Shown here: positions 1 through 64,000 of the stretch, piece by piece | Layout of the letters: every line of letters begins with the position of its first letter | Position numbering within the stretch: the stretch's first letter is position 1 | From: Rhodocyclaceae bacterium | GTDB taxonomy: Bacteria; Pseudomonadota; Gammaproteobacteria; Burkholderiales; Rhodocyclaceae | Direction: 5' to 3' | NCBI GenBank assembly: GCA_018261935.1 | Contig: JAGTRP010000002.1 | Location: 186,001 to 250,000, forward strand | Length of the DNA: 64,000 nt | Translations under genes and position numbers: made by a program | Notes under the pieces: generated by a model | The model's input: only the letters and a program-made list of their open reading frames with translations | Databases searched by the model: none | What the model was told of the DNA's origin: nothing

Positions 1-89
1 TCTTCGTGAATCGGCGCAGGAACCGGATTTCTGTAGAACGTTGGCATTCATCCGAGAAAGCGCATTACCCGCTGGAGGAGACTGGCCAG

Positions 90-356
90 ATGCTGCGGAT
101 CGATACCGGCATCCGGGCTTTCCGGCGACAGATGCCGGTGCTCGCCAATGCCCTGGACGAGATCGATATGGCGGGCATGGACGATGAGCAGATCATCCAT
201 GCCATCTTCCGGGCTCTCGCCAATCTCTACCGGGCGGCGCCCCAGGACGATCAGGTCGGCTTTGGCGGCGAGGGGCTGACGGAACGGGAGTTCGCCGACT
301 TCCTGGAAGAGAAGAAACAGGAAGCCCTGGCCGCCCTCACCACGGTCAAGCACTGA
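90..356 (+). CDS. Small uncharacterised protein (88 aa)
   Basis: I do not recognise this protein. The frame is open from a GTG at base 6, but the ATG at 90 has a strong GGAGGAG about nine bases upstream (73-80), so I take 90 as the start. The product is acidic, probably helical and soluble: no membrane segment, signal peptide or cysteine is visible. It contains an LANALDEIDMAGMDDEQI stretch and a Glu/Lys-rich C-terminal helix. It converges on prmB with 30 bases between the stop codons. Its upstream neighbour lies outside the window. Codon use (strong G/C in third position) looks normal for this genome, which supports it being a real gene. Confidence 0.6.
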   Translation: MLRIDTGIRAFRRQMPVLANALDEIDMAGMDDEQIIHAIFRALANLYRAAPQDDQVGFGGEGLTEREFADFLEEKKQEALAALTTVKH

Positions 357-357
357 A

Positions 358-386
358 GCCGGGAAGCGGGGAGATCCCCGCCCCGG

Positions 387-396
<10 letters not shown>
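358..396. terminator. Nested inverted repeat between convergent genes
   Basis: GCCGGG (358-363) can pair with CCCGGC (391-396), and inside it GCGGGG (366-371) pairs with CCCCGC (376-381) around an AGAT loop. It lies between two convergent genes and reaches slightly into the prmB 3' end. There is no clean U-tract on either strand, only TTCTTCTTCC on the plus side. It is probably a weak bidirectional transcription end. Confidence 0.4.
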
Positions 397-3591
<3,195 letters not shown>

Positions 3592-3615
3592 CCCGTTCTC
3601 CCTGGGTGAAGGACT

Positions 3616-4440
3616 TTAGGCGCGCAGCAGATCGTTGATGCTGGTCTTGGCGCGGGTCTGGGCGTCCACCTTCTTGACGATGACGGCGCAGTACAGGCTG
3701 TACTTGCCGTCGGCGGAAGGCAGGTTGCCGGAAACCACCACCGATCCCGGCGGGACGCGGCCGTACATGACTTCGCCGGTATCCCGGTCGTAGATCTTGG
3801 TGGACTGGCCGATGTAGACGCCCATGGAAATGACGGAGTTTTCGCCGACGATGACGCCTTCCACCACTTCGGAGCGGGCGCCGATGAAGCAGTTGTCCTC
3901 AATGATGGTGGGGTTGGCCTGCAGGGGCTCCAGGACGCCGCCGATACCGACGCCGCCGGACAGGTGCACGTTCTTGCCGATCTGGGCGCAGGAGCCGACG
4001 GTGGCCCAGGTGTCCACCATGGTGCCTTCATCCACATAGGCGCCGATGTTCACGTAGGAAGGCATGAGGACGGCATTCCTGGCGATGAAGCTGCCCTTGC
4101 GGGCCACGGCCGGGGGCACGACCCGGAAGCCGCCCTGGCGGAACTGCTCCTCGGTCCAGCCCTGGAACTTGGTGTCGACCTTGTCGAAATAGCGCAGGTC
4201 GCCGGATTCCTGGATGCCGTTGTCGCGGGTGCGGAAGGAAAGCAGGACCGCCTTCTTGATCCACTGGTGGGTGACCCACTCGCCGTCGATCTTCTCGGCG
4301 ACGCGCAGCTTGCCGGCGTCCAGTTCGGCGATGACCTGTTCGATGACGCCGATCTCGTCCCTGGACTGGGGGGTGAGCTCGGTGCGGCGTTCCCAGAATT
4401 GCTCGATGGCGGCTTGCTGCGGATGTTGCTGGTTCGGCAT
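3616..4440 (-). CDS. dapD: 2,3,4,5-tetrahydropyridine-2,6-dicarboxylate N-succinyltransferase
   Basis: Uses succinyl-CoA to acylate tetrahydrodipicolinate, the committed step of the succinylase lysine branch. The protein has the usual 274 residues: a helical N-terminal domain and a left-handed beta-helix built from hexapeptide repeats (about residues 100-250), including [19 protein letters not shown] and [16 protein letters not shown]. The active-site region [13 protein letters not shown] is intact. It lies 30 bases downstream of dapC and 24 bases upstream of pilU on the same strand, so dapC-dapD-pilU-dapE-prmB reads as one operon. Confidence 0.97.
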
Positions 4441-4470
4441 GGAGTGGACCTCGATTATGTGATTATTGGG

Positions 4471-5661
4471 TTAGATTTGTTGCGTAAAAAGGCGGATGCG
4501 CTCGGCGGCTTCAAGACAGTCGGCGAGGCCGGGCACCAGGGCGATGCGGACAAAGTTCGCCCCCGGATTGACGCCGCCCGCCTCCCGCGCGAGATAGCTG
4601 CCGGGCAAGACCACAACATTATAGGCGGCGAAGAGACCCCGGGCGAAGTCGGTATCGGCGATGGGGGTTCGGGCCCACAGGTAGAAGCTGGCATCGGGCC
4701 GGCGGGTCCCCAGGACCTCGGCCAGAAGCGGGGTCACCGCGTCGAATTTCTCGCTGTACTGGCGGCGATTGTCGCGGACGTGGGTTTCGTCGTTCCAGGC
4801 GGCGACCGAGGCGGCCTGCACCGGAGGCGCCATGGCGCAGCCGTGGTAGGTGCGGAACAGGAGGTATTTCTTGAGAATGGCGGCGTCACCGGCGACGAAG
4901 CCGGAGCGCATGCCCGGCACGTTGGAGCGCTTGGACAGGCTGGAGAACATGACCAGACGCTCGAAGCTGCGGCCCAGCAGCCTGGCGGCCTGGAGGCCGC
5001 CCAGGGGCGGCTCGGCGCCGTCGAAATAGACTTCGGAATAACACTCGTCCGAGGCGATGATGAAGCCGTAGCGGTCGGACAGCTCGAACAGGGCCTTCCA
5101 GTCTTCGAGGTTCAGGACCTTGCCGGTGGGGTTGGCGGGGGAGCAGACGTAGAGCAGCTGCACCCGGGCCCAGTCGGCGGCGGAGAGGGAGGCGAAATCG
5201 AAGGCGAAGTCGTTCTCCGGCAGGGTGTTCAGGAAGCGCGGCTCGGCGCCGCCCAGGTAGGCCGCCCCTTCGTAGATCTGGTAGAAGGGGTTGGGGCTGA
5301 CCACCAGGGGCACGAAACCGCGGCTGGGGTCGATGACGGTCTGGGCGAAGGAGAAGAGGGCTTCCCGGGAGCCATTGACCGGCAGGATCTCGGTTTCCGG
5401 GTTGAGCTCCAGGCCATAGCGGCGGTTGGCCCAGGCGCCGATGGCCTGGCGCAGGGCGGGCGTTCCCTGGGTGGTCGGGTAGTTCGCCAGACCCTTCAGT
5501 CCGGCGGCCAGGGCCTCCATGATGAAGCCCGGGGTCGGATGTTGGGGCTCGCCGATGGAGAGCTTGATCTCTTTATATTGGGAATCGGGGGTGGCGCCGG
5601 CGAAAAGCTGGCGCAGTTTCTCGAAGGGGTAGGACTGGAGCTGGGCGAGATGGGGGTTCAC
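4471..5661 (-). CDS. dapC: Succinyldiaminopimelate transaminase
   Basis: PLP-dependent class I/II aminotransferase that forms N-succinyl-LL-diaminopimelate with glutamate as amino donor. The 396-residue product opens with NPHLAQLQSYPFEKL, typical of proteobacterial DapC, and contains SIGEPQHPTPGF, SPANPTGK, SDECYSEVYF and the PLP-lysine segment SSLSKRSNVPGMRSGF. I use the GTG at 5661; the frame is open further upstream but only as an antisense shadow of guaD. No strong Shine-Dalgarno is visible before the GTG. It is the first gene of the dap operon, so the operon promoter should lie in the 88 bases between it and guaD. Confidence 0.93.
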   Translation of the reverse strand: MNPHLAQLQSYPFEKLRQLFAGATPDSQYKEIKLSIGEPQHPTPGFIMEALAAGLKGLANYPTTQGTPALRQAIGAWANRRYGLELNPETEILPVNGSREALFSFAQTVIDPSRGFVPLVVSPNPFYQIYEGAAYLGGAEPRFLNTLPENDFAFDFASLSAADWARVQLLYVCSPANPTGKVLNLEDWKALFELSDRYGFIIASDECYSEVYFDGAEPPLGGLQAARLLGRSFERLVMFSSLSKRSNVPGMRSGFVAGDAAILKKYLLFRTYHGCAMAPPVQAASVAAWNDETHVRDNRRQYSEKFDAVTPLLAEVLGTRRPDASFYLWARTPIADTDFARGLFAAYNVVVLPGSYLAREAGGVNPGANFVRIALVPGLADCLEAAERIRLFTQQI

Positions 5662-5749
5662 GGGGCTGGAGAAGAATGGCCGAAACCCGGAATTATCTCC
5701 GAAAAACGGGAGAACGCGGATGCCGGCGCCAGCGCCGCTGCCGGCTCCC

Positions 5750-6217
5750 TCAGTAAGCGGTGCGGCCGGGGTTCTCGTGCCAGCGCCGGAGCGGCTCGGC
5801 GGCCCCGGGGATGGGCAGGTGGCAGGTCGGGACGCTGCGGGCGGCGTGGGGTAGCCGGAGCTCGTCGTAAAGGGCGTCGTCGCAGAAGCCGATGGCCGCC
5901 GCCTGGTCCCGGGTGTTGGCAAAAACGATGCGCTGCAGGCGAGCCCAATAGGCGGCCGAGAGGCACATGGGGCAGGGCTCGCTGGAAGCGTAGAGGACGC
6001 AGTCGGCGAGGTGGAAGCGCCCAAGCCGGGCGCAGGCGGAGCGGATGGCGGCGATTTCGGCATGGGCCGTCGGGTCGTTGCTGCCGATGACCCGGTTCCG
6101 GCCCTCGCCGATGATTTCGCCGTCCTTGACCACCACGGCGCCGAAGGGGCCGCCGTCCCCCCCGGAAACGCTGGCGTGGGCCAGTTCGATGGCGCGCTGG
6201 AGAAAGATTTCGTCCAT
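5750..6217 (-). CDS. guaD: Guanine deaminase, GuaD type
   Basis: Zinc-dependent cytidine-deaminase-fold enzyme, most likely converting guanine to xanthine. At 155 residues it carries H52-A-E54 (Zn ligand and catalytic acid) and S-E-P-C82-P-M-C85 (Zn ligands). The GGPFGAVVVKDG, SNDPTAHAE and AAYWAR sequences and the C-terminal aromatic tail ending in Tyr fit the Bacillus-type guanine deaminase, whose swapped C-terminus closes the partner's active site. The tRNA adenosine deaminase TadA has different loops (PVGAV, LEPCVMC), so I prefer GuaD. It stands alone between the dap operon and queF on the same strand. Confidence 0.78.
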   Translation of the reverse strand: MDEIFLQRAIELAHASVSGGDGGPFGAVVVKDGEIIGEGRNRVIGSNDPTAHAEIAAIRSACARLGRFHLADCVLYASSEPCPMCLSAAYWARLQRIVFANTRDQAAAIGFCDDALYDELRLPHAARSVPTCHLPIPGAAEPLRRWHENPGRTAY

Positions 6218-6308
6218 CAGGCCAGGGAACCGTGGGCGCTGGATCGCGGGGCGGAAGCCGGCTGAGTCATGGGGGTCTCCGGTGGATGGACTAGGCGGTC
6301 ACGCCATT

Positions 6309-6728
6309 TTATCCGCGGGTATTCGAATCGGGTTCGAATTCGGTCAGATCCACCCGGGGGGTCGGGATCCAGCCGTTCTTGCGGTGTTCGGCCACGACAT
6401 TGGTGAAAATGCCGCCGCGCACATAGAAGCGGGCCGTGAGCCGCATGTAGCGGGGCTGGGTGGCGGCCACCAGGTCGTCCAGGATGCGGTTGGTCACCGC
6501 CTCGTGGAAGGCCCCCTCGTTCCGGTAGGACCAGATGTAGAGCTTCAGGCTCTTCAGCTCGACGCAAAGTTCGTCCGGAATGTAGTCCAGGGTCAGGGTG
6601 GCGAAATCCGGCTGGCCGGTCTTGGGGCACAGGCAGGTGAATTCCGGAATCTGCATGTGGATGTGGAAATCACGGTCGGGAGCCGGGTTGGGGAAAGTCT
6701 CGAGTTGCTTGGAAGGCTGGGTAGACAT
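6309..6728 (-). CDS. queF: NADPH-dependent 7-cyano-7-deazaguanine reductase QueF (short form)
   Basis: Reduces preQ0 to preQ1 in queuosine biosynthesis. The 139-residue protein is the unimodular (YkvM-like) type: catalytic Cys34 within CPKTGQPDF, the general acid Asp41, and the QueF motif around E58 (VELKSLKLY). The start is the ATG at 6728; the upstream in-frame extension covers the divergent promoter and is not family-like. It is transcribed away from smc. No other queuosine gene is in the window. Confidence 0.95.
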
Positions 6729-6739
6729 GCTGCGATATC

Positions 6740-6768
6740 TTGATTGAATGACTCGGATGCTATTATAC
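6740..6768 (+). promoter_or_regulatory. Divergent promoter region between queF and smc
   Basis: On the plus strand TTGATT (6740-6745) and TTATAC (6763-6768) are 17 bases apart, a plausible sigma-70 promoter for smc-zipA-ligA with a roughly 55-base leader. On the minus strand a perfect TATAAT covers 6767-6762 and could serve queF. The two -10 elements overlap, so the promoters would compete. Confidence 0.5.
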
Positions 6769-6827
6769 GGCCCCCCGCCAGGCCGCGCTGCAATAGCTGG
6801 CCGGATGGCCACTCCCCTGCGTCACCG

Positions 6828-9800
6828 ATGCGTTTAACCAAGCTCAAGCTCGCCGGCTTCAAATCCTTCGTCGATCCCACCGCCGTGGCCCTGCCGGGCC
6901 AGCTGGTGGGCGTGGTCGGCCCGAACGGCTGCGGCAAGTCCAACATCATGGACGCCGTGCGCTGGGTGCTGGGGGAATCGAAAGCCTCGGAACTGCGGGG
7001 CGAGTCCATGCAAGACGTGATCTTCAATGGCACCACCGGCCGGAAGCCGGTGTCCCGGGCCTCGGTGGAACTCATTTTCGACAACGCCCTGGGGCGGGCA
7101 ATGGGGCAGTGGTCCCAGTACGCCGAGCTGTCGGTGAAGCGGGTCCTGACCCGGAACGGCCAGTCGGACTACTTCATCAACAACATCAAGGTCCGCCGCA
7201 AGGACATCACCGACCTCTTTCTCGGTACCGGCCTCGGGCCCCGGGCCTACGCCATCATCGGCCAGGGGATGATCTCCCGCATCATCGAGGCCAAGCCCGA
7301 CGATCTGCGGGTCTTCCTGGAAGAAGCCGCCGGCGTCACCCGCTACAAGGAGCGCCGCAAGGAGACCCAGGGGCGCCTGGAGGACACCCGGGAAAACCTC
7401 ACCCGGGTCGAGGACATCCGCCTCGAACTGGCCAGCCAGATGGAAAAGCTGGAGGCCCAGGCCGAGGTGGCGCGCCAGTACCACGCCCTCAACGACCAGC
7501 TCACCAGGAAACAGCAGATTCTCTGGCTCCTCCGGAAGAACGAGGCCGCGGCCGAGCGCCAGCGGGTCGCCCTCGAGGTAGAGCGGGCCGCCACCGAACT
7601 GGAAGGCCAGAGCGCCGCCCTGCGGGAAGTGGAAGCCCGGCTGGAAGAAACCCGGGAAAGCCACTTCGCCGCCGGCGACGCCCTCCACCAGGCCCAGAGC
7701 GACATGTACGCCGCCAACGCCGAAGTGGCGCGGCTGGAGGCCGAAATCCGCCATCGCCGCGAATCCCAGCGCCAGCTCCAGTCCCGCCTGGCCCAACTCG
7801 AGGGCGAATATGCCCACTGGCGGCAGACGGCGGACACCCTGGCTGCCGACAGGGAGCGCTGGGAAGATCTGCAGGAAGCCACCTCCTTGAGAGTGGAGGA
7901 AGCCCAGGCCCGCCTCGAGATGCAGATGGAAGTGGCGCCCCAGGTGGAGGAAACCCTCGCCCAGGCCGAAGAGGAACTGAACCGCCTCAAGGCCCGCACC
8001 GCCAACGGCGAACAGCGCCTGCAGGTGGAACTGAACAACAAGGCCCACGCCCAGCGCACCCTTCAGGCGATCGTCCAGCGCCGGGAGCGCCTGCGGGAGG
8101 AAATCGCCACCCTGGTGGAGCCGGATACCGACGGCCTAGCCGAGAAGGAGGATGAGCTCGCCTTCCTGCGGGAGGAACTGGCGGCGGACCAGGAGAACCT
8201 GGCCGACCTGCAGCAGGAAGTGCCCCAATTGGAAGCCGCCCGCAAGGCGGCCCAGGCCGAGGTCCAGCAGGCCGGCAAGGAACTGGCGGCGGGGGAAGCC
8301 CGCCTGGCGGCCCTGGAGCAGATGCAGGTCCGCGCCCAGCAGGGCGGCAAGCTGCCGGAATGGCTGCGCCGCCATGGCCTGGAAGGCGCCTTGCCCCTCT
8401 GGAAACGGATTCACGTCGAGCCCGGTTGGGAGGACGCGGTCGAAGCGGTGCTGCGGGAGCACCTCAACGCCATTGCCTGCGAAGACGACGCCAAGCTGGC
8501 CGACTGGCTCCACGACCGGCCCGACGCCAAGCTCACCGTGCTCCTGAACGCCGAAGGCGGCGCCGGGGTCGGGGGGGAAGGGCTGCTGCTGGGCCGGGTG
8601 CGCTGCGACGACGGGGTGATCGCCGCGGTCCTGGCCGACTGGCTGGCCGGGATCCGCACCTGTGCGTCCCTGGCGGAGGCCCTGGAGCGCCGTCCGCAAC
8701 TGGCGCCGGGCACCGTGCTGGTGACCCCGGGGGGCGACGTGGTGAGCCGTACCAGTGTCACTTTCTTCGCCCCGGACAAGGCGGAACACGGCCTCCTGGA
8801 GCGGCAGCGGGAAATCGAGGCCCTGGTGTCCGGCATCGCCGGCGGCGAGGCCCGCCTGGCCGCAGCCCAGGAAAGGGTGGCAGCGCTGGAAAACCAGCTG
8901 GAGGAAAAGCAGGAAGCCCTGCAGGAGGCCCGGCGCTACGTCGCCGACCGCCAGCAGCGGGTCCATGCCCTGCAGATGGAAACCCTGAAGCTTTCCCAGG
9001 CCATGGAGAATTTCCGCGACCAGAAGGAGCGCCTCAAGGAGCAGCTCGCCGACCTGGCCGGAGAAGAGGAGGCCGAGCGGGAGCGTGACATGGCGGCGGA
9101 CGAGAAGATCGCCGAGGTCCGCGAGGGGCTTTCCCGTATCCAGGTCCTGGTGGCCGGGGCCAAGGGGCGCCTGGACGAGGCCGAGCGGGCGGTGCGGGCG
9201 GAGCGGGAACGCCACGCCGACCTGGACCGGGCCCTGCGGGAAGCCCAGTTCTCCCAGCGCGAATGCCAGGGCAAGCTGCAGGACATCTTCGCCCAGCAGG
9301 CCACCGCCCAGCGGGAGCTGCAGCGCATCGAGAACGACCGGGGCCAGTGCGAGGAACAGGCCCAGGCCCAGCCGCCCGATGTCCTCGAAGAACAATTGCA
9401 GGCTGCCCTGGCCGACCGGCAGGAGAAGGAAAAGGGGCTGGCCGCCTGCCGCGATGCACTGGAGGCTGCCACCAATGCCCTGCGCGGCCTGGAGGAGCAG
9501 CGCCTCAGGATAGAGCAGGGGCTGGAGCCCCTGCGCAGCCGCATCGGCGACCTGAAGCTCAAGGAGCAGGCGGCGGCCCTGAACGCAGAACAACTGGCGG
9601 CCCAGCTCCTGGAAGCCGGCGCCGACGAGGCGGCCCTGCTGCCGGAAATCGCGACATTGGCAAATGCGGCCCGGCCGTCGGCCCTGCAGGGGGAAATCAC
9701 ACGCCTGTCCAACGCCATCGCCGATCTCGGGGCGGTGAACCTGGCGGCCCTGCAGGAACTGGAGACGGCGCGGGAACGGAAGGGCTACCTGGATGCCCAG

Positions 9801-10343
9801 GCGGCCGACCTGACCGAGGCCATGGAAACCCTGGAGAACGCCATCCGCCGCATCGACCGGGAAACCCGGGATCTGCTGCAATCCACCTTCGACACGGTGA
9901 ATGGCCATTTCGGCCGGCTCTTCCCGGAGCTCTTCGGCGGCGGCCGGGCCGAGCTGGTGATGACCGGGGACGAAATCCTCGATGCCGGCGTCCAGGTCAT
10001 CGCCCAGCCGCCGGGGAAGAAGAACTCCACCATCCACCTCCTGTCCGGCGGCGAAAAGGCCCTGACCGCCATCGCCCTGGTCTTCTCCATGTTCCAGTTG
10101 AACCCGGCGCCCTTCTGCCTGCTGGACGAAGTGGATGCCCCCCTGGACGACACCAATACCGAACGCTTCTGCTCCATGGTCAAGAAAATGTCCGGGCAGA
10201 CGCAGTTTTTGTTCATCAGTCACAATAAAATCGCCATGGAAATGGCGGAGCAACTGGTCGGCGTGACCATGCAGGAATCAGGCGTTTCCCGCGTGGTCGA
10301 GGTCGACATCGAGGAAGCACTCAGAATGAGGGAAGCGGCGTAA
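6828..10343 (+). CDS. smc: Chromosome segregation/condensin ATPase SMC
   Basis: Structural maintenance of chromosomes protein: a dimeric ABC-type ATPase that extrudes DNA loops and organises newly replicated origins. The 1171-residue product begins MRLTKLKLAGFKSFVDP and has Walker A GPNGCGKS (residues 31-38), a first coiled coil (about 160-500), a hinge (about 500-680), a second coiled coil rich in Gln/Glu/Arg (about 690-1000), the ABC signature LLSGGEKALTAIAL and Walker B FCLLDEVDAPLDD. The ATG at 6828 is chosen because the SMC fold starts there; 28 upstream in-frame codons are unlike the family. The stop codon overlaps the zipA ATG (TAATG). Confidence 0.96.
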   Translation: MRLTKLKLAGFKSFVDPTAVALPGQLVGVVGPNGCGKSNIMDAVRWVLGESKASELRGESMQDVIFNGTTGRKPVSRASVELIFDNALGRAMGQWSQYAELSVKRVLTRNGQSDYFINNIKVRRKDITDLFLGTGLGPRAYAIIGQGMISRIIEAKPDDLRVFLEEAAGVTRYKERRKETQGRLEDTRENLTRVEDIRLELASQMEKLEAQAEVARQYHALNDQLTRKQQILWLLRKNEAAAERQRVALEVERAATELEGQSAALREVEARLEETRESHFAAGDALHQAQSDMYAANAEVARLEAEIRHRRESQRQLQSRLAQLEGEYAHWRQTADTLAADRERWEDLQEATSLRVEEAQARLEMQMEVAPQVEETLAQAEEELNRLKARTANGEQRLQVELNNKAHAQRTLQAIVQRRERLREEIATLVEPDTDGLAEKEDELAFLREELAADQENLADLQQEVPQLEAARKAAQAEVQQAGKELAAGEARLAALEQMQVRAQQGGKLPEWLRRHGLEGALPLWKRIHVEPGWEDAVEAVLREHLNAIACEDDAKLADWLHDRPDAKLTVLLNAEGGAGVGGEGLLLGRVRCDDGVIAAVLADWLAGIRTCASLAEALERRPQLAPGTVLVTPGGDVVSRTSVTFFAPDKAEHGLLERQREIEALVSGIAGGEARLAAAQERVAALENQLEEKQEALQEARRYVADRQQRVHALQMETLKLSQAMENFRDQKERLKEQLADLAGEEEAERERDMAADEKIAEVREGLSRIQVLVAGAKGRLDEAERAVRAERERHADLDRALREAQFSQRECQGKLQDIFAQQATAQRELQRIENDRGQCEEQAQAQPPDVLEEQLQAALADRQEKEKGLAACRDALEAATNALRGLEEQRLRIEQGLEPLRSRIGDLKLKEQAAALNAEQLAAQLLEAGADEAALLPEIATLANAARPSALQGEITRLSNAIADLGAVNLAALQELETARERKGYLDAQAADLTEAMETLENAIRRIDRETRDLLQSTFDTVNGHFGRLFPELFGGGRAELVMTGDEILDAGVQVIAQPPGKKNSTIHLLSGGEKALTAIALVFSMFQLNPAPFCLLDEVDAPLDDTNTERFCSMVKKMSGQTQFLFISHNKIAMEMAEQLVGVTMQESGVSRVVEVDIEEALRMREAA

Positions 10344-11509
10344 TGACCGAACTCCAAATCGGATTGATAGGGCTGGGCGCGGCGGCGGTAGCCGGCGTCG
10401 TGGTCTACAACAAGTGGCAGGAACGGGCCCACCGCAAGGTGGCCGAAGGGATGCTGAAGACGGAGCACAACGATGTCCTGCTGGGCGAAAGGGATGGGAG
10501 CAGCCAGCCAGCCCGGCGGGTCGAGCCCACCATCGAGGCAGCGGTAGGGGAAGAACGGCTGGAGCCAGTCCTGACCGCCGCCTTCGAGCCTGGATCCGAA
10601 GAAAGCGTGCCGCCTCGGCTGGAGGCGGAAGAGGCCGCAGCGCCTATGGGAGACGTGTCCGTGGATGAGAGCCCGGCCCCCGACGTGCCCACCAGGCTCC
10701 TCGATCCCCGCCTGGATTTCATCGTGGTCATGGAGCTGGTTGATGCGGTGCCGGCCGCCGAGATTCTCCATTCCCAGCGGGACGCCCTGCAGCGCCTTTC
10801 CAAGCCGGTGGTCTGGGTCGGCTTCAACGAGCGCACCCGGAACTGGGAGATCTTTTCTCCGGATGCCGCTTACCGTCGCCTGCGCATCGGACTGCAGCTC
10901 GCCGATCGGCGCGGCCCCCTATCGGACGCCGACCTCAATGTCTTCGTCGCCGCCATGCAGGACCTGGCGGATGAACTACTGGCCGTGGCCGACATGCCGC
11001 CTCCCCAGCCGGTCCTCGACCAGGCCCTGGACCTGGACCGTTTCTGCGCCGAAGTGGATCTTGAAATCGGCGTCAACCTGGTCAGCCGCGGCACGCCCTT
11101 TTCGGGCACCAAGCTGCGGGCCCTGGCCGAAGCGGCCGGCATGGTCCTCGGCGCCGATGGCCTGTTTACACGCTACGATGACGAAGGCCGGGCCCTGTTC
11201 AGGCTCCAGAACCAGGAGAGCCCCCCCTTCTCGGCGGAGTCCATCAAGAACCTGAGCACCCACGGCCTCACCTTCCTTCTCGACGTGCCGCGGGTGGACC
11301 ACGCCGAGCGGGTGTTCGCCCAGATGACGGAATTGGCGAAGCGCTTCGGGGACGCCCTCCAGGGGACCCTGGTGGACGACAATCGGCAGCCTCTGTCCGA
11401 TGCCCAGCTCGACCACATCAAGCGCGAATTCATCATCAAGCCCCAGGCGGCCATGGCCAGCTTCGGTCTGGCCGCCGGCAGCTCCCAGGCCCTGCGCCTC
11501 TTCTCCTGA
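10343..11509 (+). CDS. zipA: Cell division protein ZipA
   Basis: Inner-membrane anchor that binds the C-terminal tail of FtsZ at the divisome. It has the ZipA plan: an N-terminal membrane helix (about residues 5-22, GLIGLGAAAVAGVVVY), a charged and proline/alanine-rich linker to about residue 130, and a C-terminal FtsZ-binding domain (about 240-388) containing VDLEIGVNLVSRGTPFSGTK and SFGLAAGSSQALRLFS. Overlap with the smc stop indicates coupling. The smc-zipA-ligA order is a common betaproteobacterial arrangement. Confidence 0.88.
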   Translation: MTELQIGLIGLGAAAVAGVVVYNKWQERAHRKVAEGMLKTEHNDVLLGERDGSSQPARRVEPTIEAAVGEERLEPVLTAAFEPGSEESVPPRLEAEEAAAPMGDVSVDESPAPDVPTRLLDPRLDFIVVMELVDAVPAAEILHSQRDALQRLSKPVVWVGFNERTRNWEIFSPDAAYRRLRIGLQLADRRGPLSDADLNVFVAAMQDLADELLAVADMPPPQPVLDQALDLDRFCAEVDLEIGVNLVSRGTPFSGTKLRALAEAAGMVLGADGLFTRYDDEGRALFRLQNQESPPFSAESIKNLSTHGLTFLLDVPRVDHAERVFAQMTELAKRFGDALQGTLVDDNRQPLSDAQLDHIKREFIIKPQAAMASFGLAAGSSQALRLFS

Positions 11510-13546
<2,037 letters not shown>

Positions 13547-13548
13547 AA

Positions 13549-14424
13549 ATGGCACAAGTACGCAAAGCGGTATTTCCGGTAGCCGGGCTCGGCACCCGGT
13601 TCCTGCCGGCCACCAAGGCCAGCCCCAAGGAGATGCTGCCGGTGGTGGATAAGCCCCTGATCCAGTACGCGGTGGAGGAAGCCGTGGCGGCGGGGATCAC
13701 CGACATGATTTTCGTGACCGGCCGTTCCAAGCGGGCCATCGAGGACCATTTCGACAAGGCCTACGAACTGGAGAACGAACTGGAGCGCCGGGGCAAGACG
13801 GAAATGCTGGAATTCGCCCAGAACCTTCTGCCCAAGAACATCAACTGCATCTACATCCGCCAGCCGGAGGCCCTGGGGCTAGGCCACGCGGTGCTCTGCG
13901 CCAAGCCGGTCATCGGGGACGAGCCTTTCGCGGTGCTGCTGGCGGATGACCTCCTAGACGGCGAGCCGCCGGTCCTGAAGCAGATGGTGGACAGCTACGA
14001 CTATTACCGCTGCTCGGTCCTGGGGGTCCAGGACGTGCCCCTGGCCGATACCAAGAGCTATGGCATCGTCGATGCCAGCCCCGTCGGCGAACGGGTCGAG
14101 CAGATCCATGCCATCGTGGAGAAACCCGAACCCGAGAAAGCGCCCTCGACCCTGGGGGTGGTGGGGCGCTATATCCTGACCCCGCGGATTTTCCATCACC
14201 TGGAGACCATCCCCACCGGTTCGGGGGGCGAGATCCAGCTCACCGATGCCATCGCCTCGCTGCTCGCCGAGGAGCAGGTGCTGGCCTACCGCTACCACGG
14301 TACACGGTACGATTGCGGTTCGAAGCTGGGCTACCTGCAAGCCATGGTGGTGTTCGGGCAGCGGCACCCTGAAGTCGGCCCCGCCTTCAGCGACTACTTG
14401 AAAAACCTGGGAGTAAGCCGATGA
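13549..14424 (+). CDS. galU: UTP-glucose-1-phosphate uridylyltransferase
   Basis: Makes UDP-glucose from UTP and glucose-1-phosphate for polysaccharide and LPS synthesis. At 291 residues it shows the nucleotidyltransferase signature [33 protein letters not shown], and the sugar-binding [10 protein letters not shown]. The length is normal. The last four bases overlap the hpt start (ATGA). Confidence 0.97.
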
Positions 14425-14969
14425 CTGGAAAAACCGCCCGCGACATTCTGGCAGCCGCCGAACTGATCTATTCGAAGGAAAAGGTGCAAGCGGCCCTGGA
14501 CAGAGTGGCAGGCGAAATCGCCGATGCACTGTCCGAGCGCAACCCCCTCGTGCTCTGTGTCATGACCGGCGGCATCATCTTCGCCGGCCAGCTGCTGCCG
14601 CGCCTGGAATTTCCCCTGGATTTCGACTATCTCCACGTCACCCGCTACGGCATGGAGACCCAGGGAGGCAAGCTGTCCTGGCGCAGCGCCCCGTGGACGC
14701 CGGTCAAGGGCAGGACCGTGCTGGTGGTGGACGATATCCTGGACGAAGGGGTGACCATGGCCGCGATCCACGACAGCCTGAAGCGCCTGGGGGCGGCCGA
14801 GGTCTTGACCGCGGTCTTCGCCGACAAGCTGAACGGCAAGAACAAGCCCATCAAGGCGGATTTCGTCGCCCTCACCGTGCCGGACCGCTATGTCTTCGGC
14901 TTCGGCATGGACGTCAAGGGCGCCTGGCGCAATCTGCCGGCGATTTATGCATTGAAGGAAGAAGTTTGA
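14421..14969 (+). CDS. hpt: Hypoxanthine-guanine phosphoribosyltransferase
   Basis: Salvages hypoxanthine and guanine to IMP and GMP with PRPP. The 182-residue protein has the type I PRTase PRPP loop [14 protein letters not shown] (about residues 95-108), the LHVTRY segment, and a purine-side C-terminal region with YVFGFGMD. It is sandwiched by overlaps: ATGA with galU and TGATG with the next methyltransferase. Its product pathway connects directly to the phosphorylase two genes downstream, which releases hypoxanthine. Confidence 0.93.
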
Positions 14970-15679
14970 TGAGTGGTGCGACGGTTGCCGATTTCGTCGG
15001 TTATTGGCAAAACGAAGGGGAAGCCTACGCCAAGCGCGGCGACTACGACTGGATGGCTTCCCAGGTGCCGGGAAAACGGGTTCTCGAAATTGGCTGCGGC
15101 CTCGGTTTCGGCACGGTGGCCCTGGCCAAGCGGGGCATTGCTGTGCTGGCGATCGATTCCCTGGCCGAGTGCCTGGACGCTACCCGCCAGCGCCTGGCGG
15201 AAATCCCCTCCGCCGACGTGACCCTGCTGCGGGGGGAAATCACCGACCTGGAGGCCGATGCGCGCAACGCCATCGAGGCCTTCGCGCCGGATACCGTGGC
15301 CTGCTGGCTGATGGGAGCACCGGCGGAGACCACCGGGGCCAGCCCCTCCGATGCGGGGCAGGCGGTGGCCGCTTACCGGGAAAAGGTGCATCGCGCCATC
15401 GCCGAACTAGCGGCAAGCCTCCCCAGCGTGCGGGCGCTGCACTACGTGGACCGCACAGTCATTCCCTGGCAGGCCAAGGACATCGGGCGCGATACCCTGG
15501 TCGGTTATCACGCCGCCAAGACCCTGGCCGGCCTGCCGTTCACGGCCGAGCGCCGGAACGCCCTCTATCGCAAGCTCGAAGGCAACGTCGCGGATCTGGC
15601 TGAGATCCGGCGTTCCCATCCTTCGTTGAAGAGTGTCGTACCCACCCTGGCTTCCCTGGTGGCTGAAAGGAAGAACTGA
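14969..15679 (+). CDS. Class I SAM-dependent methyltransferase of unknown substrate
   Basis: A 236-residue soluble protein with a Rossmann methyltransferase core: motif I VLEIGCGLGFGTVALAKRG (about residues 38-56) and an acidic residue at the end of strand 2 (AIDSLAECLDATRQRL). There is no C-terminal domain I can assign. The ATG overlaps the hpt stop (TGATG), and the stop is one base from the next ATG, so it is translated with hpt and the MTI phosphorylase. That placement suggests a purine, nucleoside or methylthio-related substrate. This is only inference from context; the sequence itself gives no substrate. Confidence 0.8.
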   Translation: MSGATVADFVGYWQNEGEAYAKRGDYDWMASQVPGKRVLEIGCGLGFGTVALAKRGIAVLAIDSLAECLDATRQRLAEIPSADVTLLRGEITDLEADARNAIEAFAPDTVACWLMGAPAETTGASPSDAGQAVAAYREKVHRAIAELAASLPSVRALHYVDRTVIPWQAKDIGRDTLVGYHAAKTLAGLPFTAERRNALYRKLEGNVADLAEIRRSHPSLKSVVPTLASLVAERKN

Positions 15680-15680
15680 A

Positions 15681-16457
15681 ATGCTGGCAATCATCGGCGG
15701 CAGCGGCCTCACGACCCTGTCCAATCTCGACGTCTCCCACCGCGAAGTGGTCCGCACGCCCTACGGCGAACCCTCCGGCGCCCTGGTCATCGGCCAGATC
15801 AGCGGCCAGCCGGTGATGTTCCTGCCGCGCCACGGCTACGGCCACACCATTCCGCCCCACATGGTCAATTACCTGGCCAATATCTGGGCGCTGCATGATC
15901 ACGGGGCCACCGGGGTCATCTCGGTGGCATCGGTGGGCGCCATCCGGGCCGACCTGAAGCCGGGGGACATCGTCCTGCCGCACCAGATCATGGACTACAC
16001 CTGGGGCCGGCGCTCCACCTTCTTCGACGGCGGCAATACGCCGGTGACCCATATCGATTTCACCGAGCCCTACGACATGGCGCTCTACACCCGCATCGCC
16101 GCCGCAGCCGAGGCGGCCGGTATCGAAGCCAAGCGGGGAGCGGTCTATGCCGCCACCCAGGGGCCCCGGCTCGAGACGGCGGCGGAAGTGAACCGCCTGG
16201 AGCGGGACGGCGCCGACGTGGTGGGCATGACGGGGATGCCGGAAGCCGCCCTGGCCCGGGAAATCGGTTTGCCCTACGCCGCCATCAACGTGGTGGCCAA
16301 CCACGCCGCCGGGCGCGGCAGCAGCGCCCAGGGCATTCATTTCGAGACCCTGGAACCGGTCCTGCAGGAAGCCATGGGCCGGGTGCGCACCATCATCGAG
16401 CACCTAGTCTGCAGCCAGAGCCGCCAGCAGCCGGCGGAAACCGCGGAAGGCTGTTAA
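15681..16457 (+). CDS. mtnP: S-methyl-5'-thioinosine phosphorylase (PNP/MTAP family 2)
   Basis: Cleaves a 5'-methylthio-purine nucleoside with phosphate to the base and methylthioribose-1-phosphate. The 258-residue protein has family motifs [25 protein letters not shown] (phosphate and sugar binding) and [15 protein letters not shown]. Where MTA phosphorylases carry two aspartates that bind the 6-amino group, this protein has N207 and A209 (VVANHAAG). That fits a 6-oxopurine such as methylthioinosine, as in Pseudomonas MTIP. The substrate call is therefore an inference. The start follows the methyltransferase stop by one base. Its stop overlaps the convergent glnD stop by four bases. Confidence 0.85.
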
Positions 16458-19024
16458 ACCTGCAGCTGCTCCAGCAGCTCGGTTTCCAGCCGGATGCGGC
16501 TGGAGCTCTGGTCCAGGTCGCCGCCGCTGATCAGGAAGACGTCTTCCGCCCGCTCGCCCAGGGTGGCGATCTTGGCGGTGTGGAGGTCGGCGCCGTGGCG
16601 AGCGAGGGTGGTGGCCACTGTGTAGAGGAGTCCCGGGCGGTCGGCGGCCACCAGGGAGAGGAGGTAGTAGGCCCCCTTCTCGTCCGATCGGATGGTGACT
16701 TCGGGCGTAATGGGGAAATGCCGAACCTGGCGGGACAGCCTTCCCGGCGAGGGGGCTTCCGGCGGCAGCTGGCCAGCCAGGCGCTCGGCCAGCTCGTGCT
16801 CGATGTAGGCGATCATTTCCCGGTTGTTGTCCCGCTGGGACACATCGAGCAGGACGAAACTGTCGAGGGCGTAGCCGTGGCGGGTGGTGTGGATCTTGGC
16901 GTCCACGATGTTGTAGCCGGTCCGGGCGAAGAAGCCGACGATACGGGCGAAGACATCCGGCTGATCCCTGGTGTAGACCATGACCTGCAGGCCTTCGCCT
17001 TCCTGGTAGGGGCGGGCGCGGACCACCGGCCGGTCGTCGGAAATGCGGTAATGGAGGGAGCGGGTGTGCCAGGCGATTTCTTCCGCCGAATGGCGCAGAA
17101 AATAGACCGTGTCGAACTGGTTCCACAGGCGCTCGTGGACCGTCTCCGAGAGGGCGAAGTAGCGTAAGAGGCGCATGGCCTCCGCCTGACGCTCGGCGAT
17201 GATGCCGTGAGCCGCCGGCGCAGCTCCCTGCCCAAGGCAGTGCAGGGTCTGGTAATAGAGGTCGGCCAGCAGCTTGCCCTTCCACTGGTTCCACACCTTC
17301 GGGCTGGTGCCGCGGATGTCGGCGTGGGTGAGGAGGTAGAGGGCGGCCAGGTGGCGGGTGTCCTTCACCCGGGCGGCAAAGGCGGAAACCACGTCCGGAT
17401 CGGAAATGTCCTCCTTCTGGGCCACCTGGGACATGACCAGGTGGTTGCCCACCAGCCAGATCACCAGTTCGGCGTCCTCTTCGGCGAGGCCGTGGGATTC
17501 GCAGAATTCCCGGGCATCCGCCATCCCCAGTTCGGAATGGTCGCCGCCGCGCCCCTTGGCGATATCGTGGAAGAGGGCGGCCACGTAGAGCAGCCAGTGC
17601 CGGTCGAAGTCGCTGATGATCTGGGAGCAGAGGGGGTACTCGTGGGCGAACTCCGCCATGGTAAAGCGCCGCAGGTTGCGCAGGACCTGCAGGATGTGCT
17701 GGTCCACCGTATAGGCATGGAAGAGGTCGTGCTGCATCTGGCCGACGATGCGGCCGAAGGCCGGCAGATAGCTGCCCAGGATGTCGAGCTGGTTCAGGCG
17801 CCGGAATTCGTGCACCACGCCCTGGGGGCTCTGGAACAGCTTCAGGAACAAGGCCTTGTTACAGGGATCGGCGCGGAACTGGGGGGTGATGCGTTCCCGG
17901 GCGCGCCATAGGGCGCGCAACGTCCGGGCCGTCATGCTCCGCAGGTCGGGGCATTCCTGCATCACCAGGAAGCTGTCCAGGATGGCCGACGGCTTGCGCT
18001 CGAAAATTTCCTCGTCGCGGACATCCAGGAGGTCCCCGACAGCCTGGAAATTCTCGTCGATCGGCTGGGGGGGCTGTTCCCTTGCCGGGGCCAGGGCGGC
18101 GCCGATATTCTGCAGCAGGATGGTGTTGAGGACGGTGACCGCCTTGGCGTTGCGGTAATAGCTCTGCATCAGCTGTTCCGAGGCGCGCCTGGCCTCGGTG
18201 TCCTCGAAGCCGAACTGGTGGGCCAGGGAGGTCTGGTGCTCGAAAAGCAGGCGATCTTCCCGCCGCCCGGCGGTGAAGTGGAGATTGATGCGCAGATGGC
18301 GCAGGAAGCTCTCGCAGCTCTCCGCGTGCTGCATCTCCTCCCGGGTGAGGAAGCCGTGCTTTTCCAGGTCGGCCCAGGTGGCGCCGTAACCGGCCACCCG
18401 GGCGATCCAGAAAATGACTTGCAGGTCCCGCAGGCCGCCGGGGGAATCCTTGCAGTTGGGTTCGACGCTGTAGGGGGTTTCGTTGAAGCGCAGGTAGCGT
18501 TCCTGCTGTTCCAGGCGCTTGGCCTCGAAGAAGGCCAGTGGGTTCAGCATCCCCCGCAAGCGCTTCCGGAAAGCCTCGAAAAGCCGGGAGTTTCCGGCCA
18601 GCAGCCGGGCTTCGATGAGGCTGGTCTCCACCGTGATGTCGGCCGCCGCTTCCTTCAGGCAGTCGTCGATGGTGCGGACACTGTGGCCGACTTCCAGGCC
18701 GATGTCCCAGAAATGGCCCACCAGGCGCTCCAGCCGGGAAGCCAGGTCGGCGTCCGGAGTATGGGGCAGGAGGATGAGAAGGTCGATGTCCGATGCCGGG
18801 TAGAGCTCGCCGCGGCCGTAGCCGCCGACGGCGGCCAGGGCTAGATCGGCCGGGAATCCCAGGGTTTCCCAAAGTTTCCGCAGCACCCCGTCCACCTGAT
18901 GGCAGCGCTGTTGCAGGAGAAGCTCGGGGTCGCCGTGCCTCTCGTAGTCGGCTTGCAGGGCCAGGCTGCCGACCTTGACCTCGTCGCGCAGCCCGGCAAT
19001 GCCCAGCTTTCTTACCTGATCCAT
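16454..19024 (-). CDS. glnD: Bifunctional uridylyltransferase/uridylyl-removing enzyme GlnD
   Basis: Senses glutamine and adds or removes UMP on PII proteins, controlling nitrogen metabolism. The 856-residue protein has an N-terminal nucleotidyltransferase domain with [19 protein letters not shown] (about residues 63-81), a PII-uridylyl-transferase middle, an HD domain with [18 protein letters not shown] (about 480-500), and two C-terminal ACT domains (about 680-760 and 790-856). The ATG at 19024 is used because the family begins there; the open frame upstream runs into map. It overlaps the map 3' end by 13 bases, so the two are co-transcribed. Confidence 0.96.
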
Positions 19025-19812
19025 TCGGGCTTGGGACGGCTGCCGGCGGAAGCCGTCAGCACCTCGCAGCCGGTCTCGGTAACCACCACCGTGTGTTCCC
19101 ATTGGGCCGACAGGCTATGGTCCTTGGTGACGATGGTCCAGCCGTCGGCCAGTTCGCGGATGGCGGCCTTGCCGGCATTGATCATCGGTTCGATGGTGAA
19201 GATCATGCCCGGCTCCAGCCGGGGGCCGGTGCCCGCCTTGCCATAGTGCAGGACCTGGGGATCTTCGTGGAATTTGCGGCCGATGCCGTGGCCGCAGAAT
19301 TCCCGGACCACCGAATAGCCGTTCTTCTCGGCATGCTTCTGGATGATGGCGCCGATGTCGCCCAGGTAGGCTCCCGGCCGCACTACGGAAATGCCCAGCC
19401 ACAGGCATTCGAAGGTGATTTCGCACAGCCGCTTGGCCTGGATGGAGGCGTCGCCCACCAGGAACATGCGACTGGTGTCGCCGTGGAAGCCATCCTTGAT
19501 GGTGGTGATGTCCAGGTTGACGATGTCGCCGCTCTTGAGCTGCTTGTCTCCCGGTATGCCGTGGCAGACCTGATGGTTGACCGAGGTGCAGATGGAGTTG
19601 GGGTAGGGTTTGTAGCCGGACGGGGCGTAATTGAGGGGGGCCGGGATGCAGCCCTGGACGTTGACCATGTAGTCATGGCACAAGCGGTCGAGTTCGCCGG
19701 TGGTGACGCCGGCCTTGACGTAGGGGTCGATGTAATCGAGCACTTCGGAGGCCAGGCGTCCGGCGACGCGCATTTTTTCGATTTCTGCCGGCGTCTTGAT
19801 TTGGATGCCCAT
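19012..19812 (-). CDS. map: Methionine aminopeptidase, type I
   Basis: Removes the initiator methionine from nascent proteins. It has 266 residues and the metal-binding set: the Asp residues in [20 protein letters not shown], the His of [14 protein letters not shown], and the Glu of [10 protein letters not shown] plus the C-terminal [11 protein letters not shown]. Map is often found near rpsB; here it lies just before rpsB but on the opposite strand and is followed by glnD. Its ATG is preceded by no obvious Shine-Dalgarno. Confidence 0.97.
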
Positions 19813-19921
19813 GGGAATAGGAAATTACGGTTGGGGAAGGCCCAAGGATAAAGGATGTGCCTGGTTTCGCAAAGCCAGTAAGGGAGGCATACTTGCTGCC
19901 TTTTGGCTATAGACACCGGCA

Positions 19922-20836
19922 ATGGCAAAGATTCTTCTTCTTGGCAAGGACGGGCAAGTCGGCTGGCAGTTGCAGCGTTCCCTGGCCCCCCATGGGACCG
20001 TGGTCGCCTGTAGCCGCACCGAGTGCGACCTGGCGGATCTGGATCAATTGCGCCGGGTGGTGCGGGATGTGGCTCCGCAGGTGATCGTCAATGCGGCTGC
20101 GTATACGGCCGTGGACAAGGCGGAAACGGAATTCGACCTGGCCCATCGCATCAATGCCGAAGCGCCGGGGCTGCTGGCCGAGGAATCGGCCCGCAGCGGC
20201 GGGCTGCTGGTGCATTACTCCACCGACTATGTCTTCGACGGCGAAAAAGCCGCGCCCTATGTCGAAACCGATGCACCCCGTCCCCAGGGCGTCTACGGGC
20301 GCACCAAGCGGGCGGGGGAGGAGGCCATCCTGGCGTCGCCCGGCCGGGCGCTGATCTTCCGTACCAGCTGGGTGTTCGGCGCCCGGGGGGGGAATTTCGT
20401 CAAGACCATCCTGCGGCTTGCCAAGGAAAGGGAGAGCCTCAGCGTGGTGGACGACCAGGTGGGCAGCCCGACGCCGGCCGCCCTCATCGCCACCGTGACC
20501 GGGGTGGCCCTGGCCATGCTCCGGCAGGGCAGGGAACTGGCGCCGGCGGAGAAGCGCCTGTACCACCTGGCGGCAGCGAGGCCCGTGAGCTGGTGCCAAT
20601 TCGCGAGGACTATCATCGGCCTGGCGGCCCAGATGCCCGGTTTCTCCTTGAAGCTCACGCCGGAAGCCATCCGCGCGATCCCCAGTAGCGACTATCCCAC
20701 CCCGGCCCGCCGGCCCGGGAATTCACGCCTCGACTGCAGCCGCCTGGAGAGCGATTTCGGACTCGAGATGCCCGATTGGCAGCCTTACCTGGAACGAATG
20801 CTGCAACTCCTTTCTCTCAAGCAGAACGGCTACTGA
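19922..20836 (+). CDS. rfbD: dTDP-4-dehydrorhamnose reductase
   Basis: NADPH-dependent extended-SDR enzyme that finishes dTDP-L-rhamnose synthesis. The 304-residue protein has GKDGQVGWQL (nucleotide loop), INAAAYTAVDKAE, the catalytic STDYVFDG and YGRTKRAGE (Tyr and Lys), and TSWVFG. No rfbA, rfbB, rfbC or glycosyltransferase gene is near, so it is an orphan. I see no Shine-Dalgarno before the ATG; a TATAGA at 19908-19913 lies only about nine bases upstream, so a very short leader or leaderless transcript is possible. Confidence 0.93.
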   Translation: MAKILLLGKDGQVGWQLQRSLAPHGTVVACSRTECDLADLDQLRRVVRDVAPQVIVNAAAYTAVDKAETEFDLAHRINAEAPGLLAEESARSGGLLVHYSTDYVFDGEKAAPYVETDAPRPQGVYGRTKRAGEEAILASPGRALIFRTSWVFGARGGNFVKTILRLAKERESLSVVDDQVGSPTPAALIATVTGVALAMLRQGRELAPAEKRLYHLAAARPVSWCQFARTIIGLAAQMPGFSLKLTPEAIRAIPSSDYPTPARRPGNSRLDCSRLESDFGLEMPDWQPYLERMLQLLSLKQNGY

Positions 20837-20849
20837 GCGAGGATCGGCC

Positions 20850-20879
20850 TTTATTTGACCACCATATCAATGCTATAAT
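20850..20879 (+). promoter_or_regulatory. Promoter of the rpsB superoperon
   Basis: A perfect TATAAT lies at 20874-20879. The -35 is less clear: TTTATT at 20850-20855 gives an 18-base spacer, while the better-looking TTGACC at 20855-20860 would be only 13 bases away. Transcription from here would leave a leader of about 150 bases before rpsB. Confidence 0.6.
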
Positions 20880-20919
20880 TGAAAAGTTTTTCCGAGCCGA
20901 AAGGCGACGAGAAGCGGTT

Positions 20920-20995
20920 GTGCACAGGATGTGTGCGACCTATCCCACACACCCGCCGATTAAGGGTGTCCGCCGGAATTTCAAGGATGGCGGAC
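20920..20995 (+). promoter_or_regulatory. Structured 5' leader of rpsB, candidate S2 autoregulatory site
   Basis: Three stems can form in the rpsB leader. TGTGTG (20930-20935) pairs with CACACA (20946-20951). ACACCC (20949-20954) pairs with GGGTGT (20964-20969). GTCCGCC (20968-20974) pairs with GGCGGAC (20989-20995). Neighbouring stems share bases and so exclude each other, a layout seen in regulatory leaders. Autorepression of rpsB-tsf by S2 is known in gammaproteobacteria; whether this leader does the same is inference. Confidence 0.4.
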
Positions 20996-21037
20996 GTTTC
21001 TGGCGGGTGGCGGTTCAACCCTTAAAGGAGTTTCAAA

Positions 21038-21787
21038 ATGTCCGTGACCATGCGTCAAATGCTGGAAGCCGGTGTCCACTTCGGCCACCAGACCCGCTTC
21101 TGGAGCCCGAAGATGGCTCCCTACATCTTCGGTGCCCGCAACAAGATCCACATCGTCAACCTGGAAAAGACCCTGGCCAAGTACAACGAAGCCATGGCCT
21201 TCGTGAAGAAGCTGTCTTCCAACCGGGGCAATATCCTGTTCGTTGGCACCAAGCGCCAAGCCCGTGAAATCATGGCCGAGGAAGCTGCCCGCGCCGGCGC
21301 TCCTTACGTCGACCAGCGCTGGCTGGGCGGCATGCTGACCAACTTCAAGACGGTCAAGACCTCCATCAAGCGCCTGAAGGACATGGAAGCCGCCGTCGAA
21401 GCCGGTGAACTGGAAAAGATGCCCAAGAAGGAAGCCCTGACCTTCCGTCGTGAGCTGGAAAAGCTGCAGAAGTCCATCGGCGGCATCAAGGAAATGGCTG
21501 GCCTGCCGGACGCCATCTTCATCGTCGATGTCGGCTACCACAAGATCGCCGTGACCGAAGCCGCCAAGCTGGGCATTCCTATCGTTGGCGTTGTGGATAC
21601 CAACCATTCTCCGGAAGGCGTCGGCTACGTCATTCCGGGCAACGACGACTCTTCCCGCGCCATTCGCCTGTACGCCCGCGGCGTGGCTGATGCCATCCTT
21701 GAAGGCCGTAACCAGGCTGTCCAGGATGTCGTCGCGGCCGGTTCCGAAGACGAATTCGTCGAAGTCCAAGAAGAATCTGCAGAGTAA
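21038..21787 (+). CDS. rpsB: 30S ribosomal protein S2
   Basis: Small-subunit protein at the head-body junction of the 30S particle. The 249-residue product has the expected [22 protein letters not shown] start, [14 protein letters not shown], the [12 protein letters not shown] motif and [19 protein letters not shown]. The ATG follows AAAGGAG (about 21024-21030). It is the first gene of a superoperon running to about 35.8 kb. Its codon use is visibly more biased than that of its neighbours, as expected for a highly expressed gene. Confidence 0.99.
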
Positions 21788-21800
21788 TTACTGTGCGATA

Positions 21801-21826
21801 CCGGCGCGCCACGATTGGCGCGCCGG
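21801..21826 (+). promoter_or_regulatory. Perfect 10-bp stem-loop between rpsB and tsf
   Basis: CCGGCGCGCC (21801-21810) pairs fully with GGCGCGCCGG (21817-21826) around an ACGATT loop. No U-tract follows, so it is not a canonical terminator. It sits at the place where rpsB-tsf operons often carry an attenuator or mRNA-processing structure. Confidence 0.55.
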
Positions 21827-21854
21827 CGCATGTTCATTGATTGGAGTGATCTAA

Positions 21855-22751
21855 ATGGCGGCAATTACCGCAAGCATGGTGGCTGAACTGCGCGGCAAGA
21901 CCGACGCACCCATGATGGAATGCAAGAAGGCCCTGACCGAGGCCGACGGCGACATGGTCAAGGCTGAAGAAATTCTGCGTGTCAAGCTGGGCAACAAGGC
22001 CAGCAAGGCCGCAGCCCGCGTGGCTGCCGAAGGCGTGGTCGGCATGTACATCTCCGACGACGGCAAGCTGGGCGCCATGGTCGAAGTCAATAGCGAAACC
22101 GACTTCGTGGCCAAGAACGACGAATTCATCGCCCTGGCCAAGGGCTGTGCCGAACTGGTGGCCACCAAGAATCCGGCCGACGTGGCTGCCCTGTCCGCCC
22201 TGCCCATGGGCGACGGCACCGTCGAGTCCATCCGTTCCGCCCTGGTCGGCAAGATTGGCGAGAACATGTCCATCCGCCGCTTCGCGCGCATGGAAGCCAA
22301 GGGCAAGCTCGCTTCCTATGTCCATGGCGGCTCCAAGATCGGCGTCGTCATTGACCTGGTTGGCGGCGACGAGCAGCTGGCCAAGGATCTGGCCATGCAC
22401 ATCGCCGCTTCCAAGCCGAAGTCCCTGGATGCTTCCGGCGTCTCCGCCGAGCTCCTGGATACCGAGCGCCGCATCGCCATCGAGAAGGCCCGTGAGTCCG
22501 GCAAGCCCGAAGCCATGCTGGAAAAGATCGCCGAAGGCACCGTGCAGAAGTACCTCAAGGAAGTTACCCTGCTGGGCCAAGTCTTCGTCAAGGCCGAAGA
22601 CGGCAAGCAAACCGTCGAGCAGCTCCTGAAGCAGAAGGGCGCTTCCGTTGCCGGCTTCACCCTCTACGTGGTGGGCGAAGGCATCGAGAAGAAGGTGAGC
22701 GATTTCGCCGCCGAAGTGGCCGCGCAGGCCGCCGCAGCCGCCCAGAAATAA
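21855..22751 (+). CDS. tsf: Elongation factor Ts
   Basis: Guanine nucleotide exchange factor for EF-Tu. The 298-residue protein has the N-terminal UBA-like domain with [16 protein letters not shown], the TDFVAKN motif (here [12 protein letters not shown]) that contacts EF-Tu, and two core subdomains, ending in a coiled-coil region. A GGAGTGAT ribosome site precedes the ATG. It is co-transcribed with rpsB through the stem-loop. Confidence 0.99.
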
Positions 22752-22767
22752 GCAACGGACAACGCCC

Positions 22768-23484
22768 ATGACCATGCCCAAGTACAAACGCATCCTCCTG
22801 AAACTCTCCGGCGAAGCCCTCATGGGTTCAGACCCCTACGGCATCAATCCGCAAGTCATCGCGGATATCGTCGGGGAAATCAAGGCGGTGGCGGACTTGG
22901 GCGTGGAAATCGGCGTCGTCATCGGCGGTGGCAACATCTTCCGGGGCATGGCGGGTACCGCCACCGGCATGGATCGAGCCACTGCCGACTATATGGGCAT
23001 GCTGGCCACGGTCATGAACGCCATGGCCCTGTCCGACGCCATGCGCCAGGCCGGCCTGAACGGCCGGGTGCAGTCGGCTCTCAATATCGAGCAGGTGGTG
23101 GAGCCCTATATTCGCGGCAAGGCCATCCGCTATCTCGAAGAAGGCAAGATCGTGATTTTCGGGGCTGGTACCGGCAACCCCTTCTTTACCACCGACACCG
23201 CTGCAGCCCTGCGCGGATCGGAAATCGGCGCGGAAATCGTGCTGAAGGCCACCAAGGTCGATGGCATCTACACCGCCGATCCGAAAAAGGATCCGGAAGC
23301 CACCCGCTACGACAAGATCAGCTTCAACGAGGCGATCGCCAAGAATCTCGCGGTCCTGGATGCGACCGCCTTCGCGCTTTGCCGCGACCAGAAACTGCCG
23401 ATCAACGTCTTCTCCATTTTCAAGGCCGGGGCGCTGAAGCGCGTCGTCTGCGGCGAAAATGAGGGGACGCTGGTCTATTGCTGA
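22768..23484 (+). CDS. pyrH: Uridylate kinase
   Basis: Hexameric UMP kinase of the amino-acid-kinase fold that makes UDP from UMP. At 238 residues it has [24 protein letters not shown] (UMP/ATP binding), and [19 protein letters not shown] second ATG lies two codons in and could equally be the start. It precedes frr, the usual order. Confidence 0.98.
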
Positions 23485-23495
23485 CGGAGGATGTG

Positions 23496-24053
23496 ATGAC
23501 CCCGGAACTTAAAAAGACAACCGAGAGCAAGATGCAGAAGTCCATCGAGGCGCTCAAGCACGATCTCGCCAAGGTGCGCACGGGCCGTGCCCACACCGGC
23601 CTGCTGGACCATATCCAGGTGGACTACTACGGCTCCCCGGTGCCAATTAATCAGGTGGCCAACCTGACCCTAGTCGACGCCCGGACCATCGGCGTCCAGC
23701 CCTGGGAAAAGGGCATGGCCCAGAAGATCGAGAAGGCCATCCGGGATTCGGACCTTGGCCTCAATCCGGCCACCCAGGGCGATCTCATCCGCGTCCCGAT
23801 GCCGGCACTCACCGAAGAACGCCGCAAGGAGCTGATCAAGGTGGTGAGGCACGAGGGCGAGAACGCCAAGGTGGCGATACGCAATCTGCGCCGGGATGCC
23901 AACGCCAGTCTCAAGGACGCCCTCAAGAAGCACGAGATTCCCGAAGACGACGAGCGCAAGACCCAGGACGAGATCCAGAAGCTCACCGACAAGTACGTTG
24001 CCGAAGTGGATAAGATGCTTGCCCAGAAAGAGGGCGAGCTGATGCAGGTCTGA
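23496..24053 (+). CDS. frr: Ribosome recycling factor
   Basis: Splits the post-termination ribosome together with EF-G. Starting at ATG 23496 gives 185 residues, the standard length, with ACGGAGG five bases upstream; an upstream in-frame ATG overlapping pyrH would add six unneeded residues. The sequence shows [29 protein letters not shown] and the two-helix body through [22 protein letters not shown]. Confidence 0.98.
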
Positions 24054-24070
24054 GTCCCGGCAGCGGCTGC

Positions 24071-24847
24071 ATGCGGCGTTTTTTCAGTTCCACCCGCGAG
24101 GTGCCCGAGGCGTCCGCCATGCCGACCCATGTGGCCGTCATCATGGACGGCAACGGCCGCTGGGCAAAGAAGCGTTTTCTGCCGCGCTTCGCCGGCCATA
24201 CCAAGGGCGTCGATACCCTGCGCGAGATGGTGCGGGGCTGCCTGGACCGGGGAATCCCCTATCTGACGGTTTTCGCCTTCAGTTCGGAGAACTGGCGGCG
24301 CCCCCAGGATGAGGTGACGCTCCTCATGCAGCTCTTCATGAAGGCGCTGCAGCAGGAGGTGAAGCGCCTCAACCGGCACAATGTGCGGCTGCGCATCATT
24401 GGCGACATTTCCCAGTTCGACCCCAAGCTCCAGGAGTTGATCCGGGAGGCAGAAGCGCAGACGGCTCAAAATACCAAGCTCAATTTCACCATCGCCGCCA
24501 ATTACGGCGGGCGCTGGGACATCATGCAGGCGGTCAACCGCATGCTGGCGGCCCAGCCCGACAAGCGCGACGGCTGGGTGGAAGCCGACCTGGAGCCCTA
24601 TTTGTCCATGAGCTTCGCGCCGGAGCCGGATCTCTTCATCCGCACCGGTGGCGAGGAGCGCATCAGCAATTTCCTCCTCTGGCAGCTGGCCTACACGGAA
24701 CTTTATTTCACCGGCACCCTGTGGCCGGAGTTCGATACGGAAGCCTTCGAGGCCGCCATCACATCCTATCGCCAACGGGAGCGGCGCTTCGGGCGGACCA
24801 GCGAGCAACTGGCCGGCGATTCCGCAAAGACCGATACGCATGCTTAA
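24071..24847 (+). CDS. uppS: Undecaprenyl diphosphate synthase
   Basis: cis-Prenyltransferase making the C55 lipid carrier for peptidoglycan and LPS. The 258-residue protein has [16 protein letters not shown] (catalytic Asp), [11 protein letters not shown] and the C-terminal [15 protein letters not shown]. The start at 24071 matches family N-termini; an ATG at 24119 is an alternative that trims 16 residues. The last eight bases overlap cdsA. Confidence 0.97.
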
Positions 24848-25679
24848 GACCCGGGTACTGACCGCGGCCCTCATCCTCGCTGCGTTCCTGCCCAGCCTTT
24901 TCTATTTTCCCCAGCGCTACTGGGCGTGGCTGGCTGCTCTGATCGCCGGAGTTGCCGCCTGGGAATGGGGGGGGCTCATTCGTTTCAGCGGGAAAGGGCG
25001 GGCGTTTTATGGCGTGCTTGTGGCCGCCGCGTGTATCGCGTCGTCCATGGCGGTGCCAGCGGCGATCGGCGATGGGGTGCCGGCTGAGCCGGCTGCACCG
25101 GGCGTCTTGGCGATTTATGGCCTGGCGGCCATTTTCTGGGGGGGGGTCGTCCCCTTTTGGCTGCGCCTGAAGTGGCAGTTGGCGGACGCCCGGCTGGGTG
25201 CGGTGGTGGGGCTTGCCGTCATCGTCCCCGCCTGGCTCGCACTCGTCCAGTTGCGCCTTCTCGGTTCGGGGATGCTGCTGGCTATCCTGGCGGTGGTCTG
25301 GATTGCCGATATCGCCGCCTACTTCGCCGGCAAAACGTTCGGGCGCCACAAGCTGGCGCCATCCATCAGCCCGGGCAAAACCTGGGAAGGGGCCGCTGGC
25401 GCCACCGTGGGGGTGCTGACCTACGGTCTCCTCGCCCGCCATTTTCTTGCCGTCGATGGCGTATCCGCCGCCTTCTGGGTGCTTGGCCTGCTGCTGGTGA
25501 CCGTGGTCAGCGTGGTGGGCGATCTGTTCGAATCCCTCCTCAAGCGCCAAGCCGGCCTGAAGGACAGCAGCCATATTCTTCCCGGTCATGGCGGCGTCCT
25601 TGATCGCATCGATAGCCTGACCTCGACTTTGCCCACGGTGGCCCTATTGTGGTTGATTTTCGCTCCCCGTCTTCCATGA
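24840..25679 (+). CDS. cdsA: Phosphatidate cytidylyltransferase
   Basis: Integral inner-membrane enzyme that makes CDP-diacylglycerol, the precursor of all phospholipids. The 279-residue protein has about seven to eight hydrophobic helices and the family signature near the C-terminus, [19 protein letters not shown] followed by [14 protein letters not shown]. The ATG at 24840 lies inside uppS, so the two are coupled. Its stop overlaps the dxr start (ATGA). Confidence 0.96.
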
Positions 25680-26866
25680 AAGTCCAGAATCTCACCCTGC
25701 TCGGATCCACCGGCTCCATCGGCGCCAGTACCCTGGATGTCATCCGGCGGCATCCAGACCGTTATCGGGTCTTCGCTCTCTGCGCCCATCGCCAGGTGGA
25801 TAAGCTGTTCGAGCAATGCCTCGAGTTCAGGCCAAGCTATGCCGTGGTGCGGGACGGGCAGTTGGCTGCTGATCTCTCTCGACGCTGCCGCGGCGCTGGC
25901 CTTCCCACGGAGGTGTTGTCCGGCACCGCAGCCCTGGCGCAGATGGCATCTGCCCCCGAAGTGGATACGGTCATGGCAGCCATCGTTGGTGCAGCCGGCC
26001 TCGAGCCGACCCTGGCGGCAGCCCGGGCGGGCAAGCGGATTCTGCTCGCGAACAAGGAGGCGTTGGTCATGGCGGGGGAGATTTTCGTCCGCGCCGTACG
26101 TGAGAATGGGGCCGTCCTGCTGCCGGTCGATAGCGAACATAACGCGATATTTCAATCCCTTCCGCAGGGGTTTTCAGGTGATTTATCAAAACGGGGGGTG
26201 CGCCGCATCTTGTTGACCGCCTCGGGCGGCCCCTTCCGCAATGCTTCCCTCGACTCCCTCAAGGAGGTCGGTCCGGAGGCCGCCTGCGCCCATCCCAACT
26301 GGGTCATGGGGCGGAAAATCTCGGTCGATTCGGCCACCATGATGAACAAGGGCCTGGAAGTGATTGAGGCGCATTGGCTTTTCGGTGTGCCGCCCGAAAA
26401 GATTCAGGTAGTGGTGCATCCCCAAAGCGTCATCCACTCCATGGTCGAGTACGTGGACGGTTCGGTCCTGGCCCAATTGGGCAATCCCGACATGCGCACT
26501 CCCATTGCCCACGCCCTGGCTTATCCGGAGCGTATCGAAGCGGGGGTCGAGCCCCTGGACCTTTTCAAGATCGGCCGCTTCGACTTCCAGGCCCCGGATT
26601 TTGAACGCTTTCCCTGTCTGCAGCTGGCCTACGATGCTCTTGCCGCCGGTGGCACGGCGCCCGCCATCCTGAACGCAGCCAACGAGGTGGCGGTCGAATC
26701 GTTTCTTGACCGGCGCCTGCCCTTCCTGGGTATTCCGCGGCTGATCGCCGCCACCCTCGATGCCGTGCCGGTCAAAGCGGAGGGTAGCCTGGACGATGTC
26801 CTGGCTGCGGATGCCGAGGCCCGGCGGCTGGCCGGCCGGATGGTTGTTGACTGCAAGCTCGCGTGA
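25676..26866 (+). CDS. dxr: 1-deoxy-D-xylulose 5-phosphate reductoisomerase
   Basis: Second step of the MEP isoprenoid pathway, NADPH-dependent. The 396-residue product has the nucleotide loop [28 protein letters not shown], the metal and substrate site [10 protein letters not shown], and [15 protein letters not shown]. The ATG at 25676 overlaps the cdsA stop. It feeds isoprenoid units to UppS two genes upstream. Confidence 0.97.
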
Positions 26867-28230
26867 GCGATTTCCTCCTTTACCTGTCGGCTTTTGTCGT
26901 TGTCCTGGGCGTGCTCATCGTCGTGCACGAATTCGGGCACTACCTGGTGGCGCGGCTGTGCGGCGTCAGGGTGTTGCGTTTCTCCGTCGGCTTCGGCCGG
27001 CCGCTGTGGCAGCGCACTCTTGGGCGCGACCGCACGGAATGGGCCATCGGGCTTTTCCCCCTGGGGGGCTACGTCAAGATGCTGGACGAGCGCGAAGCCG
27101 AGGTGGCGGAGGGCGAGTTGCATCGCGCCTTCAACCGGCAAACGGTGGCGAAGCGCAGCGCCATCGTGGCGGCCGGTCCGGTGGCCAACTTCCTGCTGGC
27201 GATTCTGCTCTACTGGGCGATCTTCATCCATGGTAGCGACGAATTGCTGCCCGTCCTCGGGGCGCCGCCGGCCGAGACGCCGGCGGCAGTAGCAGGGATC
27301 GCCAACGGGGAGCAGGTGCGGGCGGTGAACGGACGGCCCGTGGCGACCTGGTCGGATTTCCGCTGGCTGCTGCTGCAGGACGCGGTGGGCAAGGACGCCG
27401 TCCAGCTGGAGACCATCAACAGGCAGCAGGAAATCGCTTTTCGGAATCTGCCGGTGGGGGATCTGGCCAAGCATAACTGGGAAGGCGATCTCTTCGAGCG
27501 CTTGGGCCTCAGGTTCTATCGGCCGCGGATCAAGCCGGTGATCAGCAAGGTCCAGCCGGGTGGTGCCGGAGCGCGTGCCGGTCTGGAGGTGGGTGACGAG
27601 GTTGTCGCCATCGACGGTGCGCCCATCGCGTCGTGGCCCGATGTGGTGACTAGGGTTCGCGAATCGCCCGACAAGGTTCTGGCATTCGACGTACTGCGTC
27701 AGGGGCGCATCGTCGGCCTGGCGGTCAAGCCCGAGGCCCTTGCCAATGGGGGGAAGACCTTCGGCCGCATCGGCGTGGCCGCAGCTGACGATGCCCAGGC
27801 GAGGGCAGAGGTCAGGGCCTTCATCAGTTACGGCTGGCTGGAGGCGGGGCGCAAAGCACTGCGCGAAACCTGGGAGCAGTCGAGTTTCAGCCTCGTCATG
27901 CTGGGCAAGATGCTGACCGGCGAGGTGTCCTGGCGCAATCTGTCCGGTCCGGTCACCATTGCCGACTATGCGGGGCAGTCGGCCAAGGCAGGGTTGGAGT
28001 ATTACCTGAAATTCATGGCCCTGGTCAGCATCAGCCTCGGGGTCCTGAATCTACTGCCTATACCGGTGCTGGATGGTGGGCATTTGTTGTATCATATGAT
28101 AGAAGTCGTCAAGCGCAGCCCGTTATCCGAACGGGCGATGGAGCTGGGCCAGCAGATCGGCCTTTCCATTTTGTTCGCCTTGATGGCTTTCGCCTTTTTT
28201 AATGACATAAATCGCCTGCTTTCCGGCTAA
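26863..28230 (+). CDS. rseP: Regulator of sigma E protease RseP (site-2 protease)
   Basis: Inner-membrane zinc metalloprotease that cleaves anti-sigma factors within the membrane and clears signal peptides. The 455-residue protein has the HEFGH active site (H22, E23, H26) in the first helix, a PDZ pair in the periplasm (about residues 115-310; [25 protein letters not shown]), and the third ligand in [15 protein letters not shown]. The GTG start overlaps the dxr stop (GTGA). Placing it just before bamA links outer-membrane stress sensing with outer-membrane assembly. Confidence 0.96.
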
Positions 28231-28233
28231 TAA

Positions 28234-30522
28234 ATGAAAAAAACTTTGTTGGGGGCGCTGGTCGCCGGACTGTTTGTCCTGCCGGCGGCGGCGTTCGAGC
28301 CTTTTGCTGTCAAGGACATTCGCATCGAGGGTATTCAGCGTACGGAAGCGGGGACGGTCTTCAGTTACCTGCCCGTGAAAGTGGGAGATACGCTGACTGA
28401 CGAGAAGGCGGCCCAGGCCATCAAGGCCCTGTTCGCAACCGGCTTCTTCAAGGATGTCCGCATCGAGGTGGAGAGAGGCGTGATGGTGGTCGTGGTGCAG
28501 GAGCGCCCGGCCATCGCAGCCATCGACTTCGTCGGCATGAAGGAGTTCGAGAAGGATCAGATCAAGAAGGCCCTCAAGGAAACCGGCATCGCCGACGGCC
28601 GCATTTTCGACCGCTCGCTCCTCGACAAGGCCGAGCAGGAGCTGAAGCGGCAGTACCTGGCCCGGGGCAAGTACGGCGTCAATATCACCACGACTGTAAC
28701 TCCCCTGGAACGCAACCGGGTAAGCATCAACTTCAATATCGACGAAGGCCAGGCGGCCAAGATCAAGCAGATCAATATCGTCGGCGCCAAGGATTTCCCC
28801 GAGAAGGACTTGCTCGGTCTTTTTCAGTTGACCACGCCGGGATGGCTCACCTGGTATACCAAGAACGACCAGTACTCCCGCCAAAAACTGTCCGCCGACC
28901 TGGAGAAACTGAAGTCGTTCTACATGAACCGGGGCTACCTGGAATTCAATGTCGAATCCACTCAAGTCTCCATTTCCCCGGATAAGCAGGACGTCTATAT
29001 CACCGTCAATATCAACGAGGGTCAGCGTTATCAGGTGTCGTCCGTCAAGCTGGCCGGCGATCTCACCGTGCCCGAGGCGGAACTCCGGGAGCTGGTGAAG
29101 ATCAAGCCTGGCGATGTCTTTTCCCGGGAAAAGGTCAACGAATCCACCAAGGCCATCAGCGACCGCCTGGGCAAGGAGGGCTACGCCTTCGCCAACGTCA
29201 ATGCGGCGCCGGAACTGGACAAGGAAAAACACCGGGTCGCCTTCACCATCTTCGTCGATCCGGGCAAGCGGGTGTATGTCCGCCGGGTGAACGTGACTGG
29301 CAACACCAAGACCCGGGACGAGGTGATTCGCCGGGAGATGCGGCAGATGGAAGGCGGCTGGTACGACGCCGACAAGGTGGCCCTTTCCAAGCAGCGGGTG
29401 GACAAGCTCGGCTTCTTCCAGGATGTGACGGTAGAGACGCCGGCAGTTCCCGGGACCGCCGACCAGGTGGATGTGAATGTCAATGTCACCGAAAAGCCGA
29501 CAGGCAATGTGATGCTCGGCGTCGGCTTCTCATCGACGGAAAAAGTGGTCTTGTCGGGTTCCGTCGTCCAGAACAATATCTTCGGCAGCGGCAAGAACGC
29601 CTCGATTCAGCTCAATACGGGCAAGATCAACAAGATCATCGCGGTTTCGTATACCGATCCGTATTTCACTATCGATGGAATCAGCCTCGGTTACGATGTT
29701 TATCATCGCACCGTGAATCCGACTTCTCTGACGGTGGGCAACTACAAGACCGCCTCCACAGGCGGCGGCGTCCGTTTGGGATTCCCGATTGCCGAGAAGG
29801 AAGCGATTGGTGTCGGCGTCGGTATCGATACCACGACCGTCGATACCTATGCGGACAGTCCGCAGCGCTATCTGGACTTCGTCAACACCTTCGGCAGCAC
29901 GAACATCACGCTGCCAGCAACCCTGAACTGGGCCAAGGATACCAAGGACAGCTTCATCTACCCGACTACCGGCTATTTGCAGCGGGCTGGCGTTGAGTGG
30001 GGACTCCCAGGGGGGGACCTGCAATACTACCGCGCCACTATCCAGCATCAGCAATTCTTCCCGGTCACCAAGACTTTTGCCCTGATGGTTAATGCCGAAC
30101 TGGGCGGAGCCAAGGGACTCAGCGGACAGAAACTGCCGTTCTACAAGAATTTCTACGGCGGCGGCATCGGATCGGTCCGGGGCTATGCGACAGCCAGCCT
30201 GGGCCCTCGCGACAGACTGGTGACTGGAGAATTCTCGGACGATCGGCTGGGCGGCAACAAACGCCTGGTCGGCAACACGGAACTGCTCTGGGGGGTGCCC
30301 GGAATGGAGAAGTCCGTGCGCCTGGGCTGGTTCGTGGACGCTGGACAGGTTTACGGTCTTTCCGAGAAAATGAAGCTCAGCGAATTGCGTTACTCGACTG
30401 GCATTTCGGCGGCCTGGATTTCCCCCTTGGGCCCCCTCAAGTTCAGCATTGCGCAACCGCTTAACGACAAGCCCGGCGACAGGACCGAGCGATTCCAATT
30501 TCAGATGGGCACTACTTTTTGA
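28234..30522 (+). CDS. bamA: Outer membrane protein assembly factor BamA
   Basis: Core of the BAM machine that folds beta-barrels into the outer membrane. The 762-residue precursor has a signal peptide (about residues 1-20, cut after AAA), five POTRA domains (to about 420) and a C-terminal 16-strand barrel with terminal Phe (QMGTTF). The barrel-loop motif reads SVRGYATASLGPRD, a Tyr variant of the usual VRGF. It begins three bases after rseP with no clear Shine-Dalgarno, so coupled reinitiation is likely. Confidence 0.98.
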   Translation: MKKTLLGALVAGLFVLPAAAFEPFAVKDIRIEGIQRTEAGTVFSYLPVKVGDTLTDEKAAQAIKALFATGFFKDVRIEVERGVMVVVVQERPAIAAIDFVGMKEFEKDQIKKALKETGIADGRIFDRSLLDKAEQELKRQYLARGKYGVNITTTVTPLERNRVSINFNIDEGQAAKIKQINIVGAKDFPEKDLLGLFQLTTPGWLTWYTKNDQYSRQKLSADLEKLKSFYMNRGYLEFNVESTQVSISPDKQDVYITVNINEGQRYQVSSVKLAGDLTVPEAELRELVKIKPGDVFSREKVNESTKAISDRLGKEGYAFANVNAAPELDKEKHRVAFTIFVDPGKRVYVRRVNVTGNTKTRDEVIRREMRQMEGGWYDADKVALSKQRVDKLGFFQDVTVETPAVPGTADQVDVNVNVTEKPTGNVMLGVGFSSTEKVVLSGSVVQNNIFGSGKNASIQLNTGKINKIIAVSYTDPYFTIDGISLGYDVYHRTVNPTSLTVGNYKTASTGGGVRLGFPIAEKEAIGVGVGIDTTTVDTYADSPQRYLDFVNTFGSTNITLPATLNWAKDTKDSFIYPTTGYLQRAGVEWGLPGGDLQYYRATIQHQQFFPVTKTFALMVNAELGGAKGLSGQKLPFYKNFYGGGIGSVRGYATASLGPRDRLVTGEFSDDRLGGNKRLVGNTELLWGVPGMEKSVRLGWFVDAGQVYGLSEKMKLSELRYSTGISAAWISPLGPLKFSIAQPLNDKPGDRTERFQFQMGTTF

Positions 30523-30534
30523 TTCAGGAGCATC

Positions 30535-31041
30535 ATGTTGAAAGCTAAATCCCTTGTTCTGGCCTCGTTGATGTCCGCACTGTTCGTCGGCGGCGTGGGG
30601 GCGGCCGAGTTGAAGGTGGGGTATGTCAATACCCAGCGCATTTTCCGTGATGCGCCGGCTGCGGTGAAGGCCGCCAAGAAGCTGGAGAGCGAATTCTCCA
30701 AGCGGGACGCCGATCTGCAGAAGATGGCCAAGCAGCTCCAGGCCATGCAGGAGAACCTGGAAAAGAATTCCGTCACCATGTCGGAAAGCGATCGCCGGGC
30801 CAAGGAACGGGAATTCGCCGATCTGTCCCGGGACTTCCAGCGCAAGCAGCGTGAATTCCGCGAAGATCTGAACCTGCGCCAGAACGAAGAGAACGCCGCG
30901 GTGATCGAGAAGGCCAACAAGGCCATCAAGCAGATCGCCGAAGCCGACAAGTTCGACCTGATCCTGCAGGATGTCGTCTGGGTCAGCCCCCGGCTCGACA
31001 TCACCGACAAAATCATCAAGGCTCTCGCCGAAACCAAGTAA
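30535..31041 (+). CDS. skp: Periplasmic chaperone Skp/OmpH
   Basis: Trimeric holdase that carries unfolded outer-membrane proteins to BamA. The 168-residue precursor has a signal peptide cut after GVGAA (about residue 23), the [12 protein letters not shown] beta strand, and long charged coiled-coil tentacles (about residues 40-130). The TAA stop overlaps the lpxD ATG. Confidence 0.95.
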
Positions 31042-32084
31042 TGCCCCGTCCAGGCCGGGTCACGTTTTCCCTTGCCGACATCGCCGCCCGCCTGGGCGGC
31101 GATGTGCTTGGGGACGTCCAAACACAAGTTTCCCAGGTGGCGACGCTGGCGACAGCGGGGGCAGGTGATATCGCCTTCCTGAGCAACCTGAAATATAAGC
31201 GGCAGCTGTCCGAGACCGGGGCATCGGCCGTCATCGTGGCACCGCCCTTTGCCGACGCGAGCGAACTGCCACGCATCGTCACTGCCAATCCCTACGTCTA
31301 TTACGCCCGGGTCGCGGCCCTGCTGAACCCGATCGAACGCCCGGCACCGGGTGTGCATGGCAGCGCCGCCTGCGCTTCCGCCGTGCCGCCCTCGGCCTCG
31401 GTTGGCCCCGCGGCGGCCATCGGCAAGGATGTGGTGCTGGGAGACGGGGTGGTGATCCATGCCGGCTGCGTCGTCGGCGATGGCGTAACTATCGGGGCGG
31501 GCAGCGTCCTCCACCCCAACGTCACCATCTACCCCGGCTGCGTGGTGGGCTGCAACGCCATCATCCATTCCGGTGCCGTCATCGGCGCCGACGGCTTTGG
31601 CTTCGCCCCGGAAGGCGGACGCTGGGTCAAGATTCCCCAGATCGGCCGGGTCGTGATCGGCGACGACGTGGAAATCGGCGCCAATACCAGTATCGATCGA
31701 GGCGCCCTGGATGACACGATCATCGGCAATGGGGTGAAGCTCGACAACCAGATACAAATCGGCCACAACTGCATCATCGGCGACCATTCGGTGATTGCCG
31801 GCTGTGTCGGCATCGCCGGCAGCACCCGGATCGGCAAGGGCTGCATGCTCGGTGGCGCCGCCATGATCCTGGGGCACCTGGAAATCGCCGACGGCACCAT
31901 CATTTCGCCCGGCTCCATGGTCATGAAGAGCATTGCCAAGGCTGGCAAGTACACGGCCCTCTTTCCCCTTGAGGAGCATGACCGCTGGCTCCATAACGCC
32001 GCCCAGGTACGCCACCTGGCCCGTCTTGCCGAGCGGGTTGCCGAACTTGAGAAAAAACTTCAGGCAGATAACACAAAGGATTAA
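31041..32084 (+). CDS. lpxD: UDP-3-O-(3-hydroxyacyl)glucosamine N-acyltransferase
   Basis: Third step of lipid A synthesis; adds the second 3-hydroxyacyl chain. The 347-residue protein has an N-terminal uridine-binding domain (about 1-100), a hexapeptide left-handed beta-helix (about 105-310) and a C-terminal helix that packs in the trimer. The catalytic His region reads [14 protein letters not shown], and the acyl-binding [17 protein letters not shown] is present. Confidence 0.97.
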
Positions 32085-32088
32085 GTCA

Positions 32089-32529
32089 ATGGATATTCAT
32101 CAGATTCTCGAACACCTCCCGCACCGCTTTCCCTTCCTGCTGGTGGACCGGGTGCTGGAACTGGAGGTGGGTAAATCCATCCATGCCTACAAGAACGTCA
32201 CCATCAACGAGCCGTTCTTCACCGGCCACTTTCCCCACCATCCAGTGATGCCGGGGGTTTTGATCATGGAAGCCCTGGCCCAGGCGGCGGGTATCCTGTC
32301 CTTCAAGACAATGGGCGAGAAGCCGGATCCCAATTCGGTCTTCTACTTCGTCGGCATCGATGAAGCCCGTTTCAAGAAGCCGGTGATGCCGGGGGACCAG
32401 CTCCACCTCCATGTGGAGATCGAGCGCCAGATCCGGGGCATCTGGAAATACAAGGCCGTGGCCCGGGTGGACGGCGAGATCGCCGCCGAAGCCAAGCTCA
32501 TGTGCGCCAAGCGGGATATCGAGCAATGA
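32089..32529 (+). CDS. fabZ: 3-hydroxyacyl-[acyl-carrier-protein] dehydratase FabZ
   Basis: Hot-dog-fold dehydratase of fatty acid elongation. The 146-residue protein has [13 protein letters not shown], the catalytic His in [23 protein letters not shown] and the following conserved Glu. The ATG at 32089 follows lpxD by four bases; longer in-frame extensions overlap lpxD and are not family-like. It competes with lipid A synthesis for 3-hydroxyacyl-ACP, which explains its place between lpxD and lpxA. Confidence 0.98.
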
Positions 32530-33296
32530 TCCATCCGACCGCTCTTGTCGATCCGGGCGCCAAACTGGGGGGCAATGTCAGCATCGGTGCCTACTCCATC
32601 ATCGGCCCGAACGTCGAGATCGGCGACAACACCGAGGTCGGGCCCCATGCCGTCATTACGGGCCATACCCGGATCGGGTGCGATAACCGCATCTTCCAGT
32701 TCTGCTCCCTGGGCGAAGTGCCCCAGGACAAGAAATACGCCGGAGAAGACACCCGGCTCGAAATCGGCGACCGCAACACCATTCGGGAATTCTGCACCTT
32801 CAACCTGGGCACCGCTCAGGATGCCGGCGTCACCCGAATAGGCGACGACAACTGGATCATGGCCTATGTCCATGTCGCCCATGACTGCCAAGTCGGCAAC
32901 CACACTACTTTCGCCAATAACACCCAGTTGGCCGGTCATGTCCATATCGACGACTGGGCCATCCTGGGCGGCTTCACCGGTGTGCACCAATTCTGCCGGA
33001 TCGGCGCCCATGTCATGACTGCGGTGGGATCGGTGGTCCTGCAGGACGTTCCCCCCTACCTGATGGCGGCCGGCAACACCGCCCAGCCTTACGGCATCAA
33101 TGTGGAAGGCCTGAAGCGCCGGGGCTTCACCCCCGAGGCGATCACCGCCCTGAAGCGAGCCTATCGGACCATCTACAAGTCGGGGCTGATGCTGGAAGAA
33201 GCCAAGGCCAAGCTGGTGGAAGCCGCCAAGGATCAGCCGGACGTTCAATTGTTCGTCGATTTTCTCAATATCTCGAAACGCGGCATTATTCGATGA
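32526..33296 (+). CDS. lpxA: UDP-N-acetylglucosamine acyltransferase
   Basis: First step of lipid A synthesis. It starts [15 protein letters not shown] and has 256 residues: a hexapeptide beta-helix and a helical C-terminus. The catalytic His lies in [13 protein letters not shown], and the acyl-length ruler region (around [13 protein letters not shown]) is present. The ATG overlaps the fabZ stop. Confidence 0.98.
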
Positions 33297-34438
33297 AGGA
33301 AGTTCGCATCGCCATGGTCGCGGGCGAGGCTTCCGGAGACCTGCTCGCCAGCCACCTCATCGCGGCCCTCAAGGCCCGTCTCCCCGGGGCCAAATTTTTC
33401 GGTATCGGCGGTCCCAAGATGGCGGCCCAGGGGTTCGAACCCTGGTGGCCACTGGAAAAGCTGGCCGTGCGCGGCTATGTGGAGGTCCTGAGGCATTACC
33501 GCGAAATCGCCGGCATCCGACGGCAATTGAAGAAGCAACTTCTGGCCAATCCCCCCGACATCTTCATCGGGGTGGATGCGCCGGACTTCAACCTGGACCT
33601 GGAGGCTTCCCTCAAGAGCCACGGGATCACGACGATCCACTATGTCAGTCCTTCGATCTGGGCCTGGCGGGGTGGCCGCATCAAGAAGATACAGCGGGCT
33701 GTGTCCAAGGTGCTGGCCCTTTTCCCCATGGAGCCTCCCCTCTACAAGAAGGAAGGCATCCCGGTGGCCTACGTCGGCCATCCCCTGGCGGACATGATTC
33801 CCCTGCAGACCAACAAGGTTGCCATGCGGGAGAAACTCGATCTGCCACGGAATGTGCCGATCTTCGCTCTGCTGCCCGGCAGCCGCCAGTCGGAACTGGA
33901 GTACATGGCCGATACCTTCGTCCAGACGGCCAAGCTGATCCATGGCCAGCACCTTCCCAACGCCCAGTTCCTGGTGCCCCTGGTGACGCGGGAAACCCGG
34001 CTGCGCTTCGAGGCCGCCATCTATCGCCAGGATGCCGGGGCCGTGCCTTTCCGCCTCCTCTTCGGTCATGCCCAGGACGCCCTCGGCGCGGCCGATGTCT
34101 CCCTGGTGGCGAGCGGTACCGCCACCCTCGAAGCGGCGCTCATCAAGCGTCCCTTGGCCATTACCTACAAAATGGCCCGGGGTTCGTACTGGCTCATGAA
34201 ACGCATGGGCTATCTGCCCTACGTGGGCCTGCCCAACATTCTGGCAGGGCGCATGGTGGTGCCGGAGATTCTCCAGGACGAGGCCACGGCGGAAAACCTG
34301 GCGCAGGCCCTGATCAAGCTTTACGAGGATAAGGACGGCGCCGCCGAGATGGAAGAGGTATTCACCGATATCCATCTACAGCTCAAACAGGACACGGCGG
34401 AAAAAGCCGCTGCGGCGATTATCGAATGCCTGCACTGA
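33293..34438 (+). CDS. lpxB: Lipid-A-disaccharide synthase
   Basis: GT-B-type glycosyltransferase (family 19) that joins UDP-2,3-diacylglucosamine and lipid X. The 381 residues include [44 protein letters not shown] and [16 protein letters not shown]. The start overlaps the lpxA stop (ATGA) and the stop lies inside rnhB (13-base overlap). Confidence 0.97.
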
Positions 34439-35019
34439 GTTATCCCGAAGGCCTGGTGTGCGGCCTCGACGAGGCTGGCCGCGGCCCCCTGGCAGGGCCG
34501 GTGGTGGCGGCGGCGGTGATCCTCGATCCGGCCCGGCCCATCGCCGGGCTCAATGATTCGAAGAAGCTTTCCGAAAAGAAACGGGAAGCCCTGGCGGAAA
34601 CCATCAAGGCCGAGGCCATTGCCTGGGCCATCGCCTGGGCAACGGTGGAGGAAATCGACGCCATCAACATCCTGCAGGCGAGCCTCCTCGCCATGCAGCG
34701 CGCCGTGGCGAGATTGGGGGTGCTGCCTGCCGGGGCCCTGGTGGATGGCAATGTCTGCCCGGCACTGAATTGCCCGGTGCAGGCCATCGTCAAGGGGGAC
34801 GGCAGCATCGCGCCCATCGCGGCGGCATCGATTCTGGCCAAGACCAGCCGCGATCACGAAATGCGGCGGCTGCACCAGTCCTATCCCCTGTACGGGCTGG
34901 ACCGCCACATGGGCTACCCGACGGCAGTCCATCTGAAGGCTCTGCGGGAACACGGAGTTTCCCCCATCCATCGGCGCAGCTACGGACCGGTCCGCCTTCT
35001 GCTCGAAAGCGGTACGTGA
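34426..35019 (+). CDS. rnhB: Ribonuclease HII
   Basis: Removes RNA from RNA-DNA hybrids, including single ribonucleotides. The 197-residue protein has [20 protein letters not shown] (catalytic Asp-Glu), the second Asp in ALVDGN, and [15 protein letters not shown]. The ATG at 34426 lies within lpxB. The last bases overlap the GTG of the next gene. Confidence 0.97.
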
Positions 35020-35786
35020 AGCATATCCAGTCCCGGGACAACCCGTTCTTCAAGGAATTGAAGCGGCTTGCCCAGTCCGGACGGGAAAGGCGGAAAACCG
35101 GTCGCACCCTGCTGGACGGCATTCATCTCATCACCGCCTATGAGACTGCCGTTGGTTCGGTGGAGAACCTGGCGGTGAGCGAGTCCGGGCTGGAACGGGC
35201 CGAGATTTGCGACTTCATTGCCGGGCGGGAAGCCGTCTTGCTGTCCGACGCCCTTTTTCGGGAGGTGGGCGTCGTCGATCATCCGAGCGGGATCATGGCG
35301 GTGGCCGAGCCGCCGGCAGGCGGAAAAGCGCCGGACGGCGCGGCGGATACGGTCCTCCTGGACGGCCTTCAGGATCCCGGCAACGTCGGGACCCTGCTGC
35401 GGACGGCCGCGGCAGCCGGTTTCCGGCAGGTGCTGCTGGCCCCGGACTGCGCGGCCCCCTGGTCCCCCAAGGTGCTGCGGGCCGGGCAGGGGGCCCATTT
35501 CGTCATCGATATTTTTGAGGATGCAGACCTCGCGTCCTTCCTCAAAAGCTACGCCGGCACGGCGGCGGTAACCTGCCTGGAGGGGGCGCAATCCCTGTTC
35601 GAGGCCCGCTGGGAGGGCCCCGTCGCCTGGGTCTTCGGCTCGGAAGGACTGGGGGTGAGGCCGGAAGTGGCCGCCGCCGCCAAACTGCGGATCAGAATCC
35701 CCATGCCCGGTCAGGTGGAGTCCCTGAATGTCGGGGCCGCCGCCGCGGTCTGTCTTTTCGAGACCCTGCGCCGGCGCCTAGCTTAG
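35016..35786 (+). CDS. SpoU/TrmH-family RNA 2'-O-methyltransferase
   Basis: SPOUT-class (trefoil-knot) methyltransferase acting on rRNA or tRNA ribose. The 256 residues contain a small N-terminal substrate domain (about 1-90, beginning [16 protein letters not shown]) and the SpoU motifs: [20 protein letters not shown] (motif 1), VFGSEGLGV (motif 2) and [18 protein letters not shown] (motif 3). The start is GTG 35016, overlapping the rnhB stop (GTGA). Which RNA site it modifies cannot be read from sequence; RlmB-like or YsgA-like is possible. It ends the superoperon, overlapping the convergent ppsR by nine bases. Confidence 0.9.
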
Positions 35787-36590
35787 CTTCAGTTCCTGGA
35801 GGACGGTGGCGGCGATTTCCTCGATGGACTTGGTCGATGAGTCCAGCCAGCGGATGCTTTCCCGCCGCATCATCTTTTCCGCCTCACCGATTTCATAGCG
35901 GCAGTTGGACAGGCTGGCATAGCGGCTGTTTGGACGCCGTTCCTCGCGGATTTGCGCCAAGCGCTCGGGCTGGATGGTGAGGCCGAAAAGCTTGCCCCTG
36001 TGCCTTTCCAGGCTGCCCGGCAACTGGCCGCGGTCGAAGTCCTCGGGGATGAGGGGGAAATTGGCGGCTTTCAGGCCGAACTGCATGGCCAGGTAAAGGG
36101 AGGTCGGGGTCTTGCCGCACCGGGACACCCCCACCAAGACCACATCCGCCTGTTCCAGGTCGCGATCGGTGATGCCGTCGTCGTGGGCCAGGGTGTAGTT
36201 GATGGCCTCGATGCGCTGCTTGTAGTCGGAGCTGTCGGTGGTGCCGTGGGAGCGGCCGATCGTGTGGGAAGACTTGACCCCGAGTTCGTTTTCCAGGGGG
36301 GCAAGGAAAGTCTCGAAAAAGGACAGGCAGAAGGCATCCGCCTCGTGAACGATGGCGGCCAGCTTTGAATTCACCAGGGTGGTGAACAGAATGGGCCGAA
36401 TACCGTCCCGTTCGCCGGTATCGTTGATACGGATGACGGCGGCGTGGGCCTTATCGGCATCGTCCACGAAGGGGATGCGGATCAGCCGGAACTCCACATC
36501 CTCGAACTGGGTCAGGAGGCTGTGCCCGAGGGCTTCGGCGGTGAGGCCGGTGCCGTCGGACACGAAAAATGCGGTGCGTTTGATGACCAT
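35778..36590 (-). CDS. ppsR: PEP synthetase regulatory protein (kinase/pyrophosphorylase)
   Basis: DUF299/PSRP bifunctional enzyme: ADP-dependent Thr phosphorylation of PEP synthase (inactivating) and Pi-dependent dephosphorylation (activating). At 270 residues it has [19 protein letters not shown] and the P-loop [15 protein letters not shown] (around residue 151). Its presumed target ppsA is 15 kb away in this window, where many genomes keep the two divergently side by side. Here it lies seven bases downstream of ppc on the same strand, making a PEP-node operon. Confidence 0.94.
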
Positions 36591-36597
36591 CTGCCCA

Positions 36598-39372
36598 TTA
36601 TCCGCTATTCCGGAGGCCGGCCGCCACCCCGTTGATGGTCAGATGGATGCCCCGTGCCACCCGCTCGTCCGTGTCCCCGCTCCGATAGCGGCGCAGCAGT
36701 TCCACCTGCAGGTGGTTGAGGGGATCCATGTAGGGGAAGCGCTGCTGGATCGAGCGCTTCAGAAGGGGGCTATCCGAAAGGAAGTCGTCCTGCTCCTCGA
36801 TGGCCAGGACATGGCGGCGGGTGAGTTCCCATTCCCTCTGCAGCGCCCCGAATACCCGCTCCCGCAGTTCGGCATCGGTCACCAGTTCGGCATAGCGGGA
36901 GGCGATTCCGAGGTCGGTCTTGGCCAGGACCATATCCATATTGGACAGCAGGGAGCGGAAGAAGGGCCAGCCCCGATACATGCGGCGCAGGGTGTCGAGG
37001 CCCTGGGGATTTTCCGACAGCCAGGCATCCACCGCCGAACCGAAGCCGTACCAGCCTGGCAGCATCAGGCGGCACTGAGCCCAACTGAAGACCCAGGGAA
37101 TGGCCCGTAAATCCTCGATGCGCTCGGAAGCCTTGCGGGAGGCGGGGCGGCTGCCGATGTTGAGGTTGGCGATTTCCGAAACCGGGGTCGATTCACGGAA
37201 ATAGCGGGCGAAGCCTTCGGTCTCGTAAACCAGGCTGCGGTAGGCCCGGAAGGCGAGTTCCGACAGGCGTTCGAGAACGGGATGGAAGCCCTCGGCCGGT
37301 TCGACCCGGTTCTCGTGGTCGGTGAGGCTGGCTTCCAAAGTGGCGGCCAGGAGCACCTCCAGGTTGCGGCGGCCGGTATCCGGGTTGCCGTACTTGGCGG
37401 TGATGACCTCCCCCTGCTCGGTGAGGCGGATCTGCCCGGAGACGGCACCCGCCGGCTGGGCCAGGATGGCTTGGTAGCTGGGACCGCCGCCCCGGCCGAC
37501 GGAGCCGCCGCGGCCGTGGAAAAGCCGCAGGCGCACGCCGTGCTGCCGGCACACCCGGGCAAGCTCGATCTCGGCCTTGTAGAGTTCCCAGCCGGAGGTG
37601 AGAAAACCACCATCCTTGTTGCTGTCCGAATAGCCGAGCATGACCTCTTGCTCCTGTCCCCGGCTGGCGAGGAGGGAGGCATAGACGGGCAGGGAGAAGA
37701 GGGTATCCAGGGTGGCCGGGGCCTGCCGGAGGTCTTCGATGGTTTCGAAGAGGGGAATGATGTTCATTTCCAGGGCCGGCGTGGGTCCGGGATGCAGGAG
37801 GCCGGCCTCCTTCAGGAGGAGAGCCACTTCCAGCAGGTCGGAGACGCCGTCCGTCTTGGAGATGATGGCATTGGGCAGGGCCGCCCGGCCGTAACGCAGG
37901 CGCAGTTCCTGGGCAGCGAAGAAGATGGCCAGTTCGCCCCGGGTTTCCTCGGAATAGTCGATGTGGGGCGAATAGAGCGGGCGCCGGGTGGACAGCTCCC
38001 CCACCAGCAGGGCGATGCGCGCCGATTCATCCAGGCCGGCGTAATCGGCGCAGGCGCCGGCGGCAGCCAGGAGTTCGCCGACGGTGCGGGCATGGACGTC
38101 GGAATTCTGCCGCAGGTCGATGGGCGCCAGGTGGAAGCCGAAAACCTGGACGGCCCGCAGCAGGCGGCGCAGCCGGCCCCCGGCCAGGAGGGCACTGCCG
38201 TTGGCCTTGAGGGAATTGGCGAGAATCTTGAGATCGGTGCGCAGGGCCTCCGGCGTGGGGTAGGGCTCCGCTTCTCCCACCGCGTGGCGCAGGGGCTCCA
38301 GGCGGTCCAGGCGGCGGGCGGTGCTGGCCAGCCGGGCATAGATGCCGGTCAGCGCCCGGCGGTAAGGTTCGTCGGCGCGCTGGGGCGACTTGTCGGGGGA
38401 GTGGTTGGAGAGGGCGGCCAGTTCGGGCGTCACCTCCACCAGGAGATCCGACATGGGCAGTTCGGCACCCAGGGCGTGGATTTCGCCCAGGTAGAAATCG
38501 AGGGCGGCAGCGGACTGCAGGCGCAGGGTTTCCCTCAGGATGTCGGCGGTCACGAAGGGGTTCCCGTCCCGGTCGCCGCCGATCCAGCTGCCCACCTGGA
38601 AGAACGGCGGCAGAGCCCATTCCTGCTGGGGATAACGCTCCTCCAGGAATTGGGTGGCATGAATGTAGAGGCGGGGCAGTTCGGTGAAGAAGGTCGAATT
38701 GAAGTAGCTGATGCCGTTCCGCACCTCATCGATGACCTTGAGCCGGACCGGTCGCACCATGCGGGTCTGCCACAGGGTCAGCACCGAGCGGGCCAGGGCC
38801 GTATCGTTCTCGGCCTGTTCCTCAGGGGTCAGGCGTAGGCGCTCCCGCTCCTCCATGAGGTGGGCGATCTGGCGCTGGCTCTGCAGCATGCTCTGGCGCT
38901 GGACCTCGGTGGGATGGGCGGTGAGCACCGGCGACAGCAGGGCGTGGGCGAAGAAATCGGCGACGGTCTCGGGGGCGACGCCGGACTCGGCCAGGCGGTC
39001 GAGGGCATGGGGCAGGCTGCCTTCCCGGGGCGGCGAGCCGGCCAGGTCGTAGGCCCGGCGGCGGCGGATGTGGTGCTGGTCCTCGGCGATGTTGGCAAGC
39101 TGCAGGAAGAAGCTGAAGGCCCGCACCACGGCCCGGGTGGTTTCCCGGGGCAGGTGGTCGAGGAGGGCCGACAGTTCCGACCGGGCGGCGGGATCGCCCT
39201 CCCGGGCGAAGCGTACGGCGGTCTGACGGACGCGCTCGACGATGTCGAAGACTTCCTCGCCTTCCTGTTGGCGCACGGTGTCGCCGAGGATCTTGCCGAG
39301 CAGCCGGATATCCTGGCGCAGGGGTTCGTCCTTGGCGGCGTCGAAATGGGGATTCTGGATGGGATCGGGCAT
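36598..39372 (-). CDS. ppc: Phosphoenolpyruvate carboxylase
   Basis: Anaplerotic enzyme: PEP plus bicarbonate gives oxaloacetate. The 924-residue protein has the catalytic His at about residue 153 in [11 protein letters not shown], the YSDSNKDGG lysine region, the mobile Gly-rich loop [14 protein letters not shown], and the conserved C-terminus ending NG-containing [13 protein letters not shown]. The ATG at 39372 overlaps the uspA stop by one base (TGATG), so uspA-ppc-ppsR is one transcription unit. Confidence 0.97.
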
Positions 39373-39818
39373 CAGTGGCTGCGTACGAGGAGAATGGAAA
39401 CCGGGGCCAAGCGGACGAGTTGTTCCGCCACGGACCCGAGGATGAGGCGCTGCAGGCCGCGTCGGCCATGGGTTCCCGCCACGACCAGGTCGGCCTGCCA
39501 AGTCTTGGCGGCATCGGCGATGGTCTCGGACACCCGCTGGGTGCTGGCTTCCAGCAGCAGGGTTTCGCTCTGGACATTGACAACACCCTGCTGCGCCTCG
39601 TCCAGCAGCTTTCGGCCGGCATCGCGAATGGCCTGGCGGGCGTGTTCCAGATTCAATGTGGTGGCGAAGGTGCGGTGATGCATCCCCATAAGGGTCTCAT
39701 CGGCGACATGGACGACGCACAGGCGGGCACCGTGGGCGTGGGCCAGGAGGGTTGCCTCCTTAAGGGCGCAACGGGACATTTCACTGTCGTCGATGGCGAC
39801 CATTATTTTCTTGTACAT
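39372..39818 (-). CDS. Universal stress protein, UspA family
   Basis: A 148-residue single-domain Usp with the ATP-binding signature near the C-terminus, VAGTHGRRGLQRLILGSVAEQLV, following the G-2x-G-9x-G-S pattern, and an N-terminal KKIMVAIDDSEMS. ATP binding is likely; the cellular role is not predictable. AAAGGA precedes the ATG. It leads the uspA-ppc-ppsR unit and diverges from the hydrogenase-like operon. Confidence 0.93.
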   Translation of the reverse strand: MYKKIMVAIDDSEMSRCALKEATLLAHAHGARLCVVHVADETLMGMHHRTFATTLNLEHARQAIRDAGRKLLDEAQQGVVNVQSETLLLEASTQRVSETIADAAKTWQADLVVAGTHGRRGLQRLILGSVAEQLVRLAPVSILLVRSH

Positions 39819-40141
39819 CGGTTTTCCTTTGGTGTCGGAGGGTGGAAGGCTGTCATGTCCTTAGAGAAGCTACATTAGCAAAACATTCTTTGGATGCCAT
39901 CCCGGGAAATCCCGACCACCAGGGCCGCAATATTCGAAGAACTGCGCCGGCCTTCCTTCCGGGGCTGCCCGGAAGAGTTAGCTTGGGCGTAGGCGGTGAC
40001 ATGGCGGTAGTAATCCTCATGGATGACAAAAATCACGATTCCCCGCCAAGTCAAACTACATATAATTTCAATTCTCTGGCATGGCTCCAATGATCGCCGC
40101 TATGCTTGCCACTGCTTCACTCCAACGAGGACGCTTGTTCA
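39819..40141. promoter_or_regulatory. Divergent 323-base control region between uspA and hyfB
   Basis: I see no gene that convinces me here. A perfect hairpin, CTTCCGGG (39956-39963) with CCCGGAAG (39968-39975) around GCTG, lies near the middle without a U-tract. A TATAAT at 40061-40066 reads toward hyfB but no good -35 matches it at 16-18 bases. The sequence is locally more A/T-rich from about 40020 to 40080. I found no convincing FNR-type or sigma-54 site. Confidence 0.45.
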
Positions 40142-42151
40142 ATGCAGAACTGGTTGGCTGTTGATTGGATCCTGGTTGCTATCGGGGGATGGTTGCTGAC
40201 CGGTGCCTTGGGCATCATGGCCCTGCGCCACTTCGCCGTCGTCGCCCGGGTCCTGTTTCCCCTGGGGAGCGCCGTCGGGCTTCTGCTCGCCGCAGCGGCC
40301 ATCAACGGACTGATGGGCACGCCGGAGGTGGTCACCCTGCCCATCGGCCTGCCGCAACTGCCTTTTCACCTGCGCCTGGACAGCCTCTCGGCCTTTTTCC
40401 TGCTGGTGATCGGCGGCGCCGGCGCCGGTGTTTCCATCTTCGCCGCCGGCTATTTTCGCCAGGGAGAGGGGACGCCCCCCGGCCTGCTCTGCCTGGAATA
40501 CCATCTCTTCCTGGCCAGCATGGCGCTGGTAGTCCTGGCGGACGATGCCTACGCCTTCATGGTGGCCTGGGAAACCATGGCGCTGTCCTCGTTCTTCCTG
40601 GTCACCGCCAACCATCGGGTGCCGGAAATCCGCCAGGCCGGTTTCCTCTACCTCCTGATCGCCCATATCGGCGCCATCGCCATCCTCCTTTGCTTCGGTG
40701 TCCTGCAGGCCAATACCGGCGACTACACCTTCGCCAATATGCGGGAGCAATCCCTGTCGCCCTTCTGGGCCTCCGCCGCCTTTCTCCTGGCGGTCCTGGG
40801 GTTCGGCGCCAAGGCCGGCATGCTGCCCCTCCACGTCTGGCTGCCCGAGGCCCATCCCGCCGCCCCGTCGCCGGTCTCCGCCCTGATGAGCGGCGTCATG
40901 CTGAAGACGGCCATCTACGGGCTCCTGCGGGTTTCCTTCGATCTGCTGCATCTGCAACTGGGCTGGTGGGGCGTCGCCTTGCTCGCCATCGGCTTGTTCA
41001 CCGCGCTTTACGGCGTGGTTTTCGCCACCGTCCAGACCGACATGAAACGGCTGCTGGCCTACTCGTCCATCGAGAACATCGGCCTCCTGCTGGCCGCCAT
41101 CGGCTTGACCCTGCTCTTCAAGTCCTACGGCATGGCGGAGCTGGCGGCCCTGGCGCTGACCGCCTGCCTCTACCACGTGGTCAGCCACGCCTTCTTCAAA
41201 AGCCTGCTGTTCGTCGGCACCGGGGCGGTGCTGCACGCCACCGGGGAGCGCAACCTGGGCCACCTGGGCGGTCTCATCCGCTTCATGCCCTGGGTGGCCT
41301 GGCTCGTCCTCATCGGCGTATTCGCCAGTTCCGGTCTGCCCCCGCTCTCCGGCTTCGTTTCCGAGTGGCTGCTGCTGCAGAGCTTCCTGTTCACCCCAGG
41401 TTTGCCGAATTCCTTCCTCAACATGCTCATTCCCATCGTCGCCGCCGCCATCGCCCTGATCGCGGCCCTGGCCGGCTACACCATGGTGAAATTCTTCGGC
41501 ATCATCTTCCTCGGCCAGCCCCGGGATGGAAAACTCCAGCATGCCCATGACGGCGGCGGCTGGGAAAAGGCGGGCATGGCCTGGCTGGCCGTCTGGTGCA
41601 TCGGCCTCGGCCTTTTCCCGAACTTCATCATCCAGCTCATCGATCCGGTGACCACGCCCCTGGTGGGAGCGGGGCTGGGCCGCAAGGTGGCGGCCAACGG
41701 CTGGTGGCTGCTGGCGCCGACCTCCATCGAGCGGGCCAGCTACGGACCGGTCTTCTTCTTCATCGGGGTCGTGGTCGCCTTTCTCCTGGCCTACGGCCTG
41801 GTTCGAGTGCTGTACCACGGCCAGTTGCGCCGCTCGGCGCCGTGGGATTGCGGCTACCCGTGGCAGACGCCCCGCATGCAGGACACCGCCGAAGGGTTCG
41901 GCCAACCGATACGGCAGATTTTCGAACCCTTCTTCAGGCTCGAACGGCATGTGCCATCCCCCTTCGACGTGGCGCCCCGGTACCACGTATCGGTCACCGA
42001 CCATTTCTGGCACCGGTTCTACCTGCCGGTGGCCCGGGTGGTCGAGTTCGCGGCGGAAAAGGTGGGGCGCCTGCAACAGGGGCGCATTGCCGTTTATCTC
42101 CTCTACAGCTTCCTGACCCTGTTGTTCATGCTCTTCCTGGTGCAGCGATGA
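40142..42151 (+). CDS. hyfB: Hydrogenase-4 component B-like membrane subunit (NuoL/MrpA-type antiporter family)
   Basis: Proton-pumping-type membrane subunit of a complex I/hydrogenase-like complex. The 669 residues match HyfB length and form about 16 membrane helices. Key residues of the antiporter fold remain: the Glu in MVAWETMALSS, the Lys in FGAKAGMLPLHVWLPEAHPAAPSPVSA, and the Lys in VVSHAFFKSLLFVGTG. I start at ATG 40142 with ACGAGG upstream; a TTG 12 codons earlier is possible. It is the first gene of six in one direction, and overlaps hyfC by four bases. Confidence 0.9.
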   Translation: MQNWLAVDWILVAIGGWLLTGALGIMALRHFAVVARVLFPLGSAVGLLLAAAAINGLMGTPEVVTLPIGLPQLPFHLRLDSLSAFFLLVIGGAGAGVSIFAAGYFRQGEGTPPGLLCLEYHLFLASMALVVLADDAYAFMVAWETMALSSFFLVTANHRVPEIRQAGFLYLLIAHIGAIAILLCFGVLQANTGDYTFANMREQSLSPFWASAAFLLAVLGFGAKAGMLPLHVWLPEAHPAAPSPVSALMSGVMLKTAIYGLLRVSFDLLHLQLGWWGVALLAIGLFTALYGVVFATVQTDMKRLLAYSSIENIGLLLAAIGLTLLFKSYGMAELAALALTACLYHVVSHAFFKSLLFVGTGAVLHATGERNLGHLGGLIRFMPWVAWLVLIGVFASSGLPPLSGFVSEWLLLQSFLFTPGLPNSFLNMLIPIVAAAIALIAALAGYTMVKFFGIIFLGQPRDGKLQHAHDGGGWEKAGMAWLAVWCIGLGLFPNFIIQLIDPVTTPLVGAGLGRKVAANGWWLLAPTSIERASYGPVFFFIGVVVAFLLAYGLVRVLYHGQLRRSAPWDCGYPWQTPRMQDTAEGFGQPIRQIFEPFFRLERHVPSPFDVAPRYHVSVTDHFWHRFYLPVARVVEFAAEKVGRLQQGRIAVYLLYSFLTLLFMLFLVQR

Positions 42152-43095
42152 GTCCGACCGGTTTCCTTTCCCAAGCGCTGGCCATCCTGGCGGCGCTGGT
42201 GCTGGCCCCCCTGTTGATGGGCTGGGTCAATCAATGGCGGGCCTGGTTCCAGAACCGCAGGGGGCCGGGGCTGCTCCAGCCCTATCGCACCCTGAACAAG
42301 CTTTTCGTCAAGGAATCGGTGGTGGCGGAAACCGCGTCCCCGCTTTTTCGGGCGGCGCCCTATGTGGTCTTCGGCTGCATGGCCCTGAGCTGTGGCATCA
42401 TTCCGACCCTTTCCACCGAATTGCCCCTTTCCCTGGCTGCCGATGCCATCGCCCTGGTGGGGCTCTTTGCCGTGGCCCGGGTATTCATTTCCCTGGCCGC
42501 CATGGATATCGGCACCGCTTTCGGCAGCCTGGGAGCACGCCGCGAGATGCTCATCGGCTTCCTGGCGGAACCGGCGCTGCTGACGGTGTTCTTTACCGCT
42601 TCCCTGATCAGCGGGTCCACGGCCCTCACCAGCATCGTCGAAAGCCTGGCCCACCGGGAGTTCGCCATCTACCCGAGCCTGGCCTTCGCCGGCCTGGCCT
42701 TCTCTTTCGTCTCCTTTGCCGAGAACGCCCGGGTACCCGTCGATAATCCGGCGACCCACCTGGAATTGACGATGATTCACGAGGCCCTGATCCTCGAATA
42801 CTCGGGACGGCACCTGGCCCTCATCGAATGGGCTGCGGCCTTGAAGCTTTTTGCCTACTCCTGCATCGGCCTGGCCCTCTTCTTCCCCTGGGGCATCGCC
42901 AAGGTCCAGGATCCTGGCGCGCTCCTCTACGCCGTGCCGGTGCTGGTGGGCAAGCTCGCCATCGGCGGCTTCCTGCTGGCCCTGATCGAGTCGGTGAGTG
43001 CCAAGATGCGGATCTTCCGGGTCCCGGAGTTCCTGGCGACCGCCTTCCTGCTGGCGGTCATCGGCATGCTGGTGCATTTCCTCCTGGGAGCCTGA
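42148..43095 (+). CDS. hyfC: Hydrogenase-4 component C-like membrane subunit (NuoH-like)
   Basis: Membrane subunit that connects the peripheral redox arm to the proton channel. The 315 residues form about eight helices, with the NuoH/HyfC-type loops YRTLNKLFVKESV, GTAFGSLGARREMLIGFLAEPA and FAENARVPVDNPATHLELTMIHEALILEYSG. The acidic residues of these loops, thought to couple quinone or redox chemistry to proton movement, are kept. It is coupled to hyfB by an ATGA overlap. Confidence 0.92.
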   Translation: MSPTGFLSQALAILAALVLAPLLMGWVNQWRAWFQNRRGPGLLQPYRTLNKLFVKESVVAETASPLFRAAPYVVFGCMALSCGIIPTLSTELPLSLAADAIALVGLFAVARVFISLAAMDIGTAFGSLGARREMLIGFLAEPALLTVFFTASLISGSTALTSIVESLAHREFAIYPSLAFAGLAFSFVSFAENARVPVDNPATHLELTMIHEALILEYSGRHLALIEWAAALKLFAYSCIGLALFFPWGIAKVQDPGALLYAVPVLVGKLAIGGFLLALIESVSAKMRIFRVPEFLATAFLLAVIGMLVHFLLGA

Positions 43096-43096
43096 G

Positions 43097-43756
43097 ATGG
43101 ACGCCCTCATCGGACAACTCATCAACCTGTTCGCGGCGGTGATGCTGATCCTCGCCTTCGCCATGCTTTCCCAGCGCCGCATCGTCACCCTGATCCACCT
43201 GTTCACCTTTCAGGGGCTGACGGTGGTCGGTGCCACGGTGGTGGTCGCCTATGTTACGCAACAGCACCATCTCTACTATTCGGCTGCCTTGACCCTGGCG
43301 CTCAAGGTCGCCCTCATCCCGTTTCTCCTGCATCGGCTCATCGACCGCCTTAACGTGCGCTGGGATATCGAGACCATGCTCAATATCCCCACCCTCATGC
43401 TGATCGGCATCGTCCTGGTGGTTTTTGCCTTCAACCTGGCCCTGCCGATTTCGAAGCTGTCCGCCTCCATTGCCCGCGGCACCCTGGGCATCGCCCTGGC
43501 CTGCGTTCTGTTGTCCTTCATGATGATGATTACCCGGGCCAAGGCGGTGCCCCAGGTGATCGGCTTCCTTACCATGGAAAACGCCCTGTTCTTCGCCGCC
43601 ACCTCGGCGACCTACGGCATGCCCATGGTGGTCGAGCTGGGGATCGCCCTGGACGTCCTGGTGGGGATTTTCATCCTGGGGGTATTCATGTTCCAGATTC
43701 GCGAGCAGTTCGACAGCCTGGATATCCGCCACCTGGAAAAACTCAAGGAGGAGTGA
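43097..43756 (+). CDS. hyfE: Hydrogenase-4 component E-like membrane subunit (NuoK-like)
   Basis: A 219-residue protein with about six to seven membrane helices. The C-terminal half resembles NuoK/HyfE, including VIGFLTMENALFFAA with the conserved membrane Glu. The ATG at 43097 lies one base past the hyfC stop and follows GGGAG; an in-frame extension overlapping hyfC is not family-like. No hyfD gene is present between hyfC and hyfE, which is normal for the shorter versions of this operon. Confidence 0.88.
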   Translation: MDALIGQLINLFAAVMLILAFAMLSQRRIVTLIHLFTFQGLTVVGATVVVAYVTQQHHLYYSAALTLALKVALIPFLLHRLIDRLNVRWDIETMLNIPTLMLIGIVLVVFAFNLALPISKLSASIARGTLGIALACVLLSFMMMITRAKAVPQVIGFLTMENALFFAATSATYGMPMVVELGIALDVLVGIFILGVFMFQIREQFDSLDIRHLEKLKEE

Positions 43757-43760
43757 GCCC

Positions 43761-45215
43761 ATGGAGGCGCTCTTTTTAGTGCTTGGCATTCCCCTCGTCG
43801 GCGGTCTGGTACTGGCCCTCGTCGGGCATCGCCCCTATGCCCGCGACGTGAATGTGGCCTTCAGCCTGGGTACCTTCGTGGCGGCGGTCGTCCTGACCAT
43901 CGAGATCATTGCCGACGGGCCGCTGTTCGCCTGGGACAAGGAATTCTTCATCGATCCCCTGAATGTCTTCCTGGTGACCTTGACCGCCTTCGTCGCCCTG
44001 ACCACGGCCATCTTCTCCCGGCCCTACATGCGCCTGGAGGAGGAGCACGGCAAGATGACCCCGCGCCGCATGCGGCTGTACCACAGCATGTACCACTTCT
44101 TTTCCTTCACCATGCTGCTGGCGCTCACCACCAACAACCTGGGCATGCTGTGGGTGGCCATGGAAGCGGCCACCTTGACGACGGTCCTGCTAGTCTCCGT
44201 CTACCGGACACCGGCCAGCCTGGAGGCTGCCTGGAAATACTTCATCCTGTGCGGCGTCGGCATCGCCCAGGCGCTCTTCGGCACCATCCTGCTCTACATG
44301 GCGGCCCACCCGGTGATCGGACAGGGCATCGAGGCCCTGCTGTGGACCAATCTGGAGGCGGTGAAGGGCCAGCTCAATCCCACCATCATGTCCCTGGGCT
44401 TCGTCTTCCTCCTTCTCGGCTACGGCACGAAGGTGGGCCTGGTGCCGGTGCATAACTGGCTTCCGGACGCCCATGCGGAGGGCCCGACCCCCATTTCGGC
44501 GGTGCTCTCGGGGCTGCTCCTCAATGTGGCGCTGTACGCAGTCATCCGCTGCAAGGTACTGACCGACGGGGCTCTGCACAGCCGCTTCGCCGGCGACCTG
44601 ATGGTGGGCTTCGGCCTCGTTTCCGTCGTCGCCGCCGCTTTCTTCCTGTCCCGGCAGAAAGATGTCAAGCGCATGTTCGCCTATTCCTCCATCGAGCACA
44701 TGGGCCTCATGACCTTCGCCTTCGGCATGGGCGGCCCCATCGCCAATTTCGCCGGGCTCCTGCACATGACGGTGCACTCCCTCATCAAGTCCGCCATCTT
44801 CTTTGCCGTTGGCCATGCCGCCCAGAAGGCCGGTACCCAGATCATGGAGGAGATCCGGGGGCTGCTGAAGGTCAGCCCCACGGTGGGCTGGGGGCTGATG
44901 CTCGGGGCTCTCGCCATCCTGGGCATGCCTCCCTTCGGCGTCTTTGCCAGCGAATTCCTCATCCTGACCACGGCCATGCGGGATCTACCGTGGGCTACCC
45001 CCTTGCTGCTCCTGGCCCTGGGAGTCGCCTTCGCCGCCATCTTCAGCCGGGTCCAGCCCATGGTCTTCGGCGATACCCACCTGAAGCCCCTGGCCCATCC
45101 GCCGGCCCTGGTGCCGGTCTTTGTCCATTTGGGCCTGGGGCTCATGCTGGGGCTCTACATCCCCCCTTACCTGGACGGCTGGTATCGCCAGGCCGCCCGT
45201 ATGATTGGAGGCTGA
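43761..45215 (+). CDS. hyfF: Hydrogenase-4 component F-like membrane subunit (antiporter family)
   Basis: Second antiporter-type subunit, 484 residues and about 14 helices. The Glu of WVAMEAATLTT, the Lys of GYGTKVGLVPVHNWLPDAHAEGPTPISA, and the Lys/His of HSLIKSAIFFAVGHAAQ are all in place, so the proton path looks intact. AAGGAGGAG precedes the ATG. With HyfB it would give the complex two possible pump modules. Confidence 0.9.
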   Translation: MEALFLVLGIPLVGGLVLALVGHRPYARDVNVAFSLGTFVAAVVLTIEIIADGPLFAWDKEFFIDPLNVFLVTLTAFVALTTAIFSRPYMRLEEEHGKMTPRRMRLYHSMYHFFSFTMLLALTTNNLGMLWVAMEAATLTTVLLVSVYRTPASLEAAWKYFILCGVGIAQALFGTILLYMAAHPVIGQGIEALLWTNLEAVKGQLNPTIMSLGFVFLLLGYGTKVGLVPVHNWLPDAHAEGPTPISAVLSGLLLNVALYAVIRCKVLTDGALHSRFAGDLMVGFGLVSVVAAAFFLSRQKDVKRMFAYSSIEHMGLMTFAFGMGGPIANFAGLLHMTVHSLIKSAIFFAVGHAAQKAGTQIMEEIRGLLKVSPTVGWGLMLGALAILGMPPFGVFASEFLILTTAMRDLPWATPLLLLALGVAFAAIFSRVQPMVFGDTHLKPLAHPPALVPVFVHLGLGLMLGLYIPPYLDGWYRQAARMIGG

Positions 45216-45218
45216 AGA

Positions 45219-46760
45219 ATGCTGGTTTCCGATCTCAACGCCACTGCCGACCGTCTCCCGGGGCCAATGCCCGTGTGGCGGCGGCAAGTCGGAAGCGGCG
45301 ACTGGCTCGCCGCCGCCCGGAGCGCGGCCGACAACAATGGGCGCCTGGTTTCCCTGTGGGGAAGCGAGCGCGGCGGACGCCTCTTCGTTTCAGCCGCCTA
45401 TGGCTTGCCGGAAGGGCTGACCTGGGTGGAATTGCCGCTGCCCGAGGGAGCGGCGACCTACCCGGATTTGAGTGAAATTTTTCCCTGCGCCAACCGCATG
45501 CAGCGCGCTGCCGCCGACCTGCTGGGAGTCGTGCCGGAGGAATCCACCGACCCGCGCCCCTGGCTCAACCATGGCGCCTGGCCCCGGGATTTCTTCCCGT
45601 TGCGCAAGCGTGCCGGTGGGGACGCAGAATTTCCCGGTCAGGAACTGGCGGATTACCCTTTCGTCCGGGTCGAGGGGGACGGTGTCCATGAGATTCCGGT
45701 GGGCCCGGTCCACGCCGGCATTATCGAACCGGGTCACTTCCGCTTTTCCGTGGTGGGGGAAAAGGTGCTCCGTCTCGAGGAGCGCCTCGGCTACAAGCAC
45801 AAGGGCATCGACAAGCGCTTCGAGACGCTTCCCGCCGGCGAGGGCTACCGTCTCGCCGGGCGGGTGTCCGGGGATTCCACGGTGGCCTATGCCTGGGCGT
45901 ACTGCATGGCCTATGAGGGGGCCTTGGGATTGCGGGCGCCGGCCCGGGCCGCCTGGTTGCGGGCCCTGTTCCTGGAGCGGGAGCGGGTGGCCAACCACCT
46001 GGGGGACCTGGGGGCTCTGGGCAACGACGCCGCCTTGGCCATCGGCCTCGCCCACTTCATGCGCCTCAAGGAAGATTGGGTGCGGCTCAACAAGAAACTT
46101 TTCGGGCACCGCTTCCTCATGGACCGGATCGTGCCCGGTGGCGTCGCCGCGGACCTGTCGGCCGAAGGGGCAGGGGATATCCTGCGGCAGTGCGATACCG
46201 TCGAGGCCGAGGTGCGGGCACTGGAAGCCATCTACGAGGACCATCCCGGCCTCCAGGACCGATTCTTGACCACCGGTCGGGTGACGCCGGAACTGGCGAC
46301 CCGACTCGGTCTCACCGGGTTGGCAGGCCGTGCCAGCGGCGTTGCCCGCGATCTGCGTACCGACTTCCCTGTGATGCCCTACGGAGAACTGGGGGCGACC
46401 ATGGCCACCGAACGGGGCGGCGACGTGGCTGCTCGGGTCGCGGTACGGTTCAAGGAAGTCTTGGAGTCGCTACGCCTCCTGCGGGAAATCGCCAAGGGTC
46501 TCCCGGCGGGCCCTCTGCTAGGTACGCCGGCGGCTGATCCGTTGTCGGAATACGGAGCCGGCTGGGTCGAGGGCTGGCGGGGAGAAATCTTCGTCGCCCT
46601 GGAACTGGAGGGCCGCGAGCGCGTTCGCCGCTGCCACTGCCATGACCCCTCCTGGCAGAACTGGCCTGTCCTCGAACATGCGGTGATCGGCAATATCGTT
46701 CCCGATTTCCCGCTCATCAACAAATCCTTCAACCTCAGTTATTCGGGGCATGACCGCTGA
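45219..46760 (+). CDS. hyfG: Hydrogenase-like large subunit (NuoC-NuoD fusion) lacking all Ni-Fe cysteine ligands
   Basis: A 513-residue HyfG/HycE homologue: an N-terminal NuoC-like domain (about residues 1-145) and a NuoD/large-subunit domain starting near VGPVHAGIIEPGHFRF. In true group 4 hydrogenases the first ligand motif is CGICxxxH; here it reads S217-G-D-S220 with Tyr at the His position. The second motif, DPCxxC near the C-terminus, reads N-L-S507-Y-S-G510. All four nickel-iron cysteines are therefore gone, while the surrounding residues (NWP, GN, D.PLI) align well. No C-terminal processing site follows: the protein ends three residues later. This places it with the energy-converting hydrogenase-related (Ehr) complexes, not with H2-evolving enzymes. 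It is co-translated with hyfI (TGATG). Confidence 0.88.
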   Translation: MLVSDLNATADRLPGPMPVWRRQVGSGDWLAAARSAADNNGRLVSLWGSERGGRLFVSAAYGLPEGLTWVELPLPEGAATYPDLSEIFPCANRMQRAAADLLGVVPEESTDPRPWLNHGAWPRDFFPLRKRAGGDAEFPGQELADYPFVRVEGDGVHEIPVGPVHAGIIEPGHFRFSVVGEKVLRLEERLGYKHKGIDKRFETLPAGEGYRLAGRVSGDSTVAYAWAYCMAYEGALGLRAPARAAWLRALFLERERVANHLGDLGALGNDAALAIGLAHFMRLKEDWVRLNKKLFGHRFLMDRIVPGGVAADLSAEGAGDILRQCDTVEAEVRALEAIYEDHPGLQDRFLTTGRVTPELATRLGLTGLAGRASGVARDLRTDFPVMPYGELGATMATERGGDVAARVAVRFKEVLESLRLLREIAKGLPAGPLLGTPAADPLSEYGAGWVEGWRGEIFVALELEGRERVRRCHCHDPSWQNWPVLEHAVIGNIVPDFPLINKSFNLSYSGHDR

Positions 46761-47314
46761 TGTGGAAGCTCGTTAAGCAGATTGTCAGAACCGGCGTGGT
46801 GACCGAACCGGCGCCGGTGCCGCCGGACGATTGCCGTCAGGAGGCCGAACGCATCCAGCGGGAAATCCTGCAGACCCTCGGCAAGGCCCTCACCATCCGG
46901 GAGGTGGATGCGGGCTCCTGCAACGGCTGCGAGCTGGAAATCCACGCCGTCAACAATCCCTACTACAACCTGGAAGGGCTGGGGATCAAGTTCGTCGCCA
47001 GCCCGCGCCACGCCGACATGCTGCTGGTCACCGGGCCGGTGTCCCGCAACATGGCGGTTGCCCTCAAGCGCACCTACGACGCCACGCCGGCCCCCAAGCT
47101 GGTGGTGGCGGTTGGCGACTGCGGCTGCGACGGCGGCATTTTCGGGGAGAGCTACGCCTGCGTCGGCAGCGTATCCCGGGTCATCCCGGTGGATCGGGTG
47201 GTGCCAGGCTGTCCGCCCGAGCCCATTGAGATCCTGCGGGCCATCCTGGCTACGGTCCGGGCCGGTTACCGCCAGAAAGACGAACCGGCTCCGGAAGTCA
47301 GCGTTTCTCCTTGA
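46760..47314 (+). CDS. hyfI: Hydrogenase-4 component I-like small subunit (NuoB-like, one 4Fe-4S cluster)
   Basis: A 184-residue electron-transfer subunit of the NuoB/HyfI family. The proximal cluster ligands are present: C54 and C57 (GSCNGCE), C121 in GDCGCDGG, and C151 in PGCPPEP. So the cluster site next to the large subunit is kept even though the Ni-Fe site is lost. An N-terminal amphipathic stretch may touch the membrane. The ATG overlaps the hyfG stop. Its own 3' end overlaps the convergent lutB by 17 bases. No ferredoxin-like hyfA/hyfH gene and no maturation genes follow. Confidence 0.92.
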   Translation: MWKLVKQIVRTGVVTEPAPVPPDDCRQEAERIQREILQTLGKALTIREVDAGSCNGCELEIHAVNNPYYNLEGLGIKFVASPRHADMLLVTGPVSRNMAVALKRTYDATPAPKLVVAVGDCGCDGGIFGESYACVGSVSRVIPVDRVVPGCPPEPIEILRAILATVRAGYRQKDEPAPEVSVSP

Positions 47315-48728
47315 GCAGATCCCGCAGGCGCCTGGGCGCCGGAGTCAGGGGCGTGCGCACCGAAGTCCAGCCAGCCTGCCGGGCAGGCGTCAGCCAGTTA
47401 AGGCGGCTGGCCAACCAGGAATAAACGCGATAAAGGGCCGGGTGGCCGTAGATGGCGGCCCAGGCCCGCCAGATGGCGGTCATCCAAGGACTGTAGCCGG
47501 CACCCTGGCCCTTGAGCCGGGCATCCGGACAGGGTTCTGAATAGACCTCGGTGCGCAGCCGGACGAGAAGATCCGGGATGGGGATATTCACCGGGCAGAC
47601 ATCGCCGCAGGCCCCGCACAGGCTGGAGGCGGATGGTAGGGCGGCAGTGGCTTCCAGGCCCAGGAGATGGGGGGAAATGATCTCCCCGATGGGACCCGGG
47701 TAGGTGGTGCCGTAGGCGTGGCCGCCGATGTGGGTGTAGACCGGGCAATGGTTCATGCAGGCGCCGCAGCGGATGCACTGCAGGGTCTGGCGCAGCTCCT
47801 CGTCGGCGAAGGGCTGGGTGCGGCCGTTGTCGAGGAGCACCAGGTGGACTTCCTCCGGGCCGTCCTTTTCCCCCGGCTGGCGGGGCCGGGAGATTATGTT
47901 GAAGTAGGTGGTGATGTTCTGGCCGGTGGCCGAGCGGGTGAGCAGGGACAGGAGGGGCGGCACGTGCTCCAGCTTCTCGATCACCTTCTCGATGCCGGTA
48001 ATGGCCACATGGACCTTGGGGACGGTGGTGGACAGGCGGCCATTGCCCTCGTTTTCGACCAGGCACAGGGTGCCGGTCTCGGCCACGGCGAAGTTGACGC
48101 CGGAGAGGCCGATGTCCGCTTCCAGGAATTTCTGCCGCAGCACCCGGCGGCCGATCTGGATGAGGGCATCCACGTCTTCAGTATAGGCCACGCCGGGAAT
48201 CTTCTCCTCGAAGAGGCGGGCGATCTGCGCCTTGGTCTTGTGGATGGCCGGCATGATGATATGGGAGGGCTTCTCGCCGGCGAGCTGGAGGATGTATTCC
48301 CCCATGTCGGTTTCGATGGCCTCGACCCCTGCCGCCTCGGCCGCGTGGTTGAACTCGATTTCCTCGCTGACCATGGATTTGCCCTTGACCATGCGTTTGG
48401 CGCCGTGCTTCTCGCAGATGGCGAGGATGATGCGGTTGGCTTCCTCCGGCGTTTCCGCCCAATGGACCTGGATGCCGTTGCGCACCAGGTTGGCCTCCAG
48501 TTGGGTCAGCAGGGCGGGCAGCTTGTCGAGGCTGTTCCGGCGGATTTGCTCTCCCAGGCGGCGCAGGCTTTCGAACTCATTGCCATCCGGGAACTGGGCA
48601 GCGCGCTTGGCCATGAGGAAATCCATGGCCCCCCGGAAGCTCTTTTGGAGAAAATCGTCCTCCACCACGGCTTTCGAGCGCTCCCGGAAACCAGTGGTCG
48701 GTATGTAATGGAGCGGCTGCCGGCTCAT
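47298..48728 (-). CDS. lutB: L-lactate utilisation iron-sulfur protein LutB
   Basis: Fe-S subunit of the LutABC L-lactate oxidising complex. The 476 residues contain an N-terminal LUD domain (about 60-300, KGKSMVSEEIEFNHA, AVAETGTLCLVENEGNGR) and a double 4Fe-4S ferredoxin domain: CIRCGACMNHCPVY at about 318 and CGACGDVCPV at about 369. The C-terminal tail (about 430-476) holds WLASRLNWL. It is last in lutA-lutC-lutB, with a four-base overlap to lutC. The final electron acceptor is not evident. Confidence 0.94.
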   Translation of the reverse strand: MSRQPLHYIPTTGFRERSKAVVEDDFLQKSFRGAMDFLMAKRAAQFPDGNEFESLRRLGEQIRRNSLDKLPALLTQLEANLVRNGIQVHWAETPEEANRIILAICEKHGAKRMVKGKSMVSEEIEFNHAAEAAGVEAIETDMGEYILQLAGEKPSHIIMPAIHKTKAQIARLFEEKIPGVAYTEDVDALIQIGRRVLRQKFLEADIGLSGVNFAVAETGTLCLVENEGNGRLSTTVPKVHVAITGIEKVIEKLEHVPPLLSLLTRSATGQNITTYFNIISRPRQPGEKDGPEEVHLVLLDNGRTQPFADEELRQTLQCIRCGACMNHCPVYTHIGGHAYGTTYPGPIGEIISPHLLGLEATAALPSASSLCGACGDVCPVNIPIPDLLVRLRTEVYSEPCPDARLKGQGAGYSPWMTAIWRAWAAIYGHPALYRVYSWLASRLNWLTPARQAGWTSVRTPLTPAPRRLRDLLKEKR

Positions 48729-49393
48729 GGCGCATCCTCCAGCAGCAGCACCACCAGTTCCTTGGGGCCGTGGGCTCCGTAGGCCAGGGTCTGCTGGATG
48801 TCGGCAGTCTTCGAAGGGCTGGAAATGAGGAGGGCGTTGGTCGGCATGCCGGCTGCCCAGTTTTCGGCCCGCAGGGCGTCGAAAAAGGTGGCGTGGATAT
48901 GGGCGGCGTCGACGAGGACAAAATGCACCGGCGGCACCAGGGACATCAGGCGGGGCTCGTGGGCGTCCGGCCAGAGGACCAGGGTGCCGGTTTCCGCGAT
49001 GGCGCTGCGGGCCGCGGTCAGGCTGGCCTGGACATGGTGGAACAATTCCGGCTTCCAGGCCTCGATGGGGCGGTCGTAGGCCAGGCAGGCGATGCCGCTG
49101 TTGGCCAACCCGTCCCGGGCGGCGCTGCCGTGGGCCGTGTCCGGGGCGATGAGCAGATTGCCGATGCTCTTGGCAGCCAGGATTTCCCGAAGCTTCTCCA
49201 CCCAGTTGTGGCGATCAACCCGGTGCACCTCGGCCCGGGCGCCTTCCATCATGGCGGCGAAACGCCGGGCCCGGCCATCGGCCGATTCGTTGCGGGCCCG
49301 GCTGGCGTACCAGTGTTCAGGCTCCGGTGCCGGAGACGGCTCCTTCGCCTGGACCGCGGTCAGGCGCTGCAAGATCCGGTCGCGGGCACTCAT
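48725..49393 (-). CDS. lutC: L-lactate utilisation protein LutC
   Basis: LUD-domain protein of the LutABC complex; 222 residues. The conserved AIAETGTLVLWPDAHEPRLMSLVPPVHFVLV is present, as is the C-terminal SPSKTADIQQTLAYGAHGPKELVVLLLE. It overlaps lutA and lutB by four bases each, so the three are coupled. No cysteine cluster is expected or seen. Confidence 0.93.
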   Translation of the reverse strand: MSARDRILQRLTAVQAKEPSPAPEPEHWYASRARNESADGRARRFAAMMEGARAEVHRVDRHNWVEKLREILAAKSIGNLLIAPDTAHGSAARDGLANSGIACLAYDRPIEAWKPELFHHVQASLTAARSAIAETGTLVLWPDAHEPRLMSLVPPVHFVLVDAAHIHATFFDALRAENWAAGMPTNALLISSPSKTADIQQTLAYGAHGPKELVVLLLEDAP

Positions 49394-50175
49394 CGGCTAC
49401 CTCCAGTCCGCTTCAGCAGAAAACTGGCGATATGCTCGCCGGGGAGGCTGAGCTGCCGGCGGCCTTCCTGCCGGTCCTGCCAGGCGGCGTGGCCCAGGAT
49501 GTTCATCAGGCAACCGCAATCGGCGCTGACCACCTTTTCGGCGCCGGTCGCTTTCAGGGCTGCCACCTTGTCCCGCACCATGGCGGCGGAAATTTCCGGA
49601 TGGCGCAGGGCAAAGGTGCCACCGAAGCCGCAGCATTCGGCTTCGTGGTCCTGCTGGGCGACGGTGACTCCGTCGAGCTTGTCCAGGAGGGCACGGCCGG
49701 TGACATGCGCTCCCATCTCCCGGCGGGCGGAGCAGGAGGTATGGAGCACGACCTTGGTGGGGCCGCTTGCATCCTTCGGCTCATAGCCCAGGACATGGAC
49801 CAGGAACTCGGTGAATTCGTAAATACGTCCGGACAGCGCCTCGGCCTGTTTCCTGGCTTCCGGCTCGCCGGCGAAGAAGCTCGGGTAGTGGTGCTTCATC
49901 ATGCCGGCGCAGGACCCGGAAGGAACCACCACCGGCCACGGCTCCGGAAAAAGGTCCAGTTGCCGGCGTGCCACCTGGCGGGCCTCGGCATGGAAGCCGC
50001 TGGTGTAGGCGGGCTGACCGCAGCAGGTCTGGTCCGCCGGGAAGTGGACAGTGACTCCCTCGCGCTCCAGGAGGCGGATGGCATCGAGCCCGGCTTCGGG
50101 GTAAAACTGGTCGATGACGCAGGTGGCGAAAAAGTAGACGTCCGTCGGTCGGCCTGGGGCCTGTCGGGGTTCCAT
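49390..50175 (-). CDS. lutA: L-lactate utilisation protein LutA (CCG-domain Fe-S oxidoreductase)
   Basis: First gene of the lactate operon, 261 residues. Two CCG domains carry the cysteine motifs that bind Fe-S clusters: FFATCVID, QTCCGQPAYTSG, LHTSCSARREMG and AECCGFGGTF, plus SADCGCLMN. Two starts are possible: ATG 50181 sits only two bases from GGAG, whereas ATG 50175 is eight bases from it, so I choose 50175. It is divergent from the FadR-family regulator gene, and the intergenic region holds two matching operators. Confidence 0.93.
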   Translation of the reverse strand: MEPRQAPGRPTDVYFFATCVIDQFYPEAGLDAIRLLEREGVTVHFPADQTCCGQPAYTSGFHAEARQVARRQLDLFPEPWPVVVPSGSCAGMMKHHYPSFFAGEPEARKQAEALSGRIYEFTEFLVHVLGYEPKDASGPTKVVLHTSCSARREMGAHVTGRALLDKLDGVTVAQQDHEAECCGFGGTFALRHPEISAAMVRDKVAALKATGAEKVVSADCGCLMNILGHAAWQDRQEGRRQLSLPGEHIASFLLKRTGGSR

Positions 50176-50226
50176 GGTCATGTCTCCGGATGGGTGGAAT
50201 CTGGGTGCGGAATCGGCGGTCGGTAA

Positions 50227-50241
50227 ATTGGTAAAACCAAT
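50227..50241. promoter_or_regulatory. Operator 1 (FadR/LldR-type palindrome)
   Basis: ATTGGT-AAA-ACCAAT, a perfect inverted repeat with a three-base centre. It lies about +10 to +24 relative to the start predicted from the lutA promoter, where bound protein would block it. The TGGT-N3-ACCA core matches FadR-family LldR operators. Confidence 0.75.
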
Positions 50242-50257
50242 GCCTCGTTACGGTCGA

Positions 50258-50286
50258 AATCTAAGGTATTACGTGGTTTGCGTCAA
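50258..50286 (-). promoter_or_regulatory. Promoter of lutA-lutC-lutB
   Basis: Reading the minus strand, TTGACG (50286-50281) and TAGATT (50263-50258) are separated by 17 bases, a good sigma-70 match. The start should be near 50251, leaving about 75 bases to lutA. Confidence 0.7.
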
Positions 50287-50308
50287 TGCGGCCAGAGCAA
50301 ACGGAGGC

Positions 50309-50338
50309 TTGCGCGGGGCATGGGAGGGCGGTTAGAAT
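50309..50338 (+). promoter_or_regulatory. Promoter of the regulator gene and ppsA
   Basis: TTGCGC (50309-50314) and TAGAAT (50333-50338) with an 18-base spacer. The predicted start near 50345 falls inside operator 2. The -35 is a weak match, so confidence is moderate. Confidence 0.5.
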
Positions 50339-50340
50339 GG

Positions 50341-50355
50341 CGTGGTCTTACCAAT
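50341..50355. promoter_or_regulatory. Operator 2 (FadR/LldR-type palindrome)
   Basis: CGTGGT-CTT-ACCAAT: the same TGGT-N3-ACCA core as operator 1, with one arm imperfect. Centre-to-centre distance to operator 1 is 114 bases. It covers the likely transcription start of the regulator gene, and lies at about -90 to -104 relative to the lutA start. Confidence 0.7.
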
Positions 50356-50376
50356 CCAGCGGTGTTTTTCCCTTCC

Positions 50377-51159
50377 ATGCCCCAGGCAAGATTGCAGGTT
50401 CCACGCATCTCCGATGCCATCGCTTCGTCCCTGGAGCGCCGCATCCTGGAGGGATCCCTCAAGCCGGGGGACCGCTTGCCGCCGGAGCGCGAACTGGCGG
50501 CGGACCTTGGGGTGTCGCGGCCGTCCCTGCGGGAGGCGATCCAGAAGCTGGCTTCCAAGGGCATGGTGCAAAGCCGCCAGGGTGGCGGCACCTACGTCAC
50601 CGACCGCCTGGAGTCGACTTTCTTCGATCCCTGGCGTGACATGCTGGGAGCCCATCCCAACCTGCGGGAGGATCTCCTCGAATTCCGCCGCATGCTCGAA
50701 GGACAAGCGGCCGAGTGGGCGGCAGAGCGGGCCACCGACGCCGATCTGGAGCGCCTGGAGAAAGCCTTCGCCGCCCTCGGCCGCGCCTTCGCCGAAAACG
50801 ACCTGGACCAACGCTCGGCCTGTGACATCGCCTTCCACCAGGCTGTTTCGGAAGCCTCCCATAACGCCCTCATCGGCCACCTGGCCGCAGCCATGCTGCG
50901 CCTCATGCAGGACAATATCCGCCTCAACCTCGGGGAACTGCGGGCCGTTCCGGGGGCGGCGGATGTGCTCCAGAACCAGCACCAGGCCCTGTTCGACGCC
51001 ATCCGCGAACACAGACCGGCAGCCGCCCGGGCGGCTGCCCAGACCCATATCGATTTCGTCCAGGAAACCCTGGCCCAGTCCCTGCGCTCGGTAGCGCGGC
51101 GGGAAAGCGCCGCACGCCGCCTGGGCACCGATTTTTCCAGTACTCCAACCATTGATTAA
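50377..51159 (+). CDS. lldR: FadR-family (GntR) transcriptional regulator, LldR/LutR-like
   Basis: A 260-residue GntR regulator. An N-terminal winged helix (about residues 12-75: [25 protein letters not shown], then [14 protein letters not shown]) is followed by an all-helical FCD effector domain (about 95-235) with metal-site residues in [14 protein letters not shown]. Divergence from lutABC and the LldR-type operators argue that it senses L-lactate and represses lutABC; this is inference from context. The ATG at 50377 gives the normal length; the open frame upstream crosses the promoter. It ends 17 bases before ppsA. Confidence 0.88.
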
Positions 51160-51176
51160 CACGGAAAGGAATAGGC

Positions 51177-53552
51177 ATGCAGCCTTACGTCATCCCCTTT
51201 GAACAGCTGCGAATGACCGATGTGGAGCAGGTCGGCGGCAAAAACGCCTCCTTGGGCGAAATGATCAGCCAGCTGGCAGGGTCCGGCGTGCGGGTGCCCG
51301 GCGGCTTTGCCACCACGGCCAAGGCCTATCGGGATTTCCTCGCCCAGAGCGGCCTCGATGCCCGCATCAACGCCCTCCTGGAAAAGCTGGATGTGGATGA
51401 CGTCAACGCCTTGGCGGAATGCGGCCGTACCATCCGCGACTGGATCGTCGAGACCCCTTTCCCGACCCAGCTGACGGTTGAAATTACGTCGCAATATCAG
51501 CGGCTTGTGGCGGATTCTTCAAGCGATATGTCGTTTGCCGTGCGCTCCAGCGCCACCGCCGAAGATCTGCCGGATGCTTCCTTTGCCGGCCAGCAGGAAA
51601 CCTTCCTCAACATCGTCGGCCTGGAAAACATCCTCCACGCCATCAAGGAAGTCTTCGCCTCCCTGTACAACGACCGCGCCATCTCCTACCGGGTGCACAA
51701 GGGCTTCATCCATGCCGACGTGGCCCTGTCCGCCGGTATCCAGCGCATGGTGCGCTCCGATAAGGGCGCGGCCGGCGTCATGTTCACCCTGGATACCGAA
51801 TCCGGTTTTCGGGATGCCGTCTTCGTCACCTCCAGCTACGGCCTCGGCGAAACCGTCGTCCAGGGGGCTGTGAACCCGGACGAGTTCTACGTCCATAAGC
51901 CCATGCTGGCAGCCGGCAAGCAGGCCGTGGTGCGCCGCAACCTGGGCTCCAAGATGATCAAGATGGTCTTCGCCGCCGAGAAGGTAGCGGGCAAGTCCAC
52001 CATCATCCAGGACGTGGAAGAGTCCCTGCGCACCCAGTTCTCCATCAACGACGCGGAAGTGATGGAACTGGCGCGCTACGCCATGATCATCGAAAAGCAC
52101 TACCAGCGCCCCATGGACATCGAATGGGGCCGCGACGGCGTCGACGGCAAGCTGTACATCCTCCAGGCCCGCCCGGAAACGGTGCAGTCCCAGACCGGTG
52201 CCGGCCGCATCGAGAAGTTCAAGCTCAAGCAGTTCTCCAAGGTGCTGGCTTCCGGCCGCGCCATCGGCCAGAAGATCGGCATCGGCCCGGTGCGGGTGGT
52301 CAGCGATCCCAAGGAAATGGACAAGGTCCAGCCCGGCGACGTGCTGGTGGCTGACATGACCGACCCCAACTGGGAGCCGGTGATGAAGCGGGCTGCCGCC
52401 ATCGTCACCAACCGGGGCGGCCGCACCTGCCACGCCGCCATCATCGCCCGGGAACTGGGCATTCCGGCCATCGTCGGCTGCGGCGACGCCACCTCCACCC
52501 TCACCGAGGGCGACATCGTCACCGTCTCCTGTACCGAGGGCGACACCGGCCATGTCTATCGCGGCAAGCTGGATTACGAAGTCATCACCCGCGACATCTC
52601 CGCCATGCCGCAGGTGCCGGTCAAGGTCATGATGAACGTCGGCAATCCGGAACTGGCCTTCGAGTTCGCCCAGCTGCCCAATGGCGGTGTCGGCCTGGCC
52701 CGCGTGGAATTCATCATCAACAACGTCATCGGCATCCACCCGAAGGCCATCCTCGATGTGGAGCGCCTGCCGGCTTCCAAGCGCGAGGAGATCAAGCGCC
52801 GCGCCCAGGGCTACGCCACGCCCAAGGACTTCTTCGTGGAGAAGCTGGTGGAAGGCGTTTCCACCATCGCCGCCGCCTTCTGGCCCAACCCGGTGATCGT
52901 CCGCCTCTCCGACTTCAAGTCCAACGAGTACCGCAAGCTCCTGGGCGGCGAACTCTACGAGCCGGAAGAGGAAAACCCGATGCTGGGCTTCCGGGGTGCT
53001 TCCCGCTACATCGCCTCCACCTTCCGCGACTGCTTCGAGCTGGAGTGCCGCGCCATGAAGAAGGTGCGGGATGAGATGGGCCTTACCAACGTGCAGCTGA
53101 TGGTCCCCTTCGTGCGCACGGTGGAAGAGGGGGCCGGCGTCGTCAAGCTCCTGGCCGAGCATGGCCTGAAGCGGGGCGAGAACGACCTCAAGCTCATCAT
53201 GATGTGCGAGATCCCGTCCAACGCCCTGCTGGCCGAGGCTTTCCTGGAGCACTTCGACGGCTTCTCCATCGGCTCCAACGACCTGACCCAGCTCACCCTC
53301 GGCCTGGATCGGGATTCGGGCCTGGTGGCCAACCTGTTCGACGAGCGGGATCCGGCGGTGAAGATGCTGCTGGCCATGGCGATTGCCGCCTGCAACAAGC
53401 AGGGCAAGTACATCGGCATCTGCGGCCAGGGCCCCTCCGACCACCCGGACCTGGCTGAATGGCTGATGGATCAGGGTATTTCCAGTATCTCCCTCAACCC
53501 GGACACGGTGGTGGATACTTGGACCCGGCTGGCCCAGCACAAGAAGAACTGA
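51177..53552 (+). CDS. ppsA: Phosphoenolpyruvate synthase
   Basis: Converts pyruvate, ATP and water to PEP, AMP and phosphate for gluconeogenesis. The 791-residue protein has an N-terminal ATP-grasp domain ([20 protein letters not shown]), the phosphorylated His419 in [15 protein letters not shown], and a C-terminal TIM barrel with [14 protein letters not shown] and [16 protein letters not shown] precedes the ATG. It follows the lactate regulator gene closely, fitting a lactate-to-PEP route. It is the expected target of PpsR encoded at 35.8 kb. Confidence 0.98.
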
Positions 53553-53572
53553 GCTGTCTCTTGCTCAACCGG

Positions 53573-53597
53573 AGGCCGGGCTTGCCCGGCCTTTTTT
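53573..53597 (+). terminator. Rho-independent terminator after ppsA
   Basis: AGGCCGGGC (53573-53581), a TT loop, GCCCGGCCT (53584-53592) and then a run of six T (53592-53597). This is the clearest intrinsic terminator in the window. Confidence 0.92.
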
Positions 53598-53618
53598 ATG
53601 AAAAAAGCCGCAACAGGG

Positions 53619-53646
53619 TTTCCATTCTGGATTTCCTGTGTATAAT
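53619..53646 (+). promoter_or_regulatory. Promoter of the tRNA pair
   Basis: TTTCCA (53619-53624) and a perfect TATAAT (53641-53646) 16 bases apart, followed at once by GCGCCCCCGC. Such a GC-rich discriminator is typical of stable-RNA promoters under stringent control. Confidence 0.7.
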
Positions 53647-53686
53647 GCGCCCCCGCTGAGGACGCACTGCTGGTGCTTCCTTCGAT

Positions 53687-53762
53687 TCCCCGATAGCTCA
53701 GTCGGTAGAGCGCCGGACTGTTAATCCGTAGGTCCCTGGTTCGAGCCCAGGTCGGGGAGCCA
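53687..53762 (+). tRNA. tRNA-Asn (anticodon GTT)
   Basis: A 76-base cloverleaf with encoded CCA. The acceptor TCCCCGA pairs with TCGGGGA, the D arm reads AGCTCAGTCGGTAGAGC, the anticodon loop CTGTTAA carries GTT at 53720-53722, and the T arm has GGTTCGAGCC. Confidence 0.97.
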
Positions 53763-53817
53763 GCATCGACACTGCCACGTATCCAACCGGATGCTTACCA
53801 CCGTGGCCGGCACGTCA

Positions 53818-53892
<75 letters not shown>

Positions 53893-53909
53893 CCCCCCCT
53901 TGCAGCCCT

Positions 53910-54119
53910 TCAGCTATCCAGGCGAAAGCCGATCTTGATCCGGACCTGGAAGTGGCCCACCTTGCCATCCATGATGTGGCCGCGGGTTTCCATGACTTCG
54001 AACCAATCCAGGTTCCGCAGCGTCTTGCCGGCCTCGGCGATGGCGTTACGGATGGCATCGTCGGTGCCGTTGGGTGACGAACCGACGATTTCGATCATCT
54101 TGTAGACGTGAGCGGACAT
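53910..54119 (-). CDS. Dodecin (flavin-binding storage protein)
   Basis: A 69-residue protein of the dodecin family, which forms hollow 12-mers that bind flavin pairs. It shows the family pattern: [23 protein letters not shown], then [17 protein letters not shown] with the Trp that stacks on the flavin, and a C-terminal FQVRIKIGF strand. The ATG at 54119 has a perfect GGAGGAG close upstream; an 11-codon longer version is unneeded. It stands alone, converging on the tRNAs. Confidence 0.92.
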
Positions 54120-54187
54120 GGTCTCCTCCATGCTGGCGATCCATCCCAGCATAGTTGCCGCCCGCGCATTTGCAAGCCGGGCGCCGA

Positions 54188-54637
54188 TTAGCGCTGGCGC
54201 TCCTTCATGAGGCGCTCCTTCTCCCGCTTCCAGTCCTTGTCCTGCTCGTCGGCACGCTTGTCGTGCTGCTTCTTGCCCTTGGCGAGGCCGATTTCGGCCT
54301 TGATGCGGCCCCGGGTGTAGTGCAGATCCAGGGGAACCAAGGCGTAGCCGGCGCGCTCCACCTTGCCGATGAGCTTCATGATCTCCTCGTTGTGCAGGAG
54401 CAGCTTGCGGGTGCGGGTGGGGTCCGGATTGACGTGGGTCGACGCGGTGGGCAGGGCGGTGAGGTGCATGCCGATCAGGAAGATTTCGCCATTCTTGATG
54501 ACGACGTAGGATTCCTTGATATTGACCCGGCCGGCCCGGATCGCCTTGACCTCCCAGCCCTGGAGGGCGAGGCCGGCCTCGTACTTTTCTTCGATGAAGT
54601 AGTCGTGAAAGGCTTTTTTATTGACCGTGATGCTCAT
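54188..54637 (-). CDS. smpB: SsrA-binding protein SmpB
   Basis: Binds tmRNA and delivers it to stalled ribosomes for trans-translation. The 149-residue protein has [29 protein letters not shown], the [12 protein letters not shown] segment, [25 protein letters not shown] and a basic C-terminal tail. It is divergent from ratA, a very common arrangement. No ssrA RNA gene is seen in the window. Confidence 0.97.
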
Positions 54638-54695
54638 GCCGGCGGCGATCCATTAAAATCGCGCATTCTACAGGATTCGGGATGGTCGTCGCCCT

Positions 54696-55139
54696 ATGGC
54701 CTTGGTTGAGAAGTTGGTGCTTATCGAACACTCCGCCCAGCAGATGTTCGAGCTGGTGGATCGTTGCGAGGATTACCCTCAATTTCTGCCCTGGTGCAAC
54801 CATACCGAACTGAAGTTCCGCGATGAGGCCAAGACGGTCGCCACTCTGCACATCAACTACCATTCGGTGACGTCCCATTTCACCACCGAGAACGACAAGC
54901 AGGTTCCCGTCTGGATGAACATCCGGCTGGTGGATGGCCCCTTTCGCCGCCTGGAGGGTTCCTGGCGCTTCCATCCCCTGACCGAAAATGCCTGCAAGAT
55001 CGAATTCAAGCTGCACTACGAGTTTTCCAGCAAGATTTTCGAGAAGATCATCGGGCCGGTCTTTAATCACATCGCCAACACCTTTGTCGATGCTTTCGTG
55101 CGCCGTGCGGCGCAGGTCTATGGAAATAGCAATGGCTGA
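54696..55139 (+). CDS. ratA: RatA-type START/SRPBCC-fold protein
   Basis: A 147-residue protein of the RatA/PasT (Coq10-like) family. It has VEHSAQQMFELVDRCEDYPQFLPWC in the form LIEHSAQQMFELVDRC, and a C-terminal helix NTFVDAFVRRAAQVYG. In E. coli the homologue is reported to affect 70S assembly or persistence, while other members bind ubiquinone; which applies here is open. It overlaps rnfH by eight bases. Confidence 0.9.
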   Translation: MALVEKLVLIEHSAQQMFELVDRCEDYPQFLPWCNHTELKFRDEAKTVATLHINYHSVTSHFTTENDKQVPVWMNIRLVDGPFRRLEGSWRFHPLTENACKIEFKLHYEFSSKIFEKIIGPVFNHIANTFVDAFVRRAAQVYGNSNG

Positions 55140-55455
55140 GCTGCTGAATATCGAAGTCTGCTACGCCCTGCGGGACAAGCAGGAAATCGTCAAGTTGAAG
55201 ATCCCGGCGGGCTCGACCCTGCAGCAGGCGGTGGAAGCCTCCGGGCTCCTCGCCAAGTATCCAGAAATCGACCTGAAGAAGAACAAGTTCGGCATTTTCG
55301 CCAAGCTGTCCAAGGTGGACACCGCCTTGCGGGACAGGGATCGGGTAGAGATCTACCGGCCCCTGATCGCCGATCCCAAGGAGGTGCGCAAGCAGCGGGC
55401 CGCCGAGGGCAAGGTCATGAAGAAGGGCGCCGGGGAGGGCGACGCCGAGGCCTGA
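55132..55455 (+). CDS. rnfH: RnfH/RatB family ubiquitin-like protein
   Basis: A 107-residue protein with the RnfH fold: IEVCYALRDKQEIVKLKIPAGSTLQQAVEASGL and RDRDRVEIYRPLIADPKEVRKQRA. The function is unknown in general. It follows ratA in most beta- and gammaproteobacteria, here with overlapping reading frames. The ATG at 55132 (MAELLNIEV) is preferred to one four codons upstream. Confidence 0.92.
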   Translation: MAELLNIEVCYALRDKQEIVKLKIPAGSTLQQAVEASGLLAKYPEIDLKKNKFGIFAKLSKVDTALRDRDRVEIYRPLIADPKEVRKQRAAEGKVMKKGAGEGDAEA

Positions 55456-55467
55456 TCGCGGCGGGAG

Positions 55468-55935
55468 CTACTTGCAGCTCTCGGTGATGATTTTCCGGGC
55501 CCGTTCCATTTCCTGCTGGCGCTGGCCATCATCCAGGAAGTGCCGCTCGCCCTTTTCGTCGCGGGTGACCAGACGCTCGCCGGATTCCATGGCGGCCAGG
55601 TGCTGCCTGGCGCGTTCGCAGTTGTCCTTCCTGTCTGCAGCCGCTGCCTGTTCCTTGGCGTCTTTTTCAGCCTTTTGCCTGGCTTCCTGCTGGCGCTTCT
55701 TGAATTCCATGTCCTTCTCGGCCGTGGTTTTCGGCGCCGAAGCGGCGCCTTCGGCGGCGGCTGCCGGCGCCGGACTGGTCGCGACGGCGCGGCTACCCTT
55801 GGTATTGGCGGGCGGCGGCGTATCGGAAATGATGGTGCGGCCGCTGCTGTCCTTCCACTGATAAACCTGGGCCGACGCTGCGGACAGCTGCAAGCCGGCA
55901 ATAAGGGCGAAGGCGAGATAAAGAGCTGTTCTCAT
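55468..55935 (-). CDS. DUF4124 domain-containing exported protein
   Basis: A 155-residue protein with a signal peptide (about residues 1-22, cut after ASA) followed by the short DUF4124 beta segment [20 protein letters not shown]. An Ala-rich linker and a highly charged helical C-terminus (about 70-155, many Lys, Glu, Gln) with a cysteine next to last follow. The role is unknown; periplasmic location is inferred. It is divergent from guaB and convergent with rnfH. No Shine-Dalgarno is evident before the ATG. Confidence 0.85.
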
Positions 55936-55963
55936 GATAGTGAGGAGGACAATGAGCTTGCGG

Positions 55964-55969
55964 TATAAT
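55964..55969 (+). promoter_or_regulatory. -10 element of the guaB-guaA promoter
   Basis: A perfect TATAAT 29 bases before the guaB GTG. No good -35 is seen at 16-18 bases; TGAGGA at 55941-55946 is a weak candidate. Confidence 0.5.
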
Positions 55970-55997
55970 ACTTATTTGTGACTTTGGATCAAAGGCC

Positions 55998-57461
55998 GTG
56001 CGACTTTTGCAGAAAGCCCTCACCTTCGACGACGTCTTGCTCGTCCCCGCCCACTCCCAAATCCTGCCCCGCGATGTCAGCCTCTCGACACGGCTGACCC
56101 GCAACATCACTCTGAATTTGCCGCTGCTGTCCGCGGCCATGGATACCGTGACGGAAGGCCGTCTCGCCATTGCCCTGGCCCAGGAAGGCGGCATCGGCAT
56201 CGTCCACAAGAACCTTTCCCCCAGGGGGCAGGCAGCCGAAGTGGCGAAGGTGAAGCGCTTCGAGTCTGGCATCCTGAAGGATCCCATTACCATCGCCCCC
56301 TCCATGACCGTGCGCGATGTGCTGGATATTACCCGCCAGCACCGGATTTCCGGTCTGCCGGTGGTGGACAAGAGCGGCCGCGTGGTGGGTATCGTGACCA
56401 ACCGGGACCTGCGCTTCGAAACCAACCTCGACCAGCCGGTCAAGGCCATCATGACGCCGCGCAAGCGCCTGGTGACGGTGAAAGAGGGTGTCGGCGTGGA
56501 AGACGCCAAGGATCTCCTCAGGAAGCATCGCCTGGAGCGTGTCCTGGTGGTGGACGACGACTTCAACCTGCGCGGCCTCATCACCGTCAAGGACATCCTG
56601 AAGTCCACCGAGCATCCCAATGCCAACAAGGACGCGACCGGACGCCTGCGGGCCGGCGCCGCCGTCGGCGTCGGTGAAGGCACCGAGGAACGGGTCGAAC
56701 TGCTGGTGGAAGCCGGCGTCGACGTGATCGTGGTGGATACGGCCCACGGCCATTCCCAGGGCGTGCTGGACCGGGTCAATTGGGTCAAGAAGAACTTTCC
56801 CCAGATCGAGGTCATTGGCGGCAACATCGCCACCGCCGATGCGGCACGGGCCCTGGTGGACAACGGTGCCGACGCGGTCAAGGTCGGCATCGGCCCCGGC
56901 TCCATCTGCACGACGCGGATCGTGGCCGGCGTCGGCGTGCCCCAGATTACCGCCATCCAGAATGTTTCCGACGCCCTGCGGGGCACTGGCGTGCCGATGA
57001 TCGCCGACGGCGGCATCCGCTACTCCGGCGACATCGCCAAGGCCATTGCCGCCGGCGCCGACACGGTCATGCTGGGCGGCCTCTTCGCCGGCACCGAAGA
57101 AGCGCCGGGGGAAGTGGAACTGTTCCAGGGCCGCTCCTACAAGTCCTACCGCGGCATGGGTTCCCTCGGGGCCATGCAGGCCGGCTCTTCCGACCGCTAC
57201 TTCCAGGAAGGCACCGGCAACGTGGACAAGTACGTGCCCGAAGGCATCGAGGGCCGAGTCCCCTACAAGGGCACGGTTCTGGCGGTGATCCACCAGCTCA
57301 TGGGCGGCCTGCGTTCCTCCATGGGTTACCTGGGCTGCGCCACCATCGACCAGATGCATGAACGCGCCACCTTCGTCGAGATCACTTCGGCCGGCGTCCG
57401 GGAATCCCACGTCCACGACGTGCAGATCACCAAGGAAGCGCCGAACTACCACGTCGACTGA
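55998..57461 (+). CDS. guaB: IMP dehydrogenase
   Basis: Oxidises IMP to XMP with NAD+, the entry to guanine nucleotides. The 487-residue protein has a TIM barrel interrupted by two CBS domains (about residues 90-205, [14 protein letters not shown] and [14 protein letters not shown]). The catalytic loop is GPGSICTTR with Cys304, and the flap carries RGMGSLGAM. It starts with GTG at 55998 ([17 protein letters not shown]), preceded by AAAGG. guaA follows 61 bases later. Confidence 0.97.
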
Positions 57462-57479
57462 TCCCTTCATCGCATTCCC

Positions 57480-57501
57480 CGGGCGGCTTTCGAGCCGCCC
57501 G
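57480..57501 (+). promoter_or_regulatory. Stem-loop in the guaB-guaA spacer
   Basis: CGGGCGGC (57480-57487) pairs with GCCGCCCG (57494-57501) around TTTCGA. ATTCATTTG follows, not a true U-tract, so partial attenuation or an mRNA stability element is more likely than full termination. Confidence 0.5.
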
Positions 57502-57522
57502 ATTCATTTGAGGCTCCGCCCC

Positions 57523-59088
57523 ATGTCACACCAGAAAATCCTCATCCTCGATTTCGGCTCCCAGGTCACCCAGCTCATCGCCCGTCGCGTGCGGGAGCAG
57601 CAGGTGTATTGCGAACTGCACCCCTTCGACGTCTCCGAAGACTTCATCCGCGACTTCGAGCCCCAGGGCATCATCCTCTCCGGTGGCCCCAACTCGGTCT
57701 ATGAAGCCCTGGAATGGAAGGCGCCCCAGGTGGTTTTCGAGCTGGGGGTGCCGGTGCTGGGCATCTGCTACGGCATGCAGACCATGGCGTCCCAGCTGGG
57801 CGGCAAGGTGGAAAGCTCCAACAAGCGGGAATTCGGCTTTGCCGAAATCCGGGCCCGGGGTCACTCCAGGCTCTTCGAGGGCATCCAGGACCGGACCAAC
57901 GGGGAAGGCCACGGCCTCCTGGAAGTGTGGATGAGCCATGGCGACAAGGTCACCGAACTGCCGCCGGGCTTCAAGGTCATCGCCGGCAACGACTCCTGCC
58001 CGGTGGCCGCCATGGCCGACGAGGAGCGGCGCTTCTACGCCGTCCAGTTCCACCCGGAAGTGACCCACACCATCAAGGGCAAGGAAATGATCGCCCGCTT
58101 CGTCCATGATATCTGCGGTTGTGGTCGCGACTGGAACATGCCGGACTACATCAGCGAGGCGGTGGAAAAAATCCGTGTCCAGGTGGGCAAGGACGAAGTC
58201 ATCCTCGGCCTGTCCGGCGGCGTCGATTCCTCGGTGGCGGCGGCCCTGATCCATCGCGCCATCGGTGACCAGCTCACCTGCGTCTTCGTGGACAACGGGC
58301 TGCTGCGCCTCAACGAGGCCGAGCAGGTCATGGAGACCTTCGCCCGCAACCTGGGGGTCAAGGTCATCCACGTCGATGCCACAGAGCAGTTCATGGGCCA
58401 CCTCAAGGGGGTGTCCGACCCGGAACAGAAGCGCAAGATCATCGGCCGTGAGTTCGTCGAGGTGTTCCAGGCCGAGGCCAAGAAGCTGCCCAAGGCCAAG
58501 TGGTTGGCCCAGGGCACCATCTATCCCGACGTGATCGAATCCGCCGGCGCCAAGACGGGCAAGGCTCACGCCATCAAGAGCCACCACAACGTGGGTGGCC
58601 TACCCGAAACCCTTAATCTCAAACTGCTGGAGCCCCTGCGCGAGCTGTTCAAGGATGAGGTGCGGGAACTGGGCGTGGCCCTGGGCTTGGCCCACGACAT
58701 GGTCTATCGCCATCCCTTCCCGGGCCCCGGCCTCGGGGTGCGTATCCTGGGGGAGGTGAAGAAGGAATTCGCTGACCTGCTGCGCCGGGCCGACGCCATT
58801 TTCATCGACGAGCTGCGGGCCGCCGACTGGTACGACAAGACCAGCCAGGCCTTCGCCGTCTTCCTGCCGGTGAAGAGCGTCGGCGTCATGGGCGACGGCC
58901 GCACCTACGAATACGTGGTGGCCCTGCGGGCCGTCCAGACCCAGGACTTCATGACCGCCCACTGGGCTGAGTTGCCCCATTCCCTGCTGGGCAAGGTCAG
59001 CAACCGGATCATCAACGAAGTCCGCGGCATCAACCGGGTGGTGTACGACATCTCCGGCAAGCCGCCCGCCACGATCGAGTGGGAGTGA
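57523..59088 (+). CDS. guaA: GMP synthase (glutamine-hydrolysing)
   Basis: Makes GMP from XMP, ATP and glutamine. The 521 residues contain the class I amidotransferase domain with Cys82 in [10 protein letters not shown] and the His/Glu of [11 protein letters not shown], the ATP-pyrophosphatase domain with [12 protein letters not shown] (about residue 229), and the C-terminal dimerisation domain ending [18 protein letters not shown]. The ATG at 57523 is the family start. Confidence 0.98.
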
Positions 59089-59114
59089 TATCGGACTCCC
59101 CCTGCCGGCGCCGC

Positions 59115-59157
59115 CAGGAGGCTCATGGGGCAGAGACATGGCCAGCCATGCCTCCTG
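59115..59157. terminator. Inverted repeat between convergent guaA and the methyltransferase gene
   Basis: CAGGAGGC (59115-59122) pairs with GCCTCCTG (59150-59157); a smaller CATGG...CCATG hairpin nests inside. There is no U-tract. The position between two gene ends suggests a shared transcription end. Confidence 0.4.
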
Positions 59158-59163
59158 CTCTCG

Positions 59164-60027
59164 TTACCGCTCCGTGGCGAGCCAGGCTTGGCCGCTGTCG
59201 GCAATGGCATCAATGGCCTTGCCATTCACCCGGCCATGGAAGGTTCGGACCAGCCCGGGCTGGGGCTCGAAGGTGAAAGTGACTTCCGTCCCCCGTATCT
59301 GCCCGTCCCGTATCGGCAGGGAGCGTCCGTTGATGGCCGCCTCGCCAGTGAATTTCTGATAGGCCTGCCTGATTTTCAGGTAGAAGCTATCCTGGCCCGG
59401 CCCCTGGCGGACCCGCCAGCGCCCGTCGATCAGGGCGGGGACGATCCACAGGAAGATGTGGCGGCCGTCCACCGTATCGCTCATATCCGGCTGCCAGTCG
59501 CCCATGGTGAAGGCGTGGGAGACGATCCGGGTGCCCGGCTTGGCGGTGGCAAGGATTTTTGGCCGCAGTTTGAGGTTGATACTCTCCAGCAGGTACATGG
59601 GAAGCACGTCGGCCTGGCTGATATCCACATCGAACAGGTTGCCGAGGCGAAACTCGATCTTGTCCGCCACGTCGGCCCGTTGCGCATTTTGCTTGGCCTC
59701 GCTGATGCGGGCCGGGTCGATATCGTTGCAGAGCCCGCGGGCTCCGTAGTTTCTGGCGGCGCTCACCATCATGCGGCCGTCGCCGCAGCCGACATCCATC
59801 ACGAAGTCCGTGGGCTTCACCCCGGCCATCTGGAGCATGCGATCGACCACCGGCTGGGGTGTCGGAACGTAGGGCACATCGAGGTTGATGTTCTGGGCCT
59901 GGGCCACGCTCGACATGATCCCGCAAGCCATGATGAGGGTCACGAGCCGGGCAGAGCGGATGGAAGCCGCCGCTTTCCGCCTGATGGAGGCAAGGCTTGG
60001 GCTTGGGGCATTTCCCGCTTCGGTCAT
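59164..60027 (-). CDS. Methyltransferase-fold protein with N-terminal signal peptide
   Basis: A 287-residue protein. Residues about 22-42 form a hydrophobic segment ending AQA-Q that looks like a signal peptide (VTLIMACGIMSSVAQA). The rest is a class I methyltransferase fold: DVPYVPTPQPVVDRML, motif I FVMDVGCGDGRMMVSAA, and the acidic strand 2 end NDIDPARISEAK. A C-terminal beta-rich part (about 190-287) has no domain I recognise. SAM is not known to be present in the periplasm, so export of an active enzyme is puzzling; the segment may be an uncleaved anchor. AAGGAGATG precedes ATG 60027. Substrate unknown. Confidence 0.8.
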   Translation of the reverse strand: MTEAGNAPSPSLASIRRKAAASIRSARLVTLIMACGIMSSVAQAQNINLDVPYVPTPQPVVDRMLQMAGVKPTDFVMDVGCGDGRMMVSAARNYGARGLCNDIDPARISEAKQNAQRADVADKIEFRLGNLFDVDISQADVLPMYLLESINLKLRPKILATAKPGTRIVSHAFTMGDWQPDMSDTVDGRHIFLWIVPALIDGRWRVRQGPGQDSFYLKIRQAYQKFTGEAAINGRSLPIRDGQIRGTEVTFTFEPQPGLVRTFHGRVNGKAIDAIADSGQAWLATER

Positions 60028-60155
60028 TGGACATCTCCTTTGCCGTGCAGTCTTGTTGTTCAGGCCGGCGTCAGGAACGACGGCGGCGGGAAGCAAGTCG
60101 GAAAATTAGTCCGGGCAGGGGCTTGTTTGGTTCATCGCCCCCAAGAGCATTCCGG

Positions 60156-60170
60156 GGACGGCGGCCGTCC
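60156..60170. terminator. Hairpin downstream of the export cassette
   Basis: GGACGG (60156-60161), CGG loop, CCGTCC (60165-60170), just past the stop of the HlyD-like gene at 60180 on the minus strand. There is no U-tract. It may slow read-through into the methyltransferase gene. Confidence 0.3.
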
Positions 60171-60179
60171 GAGGAACCG

Positions 60180-61529
60180 TCAGATGCCCGACATCCGGCG
60201 CAGGGCGGCAAGGGGTTTGCGCAGGACGTGGTAAATGAGCGGCGCCCAGGAACCGTAGACCTTGGCGGTACCCTTGAGCCCGATGCGGGGCGGGGTCTCG
60301 CCGGGAGCCAGATCAGCCTTGAGGCGGTAGGCGACGAAGCCTTCGGCCTCCGGCGCCGGTTCATAACTGGCCTGAACGAGCACCCCGTCGATAGAGCCCA
60401 GGGGTGAGATATTGAGGTAGAGCCTGACCGGGGAGCCGATGTCGAGACTGATGGCGTCGTCCACTGGCAGGTGGATGGCGATCTGGACCTGGCGGGGATC
60501 GGCCAGCAGGGCGATGCGCTCGCCGGTCTGCACCGGCTTGCCCAGCCAGTCGTTGGGATCGGAATAGACAACGATGCCTTCGCCTGGGGACTCGACCTGG
60601 ATGCGCTCGAAGAGGTCCTTGGTGTATTGGGTCTCGGCGGCCTTCTCCTCGAAACGGGCCCGCAGGGAAGCGAGTTCGGCTTTGCTGGCTTCGTCGCTGA
60701 AGGATTTCTGGGTGGCGCGCAGGTAGTCGGCCTGGGCGACGGCCCGCGCTTTTTCGGTGACTTCGTAGCGGTTGCGGAAGGTCGTATCGTCCAGGGTAAA
60801 GAGGATCTCGCCAGCTTTCACCGGCTGGTTGGGATCGACGAAAAATTTGCCGACCACCCCGTCGGCCGGGGCAGCGATGAGCTTGGCGTCCTTGCCGATG
60901 GTTTCCGCCGGCGCCAGGGCGGTCAGGCGCATGGGAAAGAGGGCCAGGACCAGTACCGCCAGCGCGAGCTGTTTCCGGCGGCGTCCGGACTTCAGCTTCT
61001 CCCGCCAGCCCTGCCAGACGGGAGCGTGGGGCCGCCAGGCCCACAGGGCCTGCCCATAGGCCCAGGCCAGTCGCTCCAGCAGGGCCAGTTCGGCATCGCC
61101 CGGAATGTTTTCGACTGCCAGCCACAGGCCGCCGACGTCTTGGCCCCGGGGAGCGGGCAGTACCAGCAGCACGGCCATCTCCGGCGTCCACTCTTGCCAG
61201 CCGGCCCGGAGTTCCTCCGGGATATCGGCGGCGGTCGCCAGCAAGGCCTTTCCCGGCTTGGTCTGGGCAGCCAGAAGGTGGATGACTTCGGTCAGCCATT
61301 GCCGATAGGGGGAGTCCCCAGGCAGCGCGGCCAGGCCGGAGACGAGCTTCACCACGGGACGCTGGCCGAATCCCCGGCGCCACAGGACGGCCTGGCGGTA
61401 GGGCACGATCCGCCAGGTGTCATTGACAGCGATGAACTCGACGGCGCTTTCGCTCTCCGCCTGGCGGACATCCTGTTCGATCTGCAGCAGGCTGCCCAGG
61501 GTCTGCAGGCGGCTTTCCTCTTGCGACAA
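60180..61529 (-). CDS. HlyD-type membrane fusion protein with an N-terminal cytoplasmic domain
   Basis: A 449-residue protein of three parts. Residues 1-175 form a soluble domain that resembles a GAF fold (hydrophobic/charged pattern, RQAVLWRRGFGQRPVVKLV). Residues about 186-205 are one membrane helix after a basic SGRRRKQ. Residues about 210-440 are a periplasmic adaptor with biotinyl-lipoyl halves (LIAAPADGVVGKFFVDPNQPVKAGEILFTLD and PGEGIVVYSDPNDWLGKPVQTGERI) and a hairpin between them. Standard adaptors lack the cytosolic domain. It is nine bases downstream of the shorter HlyD gene. The GAF assignment is tentative. Confidence 0.8.
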   Translation of the reverse strand: MSQEESRLQTLGSLLQIEQDVRQAESESAVEFIAVNDTWRIVPYRQAVLWRRGFGQRPVVKLVSGLAALPGDSPYRQWLTEVIHLLAAQTKPGKALLATAADIPEELRAGWQEWTPEMAVLLVLPAPRGQDVGGLWLAVENIPGDAELALLERLAWAYGQALWAWRPHAPVWQGWREKLKSGRRRKQLALAVLVLALFPMRLTALAPAETIGKDAKLIAAPADGVVGKFFVDPNQPVKAGEILFTLDDTTFRNRYEVTEKARAVAQADYLRATQKSFSDEASKAELASLRARFEEKAAETQYTKDLFERIQVESPGEGIVVYSDPNDWLGKPVQTGERIALLADPRQVQIAIHLPVDDAISLDIGSPVRLYLNISPLGSIDGVLVQASYEPAPEAEGFVAYRLKADLAPGETPPRIGLKGTAKVYGSWAPLIYHVLRKPLAALRRMSGI

Positions 61530-61538
61530 ACGGGACTC

Positions 61539-62291
61539 CTAGCGCTTGGCCGCGTCGGAGAAGGTGGCGATACCGCTCATGCCGGGCAGCAGGTCTGCCG
61601 GGTTGCCGCGGAATTCCCCCTCAATCTCCACCGACTGGCTCACCGCATCCACCTTGCCGTTGACCCGGCGCACCCGGGCCTCGTAGGTGTTGCCGGTTTC
61701 CTCGATGCGCACCGTGAACGGGGTGTTGGCCTTGATCTGGGCCAGCCAGGTGGATGGGACGTTGAGCTGGGCCTTGAGCCGCCGGTCATTGACCACCTCG
61801 ATCAGGGGCTGGCCGACCGTGACGCTTTCGTGGGCCTTGACCCGCAGCTTGGTGACCCGGCCGGAGAAGGGGGCGCTGACGCTGCACTGCCGGAGCTGGG
61901 CCTGGTAGAGTTGGACCTGGGCCCGGAATTTCTCCACCGCAGAGGCAGCCTGCTCGACCTCCAGCTGGCTCACCGACTCCATGGCCTGGAGCTTGGCCTT
62001 GGATTCGTAGTTCTGCTGGGCACCGTAGAGCTCGGCCTTGGCCATCTTGAGGCGGGCATCCTGCTCGTCGCAGTCGAATTGGAGGAGGGGCTGGCCGGCG
62101 CGGATCTGGGCCCCGAACTGGGCGTTCACCTGGCGGATGCGGCCGGCCATCTGGGCGGCCAGGACGCTTTCCTCTTCCGCCGCCACCAGGACCCGGATGG
62201 TGTCGCCGACCTTGCCCCGTTCCACCGGCGCCGCCGCCAGCGCCGGCAAGGCCGCCGCCAGGGCGGCGGCCATCATGCTGCGCAGGATCAT
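61539..62291 (-). CDS. Small HlyD/RND-type periplasmic adaptor
   Basis: A 250-residue periplasmic adaptor with an N-terminal signal peptide (about residues 1-21, AAALPALAAA). It has lipoyl halves (VLAAQMAGRIRQVNAQFGAQIRAGQPLLQFD and CSVSAPFSGRVTKLRVKAHESVTVGQPLIEV), a coiled-coil hairpin between them and a beta-barrel domain (about 170-245). It begins inside the TolC-like gene (ATGA overlap), so adaptor and outer-membrane channel are made together. Confidence 0.88.
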   Translation of the reverse strand: MILRSMMAAALAAALPALAAAPVERGKVGDTIRVLVAAEEESVLAAQMAGRIRQVNAQFGAQIRAGQPLLQFDCDEQDARLKMAKAELYGAQQNYESKAKLQAMESVSQLEVEQAASAVEKFRAQVQLYQAQLRQCSVSAPFSGRVTKLRVKAHESVTVGQPLIEVVNDRRLKAQLNVPSTWLAQIKANTPFTVRIEETGNTYEARVRRVNGKVDAVSQSVEIEGEFRGNPADLLPGMSGIATFSDAAKR

Positions 62292-64000
62292 TGGCCGGCT
62301 CCCTGGGCTGCTGCGAGAGCCGGTTTCCTCGCCTCGGCCTTGAGCAGGCCGACTATCTTGCCGGCGGCTGCCTCAGCGGCAGACTCGGCGAAGATGGGCC
62401 AGGAATTGGGAATGTTTTCGGAAATGACCGACCGGTAGGAGACGGCGCCGAGGGAAATGCCGCCGCGGCTCACCTTCCAGACGGTTTCGACGCCGCGCAG
62501 CCCGGCCCGGGAGTCGCCCAGCTTCACCTCGGCCGACACCTCCGGCACCCCGGCCGCGACCTCGGATGCCACATGGGCGCCGTGGGCCGGCAGCCGCTCC
62601 CGCAGCAGGGCGGCAAAGTCGATTGCGGTGCCGGCGGGCGCCGGGATCGCGGCCACGAAAACGGCGGGCTTGGGGGCATCGCCGGCCATGGTGCGGAAAC
62701 TGGTCTTGCGCCATTCCCCGTCAGCCTCGGAAAGCTGGCGGGCCAAAGCCTTCAGGTCGTCCGCATTGGGGGAGTCCGGCACCAGGTCGGTACCGACCGA
62801 ATTGGCCACCCGGGCGTAGGCGGTCTGCAGGTTGGCGAAGGAGACGTAGCGCTGCATGTCGGACAGGGCCGCCTTGACCTCGGCGCGCAGGAGCTCCATT
62901 TCCGACTCGGCGCTGGCCTTGGTGCCGGCCACCATGTGCTTCTCGATGCGGGCGTCCACTGTGGCGCCCTGGAGGTTTACGTCATAGTCCGCCAGGGCCT
63001 CGTGGTAGCGCTGGACAGCAAGGCGCACCTGGGTGAGCACCGCCATGCTGAGGGCGACGCGGCGGGTATCGTCGAACTGCACCTGGGCCTCCTGGGCCCG
63101 CTGGACCGCGGGATAGGAGAAGGCGCGCAGCAGGTTGAAGGAGACAGAGGCTCCGGCTTCGGTCCAGTTGTTCTTGAACAGATACTTGTTGCTGTCGTAG
63201 TGGGAGCCCAGGTTGAGCTCGATCCCCGGCAGCAGCGACATGAGGGCGCGGCGCGCTTCCAGGGTGGATATCTTCTTGCGGTAGTCCTCCTCCCGCAGCT
63301 CCGGCCGATTGGCCAGGGCCGCCTGGTCGAGGGCTTCCAGGTCTTCGAGGGGACGCAGCTTGGCCGCCGCCGCTTCTTCGTCGCCGGCGCTTAGGTTAAG
63401 CTCGGTGCCGGGCCTCAGATTGATCAGGGCCGCCAGTTCCGTCTTGGCCAGGACCAGTTCCTGCCGGCGGGTCACGATCTGCTGGTGCAGGTCCAGGAGC
63501 GCTCGCTGGTAGGCCAGGGCCTGCAGCGGCGGCAACAGGCGCTGCTCCTCCATGCGGCGGCTGCGGGCCAGGACTTCGTCCACCCGGTGCAGCAGTTCGT
63601 CGAGGCGGGGCAGCGCCTTCTGGGCGCCATAGGCTCGCCAGAAGGCCTGGCGCACGTCCTGGGCGATGTTCTGCAACACCTTGCGCCGGTGCTCCTCGGC
63701 GATCAGGGTCTGGGTCGCCTGTTGCTGGGCGCGGACGTAGCTCACCCCGAAGTCGAGGACATTCCAGGCCAGCACGGCACTGGCGGTGCGGCGCTGGCGC
63801 TCCTGGGCGCCGGAGAAGAGGTTGCTCTCCTCCCCTGTGAGGAGGTTTACCGAGCGGGAACCGGCGTCGTTGTTGCGGGAGGTATAGCCGGCGGAGGTGG
63901 TGAGCTTGGGCAGCAGGTCGTAATGGGCCAGGTCGAGCTGGGCATTGGCCAGCGCCCCTTCCATCATCCGCAGGCGGTAGTCGTAGTTGTACTTCAAGGC
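62288..64000 (-). CDS. TolC-family outer membrane protein, partial, with extra C-terminal domain
   Basis: The frame runs off the window end; the ATG at 63997 is almost certainly internal, so the true start lies beyond 64000. About 400 residues match the TolC/OEP fold: repeated helical hairpins (ALANAQLDLAHYDLLPKL, NRPELREEDYRKKISTLEARRALMSLLPGIEL, SANYDV-type DYDVNLQG) ending near VSFANLQTAYARVANSVG. About 170 further residues follow. They are Ala-rich and contain GGISLGAVSYRSVISENIPN, and are not part of a normal TolC. Two adaptors are encoded downstream, but no inner-membrane transporter is visible in the window. Confidence 0.85.
   Translation of the reverse strand, partial: ALKYNYDYRLRMMEGALANAQLDLAHYDLLPKLTTSAGYTSRNNDAGSRSVNLLTGEESNLFSGAQERQRRTASAVLAWNVLDFGVSYVRAQQQATQTLIAEEHRRKVLQNIAQDVRQAFWRAYGAQKALPRLDELLHRVDEVLARSRRMEEQRLLPPLQALAYQRALLDLHQQIVTRRQELVLAKTELAALINLRPGTELNLSAGDEEAAAAKLRPLEDLEALDQAALANRPELREEDYRKKISTLEARRALMSLLPGIELNLGSHYDSNKYLFKNNWTEAGASVSFNLLRAFSYPAVQRAQEAQVQFDDTRRVALSMAVLTQVRLAVQRYHEALADYDVNLQGATVDARIEKHMVAGTKASAESEMELLRAEVKAALSDMQRYVSFANLQTAYARVANSVGTDLVPDSPNADDLKALARQLSEADGEWRKTSFRTMAGDAPKPAVFVAAIPAPAGTAIDFAALLRERLPAHGAHVASEVAAGVPEVSAEVKLGDSRAGLRGVETVWKVSRGGISLGAVSYRSVISENIPNSWPIFAESAAEAAAGKIVGLLKAEARKPALAAAQGAGQ

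Follow-up and report, generated by a model that had tools for sequence, protein, structure and literature searches.

The 64,000-nucleotide stretch of Rhodocyclaceae DNA analysed here (the window) contains a lactate oxidation operon of the LutABC type and, divergent from it, the gene of an FCD-type GntR regulator, with two palindromic sites lying in the region between them. This layout raises the question of whether the two sites work together through a DNA loop, as the initial annotation had proposed by likeness to E. coli lldPRD, or whether each of them serves the promoter next to it. From the comparison of related loci, we consider it probable that the locus is a self-regulated divergon with two separately placed operators, each at its own promoter, for which no fixed loop is required. 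The arrangement looks more like an ordinary self-regulated divergent operon pair than a sign of DNA looping, and the system is of a known kind.

Table 1. Coordinates of the genes, operators and predicted promoter elements in the window.
Feature	Position	Strand	Remarks
lutB	47298..48728	-	TIGR00273, above its cut-off
lutC	48725..49393	-	LUD domain; domain match
lutA	49390..50181	-	CCG cysteine-rich domain protein, first lut operon gene; domain match
Third half-site GGT	50222..50224	+	Direct repeat of the site 1 GGT (50230-50232), 8 bp apart (GGTAAATTGGTAAAACC)
Site 1, lut-promoter operator	50227..50241	-	ATTGGTTTTACCAAT toward lutA; 0 mismatches; counterpart in 127 paired loci
Predicted lut -10, TAGATT	50258..50263	-	16 bp before site 1
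Predicted lut -35, TTGACG	50281..50286	-	17-bp spacer
Predicted regulator -35, TTGCGC	50309..50314	+	Spacer of 18 bp; most close relatives have 17 bp
Predicted regulator -10, TAGAAT	50333..50338	+	2 bp before site 2; same distance in 39 threshold-passing loci
Site 2, probable autoregulatory operator	50341..50355	+	CGTGGTCTTACCAAT; over the predicted regulator transcript start
GntR/FCD regulator, FadR subfamily	50377..51159	+	260 aa; PdhR-like head; FCD D150 H154 H202 H224
ppsA, PEP synthase by sequence reading	51177..53552	+	17 bp after the regulator stop codon

Two palindromic sites between lutA and the regulator gene

The intergenic region between lutA on the minus strand and the regulator gene on the plus strand holds site 1, ATTGGTAAAACCAAT, and site 2, CGTGGTCTTACCAAT, which are 114 bp apart from start to start; both palindromes and their distance had been annotated correctly. 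Site 1 is a perfect copy of ATTGGTNNNACCAAT, and site 2 has two mismatches to it, both in the outer arm, leaving the TGGT-N3-ACCA core unbroken. Site 1 is the sole perfect copy in the whole genome (4.06 Mb), where the pattern scan further gave 1 site with one mismatch and 46 with two mismatches, site 2 among them, amounting to 48 matches compared with 28 for the reversed control pattern. The single one-mismatch site was considered as a sign of a wider regulon, and it was taken as a chance match near an apparent helicase gene.

Palindromes of this kind could in principle be functionless matches. Of 100 shuffled versions of the window, 30 contained at least two matches at the stringency of the pair (a count of the pattern only), which makes the pair weak when it is considered alone. 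The initial annotation had suggested phylogenetic footprinting of the intergenic region, and this comparison was made over 150 loci with relatives of the regulator, including the window's own, 146 of them in genomes of the window's family and 4 in other members of the class; the regulator search of genome contigs gave matches in Dechloromonas, Azonexus, Propionivibrio and Accumulibacter. Of the 150 loci, 127 have the site pair ahead of the orthologous regulator gene. Furthermore, at least two sites lie within 350 bp upstream of this gene in 124 of the 147 loci with enough upstream DNA, while none of the 147 control stretches taken 600-950 bp upstream and only 4 of 735 shuffles contain as many. 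Because of this conservation (124/147 against 0/147), the pair must be regarded as real and beyond chance, and with 127 loci keeping it at a fixed distance from the promoters, the explanation by chance is refuted for practical purposes. Judged from these sequences, the adjacent regulator very probably uses both sites as operators, one for each of the divergent promoters.

Operator spacing and distances to the promoters

The search for a lut promoter gave TTGACG-17-TAGATT on the minus strand as the only sigma-70-type match within positions 50000-50600. The transcript start predicted from this match puts site 1 at about +10 to +25, which bears out its earlier placement just past the lut start. 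A sigma-70-type search was also applied to both flanks of each of the 127 pairs and compared with shuffled flanks, using 95% of this null as the threshold. On the lut side, 113 of the 127 pairs scored above the threshold; on the regulator side, 67 of 127 did so, the -10 element being weak or missing in part of the pairs. In 62 of these 67 loci with a good promoter match, the distance from the end of the regulator -10 to site 2 lies between -3 and +3 bp; where the lut promoter is of the window's type, it is mostly -1 to +2 bp. Among the loci that share the window's lut promoter architecture, the lut -10 ends 14-17 bp before site 1 (SD 0.79, 66 loci); for two other architectures this distance is 6-11 bp. 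These conserved, promoter-locked positions agree with the original view of two divergent promoters with a site at the start of each.

In contrast, the spacing between the two operators in the 66 loci with the window's architecture ranges from 107 to 185 bp (SD 25.6). Since this spacing varies while the distance from the -10 element to the operator is nearly fixed, insertions and deletions fall between the two promoters. In 89 divergons with lutA, the inter-site distance follows the intergenic length with r = 0.89 (kinship ignored). For double sites of the FadR subfamily, it is this relation that separates cooperative from separate sites (Suvorova et al. 2015, PMC4494728), and in 71 of 100 cases of the subfamily each site was read as controlling its own operon (PMC4494728). 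The correlation therefore assigns the present locus to the "separate" double-site class of PMC4494728. As in the divergons of that study, the regulator is divergent from its target, two sites lie in the intergenic region and their distance grows with the intergenic length. The study worked from gene starts; the present sites keep, in addition, a fixed position to predicted -10 elements, and an extra half-site accompanies the lut operator.

According to the loop proposal, dimers bound at both sites would associate, bend the intervening 114 bp and thereby shut both promoters. A stereospecific loop of about 100 bp is expected to favour spacings in one helical phase. It speaks for such a loop that most loci keep two sites, and that E. 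coli lldP has two operators as well, spaced 126 bp compared with 114 bp here. In addition, GdhR and C. glutamicum LldR form two complexes, maybe a dimer and a tetramer (PMC6957213). The spacings of one clade (161-164, 174, 175 and 185 bp) are about one helical turn apart (163, 174-175, 185) and show weak phase clustering (Rayleigh p ~0.014), these values being related and non-independent. However, the spacing over all loci extends from 95 to 259 bp, and no helical preference at 10.5 bp was found among the distinct spacings of all loci (Rayleigh p 0.59); with repeats kept, p is 0.008 over all loci, spacings being shared by close relatives. A clade with 11 distinct spacings shows no phasing either (p 0.31), and close relatives have spacings of 110 and 114 bp, almost half a turn apart. 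Moreover, insertions and deletions occur between the promoters and none between promoter and operator, and among more distant relatives with a divergent lutA a single operator occurs. We therefore regard a repression loop as improbable.

The likeness to lldPRD, which also has an FCD regulator by lactate oxidation genes, fails at a second point. Both E. coli sites (ATTGGCCCTACCAAT and ATTGGCAGTGCCACT) lie upstream of lldP and thus of one operon, while at the present locus each operator belongs to its own promoter, site 2 to that of the regulator, and the spacings show no overall helical phase. What stands of the initial annotation is two operators at two divergent promoters, both conserved and promoter-locked; the lldPRD-like loop, which should favour phased spacings, is not supported. 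A loop model derived from one spacing is thereby replaced by a test over more than 120 loci, in which the operators follow the promoters and not each other.

In the favoured arrangement of separate operators, the regulator would bind both sites as a dimer. At site 1, just past the lut start, the bound repressor would block lutACB, and at site 2, over the start of the regulator transcript, it would limit the regulator, in the manner of autoregulation, together with the probably co-transcribed ppsA. Lactate, or possibly pyruvate, would enter the FCD domain and cause release of the repressor, LutABC would oxidize lactate to pyruvate, and PpsA could turn pyruvate back to PEP. Since E. coli LldR has been called a dual regulator, activation of lut may, by analogy, come in besides repression. 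A comparable operator position is found in the betaproteobacterium Neisseria gonorrhoeae, whose GntR repressor GdhR represses the lactate gene lctP; the inverted repeat there lies 9 bases past the start (PMC6957213). GdhR differs in having a single site, a lactate permease as its target and DNA binding that is unaffected by L-lactate (PMC6957213).

The regulator, its putative effector and the neighbouring genes

Downstream of the regulator gene, the 17-bp gap to ppsA contains neither a forward-strand promoter nor a terminator. The order of regulator and ppsA is kept in 34 of the 55 loci with enough DNA, including some with a divergent gene other than lutA. Because of this adjacency and the conserved order, the regulator and ppsA are probably part of the same operon, which suggests that lactate oxidation and PEP synthesis are linked by one operon. 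E. coli PdhR binds upstream of lldP and of ppsA/ppsR (PMC7660256); together with the conserved gene order, this makes it probable that site 2 limits ppsA as well as the regulator. One regulator linking lactate oxidation with PEP synthase is thus suggested for this lineage.

In four loci, the paired operators are accompanied by a ppsR-like gene (a PEP synthase regulatory protein by sequence reading) that replaces the divergent lutA, and two of these have the regulator followed by ppsA opposite the ppsR-like gene. Six further loci with a spacing of about 97 bp have divergent genes that were read as a TRAP transporter and not as lutA, possibly a lactate uptake system. LldP lactate permease (PF02652), considered as a further target, is absent from the window's genome, which is given as 100% complete; if LutABC is used, lactate would therefore have to come in through a different carrier.

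The regulator exceeds the Pfam cut-offs for GntR (85 bits, cut-off 27) and FCD (91.1 bits, cut-off 24.3), which places it in the FadR subfamily. Within the subfamily, it stays below the equivalog cut-offs of both PdhR (NF007001, 238.5 bits with a cut-off of 330) and LldR (NF007741, 192.6 bits with a cut-off of 311). Its helix-turn-helix end (the first 78 residues) is identical to that of PdhR at 44 of 78 positions and to that of LldR at 36 of 74, and the recognition region is nearly identical to that of E. coli PdhR. The operators show the same tendency. The boxes described for PdhR, (A)ATTGGTnnnACCAAT(T) (PMC7660256), and for LldR, AAnTGGTCnGACCAnTT (PMC10272880), have a common core, and the two sites fit the PdhR box at least equally well: site 1 has all 12 inner letters and site 2 the GGTnnnACC core. 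Furthermore, many relatives have a site 1 with exactly the sequence of the E. coli pdhR operator, ATTGGTAAGACCAAT, which lies upstream of that gene. The earlier description of the sites as "LldR-type" is thus right in that they are operators of the FadR type, and the LldR label is imprecise, given the fit to the PdhR box and scores of 238 and 193 bits that both lie under their cut-offs. By function, the regulator does resemble LldR in being adjacent to a lactate oxidation operon, with lutA, lutC and lutB divergent from it.

These likenesses bring up the alternative that the regulator is a true PdhR orthologue, which would sense pyruvate and control lactate oxidation and ppsA via the pyruvate level. 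The model score above that of LldR, the helix-turn-helix identity and the operators of PdhR-box type all point this way, as do the adjoining ppsA, the few relatives with a divergent ppsR-like gene and the E. coli PdhR targets lldPRD and ppsA/ppsR (PMC7660256). In the FCD domain, however, the window's regulator and 52 of 55 relatives have the D-H-H-H set, which E. coli LldR and GlcC share. E. coli PdhR instead aligns with V-Q-R-H at the same four positions; the V and the Q are clear, and the R may be a one-place alignment slip. By analogy to the C. glutamicum LldR structure, D150, H154, H202 and H224 are presumed to be the metal site of the FCD domain. The score of 238 bits falls short of the required 330, and in the protein tree, whose long branches leave the placing relative to E. 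coli PdhR and LldR loose, the regulator does not join E. coli PdhR. Moreover, Pseudomonas regulators of lldP that bear the name PdhR respond to lactate but not pyruvate (PMC8827060), so that the name PdhR gives no guidance to the ligand. Pyruvate sensing by a PdhR orthologue consequently appears rather unlikely, if somewhat less so than a loop. The regulator would also differ from E. coli PdhR in its target, here lutACB and probably ppsA, and in the D and H of the FCD domain, kept here and replaced there.

Returning to a regulator of lactate oxidation, we favour lactate as the effector, as the lut operon adjoins the regulator gene. A similar case is described in PMC8827060 for Cupriavidus necator, where CnGntR, a betaproteobacterial FadR-subfamily regulator, stands beside a LutABC-type operon for a three-component Fe-S lactate dehydrogenase that is induced about 24-fold by L-lactate. 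Two other FCD regulators of the window's genome were considered as the binder of the operators and rejected; both are distant, one lying beside a probable acetate symporter and the other among aromatic-ring-cleavage genes by sequence reading.

A third half-site beside the lut operator

A third half-site lies next to site 1 on the lutA side; read in that direction, it has the conserved form ...ACCAATTTACC, which in the window consists of site 1, three bases and CC, i.e., ATTGGTTTTACCAATTTACC. Counted from the operator's first base, this CC stands at +18 and +19, and two promoter architectures have it in 67 of 68 and 26 of 26 loci, respectively, with an equal distance to the operator although the second has its promoter about 7 bp nearer. 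None of these loci has CC at site 2, and in a third architecture it occurs at site 1 in 5 of 16 loci.

The related GntR protein NanR binds GGTATA repeats as three dimers (PMC8012715), and the GdhR footprint at lctP, from +6 to +48, is wider than one palindrome (PMC6957213). On the basis of these two cases, the lut side could, by analogy, bind a second dimer. We tentatively propose, as a reading that is more doubtful than that of two separate operators, that the lut operator is a compound one, with the palindrome and a third half-site at an 8-bp period on the lut side only, where a second dimer or a tetramer might assemble and hold lut more tightly than regulator-ppsA. Such an assembly on a repeat operator would resemble that of NanR, the present regulator being without the N-terminal extension of NanR. 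Standard palindrome searches would miss this conserved element on the lut side.

As a separate observation on the regulator side, site 2 is followed after 18 bp by a third complete operator in 12 loci of one clade, and one more locus has a further full operator 21 bp past this site.
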